A stretch of 64,000 bases of DNA from Streptomyces sp. NBC_00286. Lineage in GTDB: Bacteria > Actinomycetota > Actinomycetes > Streptomycetales > Streptomycetaceae. Numbering within the stretch: the first letter of the stretch is position 1; the number at the start of each line of letters is the position of its first letter. This document shows positions 1-64,000 of the stretch, in pieces. Position numbers and translations under genes: made by a program. Location of the stretch: contig NZ_CP108054.1 of the NCBI RefSeq assembly GCF_036173125.1, positions 4,526,001-4,590,000 on the forward strand, written 5' to 3'. The notes under the pieces are model-generated. The model saw only the letters and a list, made by a program, of their open reading frames with translations, did not search any database and was not told the origin of the DNA.

Positions 1-511
1 CGGGTCGGGTGGCCTGACCGCAGCCGCGCCAGATGCGGACCCTCAGCGGTACGCCGTCGCCGTCGGCCACCGCGCAGAGGTAGCGCCCGCGGCCGGAGAG
101 CGCTCCCGGCCCGCCCTCGACCGACGTGACCACTGCGGACTCAACTCGCCCCCGCTCCGCCAGAACCAGGCCCACGGCCGCCTGGGGCGCCTGAAGCGCG
201 AGGCAGACTGCGAGCAGGGCGACGATGCCGACCAGCGCGCGTCCGGCCCGCATTACGCAGAGGTACAGAACGATCGCGACGGCACACACCAGGCCGCCCT
301 CGCCGTCCGCCAGCCCGGGAATCCCGTACCAGGCGCCGGCGACCGTAGCCCCGACGATCGCCCCCACACCCACGGATCCGACCAGGAGTCCTTCAGCTGC
401 CAGCCACCACGGCGGCAGGCCGACGAATTCGGCGGGCCCCCACACCGTGCTCCGCAGATGCGCCATCAGGCGCGGTTCCGGCATGGGCCGAGCGCGACGT
501 CTTCGGCCCAT
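1..511 (-). CDS. Hypothetical membrane protein, partial (runs off left edge)
   Basis: An open frame reads leftwards from an ATG at 511 and is still open at position 1, so at least 170 residues are present and the C-terminus is missing. The start was chosen because a GGAGGG ribosome site lies about 8 bases upstream; a second in-frame ATG occurs ten codons later. The first ten residues are arginine-rich. Hydrophobic stretches follow (around residues 35-60, 75-95 and 97-120), then a hydrophilic segment with two cysteines near the truncated end. This suggests an integral membrane protein with an extracytoplasmic C-terminal domain. Codon use is typical Streptomyces. I do not recognise the family and assign no function. 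Confidence 0.6.
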   Translation of the reverse strand, partial: MGRRRRARPMPEPRLMAHLRSTVWGPAEFVGLPPWWLAAEGLLVGSVGVGAIVGATVAGAWYGIPGLADGEGGLVCAVAIVLYLCVMRAGRALVGIVALLAVCLALQAPQAAVGLVLAERGRVESAVVTSVEGGPGALSGRGRYLCAVADGDGVPLRVRIWRGCGQATRP

Positions 512-1293
512 GCGCGTCTCCCTCCAAGCGTTCTTCCACATCCAGCAGCCTGGTGTGACAGGCGAACGACCCGCACTGCCCGCGCCGGACGCGCACACGC
601 TGCCCGCATCGCCGGGGCAGGCAGCGCGGGCCGCGCCTGGCAGCTCCCTTGCATTATGCAAAACCTGCCGGGCGCGGAGAAGCGCGGTTCGAATCCGACG
701 GTGTCTCGGGGGCTCCGTCCGGTAGGACGGGCAGCGTCTGCGCACCGGTTCGCGAGGCACCTGAGTGTCTCGAGCAATTCAGAAACGTTCACGAATATTG
801 GCAGCACCGGACGGGGCGGACTAGCCGAGGCACCCACAGGCTCAGGACCCCAGGCTTCCGGAAAAGGGCAGCAGCGGGTTCAACCGATTTATGCCACCCC
901 GCTTCGATCCGGTCGGCGGGAGGCAGCCGGCGACGGCCACGAGGACCAGAAAGCAGCCCACGGCCAGTATGAAATGGACACGGTTGGCGCGAGACAGTCC
1001 GGCTGCTCCACCCGATCCTTGCGCCACTCCTCCTCTGCGTGTGCCGTTGCCCTCTGCCCTGACGGTGGCCCTGGCAGCTCGCGCAGCCCGGGCGGCAGGC
1101 GGAAGATCCCGCTCCGGCAGCCCGCAGACGCGAACCCCTGCCAGATTCGGGCAACCAGACGGCATCCCGGGCACCCGGACAGCTGCAGCGTCCGGTAGCC
1201 GGTCGGCTCTCGCGGTCAGGCGTGCCCGACCGTGGACGCCGTACTCACGGTGACAGGAACAGATGTCGTCCAGGGAGTGCCGGGACGGTTCTG
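512..1293. other. Gene-poor interval with palindrome and tRNA-like fragment
   Basis: I see no convincing gene here. A perfect 13-bp palindrome, TTGCATTATGCAA, lies at 649-661, and a 15-base match to the T-arm of the tRNA-Thr gene in this window lies at 685-699. A weak leftward reading frame (842-1174) is listed separately. The interval separates the leftward membrane gene from the leftward MarR gene, and no strong terminator was seen. Confidence 0.4.
842..1174 (-). CDS. Possible small single-membrane-segment protein (doubtful)
   Basis: This 110-residue frame contains one clear hydrophobic segment of about 20 residues (near residues 68-86) ending in a cysteine, followed by a short polar tail. 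The GTG start has no good ribosome site and the N-terminal half is alanine/arginine-rich, as random high-GC frames often are. It may be the end of a decayed gene rather than a working one. Nothing nearby indicates a role. Confidence 0.2.
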   Translation of the reverse strand: MPGMPSGCPNLAGVRVCGLPERDLPPAARAARAARATVRAEGNGTRRGGVAQGSGGAAGLSRANRVHFILAVGCFLVLVAVAGCLPPTGSKRGGINRLNPLLPFSGSLGS

Positions 1294-1830
1294 TCAGACG
1301 TCACGGGCCACCGGGACGTCCATCGCCCAGCCCAACGGGTGCGGTTCCGTATCGTCCAGCGCCCTCGCGAGGGGCTCTCCGCCGGCCTCGTTGAAGGCGT
1401 TGAGGGCCTCGATGAGGGCCAGCCGCTGCGTAGGGGTGAGCCGTTCGACGATCGCAGCGATCTCGGCGCGGCGCCGGGCGGTGACGTCCCCGACCGTGCG
1501 GCGCCCCTCCGCGGTGAGCTGCAGGAGGGTCTCGCGGCGATTGCCGGGGTTGAGGTGCCGGTCCGCGAGTCCGGTCGCGATCAGCCGGTCGACCATCCGC
1601 ATCGCGGTGGACGGCGCCACCTGGAGAAGGTCGGCAAGCGTAACCAGCTTGGTGGCCCCGCGTGTGGACAGCACCACCAGCATCCTGAACTGCGGGAGCG
1701 TCACTCTCTCCTCGACCTCGGCGAGGGAGCGAGCGGAGACCGCCACCAGCAGCCGCGACGCCGTCAGCACCGCACGGGTCACCGCGTCAACATCTTCCAT
1801 CGCCCCCGCGGGGGTCTCGCGCTCCGGCAT
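1294..1830 (-). CDS. MarR-family transcriptional regulator
   Basis: The 178-residue product has the MarR winged-helix layout: an N-terminal dimer helix, then the pattern LPQFRMLVVLS, a recognition-helix region LADLLQVAPSTAMRMVDRL at about residues 87-105, a wing with NRRETLLQLT, and C-terminal dimerisation helices. MarR proteins bind palindromic operators as dimers and usually release DNA when a small phenolic ligand or oxidant binds. The ATG at 1830 is preceded by AAAGGA. It lies 58 bases downstream of the SpoIIE-type phosphatase gene on the same strand and may be co-transcribed with it. The ligand and target are not visible from sequence. Confidence 0.88.
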   Translation of the reverse strand: MPERETPAGAMEDVDAVTRAVLTASRLLVAVSARSLAEVEERVTLPQFRMLVVLSTRGATKLVTLADLLQVAPSTAMRMVDRLIATGLADRHLNPGNRRETLLQLTAEGRRTVGDVTARRRAEIAAIVERLTPTQRLALIEALNAFNEAGGEPLARALDDTEPHPLGWAMDVPVARDV

Positions 1831-1888
1831 ACGTCCTTTCTACCGCGCCGAAGTCACTGCTCATTCACGCGACGGGAGCCGATTTCCC

Positions 1889-2953
1889 CTACCCATGACC
1901 GTGGTACCGGAGCAGGAGCATCGCAGCGTCGTCGTGGGGCGGCCCAGCGGCATGCTGGGCAAGATCCGCGCGCAGGGCCTCCAGGGCGCGGTGCGCGTCG
2001 GGATCCTTCAGCAAGTGCGCGCGCTCGCCAAGGGAATAGAAGCGGCCATCCTCGTCGCGAGCCTCGGTGACGCCGTCGGTGTACAGCAGGAGCTGCTCAC
2101 CAGGGGCGAAGTCCACCCGATAGGGCTTCGGGCCCTCGCTCCCGTGGGCGCCCAGCCCCAGCGGAAGGGCGTAGGCGGGCGGCTGCAGGAAGTCGACGGT
2201 GCCGTTGCGGCGTACGACCATCGGGGCCGGATGGCCGTAGTTGAGGAGGACGGCCTCGTGGCGTGCGCCGATCTCGGCGAGGATGGCGGTGACGAACTTC
2301 TCGCCCTCCAGCTCCCGGGCCACACTCCGCTCCAAGCGCTCGCCGAGCCCCGCCAGGTCATGCTCGTCGTGCGCCGCCTCCCGGAAGGCGCCGAGCACGA
2401 CGGCTGCCGTCTCCACGGCGGCCAGGCCCTTGCCCTGCACATCGCCCACGATCACCCGGATGCCGTGCGGCGAGGCGACCACCTCGTACAGATCTCCGCC
2501 GATGCGCGCCTCCGCAGCGGCCGAGGTGTATGACACCGCCGCCTGAAGCGGCCCCGCCGTCAGCGGCACCGGTCGTAGCAGCACCCGCTGGGCCACCTCC
2601 GCGATCGACCGCACACTGGCCAGCTCCCCCTCGCGCCGCGAGCGCATCACGGCCGCCGCGAGGCCCACGCCGGTCACGCCGGCCACCGACGCCAGCGCCG
2701 TGAAACCGCGTCGCTCCTCGAACAGCCCGTCGTACAGCCCGAGTGCCACGCACAGCACCAGCGCGGCCAGTCCGAACACCGCCGTACGACGCCACCCTCC
2801 GACCAGCCCGGAGAACGCGGGCCCGAGCGACACGAGCGGGAGGAAGCCCACCCCTGGCCCGGCCACGACGTCCGCGACCGCCACCACCGCCATCACCAGC
2901 ACCGGCATCCAGGACAGCACCGTCAAGCTCGATGGCGGCTTCTGGTCGGTCAT
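1889..2953 (-). CDS. Membrane-anchored PP2C/SpoIIE-type serine phosphatase
   Basis: The 354-residue protein begins with about four hydrophobic segments (residues 10-105) and ends in a SpoIIE/RsbU-type PP2C phosphatase domain (about 130-350). The metal-binding motifs are visible: GGDLYEV, VGDVQGKG, DGVTEARDEDG and the final DDAAMLLLR. Such enzymes dephosphorylate anti-anti-sigma factors and so switch on sigma-factor partner pathways; Streptomyces has dozens. There is no PAS, GAF or kinase domain, so the membrane part is probably the sensor. The ATG at 2953 is clear. A dyad operator candidate lies 66-86 bases upstream. The following MarR gene points to a shared unit. Confidence 0.9.
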   Translation of the reverse strand: MTDQKPPSSLTVLSWMPVLVMAVVAVADVVAGPGVGFLPLVSLGPAFSGLVGGWRRTAVFGLAALVLCVALGLYDGLFEERRGFTALASVAGVTGVGLAAAVMRSRREGELASVRSIAEVAQRVLLRPVPLTAGPLQAAVSYTSAAAEARIGGDLYEVVASPHGIRVIVGDVQGKGLAAVETAAVVLGAFREAAHDEHDLAGLGERLERSVARELEGEKFVTAILAEIGARHEAVLLNYGHPAPMVVRRNGTVDFLQPPAYALPLGLGAHGSEGPKPYRVDFAPGEQLLLYTDGVTEARDEDGRFYSLGERAHLLKDPDAHRALEALRADLAQHAAGPPHDDAAMLLLRYHGHG

Positions 2954-3018
2954 GGCGTACTCCAGCGGTGTCGAGGCGCTCGAGAGCCGCCCCTTTCCTC
3001 TGCAGGCGCGCCTCCCTC

Positions 3019-3039
3019 ACCTTTAGACTATGCAAAGGT
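3019..3039. promoter_or_regulatory. Dyad operator candidate between phosphatase and nitroreductase genes
   Basis: ACCTTT at 3019-3024 and AAAGGT at 3034-3039 are inverted copies separated by nine bases. The site lies in the divergent intergenic region, 66 bases from the phosphatase start and 84 bases from the nitroreductase start. The nearby MarR protein is the obvious candidate binder, but that is inference. Confidence 0.35.
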
Positions 3040-3122
3040 CGCCCGGGTGAGGAGGCTCCCGACCCGGGTCGTTTACCCAATCGAGTCCGCGAGCCGACAT
3101 TCCCGATCTGCGGAAGGTGACC

Positions 3123-3638
3123 ATGGCGCACCGCGACACTGCACCTCGCCGCCCCCAACTCCCCACCGGGTGGCGGCGCCTGGCCGTGCGGCTGCCGATC
3201 CTGCTCTTCCGCGTGGGGCTGGGGCCGCTCTTCGGGAAACGGCTGCTCCTGCTGCACCACGTCGGCCGCTTCAGCGGCCTCGACCGCCGGGTGATCCTGG
3301 AAGTGGTGTCCCACGACCCGGCCGATGCGAGCTGGACCGTCGCCTCCGGCTTCGGACCGAAGGCCGACTGGTACCAGAACCTTCGCCGGCAGCCGAAGAC
3401 CCTCATCCAGTCCGGCAACCGCCTGCACGCCGTCGCCGCCCACTTCCTCTCACGCGACGAAGGCGCCGAGATCATGGCCGGATACGCCCGGCGGCATCCC
3501 CGCACGGCCCGCCGCCTGTGCGCGTTCATGGGCCTTCCTGCGGACGGCGGCGAGGCGTCGTTCCGCGAGGCGGGGCGAGCCGTCCCCTTCGTCCGGCTCG
3601 ACGATGTCTGCGGAAGCCGCCGCTCCGGACACGCGTGA
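3123..3638 (+). CDS. Nitroreductase-family deazaflavin-dependent oxidoreductase
   Basis: The 171-residue protein fits the small split-barrel Ddn/DUF385 family, which uses coenzyme F420 or a flavin to reduce diverse substrates. Visible family features are LLLLHHVGRFSGLDRRVILEV (strand and glycine turn), the VASGFGPKADWYQNLR block typical of the cofactor-binding region, and a late AGYARRHPR helix. The ATG at 3123 was chosen over GTG at 3117 because the GGAAGG ribosome site overlaps the GTG. It is transcribed away from the phosphatase gene across a shared promoter region. The substrate cannot be told from sequence. Confidence 0.85.
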   Translation: MAHRDTAPRRPQLPTGWRRLAVRLPILLFRVGLGPLFGKRLLLLHHVGRFSGLDRRVILEVVSHDPADASWTVASGFGPKADWYQNLRRQPKTLIQSGNRLHAVAAHFLSRDEGAEIMAGYARRHPRTARRLCAFMGLPADGGEASFREAGRAVPFVRLDDVCGSRRSGHA

Positions 3639-4623
3639 CGTCACGGACGATACGTCCGGGGCGTCGGGCCGCGGTAGCCGATTTCCCTTACACCGCGGCG
3701 ATGCCTCCATGCGGGATCCGGCGAAGGCGGGCAGTCCGGTGGCGGTGGTGACCTTGACGAGCGAGCCGTTCCGGCCGACACGGGAGCCGTCGACCGTGCG
3801 TGCCGGAAGCGGGGCTCGACATGCACAGGAACCTCTCGTTCTCAGTCACCACCAGGTCTATGCACTCTGGGACTTGGCCGATGGAGGCGTGGCGACACCG
3901 ATGTCGTTGGTGAGTGCGGTGCCGACCGTGCCGACCGGTGCGGTAGTCGGTGACGGTGGAATTGCCGGTGTGCCGCCGTAGAAGAAGTCGCCGGCACACT
4001 CCATCCGACACTCTGGGTCCCGGCCATTCGCCGACCGGCCACTGCGCGGCCTTGAGTCGGCTGCCGGCACAGCCCTGGCACGTACTGACCGTCGATCCCT
4101 TCGCCCCGAGCGCCGGCATGCGGCCGACTTCTCAAAACTGATCGCGAAGGGCACCTGACTGGCGGAATCGTCAGGCTCTCGCAAGGCCTGTGACCCCTGC
4201 CCCCGGCGCGACATCCACAGACAGCCACCGCGGCACGCGCCCCGCCACCCGAGACGTCGCGGAAAGCGGCCAGAAGACTGGCGATCTCATTTTGCGCTAT
4301 GCAATGATCGGCCAGGGGGAGCCGACGGCCGATTACTGTCCGGCGCCCAGGAGGGAACCGGCAAGGTAACGCGGCACAGGACGGCACCGGCCGTCGGCGG
4401 GCCCCTCCACAACTCTGTCACTGCCTGACCTCGCAGCCGGTCCGGAGACTCAATGCGTACGGACTGACAGAGGGGATACGGATCGCAGAACAGAACCTGC
4501 TCCTACTCTGCGATACGGGCCGAAACAGTCCGTCGGCAGCCCGCCGACCGCGGAGTCGGGCGGAACGTTCAGGGGTGAGGCGGGCTCTGTCCGCAACCGT
4601 GAACAGGAGGGGAAGAGGGGACC
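3639..4623. other. Long intergenic interval without a convincing gene
   Basis: Short frames exist on both strands but none has a ribosome site together with family-like sequence. A leftward stretch at about 3690-3800 reads like a broken coding fragment, but I cannot name it. An imperfect dyad TTGC-GCTAT-GCAA occurs near 4295-4307. The last 30 bases hold the ribosome site of the gene at 4624. Confidence 0.4.
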
Positions 4624-5163
4624 GTGACCACCCAAGGGCCAGGCGGCCAGGGAACGCCCGAAGAGCGGGACGGCACACTGTCCGGCTCGGAGGAGGTCTG
4701 GCTGAAGTTCCTCACGGACAGCGAGGGCGCCATTCGCCGTTCCGCTCCCAGGGAACCCTCCGCCCGGGAGCGCGCTCCGGGGCGGCATCCCCGAACCTTC
4801 GACGCGGACAGGAAGGAGCGACGGTCGCGGTATTCGTATGAAGAGCCGGCCGACTGTGAGACGGACGCGGTTGGCGAACTGTGGCAGCCCGACGACCCGT
4901 GGGCCGGCCCGACCTGGCGGGAGCTGGACGGCCGCGCCAGGCTCCGACGCGTCGGCCGCGTAATCGTCACGGCTGCCTCGATCACTTTGGCCTTGGGTGC
5001 CTGGTCCTGGCTGTCCACCAGCGCGGACACTCCAGACGAACGGCCGGACGGCGCCATCGTGCAACAGATGGAAGACGCACCCCACGAGCAGTCCCCGGCA
5101 ACCCGCTTCCTACCCGGATCCGCCGTCGCAGAGCCCTCTCCGTCGGCGGTCCCTGCCGGATGA
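4624..5163 (+). CDS. Hypothetical protein with one membrane segment
   Basis: The 179-residue protein starts at a GTG with a purine-rich AGGAGGGGAAGAGGGG ribosome region. The first 100 residues are charged and proline-rich, with a WQPDDPWAGPTW block. A single hydrophobic segment (about residues 119-136) is followed by an acidic, proline/serine-rich tail. The topology suggests a cytoplasmic N-terminus with a short external tail, as in many Streptomyces single-pass proteins of unknown function. I know no family for it. It is isolated between a long non-coding stretch and a decayed gene. Confidence 0.65.
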   Translation: MTTQGPGGQGTPEERDGTLSGSEEVWLKFLTDSEGAIRRSAPREPSARERAPGRHPRTFDADRKERRSRYSYEEPADCETDAVGELWQPDDPWAGPTWRELDGRARLRRVGRVIVTAASITLALGAWSWLSTSADTPDERPDGAIVQQMEDAPHEQSPATRFLPGSAVAEPSPSAVPAG

Positions 5164-5277
5164 GGATGGTGTCCGCTGCCGGGGACAGCGCCTCGTCCGC
5201 CCGGCCGGGATCAGGTGGCCGCCGGGTGCCAGGGTGCGGTGCAACTCGGCGAACACCTTCCGCCTTACGGAGTAGGC

Positions 5278-5530
5278 GTGTTACCGGAGGGGGGTCGGCG
5301 GGCGCCTGGCTGGGAGTGCCGGGATGCCGGCGGCGCAGGACTGCGCCCCCGATGAGCAGTGCGGCGAGGAGGGCGGCGACGGCTCCGGGGCCGATGGTGT
5401 CCAGGGTGTCGGCGAGGGTGCGCTGGATCGTGCCGGCGGCGTCGATGACCGGGTCCTGGGTGGCCGGGTTGTTCTGCACGCGGATCTCATACCAGCCGTA
5501 GTGGGCGACGTGGGCGCCGACGAGGCAGGA
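5278..5530 (-). pseudogene. C-terminal remnant of a membrane protein
   Basis: On the minus strand a frame without its own start reads a segment containing AHVAHYGWYEIRVQ, then a glycine/alanine-rich hydrophobic helix (GPGAVAALLAALLIGGAVL) and a basic tail. This looks like the membrane-anchored C-terminus of a larger protein. It overlaps the end of the cyclic-nucleotide-binding gene in another frame. I infer that a deletion or frameshift fused the front of that gene to the back of this one. It also explains why the interval before 5487 holds no complete gene. Confidence 0.4.
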
Positions 5531-5891
5531 AGCGGTGAACGTCGGCGCGGCTCATGACGCAGACGGTGACGTCGTCGAGGGCTTCGGCGAAGGTGTCGTA
5601 CATCCGCTGCCCGAGCAGCACCATCTCGCCGAAGATGGTGCCCGGGCTGGTGATCGCGCAGGTCAGGGCGCGGCCGTCGGCGGAGACCCGGAAGATCCGC
5701 ACCCGGCTCTTCTTGAGGATGAACAGCACCTCGGCGGGCTGGGAGGGTGAGTAGAGCAGTTCTCCGGCGCTGTAGGTCTTCATCGGGGCCGGGGCGGCGA
5801 TGGCGTTCATCTCCGCGTCGTCCAGGTCGCGGAAGATGTCGACCTCGGAGATACACCAGGTCTCCTGGGCCTCGTCGCCGGTGTGGGTCAT
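5487..5891 (-). CDS. Truncated cyclic-nucleotide-binding (Crp-type) sensor protein
   Basis: The 134-residue product starts at ATG 5891, preceded by GAGGAA. It matches the beta-roll of Crp/Fnr regulators: IFRDLDDAEMNAIAA, then YSAGELLYSPSQPAEVLFILKKSRVRIFR, and the phosphate-binding-cassette region PGTIFGEMVLLGQ. The normal regulator continues for another 80-100 residues with a helix-turn-helix; here the frame instead ends in an arginine-rich tail and stops. It is therefore either a DNA-binding-less sensor or, more likely, a broken regulator. It is the last gene of a leftward operon that includes the radical SAM enzyme. No stop codon separates it from the membrane protein upstream. Confidence 0.6.
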   Translation of the reverse strand: MTHTGDEAQETWCISEVDIFRDLDDAEMNAIAAPAPMKTYSAGELLYSPSQPAEVLFILKKSRVRIFRVSADGRALTCAITSPGTIFGEMVLLGQRMYDTFAEALDDVTVCVMSRADVHRFLPRRRPRRPLRLV

Positions 5892-6554
5892 GTGGTGTGG
5901 TTCCTCGCGTCGTCCCGGTGCCCACGGCGGGGGTGCGGCGCCCCACGCCGGGCCGGCCAGCGCGCCCGCGCTGTGGGCCAGACAGTAGTCGTCCGGGGCG
6001 CCGAGGAGAGGCTCGGTACCCCGGAGCGGTGCGCCGGGATCAGGTGTTGACGCTGGTGGTGTCGGTGTCATCCGGTTTGTCCGGTCGGTGCCGTTGCCCG
6101 CCGTCTGTGCGACGAGCGCGAAGGTTGCTCCGGCCAGGCGGCCGAAGACGAGGTGGCCGCCGAGGCTGGAGGAGGTGACGTCGTTCCATTCGAAGACGGG
6201 CATGCCCATGTTGGCGGGCATGATCCACAGGGCGCCGACGGTCCACCAGACCGCGCCGTAGGCCAGGCCGAGGACCACCGCGGGCGCGAGGCGCTGGGCG
6301 AACTGGCCCAGCAGCACGCCGAAGCCGATGCCCGCCAGCAGCGCGATGGACAGGTGGATCAGCCAGCCGACGACGGCGTTGGTCGAGCCGAGCAGCCCGG
6401 CGACCATGATGATCATCGTGGTGTCCGCCATCGGCCGCGACACTGACATCCAGATGCCGAGGCCCACGCCGCCGACCAGACCGGCCGCGGCACCCCAGAC
6501 CGCGTGCACCGGGATGGCTGCCGTGCTCGGGGAAAGGTGCAGGGTCGTGGCCAT
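5892..6554 (-). CDS. Multi-pass membrane protein, reads through into the next gene
   Basis: ATG 6554 follows AGGAGG at good spacing. About the first 150 residues hold four hydrophobic segments (GGVGLGIWMSV, MIIMVAGLLGSTNAVVGWL, IALLAGIGFGVLL, VVLGLAYGAVWWTVGAL), then MPVFEWNDVTSSSLGGHLVFG and a last helix. After about residue 155 the frame becomes proline-rich and low in coding character, yet it has no stop before the next gene's start. Either a frameshift removed the stop or the two proteins are fused. The end given here is the base before the next start; the open frame itself runs to 5487. It resembles small Streptomyces membrane proteins of unknown function. Confidence 0.6.
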
Positions 6555-6665
6555 GATGATCGTCCTCCTCTTGCGCCGACTTTCTGCTCTCGCTGCTGAC
6601 GCTAGGACGCGGGGCATGTGCAGGGATGTGAGGGCGCTTACGTACCCGGCAGTACAGGCAGGGGG

Positions 6666-7454
6666 TCAGGTGGGCTTCACGGCGGTCAGCAGGGCGTAGC
6701 CGAGCGTGCCGTCCGCGACGGCGGCGCGGGCGGCGGCGAGCACGGCCGGGGCGGCGGTCAGGTCCACGCCCGCTGCGGTGAGGCGGGTCGGGGCGGTGAT
6801 GCGCAGCAGGTTCAGCCGCGCCTCGATCTGGTCGATCATGCGGAGCAGGGCCGCATCATGGCGCTCGGTGGTCAGGATGCGCAGTCCGGCGGCGGCCAGG
6901 ATGTCGGCGTACTCGGTCAGCGGGCGGGCGTCGGCGACGCAGGCGATCCGGGCACCGAGACCGGTCAGCTCGGGCGGCAGCCGGTCGGGGACGGCGGTCA
7001 CGTCGGTGATGCCGACCCGGCCGCCAGGGCGCAGGACACGGGCGAATTCCGTGGCCGCTTGATCCTTGTCGGGGAAGGTGCACAGCGCGCACTCGCACAC
7101 CACCGCGTCGAACACGCCGTCCGGGCAGGGCAGGTGCTCCGCGTCACCCGTGGTGAACAGGGCCCGCTCCGCCAACCCTGTTGCCTGCGCCGCTCCTTGG
7201 GCGAGGGCGGTATTGGCGGCCGAGTAGTCCACGCCGTCCACGCGTACCCCGTAGGTGTCGGCGAGCAGGAGTGCGGTGGTGCCCCGGCCCGAGGCCACGT
7301 CCAGGACCCGGCTGGCTGCGGTCAGTTGGAGGCGGTCGGCGAGACGGCGGGTCAGGGCGGTGCCACCGGGGTGGTAGGAGTCGCCGAGCAGCAGGGCGAC
7401 GACATCCTTGGCGTAGGCGTCGGCGCAGCAGGCTTTGACCTCGTCGCTGTTCAT
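6666..7454 (-). CDS. SAM-dependent class I methyltransferase with N-terminal Cys-Cys pair
   Basis: The 262-residue protein has the SAM-binding motif VLDVASGRGTTALLLAD (about residues 44-60), an acidic motif VDGVDYS, the post-II block FDAVVCECALCTFPDK, and RVLRPGGRVGITDV. This is UbiE/ArsM-like. The very N-terminus carries VKACCADAYAKD followed by LLLGDSYHPGG, a conserved-looking cysteine pair not needed for the SAM fold. The ATG at 7454 overlaps the stop of the radical SAM gene (ATGA), so the two are translationally coupled. The substrate is unknown. The cysteine pair could bind a soft metal or arsenic, or take part in chemistry with the radical SAM product. Confidence 0.82.
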   Translation of the reverse strand: MNSDEVKACCADAYAKDVVALLLGDSYHPGGTALTRRLADRLQLTAASRVLDVASGRGTTALLLADTYGVRVDGVDYSAANTALAQGAAQATGLAERALFTTGDAEHLPCPDGVFDAVVCECALCTFPDKDQAATEFARVLRPGGRVGITDVTAVPDRLPPELTGLGARIACVADARPLTEYADILAAAGLRILTTERHDAALLRMIDQIEARLNLLRITAPTRLTAAGVDLTAAPAVLAAARAAVADGTLGYALLTAVKPT

Positions 7455-9019
7455 GACCGCTGCCCCTCGGTCACGGTACGGGCGGTCTTCGAGCCGTACG
7501 GTGTCGGGGTGAGCCGGTCCGCGAGCGGCAGGGCGTTCGGCGCCACGTCCGCGACCGGTACGCCCGACATCTGGGCCCGGACCTGCTCGCGGTAGCCGGC
7601 CGAGTTGTAGGCGCAGAACGGGATCAGCCGCCCGTCGGGGGTGATCTCCTCGACGCAGCACTTCATCAATTGTTTGACATTGAGGGTGTAGGGGTCCTGG
7701 AAGTCCTGCACCACGATCATGAACGCTTTGTCGTTGAGGTTCTTCACGGCCTGTGGGAGGTCGATGCCGCACGAGTCCGCGCAGTCCAACGCCTCGGCGG
7801 TGGTCCGCAGTTGCTCTTCGGTGGTGGCGGTGCCCATGAACGCGGAGGCCGACCAGAGCTTCTCCAGGGCCTCGCGGATGCCTACGTCGGGCATGACGCG
7901 GTTGGTGACGTAGTCGAGGTAGTCCTCGACCTGGAGCAGACGCGGGATGGGCACCACGGTGCGGTTGCCCGGTTCCCCGTCCACGAGAAGGTAGGTGATG
8001 GAGCGGCAGGTGGGGAAACAGCAGGGCACGGGGAAGAAGTCGCCCTTCTGGAACCACTGCGGGCGCTGGGCATTGATGAGCTTGATGACGTCGGGGTTGG
8101 TGAGCCGCTGGAGCGGGTCGAACTCCACGTGTCGGCCCGAGTGGGTGACCGGCTGGAACGCCACCGAGCGCACGGCCGGGTGGTCGATGCCGTACTCGAC
8201 GATGGCGCCCAACTCATGCTCGTTGAGGCCACGTTCGATGGCGGCGACGAGAGTGACCGTCAGTCCGGCCTCGGCGCAGTTGTCCAGCGCCCGTTGCTTG
8301 AACGTGCGCAGGTCCCGGCCGCGGATCTGACGGTGGGTGCGCTCGTCGAAGCCGTCGAACTGGAGATAGATGTTCACGGACCTGCCGGGGACCTGGTTGC
8401 GTTTGCCGAGCTCGGCGACGAAGTTCTTGTCGGTGGCGAGGCGGATGCCGTTGGTGTTGAGGTTGACGTTCTTGATCGGGCGGGCCTGGGCGAGGTCGAT
8501 GAAGTCGAGGATGTGCTGGTGGATGGTGGGCTCGCCGCCGGAGAACATCACCACTTCTGCCTCGCCCTCCGAGGCGACGAAGGCGTCGAGCATGGTCGCG
8601 CACTGCTCGTGGGTGATGGCGTAGCCGTCGGGTTGGTGGCCGGAGTCGGCGAAGCAGATCGGGCAGTCCAGATTGCAGCCGGTGTTGACCTCGATGATGC
8701 CCAGGCAGGCGTGCTGCTTGTGCTCCGGGCACAGCCCGCAGTCGCTGGGGCAGCCGTCCTTCACCTCGGTCTGGAAGGTGAGCGGGATCGTGCCGGGCTT
8801 GTTGAAGCGGGCCGAGGACAGGTACTCCTCGGCGTCGCCGTACACCAGGGCCTCGAACTCGCCGTGCTCGCGGCAGCGTTTACGCAGATACACCTTGTTG
8901 TCACGGATGTTGACCTGGGCGTCGACGGGGATCTTGCACAGGGGGCAGATCGACTTGGTGAACTCCACGAACACCTCGTCGCGGTCCACCTTGCGCCGTG
9001 GCGCGGATGCCTGGGTCAT
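7451..9019 (-). CDS. Radical SAM enzyme, tetraether-synthase (Tes/MJ0619)-like
   Basis: The 522-residue protein has the radical SAM motif CNLDCPIC (Cys115, Cys119, Cys122), plus two extra cysteine sets. One is an N-terminal rubredoxin-like knuckle (Cys25, Cys28, Cys49 with HG after it). The other is GCPSDCGLCPEHKQHACL (Cys90, Cys94, Cys97, Cys105). That combined arrangement is the hallmark of the Tes/GDGT-MAS/MJ0619 family, in which members join or modify unactivated lipid carbons. Further C-terminal cysteines (PVPCCFPTCRS, CADSCG, KCC) may bind more clusters. The ATG at 9019 follows GAGGAG. It sits between a MauE-like gene and a methyltransferase. Bacterial relatives mostly lack assigned substrates, so lipid modification is inference. 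Confidence 0.8.
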   Translation of the reverse strand: MTQASAPRRKVDRDEVFVEFTKSICPLCKIPVDAQVNIRDNKVYLRKRCREHGEFEALVYGDAEEYLSSARFNKPGTIPLTFQTEVKDGCPSDCGLCPEHKQHACLGIIEVNTGCNLDCPICFADSGHQPDGYAITHEQCATMLDAFVASEGEAEVVMFSGGEPTIHQHILDFIDLAQARPIKNVNLNTNGIRLATDKNFVAELGKRNQVPGRSVNIYLQFDGFDERTHRQIRGRDLRTFKQRALDNCAEAGLTVTLVAAIERGLNEHELGAIVEYGIDHPAVRSVAFQPVTHSGRHVEFDPLQRLTNPDVIKLINAQRPQWFQKGDFFPVPCCFPTCRSITYLLVDGEPGNRTVVPIPRLLQVEDYLDYVTNRVMPDVGIREALEKLWSASAFMGTATTEEQLRTTAEALDCADSCGIDLPQAVKNLNDKAFMIVVQDFQDPYTLNVKQLMKCCVEEITPDGRLIPFCAYNSAGYREQVRAQMSGVPVADVAPNALPLADRLTPTPYGSKTARTVTEGQRS

Positions 9020-9093
9020 CGGTACTCCTCACTCCGTTTGGGACGGGGTCGGCTGTTCGGCTTGGACACCGGAGCGTTCACGCCGTCCGGTCA

Positions 9094-9555
9094 TCACACG
9101 TCCGCTTCCTCATTCCGTAGCCCGTCCCGGTTGCGAGCACCAGCCGTGCCGAGAGGCGTAGAGGTGCTGCCGCGCAGCAGCAGACCGGCGTAGAGCAGCA
9201 GGAGTGCGTCCTGGACGAGCACGAACCAGCTCAGCCGCTGGGGCAGGTAGCGGCCGAAGCAGCCGCAGTTGGTCACGGTGAGCCCGCGTGCATACGCCTG
9301 TGCCGCCAGCAGCGCCCACGCCACCGCAACGCCGGTGAACACCCACACCGGCACTCTCGCCCGGGATCGCGGACGGGCCAGGAACCACACCCCGCACACC
9401 AGCTCGCCCGCGATCAGTGCCACGGCGAGCGCGGTCGCGCCCGCCCCGGAGACCAGCCCGTACGCGGCCAGAATGCCGGGCATCCGGCGGAAGGACGCAA
9501 GCTGCCCGGCCGCCATCGCGACGAACAACACACCCAGCACGATCCGCAGCACCAT
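9094..9555 (-). CDS. MauE/DoxX-like membrane protein
   Basis: The 153-residue protein has four hydrophobic segments. Between segments 3 and 4 lies the motif TNCGCFGRYLP, the cysteine signature of MauE and related DoxX-like proteins, which help maturation or thiol redox chemistry of partner proteins at the membrane. The chosen ATG at 9555 follows a GGGG run; a GTG three codons upstream is possible. It is the first gene of a leftward operon with the radical SAM enzyme (75-base gap) and the methyltransferase. A role as electron or thiol partner for that pathway is plausible but not shown. Two tandem palindromes lie 88-150 bases upstream. Confidence 0.78.
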   Translation of the reverse strand: MVLRIVLGVLFVAMAAGQLASFRRMPGILAAYGLVSGAGATALAVALIAGELVCGVWFLARPRSRARVPVWVFTGVAVAWALLAAQAYARGLTVTNCGCFGRYLPQRLSWFVLVQDALLLLYAGLLLRGSTSTPLGTAGARNRDGLRNEEADV

Positions 9556-9642
9556 GCCCCGCACGCTACGGCCGGAACGCGGCCGGGAACTGTAAGCGCG
9601 CTCACCGACCGGGCTCGCGGCCCGGCAGGCGGCAGCTTGTCG

Positions 9643-9704
9643 GGCGACGCGTCGCCGGAGGGGATACGCCTGCGGCGACGCGTCGCCGGAGGGGACACGC
9701 CTGC
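9643..9704. repeat. Two 31-bp tandem units, each with the palindrome GGCGACGCGTCGCC
   Basis: The perfect 14-bp palindrome occurs at 9643-9656 and again at 9674-9687. Both are followed by nearly the same 17 bases (one T/C difference). The pair lies upstream of the leftward MauE/radical SAM operon and so could be its operator. It could also be a small repeat expansion in a decayed gene. Confidence 0.55.
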
Positions 9705-9830
9705 CTCCTCGGCACGCTCCCGGCCGTCCTGCTCGGCTTCGCCTGCTGCGTACCGACCGTTCTGCTCGTCCTCGGCACCGGCACCGCCGCCCGAACTGCT
9801 GCCGGTGCTACCGCCCTGGTGGGTCAGTCC
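9702..9830 (+). pseudogene. Membrane protein C-terminal fragment
   Basis: On the plus strand a frame without a start reads LLGTLPAVLLGFACCVPT, then another hydrophobic run and an alanine-rich end. The CC-containing hairpin of two helices looks like the end of a real membrane protein, but the front is missing and the DNA before it is the tandem palindrome repeat. No function is assigned. Confidence 0.35.
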
Positions 9831-10471
9831 AGGGAGTCGAGGGCGGCGAGGATGTCGGCCGGTTCGGCGCGGCGGGTGTAGTCGGTGTCGACGAAAGCCC
9901 AGCGGATGGTGCCGGCGCGGTCGATGACGTAGGTGGCGGGCAGCGGGAGGGTGCGCGGGTGGCCGTCGTTGACGCGCTGGAGATCGAAGCCGAGCCTGTC
10001 GTAGACGGCGGCGAGGTCGTCGGGGAGGTCGAAGGCCAGACCGTACTGCTTGGCGGTGTCGGAGCCGAGGTCGCTGAGCACGTCGAAGGCCAGCTGGTGC
10101 TTCTCAGTGAGGGAGACGGACTCGTCGGGGATCTGCGGGGAGACCGCCACCAGGCGGGCGCCGTGTGCGGTGATGGCGTCGTGGTGCTGCTGGAGGGCGC
10201 GCAGGGCGAGGTTGCAGTACGGGCACCAGGCGCCGCGGTAGAAGGTCAGCACGGCGGGGCCCTGGGCCAGCAGGTCGTCCAGGGACAGGGTGTGTCCGGT
10301 CGCCGTGGGGAGGGTGAAGCGGGGGGCCTGCGCGCCGACGGTCAGGGCGCGGTCGGCCCGGCCGGAGTCGGCCAGTTCCCGGCCGGCCCGCTGCATGATC
10401 TCCCGGATTTCGGCGGGGATCTGCTGCTGGCGGGCTTGGTAGAAGGCGCGCAGCTCGGCGTTGAGGGTCAT
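9824..10471 (-). CDS. Peroxiredoxin-like (AhpC/TSA) protein
   Basis: The 215-residue protein has a helical N-terminal extension (residues 1-45) and then a thioredoxin-fold peroxiredoxin domain. The peroxidatic/resolving motif reads FYRGAWCPYCNLALRAL, a CxxC form seen in the bacterial peroxiredoxin-like family, and later LSDLGSDTAKQYGL and PATYVIDRAGTIRWAF complete the fold. It probably reduces peroxides with thiols in the cytoplasm. The ATG at 10471 follows AGGAGG. The gene is divergent from a TetR regulator across a 102-base gap with two dyads, which suggests direct control by that regulator. Confidence 0.88.
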   Translation of the reverse strand: MTLNAELRAFYQARQQQIPAEIREIMQRAGRELADSGRADRALTVGAQAPRFTLPTATGHTLSLDDLLAQGPAVLTFYRGAWCPYCNLALRALQQHHDAITAHGARLVAVSPQIPDESVSLTEKHQLAFDVLSDLGSDTAKQYGLAFDLPDDLAAVYDRLGFDLQRVNDGHPRTLPLPATYVIDRAGTIRWAFVDTDYTRRAEPADILAALDSLD

Positions 10472-10503
10472 GGGGATGGTCCTCCTGGGTCACGACTCAA
10501 CTC

Positions 10504-10557
10504 GGAACGACCATTCCAAGATAGTGGAGGCGAGGGTATCCTGGAACCCTCGTTTCA
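10504..10557. promoter_or_regulatory. Two dyad sites between peroxiredoxin and TetR genes
   Basis: GGAACGACCATTCC (10504-10517) and TGGAACCCTCGTTTCA (10542-10557) are similar imperfect inverted repeats built on GGAAC and its complement. They are placed symmetrically in the divergent promoter region. They are the natural operator candidates for the TetR protein encoded at 10574. Confidence 0.5.
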
Positions 10558-10573
10558 AGTTGGTGGGTGAGGC

Positions 10574-11173
10574 ATGCCGGACATCAAGCACTTCGACCCG
10601 GACACGGCCCTGGAGACGGTGGTCCGCCTGTTCTGGCGGCAGGGTGTGGCCTCCACCGGCATCCAGGACGTCGTCGCCGCGACCGGGCTCAACCGCTCCA
10701 GCCTGTACGCCACGTTCGGCGGCAAGCAGGAGCTCTACCGCGCCGCGCTGCGCCGCTACGTGGAACAGCGGTCCGAGCCGGCGTTCCGGCGGCTGGCCGA
10801 GGACGAGCGGGGACTGCCCGCCATCGCCGACTTCTTCACCGGCCTGATCGAGGCGCGCTGCTCGGGCGAGTACGCCCGCTGGGGCTGCATGGTGTCCAAC
10901 GCGCATGCCGGGGCCGAGCACAGTGATTCCGAGGTGCGCGCCGTCCTGGACCGGCACCACCAGCAACTGCGGGACGCGATGCACGCGGCGCTCGTCACCG
11001 CCGATGCGCAGGGGCAGCTCTCCGCCGGCTGCGACCTCGGTGCCTGCGCCGACCTGCTGGCGCTGCTCGCGTATGGCGTCAACCTCCGCTCCCGCGCCGG
11101 AGCGGACGCACGTGACCTGGGCAGAACGGTGACCGCCGCCCTCGCCTCGCTCGGCGGCCCGGCGGCACCCTGA
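10574..11173 (+). CDS. TetR-family transcriptional regulator
   Basis: The 199-residue protein has the TetR N-terminal DNA-binding bundle: ALETVVRLFWRQGVASTGIQDVV, a recognition helix with TGLNRSSLYATFGGKQELY (about residues 35-53), and an alpha-helical ligand domain containing a cysteine (RWGCMVSNA). Members of this subgroup often sense oxidants or electrophiles. The ATG at 10574 follows GGTGAGG. It is transcribed away from the peroxiredoxin gene; autoregulation and control of the neighbour through the dyads at 10504-10557 are likely. Confidence 0.9.
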   Translation: MPDIKHFDPDTALETVVRLFWRQGVASTGIQDVVAATGLNRSSLYATFGGKQELYRAALRRYVEQRSEPAFRRLAEDERGLPAIADFFTGLIEARCSGEYARWGCMVSNAHAGAEHSDSEVRAVLDRHHQQLRDAMHAALVTADAQGQLSAGCDLGACADLLALLAYGVNLRSRAGADARDLGRTVTAALASLGGPAAP

Positions 11174-11186
11174 CGGCTCCCGCCAG

Positions 11187-11759
11187 TCAGCGCCGGGCCC
11201 TGCGCTCCGCCTCCTCCTTGACCGCGGCGAGCGATCCGGCGACGGCCGCCTCCCAGCGGGCGGCCACCTTCTCACCCCACCAGGCTCCGGCCCGCCACAG
11301 GTCCGTGCCCAGCTCTCCCTCATACACCAAGCGGGTGCCCGCCGCCTGCTCGGTCAGGAGGAAGGCTTCGACCACATGCGGGACCGGTCCGCGCACCAGC
11401 CGGAAGTCGACGCGCTCGGGCCGGGTGAACCGCACAGTCTCCACCGTCACGGCCTTGATCCTGCCGCCGGCCAGCGGCGTGACGTGGGCGGCCAGCACCA
11501 TGTCGCTGCCACGCTCGATGACCTGGACCTTCTCCCGCATCGCCCGCGTGGCCCGCCCCAGATACGGCTGGGCGATCACCTCGAACACGATGTCCCGGGG
11601 CGCGGCGACATGCAGCGTCTGTGGGCCAAGCGGCCGGATGCACCGGCCTACACCCATATCGAGCGGGAGCGCGCCGCTGACCAGCCCGGCATACCCGCCC
11701 GCGACGACGGCCGCGGCCCCGGCGGTCCAGGCGGCGGCCCGGGCCGGGCGGCCGGTCAC
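11187..11759 (-). CDS. SRPBCC-fold (polyketide cyclase/START-like) protein with N-terminal membrane segment
   Basis: The GTG at 11759 overlaps the stop of the DUF427 gene (GTGA). After a hydrophobic N-terminal stretch (residues 8-30) the protein shows the START-like pattern: TLHVAAPRDIVFEVIAQPY, RIKAVTVETVRFTRPERVDFRLVRG, and a final long helix AARWEAAVAGSLAAVKEEAERR. Such folds bind hydrophobic ligands or act as cyclases/aromatases. With an anchor it may act on membrane lipids. The pair with DUF427 recurs in actinobacteria. The ligand is unknown. Confidence 0.75.
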   Translation of the reverse strand: MTGRPARAAAWTAGAAAVVAGGYAGLVSGALPLDMGVGRCIRPLGPQTLHVAAPRDIVFEVIAQPYLGRATRAMREKVQVIERGSDMVLAAHVTPLAGGRIKAVTVETVRFTRPERVDFRLVRGPVPHVVEAFLLTEQAAGTRLVYEGELGTDLWRAGAWWGEKVAARWEAAVAGSLAAVKEEAERRARR

Positions 11760-12058
11760 GGCGTGGCCTCCGGCTCGCCCTCGACAGTGATGCCCTGCCA
11801 GAACGCGACATGGTTCTTGATCCGGCGGGCCAGCGGGCTCGGGTGCGGGTAGTACCAGGCCGCATCCGGGTTCACCACGCCGTCCACGGTGACGGTGTAG
11901 TACCGGGCCAGTCCCTTCCAGAAGCACAGCGACCGCGTTCGGCTCTGGGTGAAGTACTGGCGGTGCAGAGATTCGGGCGGGAAGTAGTGGTTGCCCTCGA
12001 CGATCACCGTGCGGTCCGCTTCCGCGATCACCGCGTTGTTCCATACAGCCCGCAGCAT
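11756..12058 (-). CDS. DUF427-domain protein
   Basis: The roughly 100-residue protein is essentially one DUF427 domain: RAVWNNAVIAEADRTVIVEGNHYFP, then FWKGLARYYTVTVDG and a DAAWYYPHPSPLARRIKNHVAFW core with a conserved tryptophan/tyrosine pattern. Function of the family is unproven. The ATG at 12058 was chosen because GAGGAG sits 7 bases ahead; an ATG two codons earlier is too close to it. It is translationally coupled to the START-like protein downstream. Confidence 0.8.
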   Translation of the reverse strand: MLRAVWNNAVIAEADRTVIVEGNHYFPPESLHRQYFTQSRTRSLCFWKGLARYYTVTVDGVVNPDAAWYYPHPSPLARRIKNHVAFWQGITVEGEPEATP

Positions 12059-12215
12059 GGCCATGCTCCTCGTCGCACCTCAAAGACCTTCCTTCGCCCT
12101 GCCACGCTATGCACGACCCGGCCCCGGTTCGGTGAGCGCGCTCACGGTTCTTCACACAAGGGTGAGGTCTACCGTGACCCACGTGAGGTCGCCCTGGTTC
12201 ACGGAGGGGAAGACC

Positions 12216-12530
12216 ATGGAACTCGTCGTGCTCGCGGTACCCGACTGCCCGAACGCGCCCGCGATGCTGCAGCGACTGGAGCAGGTGCTGCCCGAGAGTG
12301 CCGCGTCGGTGGACGTCCGGGTGATCAGCAGTGAGGAGGAGGCGGCCCGGTATGGCATGCACGGCTCCCCGACTCTGCTGGTCAACGGCACCGACCCCTT
12401 CGCTGTGCCGGAGGCGACTGTCAGCGTCTCGTGCCGGATCTACCGTGACGCCGACGGGCGTGCCGCCGGTGCCCCGAGCGTGGAGCAGCTGGCAGCGGCT
12501 CTCCAGCAGGCCCGCCCCGCCGGGGGCTGA
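12216..12530 (+). CDS. Thioredoxin-like small protein with single active-site cysteine
   Basis: The 104-residue protein starts with LVVLAVPDCPNAPAMLQRLEQ, a thioredoxin-like first strand and active-site loop in which the usual CxxC is CPNA. It continues with VISSEEEAARYGMHGSPTLLVNGTDP, the cis-proline strand of the fold, and a CRIYRD segment. Proteins of this kind occur in actinobacteria as small thiol proteins of uncertain role. The ATG at 12216 follows GGAGGGG. It stands alone, divergent from the DUF427 gene. Confidence 0.8.
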   Translation: MELVVLAVPDCPNAPAMLQRLEQVLPESAASVDVRVISSEEEAARYGMHGSPTLLVNGTDPFAVPEATVSVSCRIYRDADGRAAGAPSVEQLAAALQQARPAGG

Positions 12531-12732
12531 GACGTCCCGCTGGAGCCGGCGGCCGAGAGTGTTTTGGCCCTGTGGCTTCGCTGTGGGTGCTCCAGGTTCC
12601 GCCTGCTGCGGGTGATGGTGGCCGGGCGGCGTGGAGGTAGGCGGAGTGCGGGAGTTCCAGCGGGGTGCGTGCGGCTGCACATCCTGCATCATGCGGCCGA
12701 GGTCAATGGTCGGGGAAGGGCGGTCGGTCCGG

Positions 12733-14235
12733 TCAGTGGCTGCCGGTCAGCTGTCCGGCAAGGCGCCCGTGCATGTCGGCGCTGGGCTTGTTCAGGCCGA
12801 TGATCGTGACCTTCTTGCCCCGCTGGGCGTACTTGGTCTCGACCGCGTCCAGAGCGGCCACAGAGGAAGCGTCCCAGATGTGGGCGTCGGAGAGATCGAT
12901 GACCACGTCGTCCGGGTCGTCCTTGTAGTTGAACTGGTAGACGAGGTCGTTGGAGGAGGCGAAGAACAGCTCGCCGGTGACCGCGTAGACGACCTGGTTG
13001 CCGTCGGGGTCGACGACGCCGGAGACGTTGACCATGTGCGCGACGCGCTTGGCGAAGATCACCATCGCGGTGATGCAGCCCACGACGACGCCGATGGCCA
13101 GGTTGTGGGTGGCGACCACACACGCGACCGTGACGACCATGACGGTCATCTCGCCGAGCGGCATCCGCTTGACGGTCTTGGGGGCGATGGAGTGCCAGTC
13201 GAAGGTGGCCACCGACACCATGATCATGACGGCGACCAGGGCGGCCATCGGGATGTCGGAGACAACCGGGCCGAAGGCGATGCACAGCACCATCAGGAAG
13301 GACCCCGCCAGGAACGTCGACAGGCGGGTGCGGGCCCCGGAGACCCGTACGTTGATCATGGTCTGGCCGATCATGGCACAGCCGCCCATGCCGCCGAAGA
13401 AGCCGGTGACGATGTTGGCGATGCCCTGACCGATCGACTCGCGGGTCTTGCCCGAGTGAGTGTCGGTGATGTCGTCGACCAGCTTGGCCGTCATCAGCGA
13501 CTCCATCAGTCCGACCAGCGCCATGGCGAACGCGTACGGGGCGATGGTGGTCAGCGTGTCCATCGTGAAGGGCACATCGGGCAGGCCCGGCACGGGGAGG
13601 GAGGACGGCAGGTCGCCCTTGTCACCGACGGTCGGCACCGCGATCCCGGCCGCCACAGTGATCACCGTCAGGATGACGATGGAGACCAGCGGAGCCGGGA
13701 CGACCGTGGTGACCTTGGGGAAGAACACCATCAGCGCCAAGCCGCCGATGACTAGCGGGTAGACCATCCACGGCACGCCCGTCAGCTCCGGCACCTGCGC
13801 CATGAAGATCAGGATGGCGAGGGCGTTGACGAAGCCGACCATGACACTGCGCGGCACAAACCGCATGAGCTTGGCCACACCGAGCGCGCCCAGGATCACC
13901 TGGAAGACTCCGCCGAGGATCACCGCCGCAACGAGGTAGCCCAGCCCGTGTTCCCGGTTGAGCGGGGCGATGACCAGGGCGATCGCGCCGGTCGCCGCGG
14001 AGATCATGGCCTTGCGGCCGCCCACGACCGAGATGACGACGGCCATCGTGAAGGAGGCGAACAGGCCGACCGCCGGGTCGACCCCGGCGATGATGGAGAA
14101 GGAGATCGCCTCGGGGATCAGGGCCAGGGCGACAACCAGACCGGCCAGCACCTCGGTGCGCAGGACCTTCGGGGAGTCGAGCCAGTCGGGTTTGGACAGG
14201 CGGAACTTCGGGGCTGCGGGCAGCAATGAGGACAT
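12733..14235 (-). CDS. SulP-family inorganic anion transporter with STAS domain
   Basis: The 500-residue protein has the SulP signature near the N-terminus ([25 protein letters not shown]), about ten to twelve membrane helices, and a C-terminal STAS domain (about residues 385-490) with [22 protein letters not shown]. SulP proteins carry sulfate or bicarbonate. With a MerR neighbour this could be a bicarbonate transporter, but the substrate is not readable. ATG 14235 was taken; an upstream in-frame GTG (14259) is possible and neither start has a strong ribosome site. It is divergent from the MerR gene across an interval containing a near-perfect dyad. Confidence 0.9.
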
Positions 14236-14496
14236 GCAACCGTTTCTGTTCAGGCGCACGCGTCACCGGCGGGGGCACGTCCGCGTCGTACATGACTCCA
14301 CGCACAGGAGGGGCGGAGTCCCTCGGCGGCCCGGCCACTTCAGCGAGGCCCAGCCGATCTGTGTGACAGCCGTCCGGCTGCCGGTCGGGCATCATGGCCC
14401 GGAAGTCTTGGGATGCCATCGGGGCCCGGTCGGGGCCCGCGCCATGACGGTTCGCTGGTGCCGTCCCTCTCGACGACAGCGGCGAACACGAAGAGA

Positions 14497-14520
14497 CTCT
14501 ACCCTGACGTGAGGGCAGAG
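14497..14520. promoter_or_regulatory. 24-bp MerR-type operator candidate
   Basis: CTCTxCCCT at 14497-14505 and AGGGxAGAG at 14512-14520 are exact inverted arms around a six-base centre. The site lies in the SulP/MerR divergent region. MerR-family proteins bind long dyads inside promoters with lengthened spacers, so this is the likely control point for the SulP gene. Confidence 0.55.
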
Positions 14521-14642
14521 TGCGGCGTACGGCATGCGAAGCACAGGTAAACGCCCATCAAGATCCTGTGATTCACCTCACGTAGGCTGCGGTGCTTTAC
14601 GGATTCGAAGACCGAAGGAACAACGAAGGGGATCATGGGGCG

Positions 14643-15059
14643 ATGACGGATCAGCGGCAGATGCAGATCGGCGAAGTGGCCGAACGGACCGGTTTGTCGC
14701 TGCGCACCATCCGGCACTACGAGGAAGTCGGCCTCGTCATCCCCTCGGCCCGCAGCAAGGGCGGCTTCCGGCTGTATACCGAGTCCGATGTCGAGCGGCT
14801 GATGGTGATCCGCCGGATGAAGCCGCTGGACTTCTCCCTGGAGGAGATGCGCGACCTGCTGGAGATCACAGACCGGCTCGCCGCCTCCGACAACCCGCCC
14901 TCCGGCGAGGAGCTGGAGCGCCTGCGGGAGCGGCTCGACTCCTACCGCAAGGTGGCCGACGCCCGCTGCGAGACCCTGCGGGCCCGCCTGGAGATGGCCG
15001 AGGACTTCGCCGCCACACTGCGCCGCCGCTTGCAGGCGGACGCCCGCGCAGGCGCCTGA
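14643..15059 (+). CDS. MerR-family transcriptional regulator
   Basis: The 138-residue protein has the MerR DNA-binding domain: QIGEVAERTGLSLRTIRHYEEVGLV, then SKGGFRLYTESDVERLMVIRRMK, and a coiled-coil C-terminal part (residues 85-130) without the cysteine metal site of MerR/CueR. The ligand is therefore not an obvious metal. ATG 14643 was chosen from the start of family similarity, with a GAAGGGG stretch upstream. Its divergence from the SulP transporter and the shared dyad imply that it controls that transporter. Confidence 0.88.
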   Translation: MTDQRQMQIGEVAERTGLSLRTIRHYEEVGLVIPSARSKGGFRLYTESDVERLMVIRRMKPLDFSLEEMRDLLEITDRLAASDNPPSGEELERLRERLDSYRKVADARCETLRARLEMAEDFAATLRRRLQADARAGA

Positions 15060-15296
15060 GCCGCTCCGGTCGCGGTACGAGATGAGGGGTGCGGCCCGTG
15101 GCGGACCGCGCCCCTCGATGCTGTCCGGCCGCGTGACGGTCAGCCGCCAACAGCTCCCGGCACCTCTTCGGTGACGCCGTTCAGCGGCGAGGCCGGATCA
15201 CTTCCGTCCCGAGCCCGACACGCCCATGACCACGACCAATGGAGCATGGTTCTCCGACATGCGTCCAGGCTAGGGTCTGCCTTCGAGTCCTGCGGT

Positions 15297-16343
15297 CTAC
15301 AGCTCGATGACGACCTTGACGTCGTCCCGTTGTGGGATGAACGCCTCCGTTGCACGCTCCAGCGGCACCTCCCGGGTGATCATGCGTTCAAGCCATGGCA
15401 GGTCGGCCTTGGCCAGCGCGTCGGCAGCTTGGAGGTAGTGACGCAGGTTGGCGTTGACCGAGCCCACGACCGCGTCGTTCTGCAGCACGATCTCCCTGTT
15501 GATGGCGCCCGCGTCCACGGTCATCCTGCGGCCGGCGGGCGACACACCGGTCAGGCACACGACCCCGTAGGGTGCGGTGCCCGTCAGGGAGGCGAGGACG
15601 GGCTCGTTCGCGCCCGTGGCTTCGATGACGACATCCGGGCACACGGCGGAGACGACCTGCTCGATGTCCTCTGCGTGGTAAGTGGCTCCCAAGTCCCGTA
15701 CCAGAGCGGGCTTGGGCCCTTCGGTCACCCGGTCGAGCACATGCACCTCCAGTCCGCGCTGTGTGCCCACGAGGGCAGCCAGCAGACCGATGGGCCCTGC
15801 ACCGGTCACCAGGGCGCGACGAGGCTCGAACCACGAACGCGCTCCGACACGCTCGACCTGTTCCCATGCCTTCGCCACCACGGTGGTCGGCTCCATCAGC
15901 ACCCCGACGTGCTCCAGGTGCGGCTCCAGCTTGACCGCGTAGTCGGCTTCCACGCACCACGCCTGCGCGCCGTAGCCGTCGATCTCTTTGATGCCGCGTT
16001 CGGTGTAGCGGCCGTTGCGGCACATGTCGAATTCTCCGCGTGCGCAGGCCCCGCACGGCTCGGGGTCCGGTCGGCGCACCACCCCGGCGACCAGGTCACC
16101 GGCCGAGAAGTCGCTGCCGGGCGGCGCCTGCCGCACCCGGCCGAGGGACTCATGCCCCAGGACCAGCCACTCACGCCCCGGAGGAGCCCAGCCGTACTCT
16201 CCCCGGACGATCTCCTTGTCCGTTCCGCACACCCCCACCGCCAGGCCCTGCACCAGCAGCTCGCCGGCTGCCGGGACGACGTCAGGCACATCCCGTACCT
16301 CTACGGATTCCTTCTCACCGGGCCGCACGGTCAATGCACGCAT
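15297..16343 (-). CDS. Zinc-dependent glucose 1-dehydrogenase-like MDR-family oxidoreductase
   Basis: The 348-residue protein follows the medium-chain dehydrogenase plan. The catalytic domain has CGTDKEIVRGEYG and a GHESLGRV block. A structural-zinc loop is reduced to PCGACARGEFDMC (three cysteines plus an upstream position). A Rossmann fold carries TGAGPIGLLAAL (about residues 180-191) and LDRVTEGPKPALVRDLG, in keeping with sugar dehydrogenases of the archaeal glucose dehydrogenase type. It would oxidise an aldose to a lactone with NAD(P)+. ATG 16343 follows AAGG. No operon partner is apparent. Confidence 0.85.
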   Translation of the reverse strand: MRALTVRPGEKESVEVRDVPDVVPAAGELLVQGLAVGVCGTDKEIVRGEYGWAPPGREWLVLGHESLGRVRQAPPGSDFSAGDLVAGVVRRPDPEPCGACARGEFDMCRNGRYTERGIKEIDGYGAQAWCVEADYAVKLEPHLEHVGVLMEPTTVVAKAWEQVERVGARSWFEPRRALVTGAGPIGLLAALVGTQRGLEVHVLDRVTEGPKPALVRDLGATYHAEDIEQVVSAVCPDVVIEATGANEPVLASLTGTAPYGVVCLTGVSPAGRRMTVDAGAINREIVLQNDAVVGSVNANLRHYLQAADALAKADLPWLERMITREVPLERATEAFIPQRDDVKVVIEL

Positions 16344-16858
16344 CGCCAACCTTGTCCCTTTCGCCATGCAGCGCTTCAGGGCCTCGCGCGCCGCTGCTGC
16401 TTGACACCGACCCCCGCCTTCATGTGTGTCCCGCTCACAGCTTTTCAGCACCAGTCGGCTGGGATCAGAGGACCTGGCCGGGTCCGTCACAGGCCGTGAC
16501 CTGATCGTGAATGCGGTCAGCGGAACGCCGTGGCAGCTCCCATTCATCTGCAGGCTGGAACGGCCGGGGCGAACTGGGCTATTGGTGTGATGACGGCGCA
16601 GCGGCGTTGTCGTGGGTCTTGACTGCCCGTGGTGCAGTGTGTGGAACCTCTCCGGTGGAGGTGCCGTGCCGCCTACGACCCCTGCCACAAGATCATCTGC
16701 TTCGACGATTTGGTCATCAGCTCCGGCGACGCCCGCGAGACGCGGGCCGAGTTCCTCGCCTGGCACCGGCGAGGAACGGCCCAACGATCGAAGTGCACGG
16801 GCCGGCCGAGAGTTCTGGAAGCGTCACAGCGATCCCCCGGCGACAGCCGAGGGTGGGT
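16344..16858. other. Intergenic interval with weak coding traces
   Basis: No intact gene is supported. A rightward stretch around 16610-16800 keeps codon-like composition over two frames and ends abruptly, so it may be a decayed small gene. I could not identify it with confidence. No tRNA, repeat or strong hairpin was seen. Confidence 0.35.
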
Positions 16859-17968
16859 TCAATCGCCGGACGTCTGCCCCCGACGCGGCGTCTGGGGCGA
16901 CATCGCAGCCTCGGCCTCCGCCTTGGCGTCGCTCACCGCTGCGGCGGCCTGCTTCTCGGCCTCGTCAGCAGCCGCGGCGGCATCGAGCGAAACCGACGAG
17001 CCTGCATCGAGCTCCGGAATCCGGCTTTCGTGCGAGGTGTCGTCGGCGTCGGCGGTGGCTGCTTCCTCAGGTTGCCCAGTTTTGGGAGGTCCCGCCGTGG
17101 ACTGGTCACCGAACGCCTGGGTGACGGTCCGGACTGCCTCGGTCAGCTCCCCCGGGATCACCCAGAACGTGTTGTTGTCGCTGCTCGCCAAGTGCGGGAG
17201 CGTCTCTAGGTACTTGTAGGCCAGGATCTTCGGGTCGGCGTTGTTGCGATGGACGGCCTGGAAGACCAGTTCCACCGCCTTTGCCTCGCCGTCCGCCCGC
17301 AGGATCATGGCTTGTTGGGTGCCCTGCGCCTCCAGGATGTCCTTCTGCTTCGTACCTTCCGCTGTGAGGATCTTGGCTTGCCGCTCCCCTTCGGCGTGCA
17401 GGATGGCCGCGCGCTTGTCACGCTCGGCCCGCATCTGCTTCTCCATCGCTTCCTTGATGGTGTGCGGTGGATCGATGGCCTTGATCTCGACGCGGTTGAC
17501 CCGGATGCCCCACTTGCCGGTGGCATCGTCGAGGACGGCGCGGAGCCGGGAGTTGATCTCCTCACGCGAGGTGAGCGTCTCCTCCAGGTCCATGCTGCCG
17601 ATGACGTTGCGCAGTGTGGTCACGGTGAGCTGGTCGATGGCCTGCAGGTAATCGGCGACTTCGTAGGCCGCCGACCGCGGGTCGGTGATCTGGTAGTAGA
17701 GGACGGTGTCGATGTTCACCACGAGGTTGTCCTCGGTGATCACCGGCCTGGGGTCGGACGAATAGACCTGCTCGCGCACGTCGAGCTTGGTGTTGATGCG
17801 GTCCGCCACCGGCAGAACCAGGTTCAGGCCGGGTTGCAGCGTCCGGCGGTATCTGCCGAACCGCTCGATGTTGTAGCGGCGCGCCTGCGGGACGATCCGC
17901 ACGCTGGAGGCCACGAGGAAGACGACAACAATGGCCGCCACGAGAGTAAGGACGACAACTGGATCCAC
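16859..17968 (-). CDS. SPFH/band-7 stomatin-like membrane protein
   Basis: The 369-residue protein has one N-terminal membrane helix (residues 5-24), then an SPFH domain with PQARRYNIERFGRYRRTLQPG and VITEDNLVVNIDTVLYYQIT, and the stomatin block QLTVTTLRNVIGSMDLEETLTSR. A QmcA-type coiled region is rich in AERDKRAAILHAEGERQAK. A low-complexity alanine/glutamate tail (about 300-365) is unlike standard stomatins. GTG 17968 follows GGAGG. SPFH proteins form membrane-attached oligomeric rings that organise proteases or microdomains. The NfeD gene 58 bases upstream is the classic partner. Confidence 0.9.
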   Translation of the reverse strand: MDPVVVLTLVAAIVVVFLVASSVRIVPQARRYNIERFGRYRRTLQPGLNLVLPVADRINTKLDVREQVYSSDPRPVITEDNLVVNIDTVLYYQITDPRSAAYEVADYLQAIDQLTVTTLRNVIGSMDLEETLTSREEINSRLRAVLDDATGKWGIRVNRVEIKAIDPPHTIKEAMEKQMRAERDKRAAILHAEGERQAKILTAEGTKQKDILEAQGTQQAMILRADGEAKAVELVFQAVHRNNADPKILAYKYLETLPHLASSDNNTFWVIPGELTEAVRTVTQAFGDQSTAGPPKTGQPEEAATADADDTSHESRIPELDAGSSVSLDAAAAADEAEKQAAAAVSDAKAEAEAAMSPQTPRRGQTSGD

Positions 17969-18026
17969 AGTGCCTCCGTTGCTGTGTGTTCAGCCTTCTC
18001 AGCCGTTCTCTGTCGTTCTCAGCCGT

Positions 18027-18464
18027 TCATGGAAGAAGTTCGCGGGGGTAGACGACGGCCGTGGCGCCTTCGATCTCCATGACGTCCACCAGCGCTCCCA
18101 CCGGGATCACCAGGCTCTCGTCGAGGGCGCGGGCGGACCACTCCTCGCCGGACAGTTTGATCAGGCCGCGGGTCGCGGTGACCTCCTGCATGACCTCGGC
18201 CTGCTTGCCGATCAGCGCATCGCTGCCCTCGTAGGTGAGGGGTTGCTGTGCCATATGCCGCAGCGCGATCGGGCGGACGATGAGAAAGCCCGCTGCCGCT
18301 GCCGCCCCCAGGGCCAGGAGCTGGCCGAGAAGGCCGACTCCCACACCGGCGACTACGGCGGCAACCAACGCGGCGCCCGCCAGCAACCCGAAGACCAGTG
18401 TCAGCGTGAAGAACTCCGCGGCACCCAGTGCCGCGGCGGCGAACAGCCATACGTACCACGGCAT
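18027..18464 (-). CDS. Short NfeD-family membrane protein
   Basis: The 145-residue protein has three hydrophobic segments in the first 75 residues (LFAAAALGAAEFFTLTLVF, LAGAALVAAVVAG, LLALGAAAAAGFLIV) and a C-terminal OB-fold NfeD domain with LIGKQAEVMQEVTATRGLIKLSGEEW and PVGALVDVMEIEGATAVVYP. It lacks the ClpP-like protease part found in long NfeD proteins. ATG 18464 follows GGAGGG. It forms a two-gene unit with the stomatin-like gene downstream; NfeD domains are thought to anchor SPFH assemblies. Confidence 0.9.
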   Translation of the reverse strand: MPWYVWLFAAAALGAAEFFTLTLVFGLLAGAALVAAVVAGVGVGLLGQLLALGAAAAAGFLIVRPIALRHMAQQPLTYEGSDALIGKQAEVMQEVTATRGLIKLSGEEWSARALDESLVIPVGALVDVMEIEGATAVVYPRELLP

Positions 18465-19050
18465 CGAATCGCCCTCCTTCAGGGGCCTTCTGCACCAAGC
18501 TACCTCCCGAACCGCCGGGCAGAACAGACAGGGGAGGCGTGGTTGGTGACGCAGGGAGCGGCGAGCGGCGAGGTTGCGGACCGCCTCCCGCGCCGTGACC
18601 CGGCTGCTGGCTCGTGAGATGGCCGAGGCGGATGCTCGCCCAGGGATGGGCACCCCACCCCTGGGCGACCGGCCAACGACCGACCTCAGACGTGGCGTAG
18701 TTGCACAGACGTGGCGTAGTTGCACATACGACGCGTGCACGCAGCGGCTGCCCGCGTGCACGTCGGCCGATCTGCAGGCGCCGTACGGCCCGGACGCTGT
18801 GCCAGTTCGTCCCGGGCTCCCGCAGTCCACCGCCGTTCCTTGACCGTCACGTCGAGAGGCAGCAATTACGGCTCGAGCTCCTCGGCAGCCGACCGCAGAC
18901 GCCGGGCAAGCGGCGCCGTCGATGCAGTCCAGACGAGCTGGTGTGCCACTGCGACTGCTGCGCGACCGACTTGGCCTGGCGCCTCGCCGTGGACGGTCCT
19001 GGCTGGTGAGGGTCTGTGACCGAGGGTGTGGCGTTCGCGTGCATGGGGAG
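18465..19050. other. Intergenic interval with a tandem repeat
   Basis: No gene is supported. The main feature is a 19-bp tandem duplication at 18688-18725, listed separately. The leftward NhaA gene ends at 19051, and the NfeD promoter should lie within the first 100 bases. Confidence 0.4.
18688..18725. repeat. 19-bp unit repeated twice in tandem
   Basis: The unit contains GACGTGGCGTAGTTGCAC and is present at 18688-18706 and exactly repeated at 18707-18725. It lies about 230 bases upstream of the NfeD start and within a non-coding stretch. It could be a pair of protein-binding sites or a slippage duplication. Confidence 0.6.
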
Positions 19051-20433
19051 TCATTCCTCGTCGGGTGGGTCTTCGGGGCCGCCGCTTCGGTGAGGGCGGT
19101 CTGGGTTCGGGGGCTTGGGGGCTGGGTTGCGCTGCTGTTCCCATGCGGTGTCGAACTGGTAGATGTCGGGGATGCCGTCGGCGTCCACGTCGGCCGTCTC
19201 CGCCTCGTACAGCTGTCGGTACCGGTTGTTTCGCACTCTCAGCAGGAGGCATGCCAGTAGCGCTGCGGTCAGTGATCCGAGGAGGACGGCGGCCTTGATG
19301 TGCTCTTGGTCCGCCGGATCGGGGTAGGCCAGTTCGCCGATGAGCAGCGAGACGGTGAAGCCGATTCCGGCGAGCATGGCCAGGGCGAGCACGTCGGCCA
19401 GCGCGAGTCCCGGGCCGAGTTGTGCGCGGGTGAAGCGGATGGCCAGGTACGTGCCGCCGAAGATGCCCAGCACCTTTCCCGCCGCGAGCCCCAGTGCCAC
19501 GCCGAGTGGCTCCGGGCTGGTGACCACGGTTCCCAGCGTGTCGCCCGATACGCTCACTCCGGCCGCGAACAGGGCGAAGAGCGGGACGGCCACTCCTGCG
19601 GAGACGGGCCGGACCAGGTGGGCGATGTGCTCGGCCGGTCGGCGGCCCGCTTCTCCGTCCTTCGCCACACGCAGCAGCAGCCCCATGGCGACTCCGGCCA
19701 CGGTGGCGTGGACGCCACTGGCGTAGGTCAGGCCCCAGATCACCAAGGCCAGCGGGATGTACCAGTACCAGCCGTGCACCCGCCTCTGGTCGTGCAGGTG
19801 GAAGAACAGACCGAGCCCGAGCACCGCGCCGACAAGGGCCGGCACGTTGATCGTCGACGTGTAGAAGAGAGCGATGACGAGAATGGCGCCCAGGTCGTCG
19901 ACGATCGCAAGGGTCAGCAGAAAGGCACGCAGCGCGGAGGGCAGATGGGTGTCGATCACCGCGAGCACGCCCAGGGCGAAGGCGATGTCGGTGGCCATGG
20001 GGACGGCCCACCCGTTCCAGGTCCCGCCCATGGACGTGGCGACGATGCCGTAGACGAGCGCGGGGACGAGCATGCCGCTGACTGCCGCGACCACCGGCAC
20101 GGTCGCCGCCTTGGGGTCTCGTAGCTCTCCGACCACCAGCTCGCGTTTCAGCTCGGCGCCGGCGACGAAGAAGAAGATCGCCAGCAGCCCGTCTGCCGTC
20201 CAGTGGGCAACGGAGAGGTCAAGGCCCAGTGCCGGAATACCGAAGTGGACGTCCCGTACCTCCTCATAGGAGGCTCTCAGCGGTGTGTTCGCCCACAGCA
20301 GCGCCACCGCAGCCGCGGCGAGCAGCAGGATGCCGCCGACGGTCTCCGTGCGCAGAGCCTTCGCCACGAAGGTGTATTCCGGCAGGGGAAGACGGCCGAG
20401 GAAGGTGCGGGGCCTGCTGTTGCGGTGAGGCAT
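19051..20433 (-). CDS. nhaA: NhaA-type Na+/H+ antiporter
   Basis: The roughly 460-residue protein has the NhaA layout of about twelve helices: ETVGGILLLAAAAVALLWAN near the start, GWAVPMATDIAFALGVLA, the ion-binding aspartate pair in LTLAIVDDLGAILVIALFY, then GVHATVAGVAMGLLL and PVSAGVAVPLFALFAAGV. It exports Na+ or Li+ in exchange for protons. The C-terminus (from about residue 410) is a soluble tail with an aspartate-rich ADVDADGIPDIYQ motif, then a proline-rich end. ATG 20433 was taken; GTG at 20454 is possible. It follows the DUF3040 and CBS-like genes in one leftward operon. Confidence 0.92.
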   Translation of the reverse strand: MPHRNSRPRTFLGRLPLPEYTFVAKALRTETVGGILLLAAAAVALLWANTPLRASYEEVRDVHFGIPALGLDLSVAHWTADGLLAIFFFVAGAELKRELVVGELRDPKAATVPVVAAVSGMLVPALVYGIVATSMGGTWNGWAVPMATDIAFALGVLAVIDTHLPSALRAFLLTLAIVDDLGAILVIALFYTSTINVPALVGAVLGLGLFFHLHDQRRVHGWYWYIPLALVIWGLTYASGVHATVAGVAMGLLLRVAKDGEAGRRPAEHIAHLVRPVSAGVAVPLFALFAAGVSVSGDTLGTVVTSPEPLGVALGLAAGKVLGIFGGTYLAIRFTRAQLGPGLALADVLALAMLAGIGFTVSLLIGELAYPDPADQEHIKAAVLLGSLTAALLACLLLRVRNNRYRQLYEAETADVDADGIPDIYQFDTAWEQQRNPAPKPPNPDRPHRSGGPEDPPDEE

Positions 20434-20502
20434 GCAGTCGGTTGCCTTTCGCACGGGGCCTTGAGAGGGGGTCTTGAGTGGTGGTCGGGTCGGCAGATGT
20501 GG

Positions 20503-20964
20503 TCAGACGGCCTGGAGGAGACGCTCGAGGAGGCGCGCGGCCGTGACCACGCCGAGTAGGCGGCCCGGATCTTCGTCGGACCGTTCGACCACGGCGATGA
20601 GAGGGCTTCGGCTGCGGGCCATCAGCTCCGCGATCTCGACGGCTGTCCAGTCGGGAGCGGCGGTGGGCAGGAACGGGCGTTGAGCAGGGAGGCAGTCGGC
20701 GACCGTACGCCCGCGCAGGGCACGGCAGAAGTGATCGGCATGCCGCTCGTCGATCACCCGGGCCAGTCCACCGTCTTCCTGGACGTAGCCCGGAAGCAGT
20801 GTCCTGACCACGTCACAGACAGGCAGGGCCGTGTACGGCTGCCCCACGGCGTCCATCACCAGCAGACCGGGCGGGCTCCGCTCCACGATCAGGCGCACGG
20901 CCTCGATCGCATCGGCGTTCTTGCTGGCCGAGACGTATGGCTCTGCGAGATCACGTGCGCGCAC
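20503..20964 (-). CDS. CBS-like regulatory protein, antiporter partner
   Basis: The 153-residue protein starts at GTG 20964, with GGGAGGAA a few bases ahead. It begins RARDLAEPYVSASKNADAIEA and continues with ERSPPGLLVMDAVGQPYTALP, then a second half ending LIAVVERSDEDPGRLLGVVTAARLLERLL. This reads as two divergent CBS motifs (first about residues 5-60, second about 95-150). CBS pairs bind adenine nucleotides and gate transporters. A paralogue lies next to the NhaA at 29597, and a fragment of a third follows the antiporter at 31992, so an antiporter-regulating role is a reasonable inference. It overlaps DUF3040 upstream by 14 bases. Confidence 0.75.
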   Translation of the reverse strand: MRARDLAEPYVSASKNADAIEAVRLIVERSPPGLLVMDAVGQPYTALPVCDVVRTLLPGYVQEDGGLARVIDERHADHFCRALRGRTVADCLPAQRPFLPTAAPDWTAVEIAELMARSRSPLIAVVERSDEDPGRLLGVVTAARLLERLLQAV

Positions 20965-21373
20965 GGATTCCTCCCGGATAGGCGCTCGGTGGGTCGGTGG
21001 GCAGAAGTCCGGTGCCGCGGCCCGGGAGCCGTTGCCGTGGCGGTGTGCTCGACGGAGTTCGTCGCTCGCTCTGAACGCCCGTACCAGGGCTACGCGGGGA
21101 TCCCGGGTCCTGGTCGGACCGGTACCCATCGCTGTTCAACACCGCGGTGACGCAGATGCCCAGGAAAGCGATGATGGCGAACACCGTGGCGGCGGTCACC
21201 CACCGGTTGCGCTGCTTCTCTTCTTCCTCAAGGCCGTCGTCCGACTGTGCTTGTGCCGCATCGGGGAACTGCTGGTTGAGCGCGTCCATGGTCGCGGCCA
21301 GTTCGGGATCGTCCTGGGCAAGGCGTCGTTCGAGCTGCGCGATGATGCGTCCGTCGTCCATCTCGGGATTCAT
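20951..21373 (-). CDS. DUF3040 membrane protein
   Basis: The 140-residue protein opens with MDDGRIIAQLERRLAQDDPELAATM, the usual DUF3040 start, in which a short acidic helical region precedes the membrane part. One clear helix follows (WVTAATVFAIIAFLGICVTAVL); the second helix of typical members is replaced by a proline/arginine-rich tail, so the protein is atypical or its end is altered. ATG 21373 has GAGG upstream; GTG 21382 is also possible. It overlaps the CBS-like gene and follows the slipin gene in the same operon. Confidence 0.7.
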   Translation of the reverse strand: MNPEMDDGRIIAQLERRLAQDDPELAATMDALNQQFPDAAQAQSDDGLEEEEKQRNRWVTAATVFAIIAFLGICVTAVLNSDGYRSDQDPGSPRSPGTGVQSERRTPSSTPPRQRLPGRGTGLLPTDPPSAYPGGIRART

Positions 21374-21436
21374 GTCCACCACCTCGAGCCGAGAGCGAGT
21401 GTTCGCGCCGAAGCGCGCAGGGCGGATGCGAGTGCG

Positions 21437-22222
21437 CTACGTCTTCTCCCCACCGACGGCGTTTTGGGGCTGTCGAAGCATGTCGACGAGACGGAAGATC
21501 TCCATCGGCAGCGGGAAGATGAGAGTGGAGTTCCGCTCGGCGGAGATCTCGGCCATCGTGGACAGGATCCGCAGGTGAAGGGCCGCGGGATGGCCTTCGA
21601 GACGGTCCGCGGCGTCCGCCAGCGTCTCGGCCGCCTCGTACTCGCCCTTGGCGTGGATGACCTTGGCCCGCCGGTCGCGTTCGGACTCGGCCTGGCGCGC
21701 CATGGCGCGCCGCATTGCTTCGGGCAGTTCGACGTCCTTGACCTCGACGAGGGTCACCTTGACGCCCCACGGGTTGGTGACGTCGTCGATGATGCGCTGC
21801 AGCCGCTGGTTGATCTCGTCCCGGTTGATCAGCAGTTCGTCGAGATCGATCTGCCCGAGGATGCTGCGCAGTGTCGTCTGGGCGATCTGCGAGGTGCCCT
21901 TGATATGGTCCTCGATCGCCACGACCGAGCGGTTGGGGTCGACGACGTTGAAGTACGTCACGGCGTTGACCCGTACCGTGACGTTGTCCTTGGTGATCAC
22001 GTCCTGCGGCGGGATGTCCATCGTCACGGTCCGCAGGGAGACGCGGACCATGCGGTCGACAACGGGAATGATGACGAACAGCCCCGGCCCTTTGGCGCCG
22101 ATGATCCGTCCGAGACGGAAGATCACCCCGCGCTCGTACTCGGGCACGATCTTCACGGCGGCCATCAGCAGCATGAGCAGCACGACCGCGCCGATGATGA
22201 TGCCGACCAGTCCTGAGTTCAT
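21437..22222 (-). CDS. SPFH/band-7 slipin-like protein
   Basis: The 261-residue protein has an N-terminal membrane helix (residues 6-25) and then a canonical slipin SPFH domain: VPEYERGVIFRLGRIIGAKGPGLF, VITKDNVTVRVNAVTYFNVVDP, QTTLRSILGQIDLDELLINR, and the final MARQAESERDRRAKVIHAKGEY. Its ATG overlaps the stop of the long NfeD gene (ATGA), matching the well-known NfeD-slipin operon in which the NfeD protease cleaves its slipin partner. It probably forms a ring in the membrane. Confidence 0.92.
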   Translation of the reverse strand: MNSGLVGIIIGAVVLLMLLMAAVKIVPEYERGVIFRLGRIIGAKGPGLFVIIPVVDRMVRVSLRTVTMDIPPQDVITKDNVTVRVNAVTYFNVVDPNRSVVAIEDHIKGTSQIAQTTLRSILGQIDLDELLINRDEINQRLQRIIDDVTNPWGVKVTLVEVKDVELPEAMRRAMARQAESERDRRAKVIHAKGEYEAAETLADAADRLEGHPAALHLRILSTMAEISAERNSTLIFPLPMEIFRLVDMLRQPQNAVGGEKT

Positions 22223-23568
22223 GATCCGTCCTCCTGTCCGATGTGCGGGCCGTCGCGGATCTCGGCGCTGTCGACGATCAGGTCGAGACCGTCGATGGCC
22301 ACGACGCGGACGTGTTGCCCGGCGGTGACGGGCGCGGCTCGGCCGCGGACGGTCCACCACGCGCCTTCGAGCAGTACCTGGCCGGTGTCGCCGTCGATCC
22401 GGCGCACGACGGCCTCGCGGCCCAGCAGACCTTCGTGTCCGGTGGTCGCCGGGGCCCGCCGGGCCCGCCAGGCCAGCCGTCCGGCGAGCAGGGAGCCGCC
22501 GCCGACGACCACGGCGGTCGGCCACAGCACGGCCGGGTCAACGCCCAGCTCACCGCGGAAGAGCAGGATCCCGGCGAACACCAGGGCCACCGTCCCGCCA
22601 GCGGCGAAGACACCGACTCCGGGCGTGAGCACTTCTGCGGCGAACAGGGCGGCGGCAAGGATCAGCAGGAGCAGGCCACCGACGTGGAAGGGCAGCACGC
22701 TCAGGGCGACGAATCCGAGCACGAGCAGGACGACCCCGATCGCACCGGCGAATCCCATCCCGGGGCTCGCCAGCTCGTAGATCACGGCCAGAGTCCCGAT
22801 CGAGAGGAAGAGGAACGCCAGCTCCGGGCTGGCCAGCAGCTGCCGCACCTCACCGAAGAAGCCGAGATCGTGCTCCACCGTCCGGGCACCCGCGGTGTGC
22901 AGAACGACCTCGTGCTCGCCACCCTCCGGACCCACGACGACCCGGCGGCCGTCCAACTCGGTGAGCAGGCCCTCGCGTGACGGCGTCACGAGATCGACCA
23001 CGTCGCTGCGTACAGCCTCCCGGTCGGAGACGGCCGCGCCGTCGCGCACCATGTCCCGGGCGAAGTCCGTGTTCCTGCCCCGTTGCTCGGCGATCGACAC
23101 GGCGAATGCGACGGCGTCGTTGACGACCTTGTCGCTCGCCTCCTCGCCCTGACCGGTCACGGGTGTGCCGGCCCCGATGTGGGTGCCGGGCGCCATGGCC
23201 GCGACGTGCGCGGACAGCGCGATGTACGCGCCGGCCGACGCCGCGCGAGCACCGGACGGGGTCACGTACACGACGACCGGGACGTCCGACGCGAGAAAGT
23301 CCTGCACGATCTCCCGGGTGGACTGCAGCAGCCCGCCAGGGGTGTCCACCTCGATCACATAGGCCGCGTGCTGCTCACTCTCGGCGAGGTGAAGCCCCTC
23401 CTTCAGATGATCGGCGACAACGGGAGTGATGGTGCCGTCGACCCGTGTGACCAGCACACTCGGCGCCTGCGCCACGCTCACGGCAGGCGCGGTGAGGAGG
23501 CAGGCGAACGCGGCCAAGAGGACCTGGACGCATCTCCGGACGGGAGTCAGGGGCTGGCTTCGGGGCAC
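22219..23568 (-). CDS. Long NfeD membrane serine protease (ClpP-class)
   Basis: The 449-residue protein has a signal peptide (residues 1-33) and a ClpP-like protease domain. The nucleophile block reads PSGARAASAGAYIALSAHVAAM with the Ser-Ala-Gly pattern, and there is an upstream IEVDTPGGLLQSTREIV. Four or five membrane helices follow (about 240-370), and a C-terminal OB-fold NfeD domain carries GLLGREAVVRRIDGDTGQVLLEGAWW. Such proteases cut the hydrophobic C-terminal region of stomatin/slipin partners; the partner here is encoded immediately downstream. GTG 23568 heads the leftward operon that continues to NhaA at 19051. Confidence 0.92.
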   Translation of the reverse strand: MPRSQPLTPVRRCVQVLLAAFACLLTAPAVSVAQAPSVLVTRVDGTITPVVADHLKEGLHLAESEQHAAYVIEVDTPGGLLQSTREIVQDFLASDVPVVVYVTPSGARAASAGAYIALSAHVAAMAPGTHIGAGTPVTGQGEEASDKVVNDAVAFAVSIAEQRGRNTDFARDMVRDGAAVSDREAVRSDVVDLVTPSREGLLTELDGRRVVVGPEGGEHEVVLHTAGARTVEHDLGFFGEVRQLLASPELAFLFLSIGTLAVIYELASPGMGFAGAIGVVLLVLGFVALSVLPFHVGGLLLLILAAALFAAEVLTPGVGVFAAGGTVALVFAGILLFRGELGVDPAVLWPTAVVVGGGSLLAGRLAWRARRAPATTGHEGLLGREAVVRRIDGDTGQVLLEGAWWTVRGRAAPVTAGQHVRVVAIDGLDLIVDSAEIRDGPHIGQEDGS

Positions 23569-23718
23569 GGCACGGTATCCCCTTGTTCCTCACACGGTTC
23601 TCAGCTGGGAGTTTTACTCACGGATTACCCTCGCCCCCCGGCCGGATGCTTGCTCACGGTGCCCAAGTAAGGCCGTCTCGCACAGCCGTTTTTTGCCGAC
23701 CCACGGCAGAATGGCCCC

Positions 23719-24903
23719 ATGCCGAGGCGAAAGAACGGCCAGAACGCCGCCGGCAGCGAAGCCGATGCCACGGTGCCGGGCGTCGCAGCTCCTGTAGGTA
23801 GCGGCCCCCCGGCTGCCAGTGCTCTGGACCCCTACCTGAAGCGGCTCGTCGGCATCTCCACCAGTAGGGAGCGGCTGGGTGAGCACGAACTTGAGGGGTT
23901 GCGGGAGGTGGCTGCTGCCGCGGCGGGCCGCGGCACCGCCCTCACGGCTCTGGTCTCCGAGTACCTCGACTCCGCCTGCCGGGTGTGGGGGGACCTGCCC
24001 GACACCCGCCGGGCGGAGGACCACGAGGGCGTGACAGCCGTGGTGTCCGCCCTCCTTCGGGCGGTCGCCGATGCGACGGTTGCGCTGACCGAGGGATACG
24101 AGACGGCCCACCGGGCAGCCATCCGGGGGGAGGAGGCGACACGGCGGGAGTTCGTCGACGACCTCCTGGAGGGGCGCACCGACCTCGGTCGGCTGGCCGA
24201 ACGCGCCGAACGATTCGAGTTCCGGCTGCTCGGGCCGCACACCGTCGCCGTCGCGCGGGCGGCGAGCGCCTTCGGCGCGGGCGATCCCGCCACTCACTAC
24301 GTCGAGGAGGCGCTGACCACCCGGTTCGCCGCGCGCGAGGTCCTGACCACCACCAAGGACGGTCTTCTGGTGTGTGTGTCCCGCGGCACAGGACCGGACG
24401 TTCCCGAAGCCTTCGCCGCCGCCGTGGGCGACGCGGTCGGCGACCAGCACCAGCTCGCCATCAGCCGGCCCCGGCGGGGCCCCGGTGGCATCGTCCGCTC
24501 CTACCAGGAAGCGCGCAGCACCCTCGATCTCGCCGCCCAGCTCGGTCTGTCCGCCCCGCTCGTCCACGCCGCGGACGTCCTGGTCTTCCAAGTCCTCGGC
24601 CGGGACCGCGCAGCCATCACCGACCTGGTGGCCACCGTCCTCGGCGGGCTGGAACAAGCACGCGGCGGTCCGCAACCGCTCCTGAACACCCTCACCGCCT
24701 ACTTCGCCAGCGGCTGCCTGAACACCGCCACCGCCCGCCGCCTGGAGATGAGCGTGCGGACGGTCGCCTACCGGCTCAGTCGTATCCGGCAGCTCACCGG
24801 CCATGACCCCACCGACCCCGACCAGCGTTACATCCTGCAGACCGCCGCACTCGGCGCACGCCTGCTGGACTGGCCGTCGCAACCCATCCAGCCCGCCGAC
24901 TGA
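23719..24903 (+). CDS. PucR/CdaR-type transcriptional regulator
   Basis: The 394-residue protein has a helical N-terminal half with no obvious ligand fold, a GGDEF-like middle typical of this family (ISRPRRGPGGIVRSYQEARSTLDLA at about 255-280), and the C-terminal PucR helix-turn-helix: LNTLTAYFASGCLNTATARRLEMSVRTVAYRLSRI is its core (about 330-365). Such regulators activate metabolic or transport genes. ATG 23719 is in the 150-base divergent region opposite the NfeD operon, so it could control that operon. The ligand is unknown. Confidence 0.85.
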   Translation: MPRRKNGQNAAGSEADATVPGVAAPVGSGPPAASALDPYLKRLVGISTSRERLGEHELEGLREVAAAAAGRGTALTALVSEYLDSACRVWGDLPDTRRAEDHEGVTAVVSALLRAVADATVALTEGYETAHRAAIRGEEATRREFVDDLLEGRTDLGRLAERAERFEFRLLGPHTVAVARAASAFGAGDPATHYVEEALTTRFAAREVLTTTKDGLLVCVSRGTGPDVPEAFAAAVGDAVGDQHQLAISRPRRGPGGIVRSYQEARSTLDLAAQLGLSAPLVHAADVLVFQVLGRDRAAITDLVATVLGGLEQARGGPQPLLNTLTAYFASGCLNTATARRLEMSVRTVAYRLSRIRQLTGHDPTDPDQRYILQTAALGARLLDWPSQPIQPAD

Positions 24904-25043
24904 CCTTGAACGGCCCGACCTCATCACAGTGGACTACGCGACCGTCGGTGACCCACGCGGCGTGATCGCCGCCCTCAACGCCGAGCATGCGCGGTAGCTG
25001 TCAAAAGGCAGACGGCTCGGTGACATTTCCGCTGCTCGATGAG

Positions 25044-25236
25044 TCAGGCGAACCAGGCCGCCGTGGAGAGGTCCGGGCGTACCCCCCGGGTGGTGCGGAC
25101 GACGGCGACCGCGCTGGAGATGAGACCGATGTGGCTGATGGCCTGCGGACAGTTGCCGAGATACGTGCCGTCGGACGGGTCGATCTGCTGGGCAGCAGCC
25201 CCAGGTGGTTGGCGCGGTCAAGTGTCGTGTTTTTGC
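25044..25236 (-). pseudogene. GH15 (glucoamylase/trehalase-like) C-terminal fragment, frameshifted
   Basis: On the minus strand the DNA reads LDRANHLGLL, changes frame once, and continues QQIDPSDGTYLGNCPQAISH then IGLISSAVAVVRTTRGVRPD before a TGA at 25046-25044. The Asp-Pro...LGN.PQA.SH.GLI pattern is the C-terminal signature of family 15 glycoside hydrolases of the GDH/trehalase group. Only the last 65 or so codons remain. This is a relic of a lost sugar-hydrolase gene. Confidence 0.6.
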
Positions 25237-25271
25237 CGTAGGCGGAACCTTGCCCTCGGCATGCTGCGGCG

Positions 25272-25460
25272 TCACGGCGCGGGACAGCGTCGGCCTGCCT
25301 CACTGGGAGGCTGTTGGCGAAGGACGGCCACCGCGGATGAGACCTCGATGACCGAGTCGAGGCCGAAGCCGATCGAGGCGGTGGATGAGGCGATCACGGT
25401 GATCGCGACGATCCCCGTCCTCACTCGACTTTCCCGGACCCTCATGGGCCGGGCGTCCAC
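25272..25460 (-). pseudogene. Cation diffusion facilitator (CDF) fragment
   Basis: The minus strand reads GIVAITVIASSTASIGFGLD followed by SVIEVSSAVAVLRQ, matching the second transmembrane helix region of CDF-family metal-efflux proteins, where the GFGLDSVIEV signature includes the metal-binding aspartate. There is no credible start and the reading frame is lost after the fragment. It is a relic of a cation-efflux gene lying next to an nhaA relic. Confidence 0.55.
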
Positions 25461-25541
25461 CAGTACGGTCTGCGGCGAAAGCGGTCTGTGCCGATCGGGC
25501 CCTGCCCGCTACAGTGCAAAGAACGCGTCAAGAAGGCGCGG

Positions 25542-25607
25542 GGTGTGCCGGGAAGTCTGGTCGGCGTTCAGGGGCCGTGTGCCCAAAGCGCCGACGCCCC
25601 GGAGGTC
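25542..25607 (+). promoter_or_regulatory. Antiporter leader element, copy A (ahead of decayed nhaA)
   Basis: A 25-base block at 25542-25566 is identical to copy B (29526-29550) and differs by one base from copy C (31918-31942). GTCGGCG within it pairs with CGCCGAC at 25589-25595, enclosing a small GC hairpin. The CCGGG of the block can also pair with the CCCGG that runs into the GGAGGT ribosome site. The block can alternatively be read as a GTG-started leader peptide beginning CREVWSA. Confidence 0.6.
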
Positions 25608-25614
25608 AGCCCCG

Positions 25615-25777
25615 ATGGCCGCCGCCAGCCGTGACCGCTCCCCCTTCCTGGGATTCCTCGGACTTCCGCCCTGGCCGCAGTTATAGGCAATCACGCGCGC
25701 GCCTGCGCACCGGGCCGGTAAGCGGACTGGTGCTGCTTGTCGCGGCCGTGGTGGCCCTCATCCGGGCGAACACCTGA
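25615..25777 (+). pseudogene. nhaA: Decayed nhaA, N-terminal fragment only
   Basis: ATG 25615 begins MAAASRDRSPFLGFLGLPPW, parallel to the start of the intact antiporter at 29597 (MAAAPRERSTFLGLLPWPE). It hits a stop after 23 codons, and in a shifted frame resumes SGLVLLVAAVVALIRANT before another stop. That resumed piece matches GGLVLLAAAVVALVWANT of the intact protein. About 400 C-terminal codons are missing. The leader element and ribosome site in front are better preserved than the gene, which is striking for a relic. Confidence 0.75.
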
Positions 25778-25837
25778 CCACCGCAGCACCCTGGATTCCT
25801 TGCAGGGTTCTATTGATCCACTTTTTGTCCGAATCGG

Positions 25838-27538
25838 ATGGTGACCGTGGAGCAGGCAGGCAGAACCGGCAGCGCAAGCATGCGGCAGCTCCTGCTGGCA
25901 CTCGGCGAGCCGGTCATCGGCCTGGTCACCGCCCCCGCGGGACTCGATGTCGTGATCGAGAACGTGGTGATCCTGGATCCCGACGACGAGCCGGAGCCCT
26001 GCCCCGGAGCACTCGTACTGATCATCGGCGCCCGGGGCAGCAGAGCCCTCCGCCTCATACGCGCCATGGCGCACCAGGGCGCTGCCGCGGTGGCCGTCAA
26101 GATCGACCACACCGATGATCTCGACGACTTCAAGCGTGTCGCCGCCGAGACGGGTGTTGCGGCACTCGGTGTGCGCCCTGAGGCCCGTTGGGGGCTGCTC
26201 GACTCCGTTGCCAGAGGCGTTGTCGACGATGCGCGGGTGGCCGTGGTGCCGGAAGCCGGCCAGTCGGCGGAGCTGTTCGCGCTGGCCGAGACGGTGGCAG
26301 CCCTCACCGGTGGGATCGTCAGCATCGAGGACAGCACCAACCGGGTGCTGGCCTACTCACGGTCGGACGACGAGGTGGACGAGCTGCGCCGGCGGTCGAT
26401 CCTGGGGTGGCAGGGCCCTGCCGAGTACCTCGCCCTTCTGCGGCAGTGGGGCGTTCTCGAACGGCTGCGCGCCGGTGACGACGTGGTGCACGTCGACGAG
26501 CATCCGGAGCGGGGAATCAGAAGGCGGCTGGCGATCGGCATCCGTGTCGACTCACAGCTTCTGGGGTCGATCTGGGTACAGGAAGGCAGACACAGGCTGG
26601 CGGACAGCGCCGGCACCGCGTTGATCGGCGCTGCCCGGGCGGCAGCGCTGCATCTCGTGCGCCGGCGTACGGGTACGCCTGCCGACCTTCAACTGGAACA
26701 GAGCCTGCTGAGCCGGATGCTCGACGGCCACATCGATCCGCGTACCTTCGCCGACAACATCGGTGTCGACCTGGGGAAGCCGGCGGTGGTCACGGCGTTC
26801 GCCCTGACCGGAAGCCTGCCCGGCGCCGGGCCGGGCGCGGATGCCGAGGCCGGCGCGGATGCCCATGCGGGGGCCGACCGTCCGAGGTTCGAGCTGCAGA
26901 GGTCGGTGATGACGAGTCTGATCTCCGTTCACGCCGCCGCGTACCGGCGCCGGGCGCTGGTCACGGGCGGCTCCCCCCGCGTCTACATGCTGCTGCCGGG
27001 GCTGCCGGAGCAGGGCGCCGAGAGCATCGCGCTCGGTCTGGCCGACGACATCGTGCGGGCGGCCCACCAGCGCCTGAATCTCGACGTCCGCGCGGCTGTC
27101 GGTTCCGCGGTCGGCGGCCTGGACTCGATCGCCAAGTCGAGAGCCGAGGCCGACTGCGTCCTCGACATTCTGACCTCGGGTGGGGAACGGAATGTGGCCA
27201 CCATCGCCGACGTCCGCTCGGAGGTCCTGGTCAGGGAGACGCTGTCACTGCTCGAGAAGAACCCGCGTCTGAGGGACCCGCGGATCACCGCTCTCGTCGC
27301 GTACGACGCGGAGCACGACGCCGGCCTCGTACCGGCCGTGCTCTCCTACCTCGGTGCACTGGGTAATGTGCGTGCGGCCGCCCGGTCCCTCCACATCCAT
27401 ACGAACACCCTGCGCTACCGCCTGAAGCGGGCGAACGCGATCAGCGGAATCGATCTCGCCGATCCGCACCAGGGCCTGTTCTCCCATCTGCAGTTGCTGC
27501 TCGAGACCGGGTCGGAGCCCGTGGTGCACGGACCCTGA
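25838..27538 (+). CDS. PucR-family transcriptional regulator with N-terminal PucR and GAF-like domains
   Basis: The 566-residue protein has a PucR N-terminal ligand domain (residues 15-140, with GLDVVIENVVILDPDDEPEP and GALVLIIGARG), a GAF-like middle (about 145-285), and the C-terminal helix-turn-helix with LGNVRAAARSLHIHTNTLRYRLKRA (about 510-535). A repeated Ala-Gly-Ala-Asp linker (about residues 328-348) is unusual. Family members respond to purines or amino-acid catabolism. The convergent AGCS amino-acid symporter downstream is a plausible target. The start has no strong ribosome site and could be leaderless or slightly later. Confidence 0.85.
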   Translation: MVTVEQAGRTGSASMRQLLLALGEPVIGLVTAPAGLDVVIENVVILDPDDEPEPCPGALVLIIGARGSRALRLIRAMAHQGAAAVAVKIDHTDDLDDFKRVAAETGVAALGVRPEARWGLLDSVARGVVDDARVAVVPEAGQSAELFALAETVAALTGGIVSIEDSTNRVLAYSRSDDEVDELRRRSILGWQGPAEYLALLRQWGVLERLRAGDDVVHVDEHPERGIRRRLAIGIRVDSQLLGSIWVQEGRHRLADSAGTALIGAARAAALHLVRRRTGTPADLQLEQSLLSRMLDGHIDPRTFADNIGVDLGKPAVVTAFALTGSLPGAGPGADAEAGADAHAGADRPRFELQRSVMTSLISVHAAAYRRRALVTGGSPRVYMLLPGLPEQGAESIALGLADDIVRAAHQRLNLDVRAAVGSAVGGLDSIAKSRAEADCVLDILTSGGERNVATIADVRSEVLVRETLSLLEKNPRLRDPRITALVAYDAEHDAGLVPAVLSYLGALGNVRAAARSLHIHTNTLRYRLKRANAISGIDLADPHQGLFSHLQLLLETGSEPVVHGP

Positions 27539-27576
27539 CCCGGTCTCCCGCGGCTCACCGCCGCTCGTCGGTCCCG

Positions 27577-29169
27577 CTATACGGGCTCGTCCGCCGCGGC
27601 AGGTTCCGTGACGTCGCCGCGGGAGTGCAGCGACTGCCGGAACCGTGCCAGCTCCCGCTTGACGACGGGGGCGAGCAGATACAGGCCGATGATGTTGATC
27701 AGTGCGAGCAGGAAGAGTACTGCGTCGGTGAACGCGAGCACGCTGCCGAAGGACAGCACCGCACCCATCACGATGAACGTGCAGAAGATCAGCTGGAAGA
27801 TGCGCTCGCTGACCTTGCTCCTGCCGAACAGGTGGGACCACGCCTTCTGGCCGTAGTAGGCCCAGGTGATCATGGTGGAGATGGCAAAGAGCACCACGGC
27901 CACGGTGAGGACGTGCGGGAACCAGGGGATCACCGTCTCGAAGGCTTCGGAGGTGACCGTGACACCGTCCACGGCCGTACCGTTGGCCGCGTACTCCGCC
28001 TTCGAGTCGTTCCAGTACCCGGTGTCCGCGATGACGATGGTCAGCGCGGTCATCGTGCAGATGACCACCGTGTCGATGAACGGCTCGAACAGGGCGACGA
28101 GTCCCTCGGTGGCCGGGTACTTCGTCTTCACGGCGGAGTGAGCGATGGGTGCCGACCCCAGACCCGCCTCGTTGGAGAACGCGGCACGGGTGAAGCCGAC
28201 GATCAGCGCACCGATGACACCGCCGACCACCCCTTCGCCGGTGAAGGCGCCCGAGAAGATCTCGCCGAACGCCGCCGGCACCGCTGTGATGTTGAACAGG
28301 ATGACGATCAGGCAGGCAGCGACGTAGATGATGGCCATGGCGGGGACCAGGCGGCTGGTCACCCTGCCGATCGACTTGATTCCGCCGACGATCACGGCGC
28401 CGACGACGACGGCGAGCACCACACCCATGATCAGCGCCGATCCGTCGCCGGCGAACGGGCCGTCTTCGCCTCCGGCGCTGTTACGGATCTGGCTGACGGT
28501 CTGGTTGGCCTGGAACATGTTGCCGCCACCGAGGCCGAAGAACAGAACCATGATGGCAGCGAGCCCTGCGAGGATCCTGCCCAGGTACGCACCGGCGGCT
28601 CCGGGCAGCCTCTCCGCCACTCCCTTGCGCAGGTACTGCATGGGGCCGCCGGACACGGAGCCGTCGGGGTGGTAGTCGCGGTAGCGGACCCCGAGCGTGC
28701 ACTCGGTGAACTTCGAGGCCATACCGAGCAGGCCGCAGAGCACCATCCAGAAGGTGGCGCCCGCGCCGCCGATGGTGACCGCCACGCCCACGCCGGCGAT
28801 GTTGCCCAGGCCGACCGTTCCGGACACGGCCGAGGTCAACGCCTGGAAGTGGGTGATCTCCCCCGGGTCGTCGGACTTGCTGTGCCTGCCCCGGAGGACC
28901 TGCAGGGCGAGTTTGAGTCCGCGTACCTGGATGAAACCGAAGTAGAGGGTGAAGACCAGACCGGCGAGAACGAGCCACGCCACGATCCATGGGAAGCCGG
29001 TCCCGAAGACCGTCACTTCCGCGAAGACGAAATCGCCGAGTCCGGTGGCCACCGGATCGAAGAACGAGTTGATGTTCTTCTCTATCGTTCCCAGAAGGCC
29101 CTGTTCCGCTTCCTGGGCCTGGAACCGGACGCTCGCGAATGCAGGCGCCACTTCTTCCATCCGAGCCAT
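27577..29169 (-). CDS. AGCS-family alanine/glycine:cation symporter
   Basis: The 530-residue protein has about eleven membrane helices and the family motifs: FQALTSAVSGTVGLGNIAGV (the Na+/substrate site), TFWMVLCGLLGMASKFTECTLG, and GFTRAAFSNEAGLGSAPIAH. It takes up alanine or glycine with Na+ (some members use H+). ATG 29169 follows AAGGGA. It converges with the PucR-type gene and lies among Na+/H+ antiporters, fitting a sodium-linked district. The C-terminal tail ends in a short acidic stretch. Confidence 0.92.
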   Translation of the reverse strand: MARMEEVAPAFASVRFQAQEAEQGLLGTIEKNINSFFDPVATGLGDFVFAEVTVFGTGFPWIVAWLVLAGLVFTLYFGFIQVRGLKLALQVLRGRHSKSDDPGEITHFQALTSAVSGTVGLGNIAGVGVAVTIGGAGATFWMVLCGLLGMASKFTECTLGVRYRDYHPDGSVSGGPMQYLRKGVAERLPGAAGAYLGRILAGLAAIMVLFFGLGGGNMFQANQTVSQIRNSAGGEDGPFAGDGSALIMGVVLAVVVGAVIVGGIKSIGRVTSRLVPAMAIIYVAACLIVILFNITAVPAAFGEIFSGAFTGEGVVGGVIGALIVGFTRAAFSNEAGLGSAPIAHSAVKTKYPATEGLVALFEPFIDTVVICTMTALTIVIADTGYWNDSKAEYAANGTAVDGVTVTSEAFETVIPWFPHVLTVAVVLFAISTMITWAYYGQKAWSHLFGRSKVSERIFQLIFCTFIVMGAVLSFGSVLAFTDAVLFLLALINIIGLYLLAPVVKRELARFRQSLHSRGDVTEPAAADEPV

Positions 29170-29596
29170 TGCGATCCCTTTCTCCAGCCCGGCGACACCG
29201 AGCTGCCAGCCCCAGACCGGGGCTTCACATGTCGGGAACCGTAGAGGGCGCCGACCGGCTGGGTCCCGGTGCGATCGGCCAAAGATCTGGCAGGTCATTC
29301 GTCAATCGGTCCGTCCGCGCCTGCCCTCGACGTCCTCACGCAGCCGCCACCCGCCGGAGGACTCCAGCGAGGCTGGGCGGAGGGTCCGTACCACTTCGCG
29401 CCTTGATGTGTACGGACCCGCTCGTTGTGCGTTGCGGCAGGTGAAACGGCGTCTGGTCGGATGAAGGGCAGGCGGTTAGGGTGTCCGGAACGCGTCGGTG
29501 TCCTGCCCAGGGGCGCCGTACGCAGGGTGTGCCGGGAAGTCTGGTCGGCGTCGAAGGGGCGTATGCCCTCACGCCGATGCCCCGGAGGTCTTCCTG
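29170..29596. other. Intergenic region: symporter promoter side and nhaA leader
   Basis: The left part should hold the promoter of the leftward symporter. The right part, from about 29460, is the transcribed leader of the rightward nhaA gene and ends in leader copy B (29525-29590) and the GGAGGT ribosome site. No extra gene is seen. Confidence 0.5.
29525..29590 (+). promoter_or_regulatory. Antiporter leader element, copy B (ahead of intact nhaA)
   Basis: The 25-base block at 29526-29550 equals copy A. GTCGGCGT (ending 29551) pairs with ACGCCGAT (29571-29578), where the last C of copy A is replaced by T, giving G-U in place of G-C: pairing is kept. A GGGGC-GTAT-GCCC hairpin sits inside. The element ends in GCCCCGGAGGTC, which carries the ribosome site seven bases before the nhaA ATG, so structure here could block translation. 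Confidence 0.65.
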
Positions 29597-30913
29597 ATGG
29601 CTGCTGCCCCGCGTGAGCGTTCCACCTTCCTCGGCCTGCTGCCGTGGCCGGAGCGGACAGCGGTGGCCCAGGCCCTACGGACGGAAACCGTCGGCGGGCT
29701 GGTCCTTCTCGCAGCGGCCGTGGTGGCGCTGGTGTGGGCGAACACCCCGTGGAGCGGCACCTACGAGGAGATCCGCGACTTCCACTTCGGCATCCCCGCA
29801 CTCGGCCTCGACCTGTCGGTGGAGCACTGGACCGCCGACGGACTGCTGGCTGTCTTCTTCCTGGTCGCAGGCATCGAGCTGAAACGCGAGCTCGTCGTGG
29901 GTTCGCTGCGTACTCCGGCCACGGCCGCACTGCCGGTCGTCGCCGCGCTGTGCGGCATGGCCGTGCCGGCCGCCGTCTACGCTGCCACCGCCACCGTCGG
30001 CGGGGGCAGTCTGGAGGGCTGGGCCGTGCCCATGGCCACCGACATCGCCTTCGCCCTCGCCGTCCTCGCCGTCATCAGCACCCACCTGCCCTCCGCGCTC
30101 CGCGCCTTCCTGCTCACCCTCGCCATCGTCGACGACCTCGGCGCGATCCTCGTCATCGCGATCTTCTTCACCAGTGACCTGAACTTCGCCGCCCTCGGCG
30201 GAGCCGTCGGCGGGCTGGTCGTCTTCTACGTACTCCAGCGGTACCGCGTGCGCGGCTGGTGGTGGTACGTACCGCTCGGCCTCACCATCTGGGCCCTGAT
30301 GTACAACGGAGGCGTCCACGCCACCGTCGCCGGGGTGGCCATGGGCCTGCTCCTGCGCACGACCCGTGACGAGGACGAGGACGCCTCACCCGCCGAGCGG
30401 ACCTCACATCTGCTGCACCCGGTCTCGGCAGGAGTGGCGGTACCGCTCTTCGCTCTCTTTGCCGCAGGCGTCGGATTCTCCGTCTCATCGCTGGCCGAGG
30501 TGTTCACCCAGCCGGAGCCGCTCGGCGTGGTGCTGGGCCTGGTAGTCGGCAAGACCGTGGGAATCTTCGCGGGCACCTACCTCGCCGCGCGCTTCACCCG
30601 GGCCCGCCTCAACCCCGACCTGGCCTGGGCAGATGTGTTCGCCCTGGCGGTGCTGGCAGGGATCGGCTTCACCGTGGCCCTGCTGATCGGGGAACTCGCC
30701 TTCCCCGACCCGGCCGATGCCGAGTACATCAAGGCCGCTGTGCTGCTGGGCTCGCTGATCGCCGCGGCCGTGGCGACGCTGCTGATCAAGCGCCGCAATG
30801 GGATCTACCGCCGTCTGTGGGAGGAGGAGACGCGGGACGAGGACGCCGATGGCATCCCCGACATCTATCAGCAGACCAACCCCGGACGCGGCAGCGTCAC
30901 GGGCGACAGCTGA
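29597..30913 (+). CDS. nhaA: NhaA-type Na+/H+ antiporter with leader-controlled start
   Basis: The 438-residue protein shows all NhaA landmarks: GGLVLLAAAVVALVWANT, ELKRELVVGSL, GWAVPMATDIAFALAVLA, the ion-site aspartates in LTLAIVDDLGAILVIAIFF, and PVSAGVAVPLFALFAAGVGF. A soluble C-terminal tail again contains DEDADGIPDIYQ, as in the paralogue at 19051. ATG 29597 is fixed by GGAGGT seven bases before it. It heads a three-gene unit with the CBS-like gene (11-base gap) and a small membrane protein. Leader copy B directly precedes the start. Confidence 0.94.
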   Translation: MAAAPRERSTFLGLLPWPERTAVAQALRTETVGGLVLLAAAVVALVWANTPWSGTYEEIRDFHFGIPALGLDLSVEHWTADGLLAVFFLVAGIELKRELVVGSLRTPATAALPVVAALCGMAVPAAVYAATATVGGGSLEGWAVPMATDIAFALAVLAVISTHLPSALRAFLLTLAIVDDLGAILVIAIFFTSDLNFAALGGAVGGLVVFYVLQRYRVRGWWWYVPLGLTIWALMYNGGVHATVAGVAMGLLLRTTRDEDEDASPAERTSHLLHPVSAGVAVPLFALFAAGVGFSVSSLAEVFTQPEPLGVVLGLVVGKTVGIFAGTYLAARFTRARLNPDLAWADVFALAVLAGIGFTVALLIGELAFPDPADAEYIKAAVLLGSLIAAAVATLLIKRRNGIYRRLWEEETRDEDADGIPDIYQQTNPGRGSVTGDS

Positions 30914-30924
30914 GGAGGACGGTC

Positions 30925-31383
30925 ATGCGCGCACGGGACCTTGCTGAGCCCTGCCCCTTCGTGACCACGGACGACGACGCGATCAGCGCGGCCCGGATGC
31001 TGGCGGAGCAGTCGCTGCCGGCCCTGCTCGTCCTCGACGCCGATGGACAGCCCTACTCCATCGTGCCCGGCTCCCAGCTCATCCGGCAGCTCCTCCCCTC
31101 CTACATCATCGAAGACCCGCTGCTCGCCCATGTCGTCGACGAACGAACCGATGCCGAGGTCGCGGAACGGCTGACCGGGCTCACCGTCGCCGAGTGGGCG
31201 CCGCGCCGTCTGTACCCGCCGCCTGTGGTGGGGCCGGACGCGCGCCCGATGGAGGTCGCGGCACTGATGGCCAGTACACACAGCCCCCTGGTCGCCGTCG
31301 TGGAACGTGACGGCACCCAGGTGACGCTGCTCGGTACGGTCACCGCCGCCCGCCTCATGCACCACTTCCTTGAGGCCTCGTGA
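30925..31383 (+). CDS. CBS-like regulatory protein, antiporter partner
   Basis: The 152-residue protein opens RARDLAEPCPFVTTDDDAIS and continues LPALLVLDADGQPYSIVPGSQ, then [20 protein letters not shown], giving two divergent CBS motifs. It is a clear paralogue of the protein at 20503-20964 (same start, same length, same GQPY core). ATG 30925 follows GAGGA, and its stop overlaps the GTG of the next gene (GTGA). Linked to an NhaA in both complete copies, it probably senses adenine nucleotides or a cyclic dinucleotide and modulates the antiporter; that is inference. Confidence 0.78.
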   Translation: MRARDLAEPCPFVTTDDDAISAARMLAEQSLPALLVLDADGQPYSIVPGSQLIRQLLPSYIIEDPLLAHVVDERTDAEVAERLTGLTVAEWAPRRLYPPPVVGPDARPMEVAALMASTHSPLVAVVERDGTQVTLLGTVTAARLMHHFLEAS

Positions 31384-31649
31384 ACGGCGCCCGGGCTTTA
31401 CTGCCGGTGGTCATCGTGGCCGCCGCGCTGGTGATCAGGACCGCGATCGGTGAGATACGCCGGCCAGGCACCGTACGGGAGCAGTGGACGTCGGCGACGA
31501 GCGGCCGCGCCGTGGCTGCCGGGGTGGTGACGGCCGTGGCCATCACCGTGACGGGCTGGCAAGAGGCCGGACCGGCGGCATTGGCGTGGGCGATGCTGAC
31601 CGGTGCGCTCGTCGCCTTGCTCATGGGCCGGCCGCCGAACAGGTCCTGA
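31380..31649 (+). CDS. Small membrane protein of the antiporter operon
   Basis: The 89-residue protein has three hydrophobic segments (residues 6-20, 43-60, 65-82) joined by a basic loop. GTG 31380 overlaps the stop of the CBS-like gene, so it is translationally coupled and almost certainly real. No known family was recognised. It may be a small subunit or assembly helper of the antiporter complex. No equivalent was found next to the NhaA at 19051. Confidence 0.65.
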   Translation: MNGARALLPVVIVAAALVIRTAIGEIRRPGTVREQWTSATSGRAVAAGVVTAVAITVTGWQEAGPAALAWAMLTGALVALLMGRPPNRS

Positions 31650-31991
31650 CAACGCCTCACCCTCCGCTGTGACCGCCACCGCAGAGGCCTCCGCGAGGAG
31701 TTCGGTGTGCCCGTTCAGGAATGAATGCGTGGGGCAGACGCCTCCGCGCATACGCCCGTAGGCTGCCGCACCCGTGCTCTGACGGGCTGGGAAACGAAAC
31801 CCGGTGAAGCGGCTCTCGGGACTTGCGCACCATGCCGGAATCCGGCAGTGTCCGGGAGGCCGGAGTGCCTGCAAAGAGTCTGTCAGTGCCGCGTAAAGGA
31901 CGTGTAGGGTTCCTCGCGGTGTGCCGGGAAGCCTGGTCGGCGATCTGGAGAGAACTCTCTCCAGTCTCTTGGCTGATCGGGGGTCGTGGTC
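31650..31991. other. Intergenic leader region of the CPA1 antiporter gene
   Basis: No gene is seen. Several short inverted repeats built on CCGG occur at 31835-31880, and leader copy C at 31918-31983 leads into the antiporter start. This suggests a transcribed leader of 150 bases or more. Confidence 0.45.
31918..31983 (+). promoter_or_regulatory. Antiporter leader element, copy C (ahead of CPA1 antiporter)
   Basis: The block at 31918-31942 differs from copies A and B by one base (T to C). The enclosed hairpin is changed completely to CTGGAGAG-AACT-CTCTCCAG (31945-31964). The outer pairing is remade: GGTCGGC (31934-31940) pairs with GGCTGATC (31971-31978) with two G-U pairs and then the GGGGG ribosome site follows. 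Different sequence with the same fold supports an RNA-level role. Confidence 0.6.
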
Positions 31992-33236
31992 ATGGTGCTC
32001 GTCGTTGTTTTCGGGGTGGCGCTGCTCGTCGCGGTGCTGCTGTCGGGCCTCGCGGCACGGACCGTATTGTCGACGTCGTTGCTCTTCCTGGTCGGTGGCG
32101 CGCTCGTCAGCGACGGGTTCCTCGGGCTGATCCACATCACGCCGGACAGCGAGATCGTGTCCGTGACGGCCGACTTGGCACTGTTCGCGGTGCTGTTCAC
32201 CGATGGCATGCACGTCTCCTTCCCGAAGCTGCGGGAGAACTGGCGCAACCCGGTCCGCGCCCTCGGGCTCGGCATGCCGCTGGCGTTCGTCGGCATGGCG
32301 CTGATCACCCATTTCGTGGTGGGCCTGGACTGGACGACGTCCTTCCTCGTCGGCGCCGTCCTCGCGCCGACCGACCCGGTGTTCGCCTCGGCGATCGTCG
32401 GCCGCAAGGAAGTCCCGGCGAAACTACGGCAGTTGCTGAACGTGGAGAGCGGCATCAACGACGGGCTCGCCCTGCCGATCGTCCTCATCTTCATCGCCGC
32501 GGCCGGTCCCACATCCGGGCACGCCGAGGCGTCGCTCGGGAAGATCGCGCTGGAGCTGGTCCTCGGGCTGGTCTTCGGCGTCGTACTGCCGCTGGCCGTG
32601 ATCGGCCTCGTACGCTTCCGGCTGCTGGGCGCCGAGCCCAAGCTGCAACCGCTGCTGCCGCTGGCCATCGGCGTGATCCTGTACGCCACGTGCCACCTCA
32701 CCCACGCCAACCCCTACCTCGCCGCGTTCTCCGCCGGAGCGGTCCTCACCGCCCGCTCCCCCGAGGCGAAGACCGCGTTCGAGCCGCTCGGTGAGGCACT
32801 GGCCGAGCTGGCGAAGTTCGCGGCGCTGCTGGTGTTCGGCGCGCTGCTCACCCCGCAGCTCTTCGGGGACCTGTCAGTGGGCGGTTACGTCGCGGTCGTC
32901 CTGGCCATCGTGCTGATCCGGCCGGCCTCGCTGCTGCTGTCGCTGGTCGGCACCCGGTTCGACCAGCGGGAGAAGCTGGTCGCGGCCTGGTTCGGGCCGA
33001 AGGGGTTCGCCTCCGTGGTGTACGGGCTGCTGGTGCTGCAGGCCGGGATACCGCGGGGCGAGGAGGCGTTCACGCTCATCGCCGTGTGCATCGCCTTCTC
33101 GATCGTCGCGCACAGCAGCACCGACGTGCCGATCGCCCGCCTGTTCCACGTCGACGAGCTGGTCGGTGTGCCCGGTGCCCGCCAGGACGCGGACACCGCC
33201 CTCACCAAGCAGGAGTCCGGCCAAGTCGGCGCGTGA
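31992..33236 (+). CDS. CPA1-type Na+/H+ (cation:proton) antiporter
   Basis: The 414-residue protein has about twelve membrane helices with CPA landmarks: FTDGMHVSFPKLRENW, FLVGAVLAPTDPVFASAIVG (the TDP unwound helix), NVESGINDGLALPIVLIF (the ND ion-binding pair), and AWFGPKGFASVVYGLLVL. It exchanges Na+ or K+ for H+. ATG 31992 is preceded by GGGGG; GTG 31986 is possible. Leader copy C stands directly in front. A fragment of a CBS-like gene begins within its 3' end, so an antiporter-CBS module once existed here too. Confidence 0.9.
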   Translation: MVLVVVFGVALLVAVLLSGLAARTVLSTSLLFLVGGALVSDGFLGLIHITPDSEIVSVTADLALFAVLFTDGMHVSFPKLRENWRNPVRALGLGMPLAFVGMALITHFVVGLDWTTSFLVGAVLAPTDPVFASAIVGRKEVPAKLRQLLNVESGINDGLALPIVLIFIAAAGPTSGHAEASLGKIALELVLGLVFGVVLPLAVIGLVRFRLLGAEPKLQPLLPLAIGVILYATCHLTHANPYLAAFSAGAVLTARSPEAKTAFEPLGEALAELAKFAALLVFGALLTPQLFGDLSVGGYVAVVLAIVLIRPASLLLSLVGTRFDQREKLVAAWFGPKGFASVVYGLLVLQAGIPRGEEAFTLIAVCIAFSIVAHSSTDVPIARLFHVDELVGVPGARQDADTALTKQESGQVGA

Positions 33237-33285
33237 ACTTGCCGAGCCCTACCCGTTCGTGTCCACCGTTCTCCGCGCTCACTCG
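33226..33285 (+). pseudogene. Relic of a third CBS-like partner gene
   Basis: Overlapping the antiporter's stop in another frame the DNA reads SARELAEPYPFVSTV, which matches the N-terminus of the CBS-like partners at 20503 and 30925 (RARDLAEPYVS, RARDLAEPCPFVTT). Similarity ends after 20 codons. It shows that the CPA1 gene was also followed by this partner and that the partner was lost by deletion. Confidence 0.55.
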
Positions 33286-33454
33286 TGGCGGCGACAAGAT
33301 GATCAGGAGCAGCACGGCGAGTGCGGCCCACAGCACGGCGCGCGTCAAGGTGAGCCCCACGAGCCCCAGTCGAGCAACACCAGCATCCCAAAGAGCAGCG
33401 CTCCGGCGAACACCGCGCTGCGCAACTCCCGTACCCAGTAACGGTCATGAACCA
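33253..33454 (-). pseudogene. Small membrane protein gene, frameshifted
   Basis: A GTG at 33454 starts HDRYWVRELRSAVFAGALLF then GMLVLLDW. After one frame change it continues GLTLTRAVLWAALAVLLLII and LSPPRVSAENGG. Together these make a plausible two-helix membrane protein of about 65 residues broken by a single indel. A sequencing error could also cause this. Function unknown. Confidence 0.4.
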
Positions 33455-33545
33455 CTCCGACGGCAGCCACACGCTGAGTACTGCCTACTGAGCCACTCTT
33501 CTTGCTGCGCCGTTCCAAGCGAGCCACAGGAGGCACGCCGACGGG

Positions 33546-36500
33546 TCATGTCTCTGTCCGTGACAAAGCCGGCCCAGGGGCCGGGCGTACCGCATGACGG
33601 GCCCCGGGGTTGGCCATGAGGTGGCGAGGGTCGGCGACGCGCGTGATGGCGGACTCGACGGCGGCGACACGGTCGGCCAGCAGGCCCAGGGCGGCGACAG
33701 CCTTGGTGAGGGGGTCGCCCTCCGGGCCGCCGAGGGTCTGGGTACGGACGTACGCGGCCCTCAACTCGGCCCAGCGCGCCGTCTGTTCGGCGGTCAGCGT
33801 GTCGCGGAGCTCGGCCAGTTTCAGCAGGTTCGCCTCGGCTCCGGTGGTGAGGGTCTGGGCCTCGGCCGTGTAGTGGTCGTCCAGGACGGCGGCCAGCTCC
33901 GCGTCGTTCATGACGGGCTGGATGCGCTGGGCGATCTTGTTCATGTTGCGGTAGGAGCCCTGGAGCTGGAAGGGCGGCTCGGTGCGCGTGCTGTCCGTCT
34001 GGGCGGCTGAAGCGATGTAGGCCGCGTTCACCGCGAGGACCGTCTCGCGCGCGGTGAGCAGGTGGCGCAGGACCGCGAGGATCTGCTCCAGTTCGGCGGG
34101 GGCGTACGGGTGGGTGAGCTGGTCGGCGCGGGCCGTGGAGTCGCCCTCGGCCAGCCGGATCAGCAGGTCGAGGTCGGTGCGGTCGCGGCCCGCGAGGGGC
34201 GCCAGGATCGCGTTCGCGGTCAGGGCGTTCTCGATGAAGCTGACCGCGAAGGCGTCCTCCTTGCCGGTCAGGACGTCGCCGAGGTTCCATACGTCGGCAC
34301 GGTTGGCCAGCATGTCCGGGACGCGGAAGCGGCTGCCCGACTCGGTGTAGGGGTTGCCTGCCATGCAGACCGCGAAGCGCTTGCCGCGCAGGTCGTAGGT
34401 GCGGGGCTCCCCGTCCCGTACGCCCTCGATACGGCGCGTGGCGTCGCACAGCGGGATGAACTTCTGCAGCAGCTCGGGCGAGGTGTGCTGGATGTCGTCC
34501 AGGTAGAGGAGCGTGTTGTTGCCCGCCTCCAGCGCGAAGTTGATCTTCTCGATCTCCTGGCGGGCGGTCACGTTCGGAGCTTCGGCCGGGTCGAGCGAGG
34601 TGACCGCGTGTCCGAGGGCCGGGCCGTTGACCTTGACCAGGACGAGACCGAGGCGGTCGGCGACGTACTCCATGAGCGTCGTCTTGCCGTAGCCGGGCGG
34701 CGAGATGAGCAGCAGCAGGCCGCCGCTGTCGGTGCGCTTGCCGTCGCCGGTCGTGCCGAGCTGCTTGGCGAGGTTGTCGCCGATGAGCGGGAGGTAGACC
34801 TCGTCGATGAGGCGGTTGCGTACGAACGCGGTCATGACGCGTGGGCGGTACTCGTCCAGTCGGATACGGGACCGCTCGGCGGTGACCAGAGCCGTGCGCT
34901 GCCGCTGGTAGGCGCGGTGGCCGGGCACGTCGCGGGTGCGGAAGTCGCCGGTGCGCGCGAGGAGTTCGTCGATGCGGACTGTGAGCGTACGGCCGGTGAT
35001 GCGCGGGTGGGCGCCCAGAAGTCCCTCGACCGTCTCGGTCAGCGGCGCGTCGGACTCGTAGTGCGTCAGGTCCGGGCAGAGTTCGGCGGCCACGGCCTCG
35101 GCGAGGTCGCCGGCGTCGAGGTCCGTGCCGGTGGCGGAGGTGTACGCGGACAGCCACGCCTCCACCAGCTGGCGGCGTGCGGCGAGGTCGTCGAGTGCGG
35201 CGAGGTCCTCGTCGTACGCCGAAGTGCCCACCGTACGGCGGAACTTGTCGAGCAGTGTGCGCGCGGCCGAGCTGATGACGAACCCCTCGGGTCCGGCCGT
35301 CAGCTCCTCGAAGAGGTACGCGGCGGCGCGCGCCTGGTCGGCGTGCCCGGCCGACGTCCCACCGGCTGTGGCGGATCCGGTCTGCACGTTCCCCATCCTG
35401 GCGGGACCGGCCTGCGCGCTCCCCACCGTGGCGGAACCGGTCTGCACGCTGACCACCGTGGCGGGACCGGCTTTCGCGCCGATTTCGGCGTTCGGCTTAC
35501 TCCGCGTCGCTCCCGCGGCATCCAATGCACCCGCCATGGCGGCGCGCCCGGCGGTCGTCCCGCCGGTCGTGGCGGGTCCGGTCGCCGCGCTCCCCACCGT
35601 GTCAGGACCGGCCACCGTGCCGATTTCGGCGCTCGGCCGACTCCCTGTCGCCCCCACGGCGGCCACTGCCATCCCGGCGCTCGACCCACTCCGCGTGGCC
35701 CCCGTGCCACCCAGCGCCCCCACCATCGCGGCGCGCGTCCCGGCCCACGAGCCGATCGCCTCCGCCAGCTCCCTCTCGAAGTCGGTGATCGCCGGGGCGA
35801 GTCCGAACGTGTCGCGGGCGCGGGCCAGTGACACGGCACGGCGAGTCCAGGCAGCGCGCTCGTCGTCGGTGGTGCCGTGGGACCAGAAGAGCTGGGCGGC
35901 GGCGCGGGCGGCGGGCCGGTGCCGCAGCGGGCCCGCTGTCTCGTGCAGACGCAGCAGCGCGGCGAGGATCGCGGTCGCGTCGTGGTCGTGGACGCCGCGC
36001 TCGTAGCCCTCGTCGTACGACGCCTCCGCGGCCTGCCGTACGAGGGCGGCGAGGTCGTCGGTCTCGGCCAGCGCGGCCGGGCCATGTTCGTCCAGGAGCC
36101 GGGCGGCGAGGTGTTCGGCCCGGTAGACGTCGGGGGACTCGGAGGGCAGGGGCCGGTCCCAGTACGGGCGGTTGGCCGCGAACTCCGGGTCCGTGACCGG
36201 TGAGCGGTAGTCCGTGCCGGTGAGCGCGAAGGCGAGACCGTCTCCGTGCGGGACCAGCGTGAGGTCGAGCGGCTGGGTGTTGACGGCGAAGCGGTGGCGG
36301 CCCAGGCGGAGGGTGCGGCCGTTGTCGGCGTACAGGTCGGTGCGGTCGCGCAGGGCGCGGGACGCCTCCTGACGGGCGGCCTTCAGTCGGCCGTCCAGCT
36401 CCTCCGCGCGGACCTGGTCGCCCAGTTCGCGCAGCTCGTCCGCCGTACGCCGGACCTTGGCGACCATCGGGTCGGAGGCGAAGTACGTGCTGACCGCGTC

Positions 36501-38897
36501 GGTGCCGGTGAGCGTGGCGGCGCGGCGTGCCACGGTCTCAAGGACCCGGGACGCCGAGGCGGCGAGCTGTTCGGCCCGGCGGGCGCGGGCGTCGGCGAGG
36601 GTCTGCTTGCGTGCGGAGAACGCCTCGTAGACCTCGGTGCGCTTGTCCGCCAGCTCGCCGAGGAAGTCGTCGAAGTCGGCGAAGCGGGCTTCCAGGTTCT
36701 CCAACTGGACGAGCAGGCGGGCGAGTTGCTCGTCGCAGGACTCCACGCTGTCGGCGGCGGTGAGCGCGCCGGCGGCGGACTGGCCGAGGAGTGCGAACTC
36801 GGCGGCGAACTCCGCGCGCCCCTCGTGGTCGAGGAGTTCGCGGCGGCGGGCGTCGAGCGTGGCGCGGGCACGGTTGACGCCGCCCAGGACCTCGGCGATG
36901 CGCTCCAGGATGGACGTACGGACCGTGGCGTCGCCGATGTCGAGTCCGGCGACGACCTCGGTGACGGTCTGCAGCCCGTCGGTCAGTTCGTCGAGGCGGG
37001 CCGTGACGGGTGCGGCCTCGGCGGCGGTGGTGATCGACTCGGCGTCCGTGACGAGTTGTTCGAGGTCCTGGTGGTGGCCGGTGAAGGCGTCCTCGCGGGC
37101 CAGGAAGGCGACGGCACGCTGCCCGAAGGTGGCCAGGTCCGCCTCGGCATCGGCGGTGAGTTCGTCGATGCGGGCGGTGTCCGCGTACCGCATCTCCTTG
37201 AGGGTGAGCAGGTGCCCCTGTGCGTGGCGCAGTTCGGTCAGGCCGCTCACCCAGGCGGCGGCGTTCCGTGGTGCCTCACCCCGCAGTCGCCGTACGAGCG
37301 AGGCGATGCGTGTGGCTGCCTCGCCGAGTGCGTCGGCGGCCTGCCGGGTGAGGGCCTGGACGGTCTCGAATTCGGTCAGCACCTGCTCGGCGGTGATCCG
37401 CACCTGCTCCAACGGGGCGCGTAGATCGCCGAGTTCGGGGTCACCCAGCCAGTGGTACGAGTCCGCCGCCCGGACGCACGCGGCGGCCAGCGCCGCGTAC
37501 ACCTCGGTCGTCGGGGTCGTCTCGGTGACGGCGCGCGTGACGGACAGGCAGTCGGAGATGCCGCGTACGAGGTCGGCGTTGCCGACGCGGGCCAGCGGTC
37601 CGGTGCCGGTGGGTGCGGTGGCGGCGTGCGTGTCGGAGACATACGGGGAACGCCACCGCTGGATGGGATGCACGCGTTGCGGCTCGTCGCTGTCGGCCCG
37701 CAGCACCGTGAGGGCGCCGTCGTCGAACAGGGCCCAGCCGTGGCAGGACAGTGGGGTGGCGACCTCCTTGCGGATCATGTTGTAAGGCAGCAGCAGGCTG
37801 CGGCCCTCCACGCGCGCGTGGAACGCGAACAGCACGTCCTCGCCGTTGGGCGAGCGGACCATGCGCTCGAACTCCAGGTCGGCCGTGTCCGTGCCGTCGA
37901 AGGTCTTGTACGCCCCGGTGGCCAGGCAGTAGCCGCCGGGAAAGACGATGCCCTGGTCCTCGGGCAGCCGGCGGCACGCCTGCCCGATGCCGTCGAGGCG
38001 TACGACGGCCTTGGTGAGGGTGTTGAAGACCAGATACCGGTGGGACTGCTCCTTGTAGGGGCGGATTCGCAGCAGGATCAGGGCGCCCACGCGCGCGTGG
38101 GCGATGTCCGCGTCGGCGAGCGACTGGAGCGGCTCGTCGACCGGTTCGGCGTACATCCCCTCCCCGGTCTCGGTGTTGTCCTCGACCTTGACGGTGAGGG
38201 TGCCGCCGACCGTCTCGACGAAGACCTCGCCCTGGACGGACACATGTGGGTGGCGGCCGAGGACGTGGTCCTCGCGCGTTGCCTCGGTCCACTCGAAGTC
38301 GTGGGAGGGCGGGAAGACATGGTCGCGCTCGCCGCGTGCGTCGAGGAAGGTCGCCCGGCCGTCGTCGGACAGCGCCCAGCGCAGGACGCGGATGTCGTCG
38401 GCCTTCTCGCCGGTCTGGAACACCGCCAGCAACTTGCCGTCGGTGCGGCGCAGTTGGAGGAGGTGGGCCTGACGGTAGTAGCGATAGAGGGCCGCGAACT
38501 CCCGTACGAACGCGGGGTCGTCGAGGAGACCCGGGACGGCGTCCTCGGGCAGCCGGTTCAGGTCGTGGTCGTGCAGCGCGAAGACGTCGGCCACCGTCGT
38601 CTCCGGCTTGAGGCCGAGGAACACGTTGTAGCCGAACAGCAGGTGGTCGCCGACGGCGACGATGTCGCGCGGCACGCAGTTGTGCTCGGTGCGGATGCGC
38701 TCGGTGCCGGTGAGTTCGAGCCGCGTCGAGCCGAACTCCTCGGTGCGGCGGGCGTTGAGCGCCTCGGCGCGCCGGGCGAGCTCGGTGGCCTGCGCGGCGA
38801 GGCGGTCGCGCAGCACTTCGTACGTACCGGTGTCGAGTACTTCGTACGTACCGGTGTCGAGCGTGTCGTACGTACCGGTGTCCAGGCCGGTTGCCAT
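33546..38897 (-). CDS. Giant AAA ATPase (DNA-repair-ATPase-like), partner of the flotillin operon
   Basis: The 1783-residue protein has an N-terminal region of three eight-residue repeats (LDTGTY...), then about 1000 residues of uncharacterised sequence rich in beta strands (residues 40-470) and helices or coiled coil (480-870). A low-complexity Gly/Ala/Thr-rich insert lies at about 1060-1185. A MoxR/dynein-type AAA module follows: Walker A PPGYGKTT near residue 1400, Walker B TLLYLDDIQ near 1460, and a sensor-like MAGNPYTESGSRFRV. Such proteins are annotated DNA repair ATPases but evidence for repair is thin. It is the last gene of a leftward YqiJ-flotillin-ATPase unit, suggesting ATP-driven remodelling of the flotillin assembly. 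Confidence 0.85.
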   Translation of the reverse strand: MATGLDTGTYDTLDTGTYEVLDTGTYEVLRDRLAAQATELARRAEALNARRTEEFGSTRLELTGTERIRTEHNCVPRDIVAVGDHLLFGYNVFLGLKPETTVADVFALHDHDLNRLPEDAVPGLLDDPAFVREFAALYRYYRQAHLLQLRRTDGKLLAVFQTGEKADDIRVLRWALSDDGRATFLDARGERDHVFPPSHDFEWTEATREDHVLGRHPHVSVQGEVFVETVGGTLTVKVEDNTETGEGMYAEPVDEPLQSLADADIAHARVGALILLRIRPYKEQSHRYLVFNTLTKAVVRLDGIGQACRRLPEDQGIVFPGGYCLATGAYKTFDGTDTADLEFERMVRSPNGEDVLFAFHARVEGRSLLLPYNMIRKEVATPLSCHGWALFDDGALTVLRADSDEPQRVHPIQRWRSPYVSDTHAATAPTGTGPLARVGNADLVRGISDCLSVTRAVTETTPTTEVYAALAAACVRAADSYHWLGDPELGDLRAPLEQVRITAEQVLTEFETVQALTRQAADALGEAATRIASLVRRLRGEAPRNAAAWVSGLTELRHAQGHLLTLKEMRYADTARIDELTADAEADLATFGQRAVAFLAREDAFTGHHQDLEQLVTDAESITTAAEAAPVTARLDELTDGLQTVTEVVAGLDIGDATVRTSILERIAEVLGGVNRARATLDARRRELLDHEGRAEFAAEFALLGQSAAGALTAADSVESCDEQLARLLVQLENLEARFADFDDFLGELADKRTEVYEAFSARKQTLADARARRAEQLAASASRVLETVARRAATLTGTDAVSTYFASDPMVAKVRRTADELRELGDQVRAEELDGRLKAARQEASRALRDRTDLYADNGRTLRLGRHRFAVNTQPLDLTLVPHGDGLAFALTGTDYRSPVTDPEFAANRPYWDRPLPSESPDVYRAEHLAARLLDEHGPAALAETDDLAALVRQAAEASYDEGYERGVHDHDATAILAALLRLHETAGPLRHRPAARAAAQLFWSHGTTDDERAAWTRRAVSLARARDTFGLAPAITDFERELAEAIGSWAGTRAAMVGALGGTGATRSGSSAGMAVAAVGATGSRPSAEIGTVAGPDTVGSAATGPATTGGTTAGRAAMAGALDAAGATRSKPNAEIGAKAGPATVVSVQTGSATVGSAQAGPARMGNVQTGSATAGGTSAGHADQARAAAYLFEELTAGPEGFVISSAARTLLDKFRRTVGTSAYDEDLAALDDLAARRQLVEAWLSAYTSATGTDLDAGDLAEAVAAELCPDLTHYESDAPLTETVEGLLGAHPRITGRTLTVRIDELLARTGDFRTRDVPGHRAYQRQRTALVTAERSRIRLDEYRPRVMTAFVRNRLIDEVYLPLIGDNLAKQLGTTGDGKRTDSGGLLLLISPPGYGKTTLMEYVADRLGLVLVKVNGPALGHAVTSLDPAEAPNVTARQEIEKINFALEAGNNTLLYLDDIQHTSPELLQKFIPLCDATRRIEGVRDGEPRTYDLRGKRFAVCMAGNPYTESGSRFRVPDMLANRADVWNLGDVLTGKEDAFAVSFIENALTANAILAPLAGRDRTDLDLLIRLAEGDSTARADQLTHPYAPAELEQILAVLRHLLTARETVLAVNAAYIASAAQTDSTRTEPPFQLQGSYRNMNKIAQRIQPVMNDAELAAVLDDHYTAEAQTLTTGAEANLLKLAELRDTLTAEQTARWAELRAAYVRTQTLGGPEGDPLTKAVAALGLLADRVAAVESAITRVADPRHLMANPGARHAVRPAPGPALSRTET
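38815..38886. repeat. Three 24-bp tandem units in the start of the giant ATPase gene
   Basis: Units at 38815-38838, 38839-38862 and 38863-38886 share the core CGTACGTACCGGTGTC. They encode the repeated peptide LDTGTY plus two residues at the very N-terminus. In-frame, nearly identical copies suggest recent slippage expansion and a length that may vary between strains. Confidence 0.8.
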
Positions 38898-38975
38898 GGT
38901 CCAGCTTCCCTTCGAGGAGCAGGGTCCGCAGCTGCCGTCCCCTGTGCGGCAGCTGCGGACCCGTGGGGCGGGTGA

Positions 38976-41021
38976 TCAGGCCTTGACGCCGCCGTTGAGT
39001 TCGGCGAGCGGCAGGTCGGCCAGGCCCAGTTCGCCCGCCCGGTCCATGAGCTGCTCCAGTCGGCCGGCGTTGGCTCCGCCCGTGTTCATCAGCTTCATCA
39101 GCAGCGCGGAGACGGTCAGGTTCTGCACGTCGGCCGTGGAGACCGAGCCGAGGACGCGGCTCAGGTCGTCGGTGAAGCTCGACGTGCCGTCCAGCCAGGG
39201 CCCGGCGAGCGCCTGCGCGGTCTCGGAGTGCTGTACGAAGCCGTCGACGCTCTTGCCGAGCGCGATCGAGGAGACGAGGCGGTCGAAGAAGACGGACTCC
39301 CCGCCGACGATGTTGATGTCGGCGTTCTCCAGGCCGGTCGCCAGCACCGTGGCCTGTGCCTCGGCGACCTGCCGCTGTACGTCCAGACCGGCCAGCCGGA
39401 TGTCCTTCTCGGCCTCCAGACGCAGCCGGTACTCCTCGTGGCCGCGGGACGCGTCGTCGAGGGCGGCCATCGCGGCGGCCTTCTCGGTCAGCCCGGCCGC
39501 CTCGGCCTTCAGCCGGCCGCCGATCGCCTCGGCCTCCGCGTGCGCCTTCGCCCGTGCGCCCTCGGCCTCCGCCTTGAGGCGTGCCTGGGTGGCCTCCGCC
39601 TCCGCGAGGCCGGCCTTCTCGATGACCTCGGCCTCCTTGTCGCGGACCTGGACGGCCGCGAGCCCTTCGGCCGCCGCCTCGGCCTGGATGCCCTCGGCGA
39701 GCCGCAGCTTGGCCCGCGCGTCCAGGTCGGCGGCCTTCAACCCCGCTTCCGCCAGCGTGAGTTGCTCGGCCGCCCGGTGCGTGGCCGCCTGCTCGGCCGC
39801 CTCCGCCGCCTTGATGTCCTTGACCAGCTTCTCCTGCGCCTGAGCCTCGGCGGCGATGATCACGGTCTGCCGGCCGCGCTCGGCCTCCTCCACCGCGCGC
39901 AGCTTCTTGATGGACTCCTCCTGCTCGGCGACCGTACGGTCCACCGCGACCCGCTCCCGGATGACCTCGGCGATCTCCCGCTTCTCCGCCTCGACCTCCT
40001 TCTCGGCGGAGATCCGGGTCAGCTCGGTCTCCCGCTCCCGCGCGATGACTTCGAGGAGGCGGTCCTTCTCGATGCGCTCGTTCTCGATGGCGATGACCCG
40101 CTCGCGGTTCTTCTGCGCGACGGCCACCTCGCGGGCCTGGTTCTCCCGCTGGATGCCCAGCTGCTCCTCGGTCTTGAGGAACGCGCCCTGCGACCGCAGC
40201 CGCTCCTCCTCCATCACCCGCGCCGTCTCGGCCTCCTCACGGGCCCGTACGGTGTCGATCTCCCGCTTCTGCTTGATCTCGGCGTCTGCCTGACGGCGCT
40301 CCAGTTCGAGGATGGCCTCCCGGGCGTCGACGTTCTGCCGGGTGATCTCCTTCTCCTCGGTGCGCTGGAACTCGTTGGTGCGCACGTGCTCGATGGCCGT
40401 CAGCTCGGTGATCTTGCGGATGCCCTGTGCGTCCAGGACGTTGGCCGGGTCGAGCTGGGAGAGCGGCGTCTGCTCCAGGTAGTCGATCGCCGCGTCCTCC
40501 AGGTGGTAGCCGTTGAGGTCGATGCCGATGATCTCGATGATCCGGTACCGCAGTTCCTCGCGCTTGGTGTAGAGGTCGGTGAAGTCCATCTGCTTGCCGA
40601 CGGTCTTCAGCGCCTCGGAGAACTTCGCGTTGAACAGCTCCTGCAGCGTGTCCTTGTCACTGGCACGGGTCGTGCCGATCGCCTGGGCGACCCTGATGAC
40701 GTCCTCGACGGTCTTGTTGACCCGTACGAAGAACGAGATCCGGATGTCGGCGCGGATGTTGTCCCGGCAGATCAGCCCGTCCCGGCCGGTGCGGGTGATG
40801 TCGATGGTCTTCACCGAGATGTCCATCACCTCGGCCTTGTGCAGCACCGGCAGCACGACCTGCCCGGTGAACGTCACATCGACCTTCCGCATCTTCGAGA
40901 CGATCAGCGCCTTGCCCTGCTCCACCTTGCGGAACAGCCGGGAGAAGACGAACAGCAGGGCGAGCGTGGCGAGCAGGACAGCGGCGACGAGCACGCCGAT
41001 GCCCACGGTGGTGGCATCCAT
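38976..41021 (-). CDS. Flotillin (YqiK-like SPFH protein)
   Basis: The 681-residue protein has an N-terminal membrane helix (residues 7-28), an SPFH domain (about 30-200, with VEQGKALIVSKMRKVDVTFTG and ISVKTIDITRTGRDGLICRD), and a very long Glu/Ala/Arg-rich coiled coil (about 215-540). A C-terminal flotillin oligomerisation region includes GGESVFFDRLVSSIALGKSVD. Length and layout match YqiK/flotillin scaffolds, which organise membrane microdomains. ATG 41021 follows AAGGA. It lies between a YqiJ-like membrane protein upstream and the giant ATPase downstream on the same strand. Confidence 0.92.
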   Translation of the reverse strand: MDATTVGIGVLVAAVLLATLALLFVFSRLFRKVEQGKALIVSKMRKVDVTFTGQVVLPVLHKAEVMDISVKTIDITRTGRDGLICRDNIRADIRISFFVRVNKTVEDVIRVAQAIGTTRASDKDTLQELFNAKFSEALKTVGKQMDFTDLYTKREELRYRIIEIIGIDLNGYHLEDAAIDYLEQTPLSQLDPANVLDAQGIRKITELTAIEHVRTNEFQRTEEKEITRQNVDAREAILELERRQADAEIKQKREIDTVRAREEAETARVMEEERLRSQGAFLKTEEQLGIQRENQAREVAVAQKNRERVIAIENERIEKDRLLEVIARERETELTRISAEKEVEAEKREIAEVIRERVAVDRTVAEQEESIKKLRAVEEAERGRQTVIIAAEAQAQEKLVKDIKAAEAAEQAATHRAAEQLTLAEAGLKAADLDARAKLRLAEGIQAEAAAEGLAAVQVRDKEAEVIEKAGLAEAEATQARLKAEAEGARAKAHAEAEAIGGRLKAEAAGLTEKAAAMAALDDASRGHEEYRLRLEAEKDIRLAGLDVQRQVAEAQATVLATGLENADINIVGGESVFFDRLVSSIALGKSVDGFVQHSETAQALAGPWLDGTSSFTDDLSRVLGSVSTADVQNLTVSALLMKLMNTGGANAGRLEQLMDRAGELGLADLPLAELNGGVKA

Positions 41022-41098
41022 GGCATACGTCCTTGAGGCGTAAGGGAGTTGACTGATGAGGGAGAAAGGCGCCGGGGTGTGTCCGGGGGCGGCGCGGC

Positions 41099-41623
41099 TC
41101 AGGCAGCGCGGTCCCGCGGATGGAGCGCGTCGGCGCGATCTCGGGAGTCGAGCGCGGCGGCATACGGCGCGCCCCGGAAAGGTTCTTCGGCCTCATCGGC
41201 GGCACACGGCACAGTGATGCCGTCGCCGATGCGGGCCTCGGCGTGCCGGGGCGGCTCGGGTTCGTCGGGGAAGAGGCGGTGCAACGGCCGTACGAACAGG
41301 CAGGTCAGCCGCCAGGCGGCGAGCAGCACCCCGACCGGCACCACCAGGCGCAGCAGTCCGCCGAGGGTTCCCGAGGGCACGAACACGTCCAGCAGGATCG
41401 CCGCCCCCAGGCTGAGGAACCAGGCAAGCACCGTCAGCAGTGAGAACGCGACCGCGACCGGCACCCCGCCCATGCCCCAGGCGTCGAGGTCGGTATCCGC
41501 GTCGAAGCTGTCGGAGCCGGCCGCGCCGAAGGCGACGAGAACCCAGAATCCGACGACCACGACGAGGGCCGCGGTGAACAGAAGGGTGGGAAAGCCGGTA
41601 GCCGCTTCAAGAAACGCCCGCAT
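41099..41623 (-). CDS. YqiJ/NfeD-like membrane protein, partner of the flotillin
   Basis: The 174-residue protein has three hydrophobic segments (about residues 10-30, 50-75 and 85-105) and an acidic linker DSFDADTDLDAWGMGG characteristic of YqiJ-type proteins. The C-terminal OB-fold expected in YqiJ is shortened and arginine-rich after residue 130, so the domain may be degenerate. ATG 41623 has GGGGG upstream; GTG 41629 is possible. Order and strand with the flotillin reproduce the yqiJ-yqiK arrangement of other bacteria. Confidence 0.75.
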   Translation of the reverse strand: MRAFLEAATGFPTLLFTAALVVVVGFWVLVAFGAAGSDSFDADTDLDAWGMGGVPVAVAFSLLTVLAWFLSLGAAILLDVFVPSGTLGGLLRLVVPVGVLLAAWRLTCLFVRPLHRLFPDEPEPPRHAEARIGDGITVPCAADEAEEPFRGAPYAAALDSRDRADALHPRDRAA

Positions 41624-41674
41624 GTCCACCCCCCGCTCATCACGTCATCGCATCTGGCCCGTGGAGAGGTCCGG

Positions 41675-41722
41675 GCCCCGGTGCCGGGAGTCGGCGTCCC
41701 TGCCGGTACCCGGCACCGGGGC
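41675..41722. promoter_or_regulatory. Perfect 14-bp stem upstream of the flotillin operon
   Basis: GCCCCGGTGCCGGG at 41675-41688 is exactly inverted at 41709-41722 with a 20-base loop. It lies 52 bases upstream of the YqiJ-like start and 264 bases before the rightward gene. There is no U-run, so an operator or a leader hairpin is more likely than a terminator. The rest of 41624-41985 shows no gene. Confidence 0.5.
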
Positions 41723-41985
41723 TACCTGCGGCTTCCCCCGAGGACATCGTGCCTGCGGGAGACCCGCCCTCGCATTGCCGGATCCCGGCAGCATTCACCC
41801 GGGCCTCCATGCCGGTTCCCGTTAAGACGGCGTCACTGGCGCATCAAGATGCGGGAGCACTCCAGGAAACGAACGTCGCCCGCCTGAAGCACTGGGAGAG
41901 GGCCCGGAAACCGGCAACAAACCGTGCTCGTCGCTGCCCGGTCACCCCCCTGCCCCCGGCACCGTCGGACAGCCACCATTGGCGC

Positions 41986-42810
41986 ATGGCCCGCTTCCAG
42001 CACACAGTGACACTCGCCCCCGTACCCCGCCGCTGGTTCGAGTCATGCGTCGTCATGCTCCACGACCTGGCGGAGAGTCTCGAAGAAGACGGGGTACGGC
42101 TGCGGCTGCCCGACGGACGTCCACTGCCGGAACTGCTCCTGGCCGAGGGAAGCCATCTGCGACCAGGCGCCCGTTACCGTCACGAGAGCGGCGACGCGGA
42201 CGGGGAGCCTGATCCCGATGCGGCGCTCACGGTCCTGGCCTGGGACCGGCGACGGGAGACTGTCCTGGAGATCGTCACCCTCGACAGCAACCCCCACAAC
42301 GCCACACACGCGGTCTGCACGCTCAGGCTCACCAGCGCCGAACGGCCACGGGATGCGGAAGTCTCGGGGGAGATGCGGACAAGCGGCGGCAGCTGGACGA
42401 AGTACACCAGCGGCAGCGGACGCCTCCATCTCGATCTCCGCAAGTGGTGGCCCTCCGCGGCAGGCTCCGGCCGCCTCACGGCCCCACCCCTCATCGGCAC
42501 CCTCGACCACCCGCTCACCCACGCCACAGTGAAGGTCGTACCGCGTCTGGCCCAGGACGGGCAGTGGCGAGTCACCGTAAAGGTACGAGTCAAGGGCCGC
42601 TCCTTCGCCCGTCTGCTGCTCCCCGTCGCGATGGCCGTCGCCGGACGGCGGGTACGCGCAGCCTTCGCCGAGGCGCTGGACCACGCGGCGGAGTCGTGGA
42701 ACGGACAGGTACCCGTGCTGGTCCGCAAGGACATGGAGCTACTGCGCCTGGAACTCATCGAGTCGCTGTTCAAGGCCGATGAGGAACACAAACCGGAGGC
42801 ATCTCGATGA
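41986..42810 (+). CDS. Hypothetical protein coupled to a response regulator
   Basis: The 274-residue protein begins ARFQHTVTLAPVPRRWFESCVVMLHDLAESLEEDG and is soluble, with mixed alpha/beta character and one moderately hydrophobic stretch near residue 210 (LLLPVAMAVAGRRVRAA). The frame is open further upstream, but codon use and an initial basic/aromatic start favour ATG 41986. Its stop overlaps the ATG of the response regulator (ATGA), so the two are co-expressed. I do not recognise the family. By position it could be an input or effector partner of the orphan regulator. Confidence 0.65.
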   Translation: MARFQHTVTLAPVPRRWFESCVVMLHDLAESLEEDGVRLRLPDGRPLPELLLAEGSHLRPGARYRHESGDADGEPDPDAALTVLAWDRRRETVLEIVTLDSNPHNATHAVCTLRLTSAERPRDAEVSGEMRTSGGSWTKYTSGSGRLHLDLRKWWPSAAGSGRLTAPPLIGTLDHPLTHATVKVVPRLAQDGQWRVTVKVRVKGRSFARLLLPVAMAVAGRRVRAAFAEALDHAAESWNGQVPVLVRKDMELLRLELIESLFKADEEHKPEASR

Positions 42811-43487
42811 CCCGGGTACTCGTGGTCGAGGACGATCCGCGGATCGTCCGGGCCTTGGCGCTCAATTTGAAGGCACGGATGTACGAGGTCGGCACCGCCT
42901 CCGACGGTGCCACGGCCCTGCGGTCGGTCGCCGCCGACCCGCCGGATGTGGTGCTGCTCGACCTCGGGCTGCCGGACATGGACGGCATCGACCTCATCAG
43001 AGCCCTGCGCGGCCGCGCCCGGGTGCCGATCCTGGTGGTCTCCGCCCGCCATGCCTCGCCGGAGAAGATCGCGGCCCTCGATGCCGGCGCCGACGACTAT
43101 GTGACCAAGCCGTTCAGCATGGATGAGCTGATGGCCCGGGTGCGTGCCGCCGTCCGTCGCACCACGGACGTAGGGGCAGGTGAATCGGGGATCGTCACCA
43201 CGGACGATTTCACCATCGACCTGCTCGCGAAGAGGGTCCGCCGCGGTGAGGAGAACGTACGCCTGACCCCGACACAGTGGCAGTTGCTGGAGGTGCTGAT
43301 CCGCCACCCGGGGCGGCCGGTCAGCCACAGGCAACTGCTCCAAGAGGTATGGGGCCCGCCGTACGAGACGCAGACGAACTACCTGCGGGTCTACATGGCG
43401 CAGCTGCGGCGCAAACTGGAGACAGACCCCTCACATCCGCGGTATCTCATCACCGAGCCGGGCATGGGATACCGCTTCGAGAAGTAA
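42807..43487 (+). CDS. KdpE/OmpR-type response regulator (orphan)
   Basis: The 226-residue protein has a receiver domain with the acidic pair VEDDPRI, the phospho-acceptor in VVLLDLGLPDMDG (about residue 52), and the lysine in DDYVTKPFSMDEL. A winged-helix OmpR domain follows (about 130-225) with LTPTQWQLLEVLIRHPGRPV and NYLRVYMAQLRRKLE. The sequence is closest to KdpE, which controls K+ transport. No histidine kinase or kdp gene lies beside it, so its partner must be elsewhere. It is translationally coupled to the upstream hypothetical gene. Confidence 0.88.
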   Translation: MTRVLVVEDDPRIVRALALNLKARMYEVGTASDGATALRSVAADPPDVVLLDLGLPDMDGIDLIRALRGRARVPILVVSARHASPEKIAALDAGADDYVTKPFSMDELMARVRAAVRRTTDVGAGESGIVTTDDFTIDLLAKRVRRGEENVRLTPTQWQLLEVLIRHPGRPVSHRQLLQEVWGPPYETQTNYLRVYMAQLRRKLETDPSHPRYLITEPGMGYRFEK

Positions 43488-43494
43488 TCCCCTT

Positions 43495-43534
43495 CCTGTC
43501 CTGTCCTGTCCTGTCCTTTCCTGTCCCGTCCCGT
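43495..43534. repeat. Eight tandem five-base units (CCTGT and variants)
   Basis: Starting eight bases after the response-regulator stop, CCTGT is repeated with CCTTT and CCCGT variants. It is a simple-sequence tract prone to slippage. It lies between genes and has no obvious role. Confidence 0.8.
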
Positions 43535-43561
43535 CCGGTACCGGCCTGGCGACCCGCTGCT

Positions 43562-43873
43562 GTGGACGTGCGCGTGCACTTCCGCCACACGCCAGCTCTC
43601 GCGGCCACCGTGCTCGACGGCGCCGCCATCGCCCACGGGGCCTTCTTCATCTCGGGCACACTGTTGCCGGTGCTCGCCGTGGCGGCACCATCCCGCGCAG
43701 CCACCGTGGCTGTCATCGCGGGAGCGATGCCCGTACTGGGATCGCTGGTCCCTGCAGTGCTGTTCTTCGTGGCGAGGCTGCGGTCGGGCTGCTACAACAC
43801 CGTGTCGACCGCCCGGAAGCCCTTCTGTCGACAAACGAAAAGGACACCCCTACTCACAGACACAACCACATAA
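43562..43873 (+). CDS. Possible small membrane protein or gene fragment
   Basis: A GTG at 43562 opens a 103-residue frame: DVRVHFRHTPALAATVLDGA, then two hydrophobic stretches (about residues 27-45 and 49-68), then a basic tail of poor coding character. The first 75 codons look like real protein, whereas the end (GCYNTVSTARKP...) does not. It may be a truncated membrane protein. No ribosome site is evident. The remainder of 43488-43939 holds only the simple repeat. Confidence 0.3.
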   Translation: MDVRVHFRHTPALAATVLDGAAIAHGAFFISGTLLPVLAVAAPSRAATVAVIAGAMPVLGSLVPAVLFFVARLRSGCYNTVSTARKPFCRQTKRTPLLTDTTT

Positions 43874-43939
43874 GCCAGCAGCCGAGCTGCCCCTACACAG
43901 TTCGCTCGCATCACAGCGGCGCCATATCAACCGCTCGAT

Positions 43940-44491
43940 TCACTCTTTGTTCAGCGAGAACGCCCCATTCATGGGCTCCTCCGACGCGGCAGCAATCCGG
44001 CCTGTCCGCCGCCACTGCCTGAGCACGGCCCGACCGTAGTTGTTCGTGCCGGCTACTCGATCCAATTCCGTCCCGTTCGGCGTGCGACCAGCAGCCTGCT
44101 GACGCTGGAAGTAGTCCCACATGACCTCCTCAGCGTTCTGCCCGGCCTTGGGTCGCGCGACCGAGGAAGAGCGAGAATCGCTGCTCTCGCTCTCGCGCTC
44201 ACTGCGAGAGTCTCGCTGTGGTGCAGCGAGCCCGTCTCGCTTGGCTTCCGGTGCGCTCGGCCGTGGCTTCGGGACGAGACCGGAGGCCTGTTCTCGCGGC
44301 CCACTCTCGGTCCGTTCTCGGTCGCTGGACCGATGCGCGAGAAGTTCCACCGAGAACAGGAGGGCGACCGGCGGCCATCCCGCGACGAGCACTGGCTGCC
44401 AGGCGAGAGCCGGTGCTGCCGCGACGTTGGCCGCAAGGGACACTCCGATGCCGAGCAGAAACGCCATCGGGCACAGCCACGCCGCACCCAC
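43940..44491 (-). pseudogene. Truncated DUF2637 (SpdB-like) gene outside attL
   Basis: From GTG 44491 leftwards the frame reads FLLGIGVSLAANVAAAPALA and WQPVLVAGWPPVALLFSVEL, the last membrane helices of a DUF2637 transfer protein. A charged region and a C-terminal helix-turn-helix-like segment with NYGRAVLRQWRRTGRI follow. The first half of the domain is missing: the frame is closed by a stop just before the GTG and no continuation is found towards attL. DUF2637 proteins belong to actinomycete conjugative elements, so this is a relic of an older element. A complete DUF2637 gene of different sequence lies inside the present element at 50771. Confidence 0.7.
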
Positions 44492-44642
44492 GTCTCAAGG
44501 TCAGCCGCGCGAGAACCGTCCTTGCGGGGCTCCTCGGCGGCCCTCATCGAGGCTCACCGCCCTTGCGGCCCCGCCGCGGGACCGCGACCGTAGCCGAAAC
44601 TACGAGCTCACGGGCCCTGCGGGCTGGTCCTCTGTTTTCGTC

Positions 44643-44686
44643 GAGCCCCCTGTCGGATTCGAACCGACGACCTACGCATTACAAGT
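44643..44686. repeat. attL, left 44-bp copy of the tRNA-Thr 3' end
   Basis: These 44 bases are identical to 60452-60495. The sequence covers the T-arm, variable loop and anticodon arm of tRNA-Thr on the minus strand, but the 5' half of the tRNA is missing on its right, so this copy is not a gene. Flanking bases on both sides differ from the right copy, which fixes the limits. Confidence 0.93.
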
Positions 44687-44895
44687 TGTCCGATCTTGGT
44701 CCAGGAGTGTCCACGGACGTCCATGGCGCAGCCAAAACCACTGGTCAGAGAAGCTTTCGGACGTCAGTGGACGGTAGCGGACCAACCTGGATCCCGTGGC
44801 AATCGAGACCACAACTGAGACCGAACTCCCAGGGGGCCGCCTTGGTCCGTTGAAACCAGTTGCGCGCCTCTACCTCACCCAAGGAACCTGGCGCG

Positions 44896-45357
44896 ATGAC
44901 GGAGCACGATGAACTAGATCTCCCCCTCGGGCGCATGGTCCGCACAGCAGCCCAATTTGAACTTCGCCTTGAACTGGTGGTGAAGCAGCTCTGCGAGAGC
45001 CCCTTTGGCGCGCTGCTTCTGAGCGGAGAATCCAGTAGTCGGCTTCTCAACGCGTGCCGAACCCTGCTTGAGGCGCACGACGAGATCCCACCGACACCGC
45101 GTGAGGAACTTCAGTCGATCTTGCGTGAGGGCAAAGCGCTGCTCGACAGGCGGCATCGGTACGTTCATGGTGCCGCTGGGATCGTGGGTGAGACAGGCGA
45201 GTTGTTGAGCATGCGGTTCCGCCGCATGAAGGCCGAACCCGAGTTCAGCAAGCGCAGCAGTGACGATCTCACCGAACTCGCGGACGCCTTCGACGAGCTC
45301 ACCGATCGAGCAACCAAGTGGATGCTCGCCTGTGTCGCTGGCTTTGTCTCCTCATAG
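44896..45357 (+). CDS. Cargo protein with HEPN-like RNase motif
   Basis: The 153-residue, mostly helical protein carries ALLDRRHRYVHGA, in which Arg86-x4-His91 fits the RX4-6H catalytic motif of HEPN ribonucleases. The motif follows a helix and is followed by a long helical C-terminus (DDLTELADAFDELTDRATKWM), as expected for a HEPN bundle. HEPN proteins are common RNA-cutting effectors in defence and toxin systems. ATG 44896 was chosen for AAGGA upstream. It is the first gene inside attL, a usual cargo position. No antitoxin partner (for example an MNT nucleotidyltransferase) is next to it. Family membership rests on the motif alone. Confidence 0.55.
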   Translation: MTEHDELDLPLGRMVRTAAQFELRLELVVKQLCESPFGALLLSGESSSRLLNACRTLLEAHDEIPPTPREELQSILREGKALLDRRHRYVHGAAGIVGETGELLSMRFRRMKAEPEFSKRSSDDLTELADAFDELTDRATKWMLACVAGFVSS

Positions 45358-45628
45358 CCCCGGCATCCCTGTTGAACCCCAGTTTGGCCCCCGACTCTCG
45401 CCAGTTGCGCAGGCCGTGTCGGGCTCGGCAAAGCACGGCCGAGCCCGGTTGACAGCGTTCGGTGGTCATCAACCAGCAGCTCAGATCTGGTGACAAGGGT
45501 ATGCATCGCCTATGAGGTCATTCAGGTCACTGGTCCCAGAACTTATAGGCGTGGGCTTCATAAATCGGGTCTCCGCGAGGTTTCAGAGACGGTACCTTGG
45601 GTGGTAGCCATCGAAGGAGTGGGAGCGA

Positions 45629-46978
45629 ATGTCTAAGAACGACGATGATTTCGAGTTTGAGGCGCTTCTGAGTATTAACGAGGAAGAGGAAGAGGCGCAA
45701 AAAGGAGACGCCTCCCCAGCACCGGAAGAGGAGGCCGAGGTAAAGAAGATTGAGGCAGCAGGATTTGCCCTGTCACAATTTGGCGGCGATCGTTTCAGAT
45801 TCGAAGAGACGAGGAGGCCTCTCAACTCTGCCCAGCGCCGCAGATACATCGTCACCAGAGAAAACCTGAGTGACGTCTCTTCCGTTATTTCTGATTATCG
45901 AGACTGTGATGGATACAAAGGCGTATTCCAGAACGGGGGATCGTACGTAGAGTATCTACTTCAGGTGTCCGGCAGCATCCTTCCTGCGGGTCGACTCATT
46001 GAGCGTCTAGAGTGGGACTATCAGCGCGCGGAATGTGACCACGAGTTCAATCCGTGGGCGATTCGAACCGAAAGGAGGCAGTATTCCCCTGGTTTCCACT
46101 TGACGGATCCATCCGGTGAGGTGTGTGTAGAGCTTTCGGAAATTAGCCCCATCGCGGCATTCAGGCTATCCAATGGCAGGCACATGCGATCGGATCTCGT
46201 TGACTATACGCTGAAGGTGATGGTCTCGTCGGCCAAGAATGCCGAAACGAAATTGGACATCGCGCAGCATGTTGCCGACGGCCTACTGTTTGAGCTCGAC
46301 GCTAGGCGTGATCTAGGCATCAATCTGGTGCCGTGGGAACGGGCTCGGGTGACGAGTCGCGGGTCGAGGTACAGGGGCAAGTCGAGCATCTCTTTCCCTG
46401 CAACTTCCGTGCCGCGTGAGGTAGCGGCACTGTTTTCATTCGCCACCGAAGCCGCAGACAACCCGCCGTTTTCATTCCTTTCTTACTACCAGATCCTTGA
46501 ATACTACATGCCGCTGACTTCAAAGCGGGATGCCTTGAGGCGGGTACGTCGAGAAATGCGCGATTTCTCATTCGATATCTCTAACGACGCTTCAGTGTTG
46601 AGAGTGCTAAATGTCGTTGAGCGAACGAAAGGGTTGAGCGAGGAGGAAGCGCTCAAGATTCTGGTGCGTGATTGCGTCCGCGAGGATAAGCTGAGGGAAC
46701 TGTTTCAACTAGACGCCTTCGGAGAGTATTTCTCACAGAAGGGTCCTATAGTGGGAGTGCCGCCGGTCAGCTTGAAGGCGACGAATGAGACTGTTGCGAT
46801 TCAGGCCGCCAAGAGGGTTTACGCCTTGAGGAATAGAATTGTTCACGCAAAAGATGACCCCAAATATGCTGAGACACCGCAATTGCTTCCGCGGAGCGGT
46901 GAGGCAAACTCTCTAGGTCCCGATATCGCGCTTGCGCGTTTTCTAGCCCTAGAGACTATCGCAGATACTCAAGACTGA
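45629..46978 (+). CDS. Low-GC cargo protein with C-terminal HEPN-like domain
   Basis: The 449-residue protein starts at ATG 45629 after a GGAGTGGGAG ribosome region. It has an acidic N-terminus (residues 1-40), a mixed alpha/beta region (about 50-260), and a helical C-terminal third with VYALRNRIVHAKDD, where Arg401-x4-His406 matches the ApeA/Apea-like HEPN motif RNxxxH. The SFLSYYQILEYYMPL helix (about residue 285) also resembles that family's conserved start. Codon use is clearly more AT-rich than in all neighbours, a sign of recent transfer. ApeA-type proteins act against phage by cutting RNA; the same role here is inference. Confidence 0.65.
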   Translation: MSKNDDDFEFEALLSINEEEEEAQKGDASPAPEEEAEVKKIEAAGFALSQFGGDRFRFEETRRPLNSAQRRRYIVTRENLSDVSSVISDYRDCDGYKGVFQNGGSYVEYLLQVSGSILPAGRLIERLEWDYQRAECDHEFNPWAIRTERRQYSPGFHLTDPSGEVCVELSEISPIAAFRLSNGRHMRSDLVDYTLKVMVSSAKNAETKLDIAQHVADGLLFELDARRDLGINLVPWERARVTSRGSRYRGKSSISFPATSVPREVAALFSFATEAADNPPFSFLSYYQILEYYMPLTSKRDALRRVRREMRDFSFDISNDASVLRVLNVVERTKGLSEEEALKILVRDCVREDKLRELFQLDAFGEYFSQKGPIVGVPPVSLKATNETVAIQAAKRVYALRNRIVHAKDDPKYAETPQLLPRSGEANSLGPDIALARFLALETIADTQD

Positions 46979-47253
46979 TGAGGGTTTTTCTTGGCCTAGC
47001 GCGCAATCGAGCAAGGTAGTCTCGCGCGGTGAGCCCCGCAGGCTAGAAGAAGCTTGTGGAGGCGGCCAGTCGGGTTGTCGACGTACTGCATGAGAACACG
47101 GTAGTGGCCTCGATCCTCTTGCGGTAACCAAACGGCACATAGCAAGAAGCGACGCCCCCGCGCAAGCGGATCGAACCTCTTGAGGGCGTTCTGGAAGCGC
47201 CCACGGCGTGCGAGGCTTGGACTTGACGACGAGCAGATGGAGAGGGAGAGCGA

Positions 47254-47721
47254 GTGTCGCAGCAGGCGAGCCCTCGGGGGACTTTCCTGAAGATCGCAGA
47301 CGCGGTGAAGGCTCAAATTGAGGCCAATCCGGAGATGACGGTGCTGCCGTCAGCCGCTGACATCGTGCGCGACCACGGAGTCTCGCGAGGTGTGGCGCTC
47401 CGTGTGTTCCGCGCACTCCAGGCGGACGGTGTCGCGGAGCCGGTACGTGGCGGCCGATGGCGAGTAGTCAGGGCGGGGCAGCAGGAGGACAGTCGACCAC
47501 TGGTCGACCGGATCGCCGATGTGATCGCAGAGGACCAGCTAGAGGTGGGGGCGGCGTTTCCGAGCGCATCAGCGTTGTGCGTGCGGTTCGGTGTATCGCG
47601 GCCCACCGTGAGCAGGGCTCTCGACAAGCTTGAGGCAGCCGGATGGCTGTCGGAGGGAGGGCAGGGGAAAGTGCGAACAGTGCGCGCTGTACCGAGCAGA
47701 GAGGAGCGTCCCCGACCTTGA
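47254..47721 (+). CDS. Tandem winged-helix GntR-type regulator
   Basis: The 155-residue protein contains two GntR-like winged helices in a row: residues 5-72 (LKIADAVKAQIEAN then SAADIVRDHGVSRGVALRVF) and 78-145 (RIADVIAEDQLEVGAAFPSA then FGVSRPTVSRALDKLEAAGW). There is no ligand domain. AICEs encode GntR repressors (KorSA in pSAM2) that silence the replication/transfer activator; the doubled domain may let one chain grip a palindrome. GTG 47254 follows AGGGAGAG. Its stop overlaps the TTG start of the HD gene. The 275 bases upstream hold no gene. Confidence 0.8.
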   Translation: MSQQASPRGTFLKIADAVKAQIEANPEMTVLPSAADIVRDHGVSRGVALRVFRALQADGVAEPVRGGRWRVVRAGQQEDSRPLVDRIADVIAEDQLEVGAAFPSASALCVRFGVSRPTVSRALDKLEAAGWLSEGGQGKVRTVRAVPSREERPRP

Positions 47722-48290
47722 TTCGTACGGGACTGACAGAGTGGGCCTACCCCCTCGCAGAGTCGCTGCTCTCCGGGCCGCTGCCGCGCCGCTGGCAGCA
47801 CTCCCTGGGTGTTGCAGAGCGAGCGCGCACCATTGCTGCCATGCTCGGCGAGGACGCTGAGCTGCTGGAAGCTGCCGCAATACTCCATGACATTGGCTAC
47901 GCGCCGGACTTGGCCAAGAGCGGCTTTCACCCGCTGGACGGTGCCCGGTACCTCCGCGACGTGGCACACGCCGACAGCCGAGTCGTGCGTCTCGTGGCGC
48001 ACCACTCGTGTGCGTGGATGGAGGCAGAAGCCCGCGGGCTTCGTGAGGAGCTGGAGTCTGAGTTCCCTCGCGAGACGCCCGAACTCACGGATGCTCTCTG
48101 CTACTGCGACATGAACACCACGCCGGACGGCACAGCCACTAACCCTGTCGACCGCGTGAACGAGATTGCCGGACGCTACGGACCAGACAGCCTCATCGGA
48201 ACGTTCATCCGCCGCGCCGAACCCGAGATCCTGGCGAGCACGGCGCGCGTGCTCGAACGGCTCGCGGCCACCGAGCGTCAGCCGATGTAG
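47718..48290 (+). CDS. HD-domain phosphohydrolase
   Basis: The 190-residue protein has the HD metal site: RRWQHSLGVAERARTIAAML gives the first histidine, and AAILHDIGYAPDL gives the HD pair (about residues 55-56). A later histidine-rich VRLVAHHSCAWMEAEA and a CYCDMNTTPDG aspartate follow. Such enzymes hydrolyse nucleotides or phosphate esters. HD proteins of this kind are frequent in Streptomyces AICEs between the repressor and Nudix genes. The TTG start at 47718 is preferred because it overlaps the GntR stop (TTGA) and GAGGAG lies before it. It converges with the Nudix gene, overlapping it by 13 bases. Confidence 0.75.
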   Translation: MIRTGLTEWAYPLAESLLSGPLPRRWQHSLGVAERARTIAAMLGEDAELLEAAAILHDIGYAPDLAKSGFHPLDGARYLRDVAHADSRVVRLVAHHSCAWMEAEARGLREELESEFPRETPELTDALCYCDMNTTPDGTATNPVDRVNEIAGRYGPDSLIGTFIRRAEPEILASTARVLERLAATERQPM

Positions 48291-48751
48291 GGAGCCGTCC
48301 GTGTCCGGTCCATCGCGTGCTGGATCCTCAGTTGCATGGTGGGATGGATGTCGTACGTAGACAGGTCCGCTGGGTCGACCCAGCGGACCTGAGTCGTTTC
48401 GTTGCTCGTACGGACTTCGCCCCCTACCGGCCGCGCTCGGAAGCACATGCTGAACTGCTGCCGGACCTCACCGTCGTCGTACTGAAGCACGTGCGCCGGG
48501 TCGGTGTAGATCCCGCACAGTTCGATGACCTCCACCTTGATGCCGGTCTCTTCCCAGACCTCCCGCACCACGGTGTCGCTGATGAACTCGCCCGCGTCGT
48601 GCCCTCCACCAGGAAGCGCCCAACGCCCGTTGTCGGAGCGCTTGATCAAGAGCACCTGCCCCGCGGAGTTCTGCACGAACGCCACGACGGACGGAACTAC
48701 CGAATTGGCCGGCGGGGCGTCGGGGTTGTGGAAGTGGTCGATGCGTCCCAT
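48278..48751 (-). CDS. Nudix hydrolase (Pif-like, element immunity candidate)
   Basis: The 157-residue protein holds a full Nudix box: GHDAGEFISDTVVREVWEETGI fits Gx5Ex7REUxEExGU (split: GHDAGE, then REVWEETG; about residues 50-71). Nudix enzymes cut nucleoside diphosphates linked to another group. In pSAM2 the Nudix protein Pif prevents redundant transfer between cells that already carry the element, and the position here, beside the regulators, suggests the same job. ATG 48751 directly follows the stop of the XRE gene. A 30-bp perfect palindrome lies within its coding sequence. Confidence 0.82.
   Translation of the reverse strand: MGRIDHFHNPDAPPANSVVPSVVAFVQNSAGQVLLIKRSDNGRWALPGGGHDAGEFISDTVVREVWEETGIKVEVIELCGIYTDPAHVLQYDDGEVRQQFSMCFRARPVGGEVRTSNETTQVRWVDPADLSTYDIHPTMQLRIQHAMDRTRTAPYIG
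48362..48391. repeat. 30-bp perfect palindrome inside the Nudix gene
   Basis: Arms CAGGTCCGCTGGGTC and GACCCAGCGGACCTG abut with no spacer. It falls over the codons for VRWVDPADL, which can explain part of the sequence, but perfection over 30 bases is unusual. It could be a binding site, a hairpin-type transfer or replication signal, or chance. Confidence 0.75.
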
Positions 48752-48753
48752 GC

Positions 48754-49527
48754 TCAGGCTCCCTTGAAGTCGGCTTCCGTTGCCTGGCGTGCGCCTCCCC
48801 AGGTTTGTTCGATGCTATTGGCGTACGTGTCGAACAGCCCGCCGCCCGGCAGTCGCCGCAGGTGAAGGACCGGAGCCATGTACGCGGCTACGCCGTAGAC
48901 GTGCGTGTTCACCAGGATCTCGTCGTCAGCGCGGTACAGGGAGTTGTAGAGCGTGGCTTCGTGGAGCCGGAACCGTATCTCCGGGTGGCTCTCGAAGAGC
49001 GGGCGATAGTTGACCAGGGCGTTGCGGATCTTGCCATCCATGAAGCCGTGCCCCTCATCGATGCCGCGCTGCTTCACCGCTGGGCAGTTGGGATCCCCGA
49101 GCAGGATGCGTACCTGCGTCTGACCCATGTGTCCCCCCAGCTCCACCTTCTTCCTGAGCAGGTTGAGGAATTGGGGGTCCTCCGACAGGAACAGCCCCGC
49201 GTACACGAGGACATCGAGGTACTTCCCAGCACGCCCATACATCTCGCGCCAGAGCCCGGCTGGGACCATGTGGCGGTGCGGATAGACGTTGACGATCTCC
49301 GCCTTACTCAGGTCCGCAGCGCTGTCGACGGTGCGGCTGTCGTCCCACAGGGTTGTCACGTCCACCTTGAGCACTGACGCCGTCGCGTACTGGTGTCGCC
49401 GGTACGGCACCTTCCCCTGCGTGATCCAGCGTTCGACGGTCTTCGGGTTGACCTTGATTTTCTCCGCCAGGTCCTGCACCGACATGCCTTGGGCCAACAG
49501 GGCGGACCTCAAACGCTCGTTGGACAT
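48754..49527 (-). CDS. XRE-family regulator with C-terminal PLD-like/DUF5919 domain
   Basis: The 257-residue protein begins with a helix-turn-helix: SALLAQGMSVQDLAEKIKVN then PKTVERWITQGKVPYRRHQY (residues 8-50). From about residue 80 an alpha/beta domain follows, with VLVYAGLFLSEDPQFLNLLR, QTQVRILLGDPNCPAV and a late LHEATLYNSLYRADDEILVN, typical of DUF5919-like regulators. In AICEs it is part of the decision between integrated and transfer states. The 27-bp palindrome 170 bases upstream is a probable operator. It is followed directly by the Nudix gene. Confidence 0.85.
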   Translation of the reverse strand: MSNERLRSALLAQGMSVQDLAEKIKVNPKTVERWITQGKVPYRRHQYATASVLKVDVTTLWDDSRTVDSAADLSKAEIVNVYPHRHMVPAGLWREMYGRAGKYLDVLVYAGLFLSEDPQFLNLLRKKVELGGHMGQTQVRILLGDPNCPAVKQRGIDEGHGFMDGKIRNALVNYRPLFESHPEIRFRLHEATLYNSLYRADDEILVNTHVYGVAAYMAPVLHLRRLPGGGLFDTYANSIEQTWGGARQATEADFKGA

Positions 49528-49696
49528 CTCTACCCCCGATGGGACGTCTAGGGACCTCTTGAAGGTAGCGAGATCGACCTGAGCTGTCCACGAAGGGGGT
49601 AACCAACTCCCCTGACCTGCAGCGATTCTGATGGTGCGCCAAGAAGTCCTGACACAAAGCCAAGAAATCTCGTCGGCCTACTTGACGCAAGCACAA

Positions 49697-49723
49697 TGCA
49701 GTACCTGTAATACAGGTACTGCA
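49697..49723. promoter_or_regulatory. 27-bp palindromic operator of the element
   Basis: TGCAGTACCTGTA and TACAGGTACTGCA are exact inverted 13-bp arms around a single A at 49710. It sits between the leftward XRE/Nudix unit and the rightward transfer operon. It is likely the main repressor site of the element, for the GntR-type or XRE-type protein. Confidence 0.75.
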
Positions 49724-49849
49724 TCACACGCCAGCCGGAAGAACCGGGAAGGCGGCTTCGGTCGCACGCCAACGGGCTGGGAGTGGCGCTACTTGAGAAC
49801 TGCATAGGTGGGCCCCGTCTCCCCGAGTCGAAAAGACGGCCGCGCGGCT

Positions 49850-49957
49850 ATGACCGCGCATGTTCTCTCCGTTCCGCAGCGTCTGTGTGGCGCTGCGGCC
49901 GGTTGCCTCCCCCGCCCGTCCGGGCCGCACCTCGCGGTTCCGTACGGGCGGGGCTGA
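49850..49957 (+). CDS. Possible 35-residue leader protein (doubtful)
   Basis: An ATG at 49850 opens 35 codons (TAHVLSVPQRLCGAAAGCLP...) ending at 49957, ahead of the RapZ-C-like gene. There is no clear ribosome site and the frame crosses the hairpin noted for this region. It may be a leader peptide or chance. Confidence 0.2.
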   Translation: MTAHVLSVPQRLCGAAAGCLPRPSGPHLAVPYGRG

Positions 49958-49996
49958 GGGGAGCCGGAACGTCCCTTCACTTCCTGGGAGTCCTTC

Positions 49997-50377
49997 ATGA
50001 GCGTTGTTGAAATCGTGTCGTTCGGCTACCTGCACGCCGAGCCGCCGACCGCGCATCTGACCATCGATCTGCGTCACCACTTCCGTGACCCGCACGTGTC
50101 GCCGGAGCTCCGCTACATGACCGCGAACGACGAGCCGGTCCGCACCGCCGTGCTGAACACCCCTGGCATCACGGACCTGGTCGACGCCACCGCCACGGCG
50201 GTGGCCGCGTTCGCTTCCGGCCCCAGCGCCGGGATGGTCACCGTCGCCGACGGATGCGCGGGCGGCCGTCACCGCGCCCCGACGTTCGCCCGCGCGCTCG
50301 CCGACCGGCTGACGGCCGCTGGGCACACGGTCACCGTCCACCATCGCGACCTGGACAAGCCCGTCGTCCAGCGCTGA
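49997..50377 (+). CDS. RapZ C-terminal-domain-like protein
   Basis: The 126-residue protein matches the C-terminal RNA-binding half of RapZ: VSFGYLHAEPPTAHLTIDLR, HHFRDPHVSPELRYMT, then MVTVADGCAGGRHRAPTFAR with the GCxGGxHR motif, and a final VTVHHRDLD strand. RapZ guides RNA decay in other bacteria; stand-alone copies occur on Streptomyces plasmids and AICEs, where their role is unknown. ATG 49997 follows GGGAG. It is the first sure gene of the rightward transfer operon. Confidence 0.8.
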   Translation: MSVVEIVSFGYLHAEPPTAHLTIDLRHHFRDPHVSPELRYMTANDEPVRTAVLNTPGITDLVDATATAVAAFASGPSAGMVTVADGCAGGRHRAPTFARALADRLTAAGHTVTVHHRDLDKPVVQR

Positions 50378-50410
50378 TCTCCCAGCCGCGTCCGCGGCGT
50401 GGGTTCTTCC

Positions 50411-50449
50411 GGAGCAGTCGCCGTCTCACCACACGCCTGCGGCTGCTCC
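50411..50449 (+). ncRNA. Covarying hairpin, copy 1
   Basis: GGAGCAGTCG (50411-50420) pairs fully with CGGCTGCTCC (50440-50449), counting one G-U. The 19-base loop CCGTCTCACCACACGCCTG is nearly the same as in copy 2 at 55969. Shared bases continue downstream (GTCCCTCCAA). It lies in the gap between two transfer-operon genes and may be a processing or attenuation hairpin, or a protein-binding RNA. Confidence 0.6.
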
Positions 50450-50480
50450 GGCTCCCTGTCCCTCCAACTCAGGAGCCTTC

Positions 50481-50774
50481 ATGCGTACGTACATCGGCCG
50501 CCAACAGGCCATCTCACCCGAGGACTTCACGGAACTGGCGCTCGGTACCCCGATTGAGCTGTGGCTCGGTGTCGAGGGCGAGAGCGACGAAGAGCGCGCG
50601 GCCCGGCTGGACGCCGCCCGCGACATCCTCGCGGACCACCCGGAGCTCCCGGACGACGTAACCCGCGTCGTCGCCGAGGTGATCGAGGCGCACGCCCCCG
50701 AGCTGTTCAACGTCGTCCCGCTGCCCCGCCCGGCCCGGCTTCGCCGGTCCTCCCGGAAGGGAGCGGCGGCATGA
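50481..50774 (+). CDS. Hypothetical transfer-operon protein
   Basis: The 97-residue acidic protein (IELWLGVEGESDEERAARLD, then ADHPELPDDVTRVVAEVIEA) has a basic C-terminus (PRPARLRRSSRKGAAA). It is likely soluble and helical. ATG 50481 follows AGGAG. Its stop overlaps the start of the DUF2637 gene, so it is coupled to it. No family is known to me. Confidence 0.7.
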   Translation: MRTYIGRQQAISPEDFTELALGTPIELWLGVEGESDEERAARLDAARDILADHPELPDDVTRVVAEVIEAHAPELFNVVPLPRPARLRRSSRKGAAA

Positions 50775-51736
50775 CTACCAAGGAGACGGCACCGGCCCCC
50801 GAGCGTGCGGCGGTGCCGCCGCTGACGAAGCCGGAGATGGGACTCGCTGGCATCGCCGCGCTCGGGGCGGCCGGAGTCGGCGCGCTGGGGTTCATCTCCT
50901 CGTTCGATGCGGTGTCGGCCGCCGCCGCGCGGTGGGGGTTCGCTGAGCCGTGGATTCTCCCGGTCGGCATCGACGGGGCGGTTCCGGTGTTCACCGTGGC
51001 CAACCTGCTGTTGATCCGGATGGACATGGCGCAGGCGTGGGTGCGGTTCGTGCCCTGGGTGCTCACCCTGATCACGTGCTGGCTGAACGTCGCGGCCGGA
51101 CACTCCCTGTCGGCCAAGGTCGCGCACGGCACGATGCCGCTGCTGTGGGTGGTCTTCTCCGAGATCGCCGCCCACATCTACGCCGTACGGATCGGCGCGG
51201 CCACCGGCCGCCGCATAGAAAAGATCCGGTTCTCCCGCTGGCTGCTCGCCCCGCTGTCCACGTTCGCGCTGTGGCGCCGGATGACGCTATGGGAGGTCAC
51301 CTCCTACTCGGTGGCGCTGGTCCGGGAGAAGGAACGGCAGTTGGCCCGTGCCGAGTTGCGCGAGCGCTACGGCCGCAAGTGGCGTTGGGAGACTCCGCGG
51401 CGTGAGCGCGTGATGCTGCGCATGGGCGAAATCGCCCCGGCCGCCGAGCAGGAGACGCCCGCGCTGCCCCCGATTGAGAATCCGCCGGCACAATCGCCCG
51501 CGGCGAAGCCGCGCCCGCGCCGGAAGCCTGCGAACAAAGGCAAGGGTGCGCCTCAGCGCACCTTCGAGGAGCTGCTGAGTGAGGCGCGCACGCTCACCGC
51601 GTCGTGGACGGATGCGGAGTTGAACGCGGAAGCCGTCCGTACCGCGGTGCGCTGCTCGGCTGGCAACGCGCGCAAGCTACGTGACGCGCTGAAGGCCGAG
51701 CGCGTCAACGCCCCGGCGCTGCACGTGGTTCCGTGA
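50771..51736 (+). CDS. DUF2637 / SpdB-like transfer protein
   Basis: The 321-residue protein has four membrane helices in the first 150 residues: GLAGIAALGAAGVGALGFIS, WILPVGIDGAVPVFTVANLL, FVPWVLTLITCWLNVAAGHS and TMPLLWVVFSEIAAHIYAVR. This is the DUF2637 pattern with conserved acidic residues inside helices. A basic cytoplasmic part and a helix-turn-helix-like C-terminus (RTAVRCSAGNARKLRDALKA) follow. These proteins accompany TraB and are thought to spread the element through the recipient mycelium (Spd function). The ATG overlaps the preceding stop (ATGA). Confidence 0.88.
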   Translation: MTTKETAPAPERAAVPPLTKPEMGLAGIAALGAAGVGALGFISSFDAVSAAAARWGFAEPWILPVGIDGAVPVFTVANLLLIRMDMAQAWVRFVPWVLTLITCWLNVAAGHSLSAKVAHGTMPLLWVVFSEIAAHIYAVRIGAATGRRIEKIRFSRWLLAPLSTFALWRRMTLWEVTSYSVALVREKERQLARAELRERYGRKWRWETPRRERVMLRMGEIAPAAEQETPALPPIENPPAQSPAAKPRPRRKPANKGKGAPQRTFEELLSEARTLTASWTDAELNAEAVRTAVRCSAGNARKLRDALKAERVNAPALHVVP

Positions 51737-52119
51737 TGTCCGCCGTCTACGGCAAGTGCTACGACCCGACCGGCGCGCTGCACGGCATCCCCACCTACCC
51801 GTGGCGGCTGGCCCCGGATGGTCTGGCGACTCGTCGTCAGTTACGCGCCCGCGGGCTGCGGCCCGGCGGTCAGCCGATCGCCGCTCAGGTGATGCGGGTC
51901 AACCGGCGCACCAGTGGCGTCCGCGTCGCCTACCTCTACCGCGTCGACGACGCCAAGCCGGTCCGGCCGATGACGTCGCGCAAGTGGGGCGCGCTCGCGC
52001 TGGCGATGCTCGCCCGCCGCACCTGCCCGCGCTGCCTGCTCGATGTCGGCTACTGCATCCCCCGCTCGTACGGCATCTGCGGCATGTGTCTCGCCGCCGA
52101 GGAACAGCGCACCCCGTGA
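51736..52119 (+). CDS. RRQRL-motif zinc-binding protein
   Basis: The 127-residue protein carries LATRRQLRARGLRPGG near residue 30, the motif that names this small Streptomyces family. A C-terminal zinc ribbon CPRCLLDVGYCIPRSYGICGMC gives four spaced cysteine positions (CPRC...CGMC, about residues 96-117). The ATG at 51736 overlaps the DUF2637 stop (TGATG). It lies just before the TraB gene and may bind nucleic acid during transfer, but no function is proven. Confidence 0.8.
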   Translation: MSAVYGKCYDPTGALHGIPTYPWRLAPDGLATRRQLRARGLRPGGQPIAAQVMRVNRRTSGVRVAYLYRVDDAKPVRPMTSRKWGALALAMLARRTCPRCLLDVGYCIPRSYGICGMCLAAEEQRTP

Positions 52120-52208
52120 AACACCCAACCCTGCGGCGGGGACCGGTCGCCCACCTCCTACAGCGACGGCCGGACCCCGCCCTTTCCTCCCCTTGGAAGG
52201 AACCTTCA

Positions 52209-54446
52209 GTGAAGCACCCCGACGACGAGAGCGAACTGTTCAACCGGCTCGAAGCCGAGATGAGCGCCGCCCCCGGAGCCGACTCCGGGGGTGAGGTGGT
52301 CGACCTCGACAAGGCCCGATCCGCCCGCGCGGAGTCGGCCGACTCGGCTGCCCGACCCGACACCGACGCGTCGCCCGACTCCGGACCGGACCAGTCGGCT
52401 GCCGAGTCGGGCGACCCGACCGCGCGTGTGATGGTCGACCAGTCGACGGTGAAGGCGACCGGTCCGGGCTACCTGGGTCGGCTACTGGCCGCGCAGCGTC
52501 GCCCGGTCGTTCCGGTGTGGCTCAAGTCGGTAGCGGAGCTGCGGACCGCATCCGCGTGGGTGGCCCGCCACTACGCCCACTCGGTCGGCTACCACGCGCT
52601 GCGCTCCCCGGTCTACGCCGCCCGACTCACCCTGCAAGCCCCGTCCGGTGCCGCACGGTTGGTGGGCGCCACCATGCGGTGGGTGGCCGACGCCGAGGGC
52701 GCCCCCGTACGCCGCGCCATGGTGGAGAAGGAAGACGCGGCGATGTACCTGAACCTGTCGCGCAAGCGCGACGCGCGCGTCCGGCTTCGCACCCTCGTGG
52801 CCGTGCTGGCCATGTTCGTAGGGCTCGGGGCGGCGCTCGCCCTGTACGTGCTCGCGCCCGACTGGCTTCAGGCGGTGGCGGTGGGCACCATCACGCTGGC
52901 CCTCGGCTACGCCGGACGCAAGGCCGACGACCCGGTCATCCACCGGGCGGTGGAGCTGCCCAAGGCCACCAAGCTCACCAGTGACATCGTGCTGCGCGCG
53001 CTCGGCTCGCTCGGCATCCCCGCCATCAACCAGGCCCAGGCCAAGGGGCGGGACGGCTTCGAGTTCACCGCCCCGATCACCCGCGACGGGCCCGGCTGGC
53101 GCGCCGAGGGCAACCTCCCCTACGGCGTGACGGTCACCGACGTCATCGAGCGCCGGGACCGGCTCGCGTCCGGACTGCGGCGCCCGCTGGGCTGCGTGTG
53201 GCCCGAGGCGGTGCCCGATGAGCACACCGGGCACCTGGTGCTCTGGGTCGGCGATCAGGACATGTCGACCGCGAAGAAGCCCAAGTGGCCACTGCTGACC
53301 AGCGGCAGCGTCAACCTGTTCAAGCCGGTCGCTTACGGCACCGACCAGCGCGGACGCTGGGTCGAGGTCACCCTGATGTACATCGCGGGCATCATCGGCG
53401 CCATCCCGCGCATGGGCAAGACGTTCCTGCTGCGCCTGCTGCTGCTCATCGCGGCCCTGGACCCGCGCGCTGAGCTGCACACCTACGACATGAAGGGCAC
53501 CGGCGACCTGGACCCGGTCGGCAACGCCGTCTCACACCGGCATGCCGCGGGCGACGATGACGACGCCATCGAGTACGCCATCAGCGACTTCCGCGCGCTG
53601 CGCGAGGAGTTGCGGCGCCGCACCAAGGTGATCCGCTCACTTCCGCGGGACATCTGCCCGGAGTCCAAGGTGACCAGCGAACTCGCAGACAAGCGCTCCC
53701 TTGGCCTGCACCCGATCGTGATCGGGGTGGATGAGTGCCAAGTCCTGTTCGAGCACCCCAAGTACAAGGACGAGTTCGAGGAGATCGCAACCGACCTGGT
53801 CAAGCGCGGTCCGGCCACCGGCATCGTGCTGCTGCTCGCCACGCAGCGACCGGACGCCAAGGCACTGCCCACCGGGATCTCCGCGAACGCCTCAGCCCGC
53901 TGGTGCCTCAAGGTCATGGGCCAGCTCGAAAACGACATGGTGCTCGGCACGTCCGCCTACAAGCGCGGGGTGCGGGCGACCATGTTCGCCTGGGGTGACA
54001 AGGGCATCCACTACTTCGTCGGTGAAGGCTCCGACGCCCGGATCGTGGGGTCGGTGTACGTCGACGGCCCCGGCGCCGAAGCCATCGGCGCCCGCGCCCG
54101 CAAGCTCCGCGAGGAGGCAGGCACCCTCTCCGGCCACGCACTCGGGGAAGAGCCCGAGACGGTGGCGAGCGCGTACGACCTGCTCGCGGACATCCTCGCC
54201 GTGGTTCCGGCCAAGGAGCCCAAGGTGTGGTCCGAAACCGTCGTCGCCCGGCTCGCGGAGCTGCGGCCCGAGGTCTACGAAGGATGGGACCCCGAAGGGC
54301 TCGCCGCGGCCCTGAAGCCGCACGGCATCGCCACCGTTCAGGTGGGGCGCCGGATCGACGGCAAGTTCACGAACAAGCGCGGCATCGACCGCTCCCACAT
54401 CACGACCGCGATTGCGGAGCGTAACGGAAAGCGGGACGCGGGCTGA
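52209..54446 (+). CDS. traB: FtsK/SpoIIIE-type conjugative DNA translocase (TraB/TraSA)
   Basis: The 745-residue protein has an acidic N-terminus, two membrane helices (about residues 197-235: LRTLVAVLAMFVGLGAALAL and LQAVAVGTITLALGYAG), and an FtsK motor with Walker A GAIPRMGKTFLLR (about 400) and Walker B LHPIVIGVDECQVLF (about 500-515). A C-terminal winged-helix-like region (from about 655) would read the element's clt repeats. It alone moves double-stranded DNA between mycelia in AICEs. GTG 52209 was chosen because AAGGAA lies just before it; the frame is open upstream without a better start. Confidence 0.92.
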   Translation: MKHPDDESELFNRLEAEMSAAPGADSGGEVVDLDKARSARAESADSAARPDTDASPDSGPDQSAAESGDPTARVMVDQSTVKATGPGYLGRLLAAQRRPVVPVWLKSVAELRTASAWVARHYAHSVGYHALRSPVYAARLTLQAPSGAARLVGATMRWVADAEGAPVRRAMVEKEDAAMYLNLSRKRDARVRLRTLVAVLAMFVGLGAALALYVLAPDWLQAVAVGTITLALGYAGRKADDPVIHRAVELPKATKLTSDIVLRALGSLGIPAINQAQAKGRDGFEFTAPITRDGPGWRAEGNLPYGVTVTDVIERRDRLASGLRRPLGCVWPEAVPDEHTGHLVLWVGDQDMSTAKKPKWPLLTSGSVNLFKPVAYGTDQRGRWVEVTLMYIAGIIGAIPRMGKTFLLRLLLLIAALDPRAELHTYDMKGTGDLDPVGNAVSHRHAAGDDDDAIEYAISDFRALREELRRRTKVIRSLPRDICPESKVTSELADKRSLGLHPIVIGVDECQVLFEHPKYKDEFEEIATDLVKRGPATGIVLLLATQRPDAKALPTGISANASARWCLKVMGQLENDMVLGTSAYKRGVRATMFAWGDKGIHYFVGEGSDARIVGSVYVDGPGAEAIGARARKLREEAGTLSGHALGEEPETVASAYDLLADILAVVPAKEPKVWSETVVARLAELRPEVYEGWDPEGLAAALKPHGIATVQVGRRIDGKFTNKRGIDRSHITTAIAERNGKRDAG

Positions 54447-54453
54447 CTGACCG

Positions 54454-54544
54454 GAGCCGCTATCGATAGCAGCACACCCCGCTATCGATAGCGGCTCCGC
54501 TAGCGCCCCAAACCCGCTCTGATCAGGTCGCTAGCGGATAGCGG
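54454..54544. repeat. Cluster of CGCTATCGATAGCG-type palindromes after traB
   Basis: GAGCCGCTATCGATAGC (54454-54470) is inverted at 54481-54497, and 54479-54494 is itself a perfect 16-bp palindrome. Related CCGCTAGCG (54498-54506) and CGCTAGCGGATAGCGG (54529-54544) follow. Placed right behind the translocase gene, this is a good candidate for the cis-acting transfer locus (clt) bound by TraB. Confidence 0.7.
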
Positions 54545-54587
54545 CCCACCTGCGCAAACCCCTGAAACCCGCCTGGGAGGGCCCGTC

Positions 54588-54863
54588 ATGACCCCTGCCC
54601 TGCTCGCTATCACCCTCACCTTTGGCGTCACGCTGTGTTACGTCGCGGTGTGCGCTGCCTCCCCGTTCGGACCCTGCCGCAAGTGCCGCGGCTGGGGCTT
54701 CCGGATGAAGACCGACCGCAAGGGACGGCTCAAGCGCGGCAAGGACTGCCGCCGCTGCCGCGCGACCGGCAAGCGCGTACGCGTCGGCCGCCACCTCTAC
54801 AACCTCTGGCTGCGCACCTACCGCGCAGGCACCGACACCCCGCGCCCGGAGGGTTCGCGATGA
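54588..54863 (+). CDS. Small membrane protein with zinc-knuckle motifs
   Basis: The 91-residue protein has one N-terminal helix (residues 4-24) and then GPCRKCRGWGFRMKTDRKGR and KDCRRCRATGKRVRVGRH, two CxxC pairs in a DnaJ-like CxxCxGxG arrangement. It is strongly basic and probably touches DNA or RNA at the membrane. ATG 54588 follows GGGAGG. Its stop overlaps the next start (ATGA). Confidence 0.78.
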   Translation: MTPALLAITLTFGVTLCYVAVCAASPFGPCRKCRGWGFRMKTDRKGRLKRGKDCRRCRATGKRVRVGRHLYNLWLRTYRAGTDTPRPEGSR

Positions 54864-55054
54864 GCTTCGACATCTCCGCCGTGCTGCTGTTCGGCATCGC
54901 CTCCCTGTTCGCCGTCAAAACCAAGTCGACCGGAGCGGGCGCCGCGGTGCTGCTGTTCCTGTTCGGCTTCTTCGCCGCCGGGACCGGCGCGTACGAGCCC
55001 ATCCGCGACCTGGTCGCATCCTTCGCCGACTTCCTGACCGAACTCGGCAACTGA
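54860..55054 (+). CDS. Small Spd-like membrane protein
   Basis: The 64-residue protein has two hydrophobic helices (ISAVLLFGIASLFAV and GAAVLLFLFGFFAAGTGAY) and a short amphipathic end. Coupled by overlap to the preceding gene. Size and place match the small Spd proteins of Streptomyces conjugative plasmids. Confidence 0.75.
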   Translation: MSFDISAVLLFGIASLFAVKTKSTGAGAAVLLFLFGFFAAGTGAYEPIRDLVASFADFLTELGN

Positions 55055-55067
55055 ACCGGAGGAACCC

Positions 55068-55529
55068 GTGAACGAACCCGCCAAGCACCCCAGGCCCAGC
55101 CACCGTGAGGCGGTGGAAGTCCACCGGCCCACCCCGCTCGCCCCCATGCCGTCGACGCCGGTCGTACCAGTGCAGCCGGGCAGCGTCCCGTCCGTGGCGA
55201 GCGTCGTCCTGCCGGACGGTCGCGTCGTCACCGGCTACACCCTCGAACCCGCCAAGCCCGAACCCGTCGCGGCCAAGCCGCCCGTCTCCCGTACGGCGGT
55301 GAACATCGCCCTCGGCGGCATCGGCTTCGGCGCGGTGTGCGGCGGGCTGTTCCTGCTGACCGCGTTCATCACCGCGCTGACCGCGCTGATCACTCAGCTC
55401 GTCACCCTCGCTGCCGTCATCTTCGGCGGCTGGGTCGCCGTGCAGGTCCTCAGCGCGAGCGGCCACCGCAGCGGGACCACGGTCAACATCCGCAAAGCCG
55501 TCTTCAAGCGCAACCACTTCCACGGCTGA
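55068..55529 (+). CDS. Transfer-operon membrane protein
   Basis: The 153-residue protein has a proline-rich N-terminal half and two hydrophobic helices (about residues 82-105 and 108-128: NIALGGIGFGAVCGGLFLLT, TQLVTLAAVIFGGWVAVQVL). It ends in a short basic tail. GTG 55068 follows GGAGGAA. It is probably another spread/transfer component. No firm family is assigned. Confidence 0.75.
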   Translation: MNEPAKHPRPSHREAVEVHRPTPLAPMPSTPVVPVQPGSVPSVASVVLPDGRVVTGYTLEPAKPEPVAAKPPVSRTAVNIALGGIGFGAVCGGLFLLTAFITALTALITQLVTLAAVIFGGWVAVQVLSASGHRSGTTVNIRKAVFKRNHFHG

Positions 55530-55546
55530 CCGCAAGGAGGAACCAC

Positions 55547-55714
55547 GTGTTCGACGAAGACGAGCGGTACTGCGACGACTGCGCGAGCGAGTACTGCACC
55601 GGTCACGAGATGTGTGACGAGTGCTCCGGCGACGTCTGCAACGAGTGCGGCGGCTGCGACTGCCCCGAGTCGACCTGCCCCGGCTACATCGCCCACTACA
55701 CCGGCACCGAGTGA
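55547..55714 (+). CDS. Cysteine-rich small acidic protein
   Basis: The 55-residue protein holds eleven cysteines in closely spaced pairs (YCDDCASEYC, MCDECSGDVCNECGGCDC, TCPGY) and is strongly acidic. This suggests binding of two or three zinc ions. GTG 55547 follows AAGGAGG, a strong ribosome site, so the gene is real despite its size. A short metal-binding adaptor for one of the transfer proteins is a guess. Confidence 0.75.
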   Translation: MFDEDERYCDDCASEYCTGHEMCDECSGDVCNECGGCDCPESTCPGYIAHYTGTE

Positions 55715-55727
55715 CCAAGGGAGCGCC

Positions 55728-55961
55728 GTGCTCAACGAACCGCAGCCCGACCCGATCTCGGATGAGCCCCTGGACATCGCGCCGCGCGGGTTCATCGGCA
55801 CCGAGATGCAGCGCGCCACCCTGCACGCCGAACTCAAGGCCACAGGAGTCGAGTTGGGCGCGTACGACCGGCTGATCGTGGACTGGCTCGCCGGGTGGGA
55901 CTACCCGACCGTCGCCACCATCGCGAGCCTCATCCGCCGCGCCGCCCACGGCCCGAAGTAG
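55728..55961 (+). CDS. Hypothetical small protein of the element
   Basis: The 77-residue protein (FIGTEMQRATLHAELKATGV, then LGAYDRLIVDWLAGWDYPTV) is soluble and helical, with a tryptophan pair near residue 53. GTG 55728 follows AAGGGAG. It is the last gene before copy 2 of the covarying hairpin. Its position between transfer and replication genes hints at a replication accessory, but nothing more is visible. Confidence 0.7.
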   Translation: MLNEPQPDPISDEPLDIAPRGFIGTEMQRATLHAELKATGVELGAYDRLIVDWLAGWDYPTVATIASLIRRAAHGPK

Positions 55962-55968
55962 CTACGCC

Positions 55969-56007
55969 GGAGCGGGCGCCGTCTCACCACAAGCCTGCGC
56001 CCGCTCC
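55969..56007 (+). ncRNA. Covarying hairpin, copy 2
   Basis: GGAGCGGGCG (55969-55978) pairs perfectly with CGCCCGCTCC (55998-56007) around the loop CCGTCTCACCACAAGCCTG. Against copy 1 three stem pairs have changed while pairing is preserved, and the loop differs at one base. It lies between the transfer and replication genes. Confidence 0.62.
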
Positions 56008-56046
56008 GGTTCTCCAGTCCCTCCAAGAGAGCAGGAGACCTACAGC

Positions 56047-56124
56047 ATGACCCAACGAGCGTCATTCGGGGAGGGCCGTCCGGCCCATGACACCCCATCG
56101 AGCGTGACGGGGGTGACGGCATGA
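56047..56124 (+). CDS. 25-residue upstream protein coupled to the primase gene
   Basis: ATG 56047 follows GCAGGAGA at good distance and opens 25 codons (TQRASFGEGRPAHDTPSSVT...) whose stop overlaps the Prim-Pol ATG (ATGA at 56121-56124). The arrangement makes the Prim-Pol start depend on translation of this frame. It may be a regulatory leader peptide or a tiny protein. Confidence 0.5.
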   Translation: MTQRASFGEGRPAHDTPSSVTGVTA

Positions 56125-57017
56125 ACCGTCACCTCCTGTTCGCCGCCCTGGAGGCCGCGGAGCGAGGATGGGCCGTCCTCCCGCTGCGGCCCGGCGACAA
56201 GCGTCCGGCCCTGCACGGTGAAGACGTCTGCCCCGGCATCGGGGACTGTGCAGGCGGTCACCGCAAGTGGGAAGAGCGCGCCACCATCGACCCGGACCGC
56301 ATCCGCCGCGCGTGGGGCGAGCTGCCGTTCAACGTCGGCATTGCGACCGGCCCGTCCGGGCTGGTCGTTGTCGACCTCGACATGCCCAAGCGCAAGAGCA
56401 AGGGCAGTACGGACACGCCTAACGGCGTGACGACCTTCACGGCGCTCTGCGAGCGCGCCGGGCACGCCGTGCCCACGACCCTCATGGTGCGGACTGCGAG
56501 CGGCGGGGTCCACCTGTACTTCACCGCCCCGCCCGGTGTCAGGCTCGGCAACACGGCCGGACGGCTCGGCAAGCGGATCGACACCCGCGCATGGGGCGGC
56601 TACGTCGTCGCCCCCGGCAGCCTCACCCCCACGGGCGCCTACGCGGTCGTCAACGACACGCCGCCCGCGCCGCTGCCGGACTGGCTGTACGCACGCCTGA
56701 CGGTCCGTCAGGCATCGCGGGCACTAACGGCCGCACCGTCGACGGTTCGAGCCTCCAGCTACGCCGCAGCAGGCCTGAACGCGGAAACCGCGTCCGTGCG
56801 GCAGGCACCGGAGGGCGAGCGCAACGCCACGCTGCTGCGGGCGGCGCGAGCCTTGGGGCGGTTCATCGCGTGGGGCGACCTCCCCAGGGAGCAGGTGGAG
56901 GAGGCTCTTCAGTGGGCGGGGGAGCAGGCCGGTCTGTCGCCGCGGTCGTGTGAGGCGACCATTCGCAGCGGTCTGAACTGGTCGATTGCCCGCAACGGTC
57001 AGGAGAGGGCGGCATGA
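56121..57017 (+). CDS. Bifunctional primase/polymerase (Prim-Pol) replication protein
   Basis: The 298-residue protein has the Prim-Pol domain: WAVLPLRPGDKRPALHGEDV at residues 14-33, WGELPFNVGIATGPSGLVVV and DLDMPKRK with the catalytic aspartates (about 77-83), then TASGGVHLYFTAPPG with the active-site histidine, and RAWGGYVVAPGS. A helical C-terminus follows (RNATLLRAARALGRFI...). It primes or copies DNA for the element's own replication, placing the AICE in the Prim-Pol class rather than rolling-circle RepSA. Start and stop overlap their neighbours. Confidence 0.9.
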   Translation: MNRHLLFAALEAAERGWAVLPLRPGDKRPALHGEDVCPGIGDCAGGHRKWEERATIDPDRIRRAWGELPFNVGIATGPSGLVVVDLDMPKRKSKGSTDTPNGVTTFTALCERAGHAVPTTLMVRTASGGVHLYFTAPPGVRLGNTAGRLGKRIDTRAWGGYVVAPGSLTPTGAYAVVNDTPPAPLPDWLYARLTVRQASRALTAAPSTVRASSYAAAGLNAETASVRQAPEGERNATLLRAARALGRFIAWGDLPREQVEEALQWAGEQAGLSPRSCEATIRSGLNWSIARNGQERAA

Positions 57018-57370
57018 GCGCCCCGCCCCGCCCCCCACTGAAGAGCCTTCCCGCCACCCCGACCGGACCGCGTGCCGCCAAACGAGCGGTGCCCGGTCCG
57101 GCCGTGGGCGAGCCGAAAGGCGCCGCCCGCAAGGGCGTCCCTTCTGCTCTTCGTCCTGACCCGCACTCCGGCGACGGCCGGTACCCCATCGCGTGGCTGC
57201 ACATCGCCGCACCGCGCGGTGCCGTGCCTACGGCCACCTCGACGTGCGCGTGTGGCTGGGACCGCAGCGCGGTCGGCCGCGCTCGCGTACTGGCCCTGAT
57301 CGATGACCACACCGCCCACCGGGACGTGTGCCCGCTGCGCACCAACCAGGAAGGGAGGCAGGCGGCATGA
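57014..57370 (+). CDS. Hypothetical protein between Prim-Pol and DUF3631 genes
   Basis: The 118-residue protein has a basic, proline-rich N-terminal half and a compact second half, GRYPIAWLHIAAPRGAVPTA then TCACGWDRSAVGRARVLALI and HRDVCPLR, with three cysteines and two or more histidines. This could be a small zinc fold. It overlaps both neighbours by four bases (ATGA), so it belongs to the replication operon. Similar proteins are often seen at this place in AICEs but lack a known role. Confidence 0.72.
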   Translation: MSAPPRPPLKSLPATPTGPRAAKRAVPGPAVGEPKGAARKGVPSALRPDPHSGDGRYPIAWLHIAAPRGAVPTATSTCACGWDRSAVGRARVLALIDDHTAHRDVCPLRTNQEGRQAA

Positions 57371-58542
57371 GCACCAATCCGCCGGCACCCGCCACCGATG
57401 GCGCCGCACTGCTCGACGAGGTGGAGGCCTTCCACCGGCGCTTCAACATCTTCCCCCTCGAAGCCGCGTACGTCGCCGTGGCGTTGTGGGACGCGCACGC
57501 GCACCTGCTCGACTGCTTCGACTCCACACCGCGGCTCGCGTTCCTCTCCCCGGAGCCGGGCTCTGGCAAGTCCCGCGCGCTGGAGATCGTGGAAACCCTC
57601 GTGCCGCAACCGATGGTCGCGGTCAACGCGTCCGCTTCCGCGCTCTTCCGCGCGGTGTCCGGGATGGAGGGACGGCCCACGATCCTGTTCGACGAGATCG
57701 ATACCGTCTTCGGGCCCAAGGCCGGAGAGAACGAACAGCTCCGCGGCTTCCTGAACGCCGGTCACCGACGCTCCGGCGTCATGTGGCGCTGCGTAGGCGA
57801 CGGCTCCAACCAGCAGGTACAGGAGTTCCCGTCGTTCTGCGGAGTCGCGGTCGCCGGACTCGGCTCGCTGCCGGACACCATCCTGACCCGCTCCATCATC
57901 GTCCGCATGCGGCGCCGCGCACCGAACGAGCGGGTTGAGCCGTTCCGGCAGCGCATCCACGAGAAGGAAGGCCACGAACTACGGGACCGGCTCGCCACCT
58001 GGGCACAGTCCGTGCGCCACCTCGTCGACGGAGTGTTCCCGGAGCTCCCAGAGGGCATCAGCGACCGGCCCGCGGACGTATGGGAACCCCTGCTCGCCAT
58101 CGCGGACGCGGCAGGCGGTGCGTGGCCGGAGCGGGCCCGAACTGCCTGCATCGAGCTGGTGAACGCGGCCAAGCTCGGAGACAAGGGAAGCATCGGTATC
58201 CGCCTGCTCACGGACCTGCGCGACTACGTGTTCAACGGCATCGACCGTCTGCCCACCGTCGCCATCCTCGACAGGCTCCACAGCCTCGAAGAGGCACCGT
58301 GGGCGGACATGAGCGGCAAGCCCCTCGATGCGCGCGGGCTGTCACGGATGCTGCGCGAGTACATGACCGCGGACAACACCCCCATCGCGGCCCGCAACAT
58401 CAAGGCAGGCGGCAGCGTCATGAAGGGCTACTACGCGACGGACCTACACGACGCGTGGCAGCGCTACTGCCCACCCCCCGCGGAAAGTGCGCTACTTCCG
58501 CTACCTCCGCTACCGGGCAGCTCAGAGGCGGTCTCCGGGTAG
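57367..58542 (+). CDS. DUF3631 ATPase, replication partner of the Prim-Pol
   Basis: The 391-residue protein has Walker A LSPEPGSGKSRALEIVETL (about residues 60-78) and Walker B GRPTILFDEIDTVF (about 100-113). A sensor-like PSFCGVAVAGLGSLPDTILT and arginine cluster SIIVRMRRRAPNERVEPF follow, and a C-terminal DUF3631 helical/winged region ends in SVMKGYYATDLHDAWQRYCP. DUF3631 proteins are helicase-like ATPases found next to Prim-Pol genes. It probably loads or unwinds at the element origin; the octamer repeats begin inside its last codons. Confidence 0.88.
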   Translation: MSTNPPAPATDGAALLDEVEAFHRRFNIFPLEAAYVAVALWDAHAHLLDCFDSTPRLAFLSPEPGSGKSRALEIVETLVPQPMVAVNASASALFRAVSGMEGRPTILFDEIDTVFGPKAGENEQLRGFLNAGHRRSGVMWRCVGDGSNQQVQEFPSFCGVAVAGLGSLPDTILTRSIIVRMRRRAPNERVEPFRQRIHEKEGHELRDRLATWAQSVRHLVDGVFPELPEGISDRPADVWEPLLAIADAAGGAWPERARTACIELVNAAKLGDKGSIGIRLLTDLRDYVFNGIDRLPTVAILDRLHSLEEAPWADMSGKPLDARGLSRMLREYMTADNTPIAARNIKAGGSVMKGYYATDLHDAWQRYCPPPAESALLPLPPLPGSSEAVSG

Positions 58543-58703
58543 CGGCAAGCCGCTACCCATCCGCTACCGCAACGCCCCATCCGCTACCCGCCCCGCGGCC
58601 ACGATCGCGGGGCCGGTAGCGGCTCCATCCGCTACCCGCGCCGCTATCCGCTACCTCGATCAGTCCTCTGACCAGGGCGGTAGCGGAGGTAGCGGAAGTA
58701 GCG
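58489..58703. repeat. CCGCTACC octamer array, candidate replication origin
   Basis: About 13 copies of CCGCTACC, or its reverse GGTAGCGG, with one-base variants, are scattered in both orientations, starting in the end of the DUF3631 gene and filling the gap to the excisionase. Copies lie for example near 58499, 58507, 58550, 58561, 58580, 58628 and 58648 (forward) and 58538, 58615, 58680, 58688 and 58697 (reverse). A dense two-way array beside the replication genes suggests an iteron-type origin or TraB recognition site. Confidence 0.78.
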
Positions 58704-58759
58704 GACCTGACAGGAAGGGGGCCACCGCCCCCACAAGCCTGCCGAGGAGGCACCGCCAT

Positions 58760-58960
58760 ATGAGCACCGCCACTCAAGCCATCGAACCCCTTCTCTACAC
58801 CCCCGAGGAAGCGGCTGAGGCTCTGCGCTACGGCCGATCGACCGTCTACGAGCTGATGGCCGCCGGAGTCCTGAAGTACGTCAAGGAAGGCCGCTCCCGC
58901 CGCATACGCCGAAGCGACCTTGAGGCCTACGTAAACAGCCTCGAACCGCTGCCCAACTGA
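58760..58960 (+). CDS. xis: Excisionase (MerR-like helix-turn-helix, Xis)
   Basis: The 66-residue protein is a single excisionase-type winged helix: LLYTPEEAAEALRYGRSTVY then ELMAAGVLKYVKEGRSRRIR and RSDLEAYVNSL. It bends DNA at attL/attR and directs the integrase to excision. It lies 62 bases before the integrase gene, separated by a strong hairpin. GAGGAG precedes the start. Confidence 0.9.
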   Translation: MSTATQAIEPLLYTPEEAAEALRYGRSTVYELMAAGVLKYVKEGRSRRIRRSDLEAYVNSLEPLPN

Positions 58961-58973
58961 CCCAAGCTCAACC

Positions 58974-59006
58974 GAGGTGGCCCCGGACGTGATCCGGGGC
59001 CACCTC
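58974..59006 (+). terminator. 14-bp perfect hairpin between xis and int
   Basis: GAGGTGGCCCCGGA (58974-58987) pairs exactly with TCCGGGGCCACCTC (58993-59006) around CGTGA. It has no U-run. In Streptomyces such stems can still terminate or slow transcription, so it may lower integrase expression from the upstream promoter. It sits just ahead of the integrase ribosome site. Confidence 0.6.
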
Positions 59007-59022
59007 TCGTATGGAGGAGTAC

Positions 59023-60408
59023 ATGAGCCCCCGCAATCCGAACATGGAATCGTCCGTCTACGAGGGCAGTGACGGTTGGTGGCACGGCCGCGTCACGATG
59101 GGCGTCAAGGACGACGGCAGTCCGGACCGTCGCCACCGAAGGGCCAAGACCGAAGCCGAAGTACGCCGCAAGGTGCGCGAGTTGGAGAACCTCCGCGACA
59201 AGGGCCGTGCTCCCAAGGCCGGACGCAAGCCGACGGTGGCGGCATGGATGGAGACGTACCTCACCGACATCGCGAGCCTGAAGCTCAAGCCGCGGTCACT
59301 GGATGACTACTGGTCCAAGACCCGCAACGACATCATCCCCGGCATCGGCAAGCACCGGCTCGACAAACTCCAGCCGGAGCACCTGGAACGGATGTACCGC
59401 GCCATGCTCGACGAGGGGCACGCCCCTTCTCACGTGCTCAAGGTGCACCGCATTCTGTCGCGGGCCCTGAAGATTGCCCACCGCCGCCGGATCATCGGGG
59501 AGAACGTCGCCACGCTCGTGGACCCGCCGACCGTCGACGAGACTGAGGCGAACCCCTTCACGACCGACGAAGCGAAAGCCTTCCTGAAGGCTGCGGCCAA
59601 GCGCCCCACGTTCATGCGATGGTGCGTCGGCGTCGGGATGGGCTTCCGGCAGGGGGAGACGTTGGGCCTGCGGTGGCCGTACGTAGACCTCGAAAACGAG
59701 CTGTTCCACCCTCAGTGGCAGCTTCAACGGCTCACCTGGCGCCACGGCTGCAAGGACCCGCACGCCTGCGGTGACCGCCTCCACCGCTTCGAGCCATGCC
59801 CGCCGGACTGCAAGACGCACAAGAACTACAAGCGCGGCTGCCCCAAGCCGTGCACGAAGGCCTGCACGAAGCACGCCAGCGCGTGCCCGGATCGCAAGGG
59901 CGGTGGACTGGTCTTCACCCGCCCCAAGACCAAGAAGAGCACCAACCCCGTGCCGATTCCGCCGCCGTTCATCCCCTACCTGCGCGCGCACAAGACTCAA
60001 CAGGAGGACATGAGGACAGCCGCAGGTGACGAGTGGCAGGACCACAAGGCGGTATTCACGCGGCCGGACGGTCGACCGCTGGACCCCCGAGCCGACTGGG
60101 AGGAGTTCAAGGACCTGCTCGCAGAGGCAGGCATAGACGACCGCCGCCTGTACGACGGCAGCCGACACACGGCAGGCACGATCCTCAACGAGCTGGGTGT
60201 GGACATGCCCACCATCATGGAGATCCTCCGGCACACCCAGATCAGCCAGACCCGCCGGTACGTGAAGGGAAGATCTCACCTCTCCAAGGATGCAATGCGC
60301 CGCATGGGAGACGCCTTCATGCCCCAGCCAGAACCCGCAAGTGAGACCAAAACTGAGACCGCGGACAACAGGGCAGCACGCGCGCGCCGTCGCCGCCGCG
60401 TCCGCTAA
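59023..60408 (+). CDS. int: Tyrosine-recombinase integrase
   Basis: The 461-residue protein has an N-terminal arm-binding part, a SAM-like core-binding domain (about residues 70-160), and a catalytic domain with box I GVGMGFRQGETLGLRWPYVD (arginine near 207), LRHTQISQTRRYV giving the late His and the tyrosine nucleophile, and between them RRLYDGSRHTAGT where HxxR is expected. An insertion of about 50 residues (about 230-290) has some nine cysteines and many histidines, probably a zinc-binding arm. ATG 59023 is preferred for GGAGG just before it; ATG 59011 is in frame. It lies beside attR and integrates at tRNA-Thr. Confidence 0.92.
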   Translation: MSPRNPNMESSVYEGSDGWWHGRVTMGVKDDGSPDRRHRRAKTEAEVRRKVRELENLRDKGRAPKAGRKPTVAAWMETYLTDIASLKLKPRSLDDYWSKTRNDIIPGIGKHRLDKLQPEHLERMYRAMLDEGHAPSHVLKVHRILSRALKIAHRRRIIGENVATLVDPPTVDETEANPFTTDEAKAFLKAAAKRPTFMRWCVGVGMGFRQGETLGLRWPYVDLENELFHPQWQLQRLTWRHGCKDPHACGDRLHRFEPCPPDCKTHKNYKRGCPKPCTKACTKHASACPDRKGGGLVFTRPKTKKSTNPVPIPPPFIPYLRAHKTQQEDMRTAAGDEWQDHKAVFTRPDGRPLDPRADWEEFKDLLAEAGIDDRRLYDGSRHTAGTILNELGVDMPTIMEILRHTQISQTRRYVKGRSHLSKDAMRRMGDAFMPQPEPASETKTETADNRAARARRRRRVR

Positions 60409-60410
60409 AC

Positions 60411-60445
60411 GAAAAGCCCAGCTCAGACACTGTCTGGGCTGGGCT
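60411..60445 (-). terminator. Intrinsic terminator of the tRNA-Thr gene, provided by the element
   Basis: AGCCCAGCTCAGACA (60415-60429) pairs with TGTCTGGGCTGGGCT (60431-60445), one G-U pair. On the minus strand the stem is followed by TTTTC. It lies just downstream of the tRNA but left of the attR limit, so it belongs to the integrated element rather than to the original locus. Confidence 0.7.
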
Positions 60446-60449
60446 CGAG

Positions 60450-60526
60450 TGGAGCCCCCTGTCGGATTCGAACCGACGACCTACGCATTACAAGTGCGTT
60501 GCTCTGGCCAGCTGAGCTAAGGAGGC
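60450..60526 (-). tRNA. tRNA-Thr (anticodon TGT), CCA encoded
   Basis: The minus-strand sequence folds into a full cloverleaf: acceptor GCCTCCT with AGGGGGC, D-arm CTCAGCTGGCCAGAGC, anticodon loop CTTGTAA with anticodon TGT, and T-arm GTCGG-TTCGAAT-CCGAC. The discriminator is T and CCA is encoded (60452-60450). It reads ACA codons. The gene stays intact because the element carries the identical 3' part at attR. Confidence 0.95.
60452..60495. repeat. attR, right 44-bp copy within tRNA-Thr
   Basis: Identical to 44643-44686. It covers the 3' end of the tRNA-Thr gene through the anticodon region, as is usual for tyrosine-recombinase targets. Recombination between the two copies would excise a circle of about 15.8 kb and leave one intact tRNA-Thr. 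Confidence 0.93.
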
Positions 60527-60639
60527 CTGCACGACGTGCCACGTGCGCGCCCGTGCAGTGTACCCACGTCACAGCAGGGTCCTGTCGAAGATTTTCGCGA
60601 AGTTCACAGTCCCCCGACTACTGACAGATCAGGCAAACG

Positions 60640-60772
60640 CCAGGTACCGTCCTGACCCAGTCCGCCCTGTGTGGACTGAACCACAACACCACAACGGAAT
60701 CACCCGTAGTGGCACCACCTTCCACAACGGATCGTCCGGCACGTTCCTGCCGGTAGAAGGGGGCCCATCACC
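60640..60772 (+). promoter_or_regulatory. Structured 5' leader of msiK
   Basis: The region before msiK holds CCGGCA-CGTTCC-TGCCGG (60736-60753), a perfect stem just before the ribosome site, and a weaker stem on GTCCGC/GTGGAC near 60660-60676. A conserved RNA of this location (the msiK motif) has been described in actinobacteria. I assign this stretch to it by position and hairpin, not by alignment. Confidence 0.45.
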
Positions 60773-61909
<1,137 letters not shown>

Positions 61910-61974
61910 GGCTCCGGACTGAGGCACCCACAACAGAAGGCGCCCGTACCGGGTGAATTCGCCCACGTTGACGG

Positions 61975-62009
61975 AAGGGGCCCCGCAGCTTGCTGCGGGG
62001 CCCCTTTTT
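61975..62009 (+). terminator. Strong intrinsic terminator after msiK
   Basis: AAGGGGCCCCGCAG pairs perfectly with CTGCGGGGCCCCTT around a four-base loop, and the stem runs into TTTTT ending at 62009. It is the clearest intrinsic terminator in the window and may work in both directions because of the A residues on the left. Confidence 0.93.
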
Positions 62010-62168
62010 GCCGGTTTTCAGCCGGTCTTCCGTTGTCGACAAATACCCCGGCACACCGGTCATTTCGACCCGCGTACGTCAACTTCCCGCCCGAGTTTGA
62101 GCATTGGCCGTCGCTCGAACTGATTACCAAATGTCGCCAAATCATCACTCCGCGCTACCCTCACTCGC

Positions 62169-62672
62169 GTGAAGCACTCCACTAACCCCTCGACCAGTCC
62201 CTCGAAGCGGCACGGCCGTCGCCCCGCCGACCGCCCGACGCGGCACAGCCGCGGTCCGGCCCACCGGATCGGCCGTAGTCTCGCCCTCGTTCTGCCCGTC
62301 GTCCTGGTGCTCTCCGGGACACTCGCGGTCGCCACGGTCCCGTGGTCGAGGAGCGGCTCCTCCTCGGCCTCGGTGCTCGCCGCCTCCGCCGAGAAGGCGT
62401 CCTCGCGCTCCGCCTCCCGCGCCCCGCAGGACATGCTGCGCGACCAGCTCCTGCTCGAGTTGCAGGAGAAGGACGCGGGGGTGGCGCTCACGCATCTCCA
62501 GGAGGCGGTGAACGGCCGCCCGTCGCTCGCCAGGCACTGCGCCTCCATCGCCCGCGCGCTGGGCCGTGCCGCCGTCGCCAAGTACGGCCCGTCCCGCGCC
62601 CAGTCGTTCTCACGCCCCGTCTGCGACACGTCCTTCGCCACGGGCGTCGCCGGCGCCGGCGGCCAGGGCTGA
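62169..62672 (+). CDS. Hypothetical membrane-anchored or secreted protein
   Basis: The 167-residue protein has a basic N-terminus, one hydrophobic helix (about residues 36-58: IGRSLALVLPVVLVLSGTLA), and an external domain with APQDMLRDQLLLELQEKDAG and LQEAVNGRPSLARHCASIAR, plus a second cysteine near the end. The two cysteines could form a disulfide. GTG 62169 has no ribosome site, but a TACCCT -10-like box ends about nine bases before it, suggesting a leaderless message. I know it only as a conserved-looking Streptomyces hypothetical. Confidence 0.72.
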   Translation: MKHSTNPSTSPSKRHGRRPADRPTRHSRGPAHRIGRSLALVLPVVLVLSGTLAVATVPWSRSGSSSASVLAASAEKASSRSASRAPQDMLRDQLLLELQEKDAGVALTHLQEAVNGRPSLARHCASIARALGRAAVAKYGPSRAQSFSRPVCDTSFATGVAGAGGQG

Positions 62673-62744
62673 AGGGCGGCCGGCTGACGGGCCGTAAGAC
62701 ACGGCCCGACGGCCGACGACACAAGCCCAGGCACAAGCCCACGC

Positions 62745-62777
62745 GCAAAGCCCCCGCAAAGCCCCCGCAAAGCCCCC
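62745..62777. repeat. Three 11-bp tandem units (GCAAAGCCCCC)
   Basis: The unit is exactly repeated at 62745, 62756 and 62767, with degenerate copies on both sides (about 62720-62815). It fills the gap between two rightward genes. It is a simple tandem tract that may vary in copy number between strains. Confidence 0.8.
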
Positions 62778-62838
62778 GCACAACCCCCGAGCAAGCCCCG
62801 TACAAGCCCCGAGCGGGGCGCGACGTACAGTGCCGTTC

Positions 62839-63570
62839 ATGAAGCATCCGAACGCCGCGTCGCGCCCCGTTCAAGCCGTTGTCCTGGCCGGTGGTCAGGG
62901 CTCGCGGCTGCGTCCCTACACCGACGACCGGCCCAAGCCGATGGTCGAGATCCCCGGCACGGGGACTCCGATCATCGGCCATCAGCTGGGCTGGCTCGCC
63001 GAGGAGGGCGTGACGGACGTGGTCGTCTCGTGCGGCCATCTCGCCGAGGTCCTCCAGCAGTGGCTGGAGTCGTCCGACCTCCCCGTCCGCGTCACCACCG
63101 TGGTCGAGAAGGAGCCCCTGGGCCGCGGCGGCGGCCTCAAGTTCGCCGCGCAGCATCTGCCGCACCCCGGCCAGCCGTGGTACGCGACGAACGGTGACAT
63201 CTGGACCCGTTTCTCGCTGCGCGACATGGCGGACTTCCACACCGAGCGCGACGCGGTGGCGACCCTCGCCCTGGCCCGCCCCCGCATCCCGTGGGGCGCC
63301 GTCGAGACCGACAACTTCGGTCACATCACGGACTTCGTCGAGTCCCCGCCGACGTCGTACGAGGTCAATGCGGGCGTCTACGTCTTCTCCCCCGAGTTCA
63401 CCGACATGCTGCCCGACCTCGGCGACCACGAGCGCACCACGTTCCCGCGCCTGGCCCGCGAGCGCCGCCTGTTCGGCTGCCCGCTCCCCCAGGGCGCGTA
63501 CTGGCGCGCCATCGACACCGCGAAGGACCTCACGGAGGCGGCGAAGGAGCTGGCGGCACTGGGGCGTTGA
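62839..63570 (+). CDS. Sugar nucleotidyltransferase (NTP transferase)
   Basis: The 243-residue protein has the nucleotidyltransferase signature AVVLAGGQGSRLRPYTDDRP with KPM following (residues 13-35), a TPIIGHQLGWLAEEGVTDVV helix, YATNGDIWTRFSL with the metal-binding aspartate, and YEVNAGVYVFSPE. It would join a sugar 1-phosphate to a nucleotide, as mannose-1-phosphate guanylyltransferases do; the exact sugar is not readable. It is shorter than full-length enzymes and lacks a C-terminal beta-helix. ATG 62839 lies about eight bases after a TACAGT box with no ribosome site, which suggests leaderless translation. Confidence 0.9.
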   Translation: MKHPNAASRPVQAVVLAGGQGSRLRPYTDDRPKPMVEIPGTGTPIIGHQLGWLAEEGVTDVVVSCGHLAEVLQQWLESSDLPVRVTTVVEKEPLGRGGGLKFAAQHLPHPGQPWYATNGDIWTRFSLRDMADFHTERDAVATLALARPRIPWGAVETDNFGHITDFVESPPTSYEVNAGVYVFSPEFTDMLPDLGDHERTTFPRLARERRLFGCPLPQGAYWRAIDTAKDLTEAAKELAALGR

Positions 63571-63603
63571 GCGTCTCTGGAACTCTGTGTGTGCCTGAGT
63601 AAC

Positions 63604-64000
63604 TCAGGCTTTTCGGGCGCGGCGTGGCCGTGTGGGGTCGCCCTCGGGGGGTCCGAACCTCGGGGTGAGGGGGTGGACCTCGGTGGCGTGCACGTGGTGG
63701 AAGCCGGTCCGCTGGGTGGCGCGGGTGCGCCGCCGGCAGGTTCCGCGGGGGAGCCGCACCCGCCCGCTCGGAGCAGGCTCCGGCCGGTGGGGGGCGGGTA
63801 CTCCATGACCTGGCACCCGCCCCGGGAAGGGGGCTGGTGTCTGGGTGTCATGCCCCGCCGGACGCTTGACCACCCGGGTGGGGGTGGTGGCGGGGACCGT
63901 ACGCACTTCGGGCATACGGCGGGAAGTCGATGACCGGCCGGCCGGGGAGGGCCGGGCCGGAGTGGGGCGGCGCTTGCCCGGGGTGGTCTTCGGCCCGGGC
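63604..64000 (-). CDS. Basic hypothetical protein, partial (runs off right edge)
   Basis: The minus-strand frame ends with RRARKA and a TGA at 63604 and is open to the window's end, with an internal ATG at 63915. The sequence is rich in Arg, Pro and Thr (VVKRPAGHDTQTPAPFPGRV, THRPEP...) with no recognisable fold. The high third-position GC suits a real gene, but disorder and composition make a false frame possible. It converges with the nucleotidyltransferase. Confidence 0.35.
   Translation of the reverse strand, partial: PGPKTTPGKRRPTPARPSPAGRSSTSRRMPEVRTVPATTPTRVVKRPAGHDTQTPAPFPGRVPGHGVPAPHRPEPAPSGRVRLPRGTCRRRTRATQRTGFHHVHATEVHPLTPRFGPPEGDPTRPRRARKA

Follow-up and report, generated by a model that had tools for sequence, protein, structure and literature searches.

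A 25-nucleotide leader RNA element widespread in Actinomycetota, found mainly ahead of cation antiporter genes: a candidate translational switch

Three antiporter genes or gene remnants of a Streptomyces locus are preceded by the same short block of sequence, which raises the question of what this block is and what it does for the genes behind it. The window (the whole stretch analysed) comprises 64,000 nucleotides of Streptomyces sp. NBC_00286. The 25-base block described by an earlier sequence-only reading, with two identical copies and one single-base variant, is present on the + strand at the three positions given below. Copies A and B are identical in sequence; copy C departs from them only by a C in place of T at position 15 of the block. 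When the 21-base core is searched with up to 3 mismatches, 3 occurrences are found in the window versus a mean of 0.01 in 100 shuffles. The genes proposed to lie behind the copies (two nhaA, one of them decayed, and one CPA1 gene) were verified by Pfam and by a stop codon found after 23 codons in the nhaA remnant that begins at 25615. The features are sorted by position; P1 is the short hairpin within the block.

25510..25515, + strand: predicted -10 box TACAGT of copy A; begins 13 nt 5' of a conserved ACGCGTC
25542..25566, + strand: element copy A, block GGTGTGCCGGGAAGYCTGGTCGGCG; tail GGUGU 25542-25546, P1 5' strand GCCG 25547-25550, loop GGAAGUCUGGU 25551-25561, P1 3' strand CGGC 25562-25565, wobble partner G 25566
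25589..25605, + strand: linker of copy A; strand CGCCGAC 25589-25595, pairable with GTCGGCG 25560-25566; CCCGG 25598-25602 overlaps the likely ribosome site GGAGG 25601-25605 (sequence and nhaA-type alignment)
25615..25686, + strand: 5' end, including the stop, of the broken nhaA remnant behind copy A
29477..29482, + strand: predicted -10 box TAGGGT of copy B; begins 13 nt 5' of ACGCGTC
29526..29550, + strand: element copy B; tail 29526-29530, P1 GCCG 29531-29534 and CGGC 29546-29549, loop 29535-29545, wobble G 29550
29571..29588, + strand: linker region of copy B; competing strand ACGCCGAT 29571-29578, pairable by sequence with GTCGGCGT 29544-29551, then CCCCGGAGG with the likely ribosome site GGAGG 29584-29588
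29597..30913, + strand: intact NhaA Na+/H+ antiporter gene behind copy B (PF06965, E 6e-132)
31905..31910, + strand: predicted -10 box TAGGGT of copy C; the predicted transcript start is the first G of the element
31918..31942, + strand: element copy C; tail 31918-31922, P1 GCCG 31923-31926 and CGGC 31938-31941, loop GGAAGCCUGGU 31927-31937, wobble G 31942
31972..31983, + strand: competing strand GCTGATC 31972-31978 of copy C, pairable with CCTGGTCGGC of the element and running into the likely ribosome site GGGGG 31979-31983
31992..33236, + strand: CPA1-type sodium/hydrogen exchanger gene behind copy C (PF00999, E 1.6e-42)

The block is not particular to this locus. A covariance model (R1) matches the element in 234 of the 345 sampled genomes of the actinobacterial class, and further copies were thus found in hundreds; the block forms the central part of a leader RNA that is common among actinobacteria. 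The 276 elements used for pair counts were retained from 284 candidates, and all four P1 pairs were required in the rows kept. Eight candidates were set aside: three had weak loops, L163 forms three pairs and lacks a box, and one came from L176; L228 and L234 each mismatch the tail once, their box and stem being in place, and L236 combines a two-sided stem change with a mismatched loop and has no box. Of the 276 elements 138, and of the 243 with a first gene 136, come from loci listed by an exact-match scan (at least 120 matches). Absolute counts at the stem, at position 15 and at position 25 are biased because the exact-match pattern constrained them (stem fixed, position 15 only T or C, position 25 fixed as G). 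Stem variation was drawn from a 2-mismatch scan (among the matches listed) and from the covariance model. Carriage by phages was considered and rejected: the two matches in viral contigs (L260, L261) have no GGWG tail and resemble chance hits.

The element has the consensus GGWGN-[GCCG]-GGAAGNCUGGU-[CGGC]-N. The helix with true covariation is P1, a 4-bp hairpin (GCCG/CGGC) within the block, which shows two-sided changes at three of its four pairs and one-sided changes at none. The formal count is 7 two-sided cells, 0 one-sided and 100% paired (rows needed all four pairs); no one-sided stem change occurs among elements having a -10 box in the candidate scan. This covariation, seen in other genomes, is carried by seven elements: GCTG/CAGC in L147 and L223, GTCG/CGAC in L149 and L158, and TCCG/CGGA in L233, L279 and L281 (covariation alignment A2, 37 of 55 distinct 25-mers). 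Two outcomes that the sequence-only reading had named as refuting, a lack of further copies and a lack of covariation in other genomes, are thereby not seen. The 11-nt loop and the 5' GGWG tail are almost invariant. The pair just below P1 (positions 5 and 25) avoids Watson-Crick combinations (8/276 versus about 79 expected), is mostly U.G or C.A and is strongly coupled (z 38.7). The same holds in the 138 elements whose position 25 was not fixed by retrieval, where U.G is found in 69, C.A in 32 and Watson-Crick pairs in 7 versus 49 expected. U.G and C.A both adopt wobble geometry in RNA. Folding predictions give P1 a mean probability of 0.002, well away from the energy minimum.

Other structures were compared with P1. 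The local hairpin CCGG/CUGG in the block, also tried, shows no two-sided change and is 96.6% paired, versus the 7 two-sided cells of GCCG/CGGC. For a two-tier G-quadruplex, the four GG tracts are all present in 271 of 276 elements, and the last tract is broken in 4 elements by stem changes that leave P1 paired; a quadruplex is compatible with the conservation but is not needed where the last tract is lost. The outer stems drawn in the sequence-only reading can be formed in all three copies, but the compensating changes ascribed to them are absent: only G-U or one-sided changes are seen, because the 5' strand of the stem is the invariant block, and none of its pairs changes on both sides in the 10 nhaA-type or 11 CPA1-type leaders compared. 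The outer stem makes up one half of a competing fold, which differs from leader to leader; the conserved structure is the hairpin inside the block.

The genes behind the element are mainly cation transporters, as the sequence-only reading had supposed from three copies. Of 243 first genes or operons, about 185 belong to clusters of cation transporters, with NhaA (122), CPA1 (26), Mrp/NuoL-like (9), CitMHS/NhaD-like (7), Na/Ca exchanger (4), TrkH (2), P-type ATPase (2) and others; a CBS-domain gene cluster (10/243) precedes, by eye, an antiporter-like frame in 8 of its 10 cases. About a quarter (58/243) lie outside these clusters: ABC ATPase 9, hydrolase 4, amino acid permease 4, PEP-synthase-like 3, STAS 3, SulP 3, methyltransferase 2, two clusters lacking a Pfam name (4 and 3) and others. 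Each blastp cluster took its class from a single member scanned with Pfam, and some clusters of one member were left unscanned. L046 and L081, which gave no ORF, are not part of the 243. Since the nhaA of copy A is broken, this copy enters the count under the PucR-type gene next to it. In 60 genomes of the class, a sample not chosen for the element, 31 of 57 full-length nhaA genes have the element just upstream, at 64-142 nt from the start of the domain in 30 of the 31; the remaining 26, including one in the window, lack it (57 near full-length of 67 nhaA matches and 62 of 69 elements were used; E below 1e-4). This gene context fits Na+, Li+, alkaline pH or osmotic signals equally.

The possible pairing between block and ribosome site that had been suggested for two copies is supported, the linkers being enriched for complements of the 3' strand of the hairpin; these allow a competing fold able to involve the ribosome site. 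The complement of GGUCG is found in 64 of 184 linkers versus 25.8 in shuffles (z 9), and the plain CGAYC complement in only 80 of 184. Linker pairing with the 5' half or the loop as a whole is not enriched (z 0.3 and -0.6). Among single 5-mers outside the 3' half, TGTGC alone is enriched (13 versus 5.7, z 3.5). In 146 leaders, the 3' half of the element is paired with the linker at 0.71 for real versus 0.52 for shuffled linkers, and the SD with the element at 0.29 versus 0.17; total SD pairing does not differ (0.61 and 0.63). In CPA1 leaders the competing helix takes in the SD Gs, and 95.9% of cells pair versus at most 54.5% when the helix is slid. It has no covariation of its own in CPA1 leaders (score 0.156 versus 0.167 in shuffles) nor in nhaA-type leaders, where one slid version scores higher (0.131 versus 0.109). 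When P1 is forced in folding predictions of 171 leaders, the wider start region becomes slightly more open (0.42 to 0.46, p 8e-6). The folding does not support P1 as a simple SD opener in all leaders: the SD core is then more open in 40, less open in 56 and the same in 75. Of the features that characterise a riboswitch, a conserved structured domain and covariation are thus present; the expression platform has statistical support, is not uniform among leaders and lacks covariation of its own.

We propose, at about even odds, that the element is a very small cis-acting translational ON switch for Na+ or a coupled cation. The block would serve as a leader of about 25 nt, with which the mRNA is predicted to begin in most cases. 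When active, it would comprise the P1 hairpin, the loop, the mostly wobble pair below and the 5' tail. As long as nothing is bound, GGUCGGC, the 3' half of the element, would pair instead with a complementary linker strand, giving a fold able to include the ribosome site. If Na+ binds, or a cation or proton level coupled to Na+ acts in its place, P1 would be stabilised and the competing fold broken, and translation of the antiporter would rise. A narrower version is offered more tentatively: the element may be one of the smallest natural ion-sensing RNAs, usually 5'-terminal, that responds to Na+ or to the balance of Na+ and H+ and controls the export of sodium in much of the Actinomycetota, with a pocket made by the U.G/C.A wobble under the 4-bp stem and by the 11-nt loop. 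If this is true, a regulatory RNA class is present in about two thirds of the sampled genomes (234/345), Streptomyces and relatives sense sodium or pH directly for nhaA, CPA1, Mrp-like and NhaD-like genes, and a minimal RNA becomes available to study how RNA selects alkali cations.

The near invariance of loop and tail on so short and weak a stem, and the regulon-like diversity of the first genes, would also suit a site for a trans-acting RNA-binding protein or small RNA of a salt-stress regulon that recognises the 11-nt loop. The enriched linker complementarity suits self-contained switching instead, although it does not require a small ligand, and we hold a trans-acting reader to be rather unlikely. 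Even with a protein as the reader, the element delimits a salt-homeostasis regulon.

Less probable still is a riboswitch for another ligand, for instance a cyclic dinucleotide, that follows osmotic or ionic conditions. A 25-nt hairpin would be very small for a dinucleotide aptamer, and the first genes belong mostly to Na+/H+ antiporter clusters, not to K+ systems; some elements nevertheless stand ahead of genes that resemble potassium transport genes (TrkH, TrkA) or of genes with no link to sodium. Na+ and c-di-AMP riboswitches are reported to act together (PMC9337991, in the part available).

A TANNNT motif starts 17-21 nt 5' of P1 in 185 of 242 leaders, and from the spacing of this -10-like box the transcript is predicted to start at the element in most of them. 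Such fixed spacing would also be expected if a transcription factor bound the region from +1 to +25 as a DNA operator or core-promoter element. In 12 leaders, however, the sole box found is 16-43 nt further upstream; the stem changes are two-sided, the centre is not a dyad, and the U.G/C.A-type flanking pair is asymmetric in DNA. The asymmetric centre and this pair speak against a dyad operator, and we hold a DNA element of this kind to be highly improbable. A translated leader peptide (CREVWSA or CREAWSA) with attenuation is hardly credible, since the in-frame GTG of 219 of 276 elements is replaced by GAG, GCG or GGG in the other 57, no stop position is shared, changes at position 15 (191 T, 73 C, 10 A and 2 G, half of the elements stemming from loci of the pattern restricted to T or C) alter the residue and the stem changes are two-sided; the preference for RNA over peptide conservation in the sequence-only reading is upheld and the peptide is largely excluded.

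The element, which we read as a cation-responsive switch, is unmatched in Rfam 15 and is not described in the papers found. At gathering scores no Rfam 15 family matches the blocks, including nhaA-I, nhaA-II and DUF1646, the models with which comparison had been advised, and these three give no match even at E up to 10 or 5. At E up to 10, 12 weak matches occur in 25300-32100, all under gathering scores; one of them, IRES_n-myc, overlaps copy A (13 bits versus 40 for gathering) and is taken as chance. Literature searches, whose coverage mostly excludes subscription papers so that absence from print is unproven, gave no description of the element and no sodium riboswitch in Actinomycetota. A text search with a 9-letter piece of the element gave no paper about it among the matches listed, and the available part of PMC3765725 contains nothing on this leader element.

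The msiK leader RNA (Rfam RF01747) is also present in the window, at a separate place. It is likewise cis-regulatory but forms a separate family, whose model is unmatched by the blocks. Li+ riboswitches on nhaA activate expression (PMC9646797, available in part). Like Li+-I (nhaA-I) and Li+-II (nhaA-II), the present element is a leader RNA ahead of nhaA (here 31/57 genes); it differs from both in matching neither Rfam model at permissive thresholds, and from Li+-I in consisting of one 25-nt hairpin, whereas the tested Li+-I construct, as given in the accessible text, has 73 nt with stems P1 and P2. The Na+-I riboswitch (DUF1646 motif) goes with Na+ transport genes including nhaD (PMC9337991, PMC9646797, both available in part). 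This association is shared; the two extended stems P1 and P2 that these partial sources give for Na+-I are not, and its Rfam model is unmatched here. The dauA motif (SRC-36-1, Narunsky et al. 2024) lies, in the available part of PMC11109978, ahead of a STAS-domain gene in Streptomyces, and its structure includes the SD; it is described there as a three-stem junction with 57 members, found in Streptomyces only, with a ligand guessed as sulfate. Copy L001, from the same genome as the window, precedes a SulP-cluster gene (its cluster mate L101 has Sulfate_transp and STAS by Pfam). L001, L099 and L101 have no Rfam match at E up to 0.5, and most elements lie outside the SulP and STAS clusters, which take in 3/243 each. 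The three-stem junction there and the one hairpin here are set apart by description only, from a source available in part; the dauA motif may be one leader carrying the element.

Three copies (A, B and C) of a 25-base leader block had been located in the window by the sequence-only reading; their coordinates match the sequence exactly, and all three are on the + strand. These copies and the features around them are as follows.

19051-20454 (-): third nhaA gene of the window, without the element
20503-21129 (-): CBS-domain gene, directly followed by the third nhaA
25510-25530: TANNNT and ACGCGTC region of copy A
25542-25566 (+): block of copy A, ahead of a broken nhaA
25838-27538 (+): PucR-type regulator gene, adjoining the 3′ side of the broken nhaA remnant
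27577-29298 (-): sodium:alanine symporter gene, in the stretch separating copies A and B
29477-29500: TANNNT and ACGCGTC region of copy B
29526-29550 (+): block of copy B, ahead of nhaA
31905-31910 (+): predicted -10-like box of copy C, with the start predicted at the GGWG tail
31918-31942 (+): block of copy C, ahead of a CPA1 antiporter gene
60453-60526 (-): tRNA, Rfam gathering match
60710-60768 (+): msiK leader RNA, Rfam gathering match

Taken together, the sodium:alanine symporter gene, the three nhaA copies and CPA1 make the window look like a sodium-homeostasis island. Three block matches are unexpected by chance (mean of 0.01 in shuffles). The exact 19-base core has five copies in the strain's own genome: the three window blocks, one ahead of a gene of the SulP cluster (L001) and one ahead of another nhaA (L005). 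The RNA element itself is considered secure, with very little doubt.

The structure set includes 276 elements (55 distinct 25-mers), with the consensus GGWGN-GCCG-GGAAGNCUGGU-CGGC-N: a 5′ tail, a 4-bp stem (P1) closing an 11-nt loop, and the flanking position 25. Stem changes are paired: GCTG/CAGC (L147, L223), GTCG/CGAC (L149, L158) and TCCG/CGGA (L233, L279, L281). Each of the seven variants retains the 5′ tail and is preceded by a -10 box. A scan tolerating one unpaired position found no one-sided stem change among boxed elements. In the formal count, made on 37 distinct rows selected for having all four P1 pairs, P1 shows 7 two-sided cells in 3 pairs and 0 one-sided, and its covariation score is reached in 0 of 500 shuffles. 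Two-sided changes are absent from a competing local hairpin (CCGG/CUGG), which was rejected. In the loop, CGGGU replaces CUGGU in L134, L135, L222, L226 and L229-L232.

Strong coupling (z 38.7) links positions 5 and 25, which flank the stem directly. Among the 276 elements, half of which come from loci retrieved by a pattern with G fixed at position 25, U.G is found 183 times, C.A 43, A.G 14 and A.A 12, and Watson-Crick pairs only 8 times versus 79 from shuffling. In the 138 elements without this fixed position, U.G is found 69 times (45 expected), C.A 32 (12.5 expected) and Watson-Crick pairs 7 (49 expected; lowest of 2000 shuffles, 32). Because U.G and C.A wobbles share one geometry, a required non-Watson-Crick pair probably sits beneath the stem.

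A one-genome-per-species scan matched at least 120 loci. Of the 80 loci listed, 79 are actinobacterial by title, and the other is titled as a Chloroflexi MAG contig (L012, 7044-7063), in which the element has no near -10 box and an amino acid permease-like gene lies downstream. In a pair-blind scan (≤2 mismatches) of 296 genomes of the phylum, exact matches came from at least 10 genomes that belong to other classes than the window's; judged by a reversed-pattern control, most of the 2-mismatch hits are background. A covariance model (26 positions, E ≤0.01), the kind of search that the sequence-only reading had proposed for Streptomyces, detected the element in 234 of the 345 class genomes, with up to 9 copies per genome. 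Element pairs about 120-210 nt apart, in divergent orientation, are found in L209, L213 and L273.

First genes downstream of 243 elements. ORFs were clustered; one representative per larger cluster and several singles were scanned.
Cation-transporter clusters: NhaA, 122; CPA1, 26; Mrp/NuoL-like, 9; CitMHS/NhaD-like, 7
Na/Ca exchanger (two clusters), 4; CBS-domain gene, 10
TrkH, 2; P-type cation ATPase, 2; singles: TrkA, membrane pyrophosphatase, CitMHS_2
Further clusters: ABC ATPase, 9; amino acid permease, 4; alpha/beta hydrolase, 4; SulP, 3; STAS, 3
PEP-synthase-like, 3; methyltransferase, 2; DUF6653, 2; other single genes
Representatives without a Pfam match: two clusters (sizes 4 and 3)

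NhaA, CPA1, CBS, Mrp-like, CitMHS, Na/Ca, TrkH, P-type, TrkA, pyrophosphatase and CitMHS_2 genes combined account for 185 of the 243. Judged by eye, the frame after the CBS gene is NhaD-like in 7 of the 10 cases and NhaA-like in one; the third nhaA of the window follows a CBS gene but lacks the element, which in other genomes is carried by CBS genes lying ahead of antiporter genes. In 60 class genomes picked independently of the element, a same-strand element lies upstream of 31 of 57 near full-length nhaA genes, 64-142 nt from the domain start in 30 cases and 264 nt in one; 31 of the 62 elements of this sample sit ahead of nhaA. STAS-domain genes with their own element lie upstream of CPA1 in a same-genus genome (L177, 5049-5600) and, in L175, of a frame resembling, by eye, a sodium:amino acid symporter.

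Measured from the stem, TANNNT begins at -18 in 126 of 242 elements; 185 have it between -17 and -21, 35 others at -22 to -75, and 22 lack it. From this spacing, the transcript is predicted to start at the GGWG tail. ACGCGTC is found upstream of 13 elements without a near box. TANNNT begins exactly 13 nt before it in 12 of them (copies A and B, L024, L049, L088, L092, L095, L100, L121, L126, L171 and L175), and the thirteenth (L056) has no TANNNT in range. In these 12 leaders, the predicted start leaves the element 16-43 nt further in. GCGUC, within ACGCGTC, could pair with GACGC or GAUGC immediately ahead of the ribosome site; such pairing might be a second control layer.

Only a short linker separates the element from the start codon, with a median of 47 nt in the NhaA cluster. 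Among 184 linkers, complements of the element's 3′ half are enriched: GGUCG (64 linkers versus 25.8, z 9), GUCGG (z 5.6) and UCGGC (z 5.8). Complements of the 5′ half and of the loop, as wholes, show no enrichment in these linkers; the sole exception outside the 3′ half is TGTGC (5′ tail), whose complement GCACA is mildly enriched (13 versus 5.7, z 3.5). The plain complement CGAYC is present in 80 of the 184 and, in 54 of those 80, ends 8-20 nt ahead of the start codon, adjoining the ribosome site (SD). Over 146 leaders, pairing of the 3′ half into the linker is 0.71 with real versus 0.52 with shuffled linkers (p 1e-13), and SD pairing with the element is 0.29 versus 0.17 (p 1e-5), the real linker giving the higher value in 58% of leaders; the overall pairing of the SD does not change (0.61 versus 0.63).

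In CPA1 leaders, a competing helix of 9 pairs takes in the SD Gs, with 95.9% of cells paired versus at most 54.5% when slid; its changes are one-sided and its covariation score is not above shuffles. In nhaA-type leaders, the GUCGGCG stem is less regular (82.9% paired), and the whole structure, when slid, can score higher for covariation; CCGGG can reach CCCGG, which overlaps the SD. Since P1 and the competing helix are mutually exclusive, it is proposed that a signal would stabilise P1, which would free the ribosome site and increase translation. When P1 is forced in 171 leaders, the SD core opens in 40, closes in 56 and stays the same in 75, which counts against a uniform mechanism; the wider start region becomes slightly more open (0.42 to 0.46). 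A trans-acting reader of the element is the main rival, and a rather improbable one. The reading that ranks first is riboswitch-like control by Na+ or a coupled cation, with chances that are about even.

Comparison of the blocks with Rfam, from which the sequence-only reading had named the nhaA-I, nhaA-II and DUF1646 models, gave no family at its gathering score, and permissive Rfam searches with copies B and C alone gave no match. By association, the predominance of antiporter genes suggests Na+, Li+ or alkaline pH as the candidate signal. Known Li+ and Na+ riboswitches control similar genes and activate them (PMC9646797, PMC9337991). The dauA motif, reported from leaders of a STAS-domain gene in Streptomyces (PMC11109978), may contain the element. 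In that case, a minor special case of the class would already be in print, with another proposed ligand and structure.
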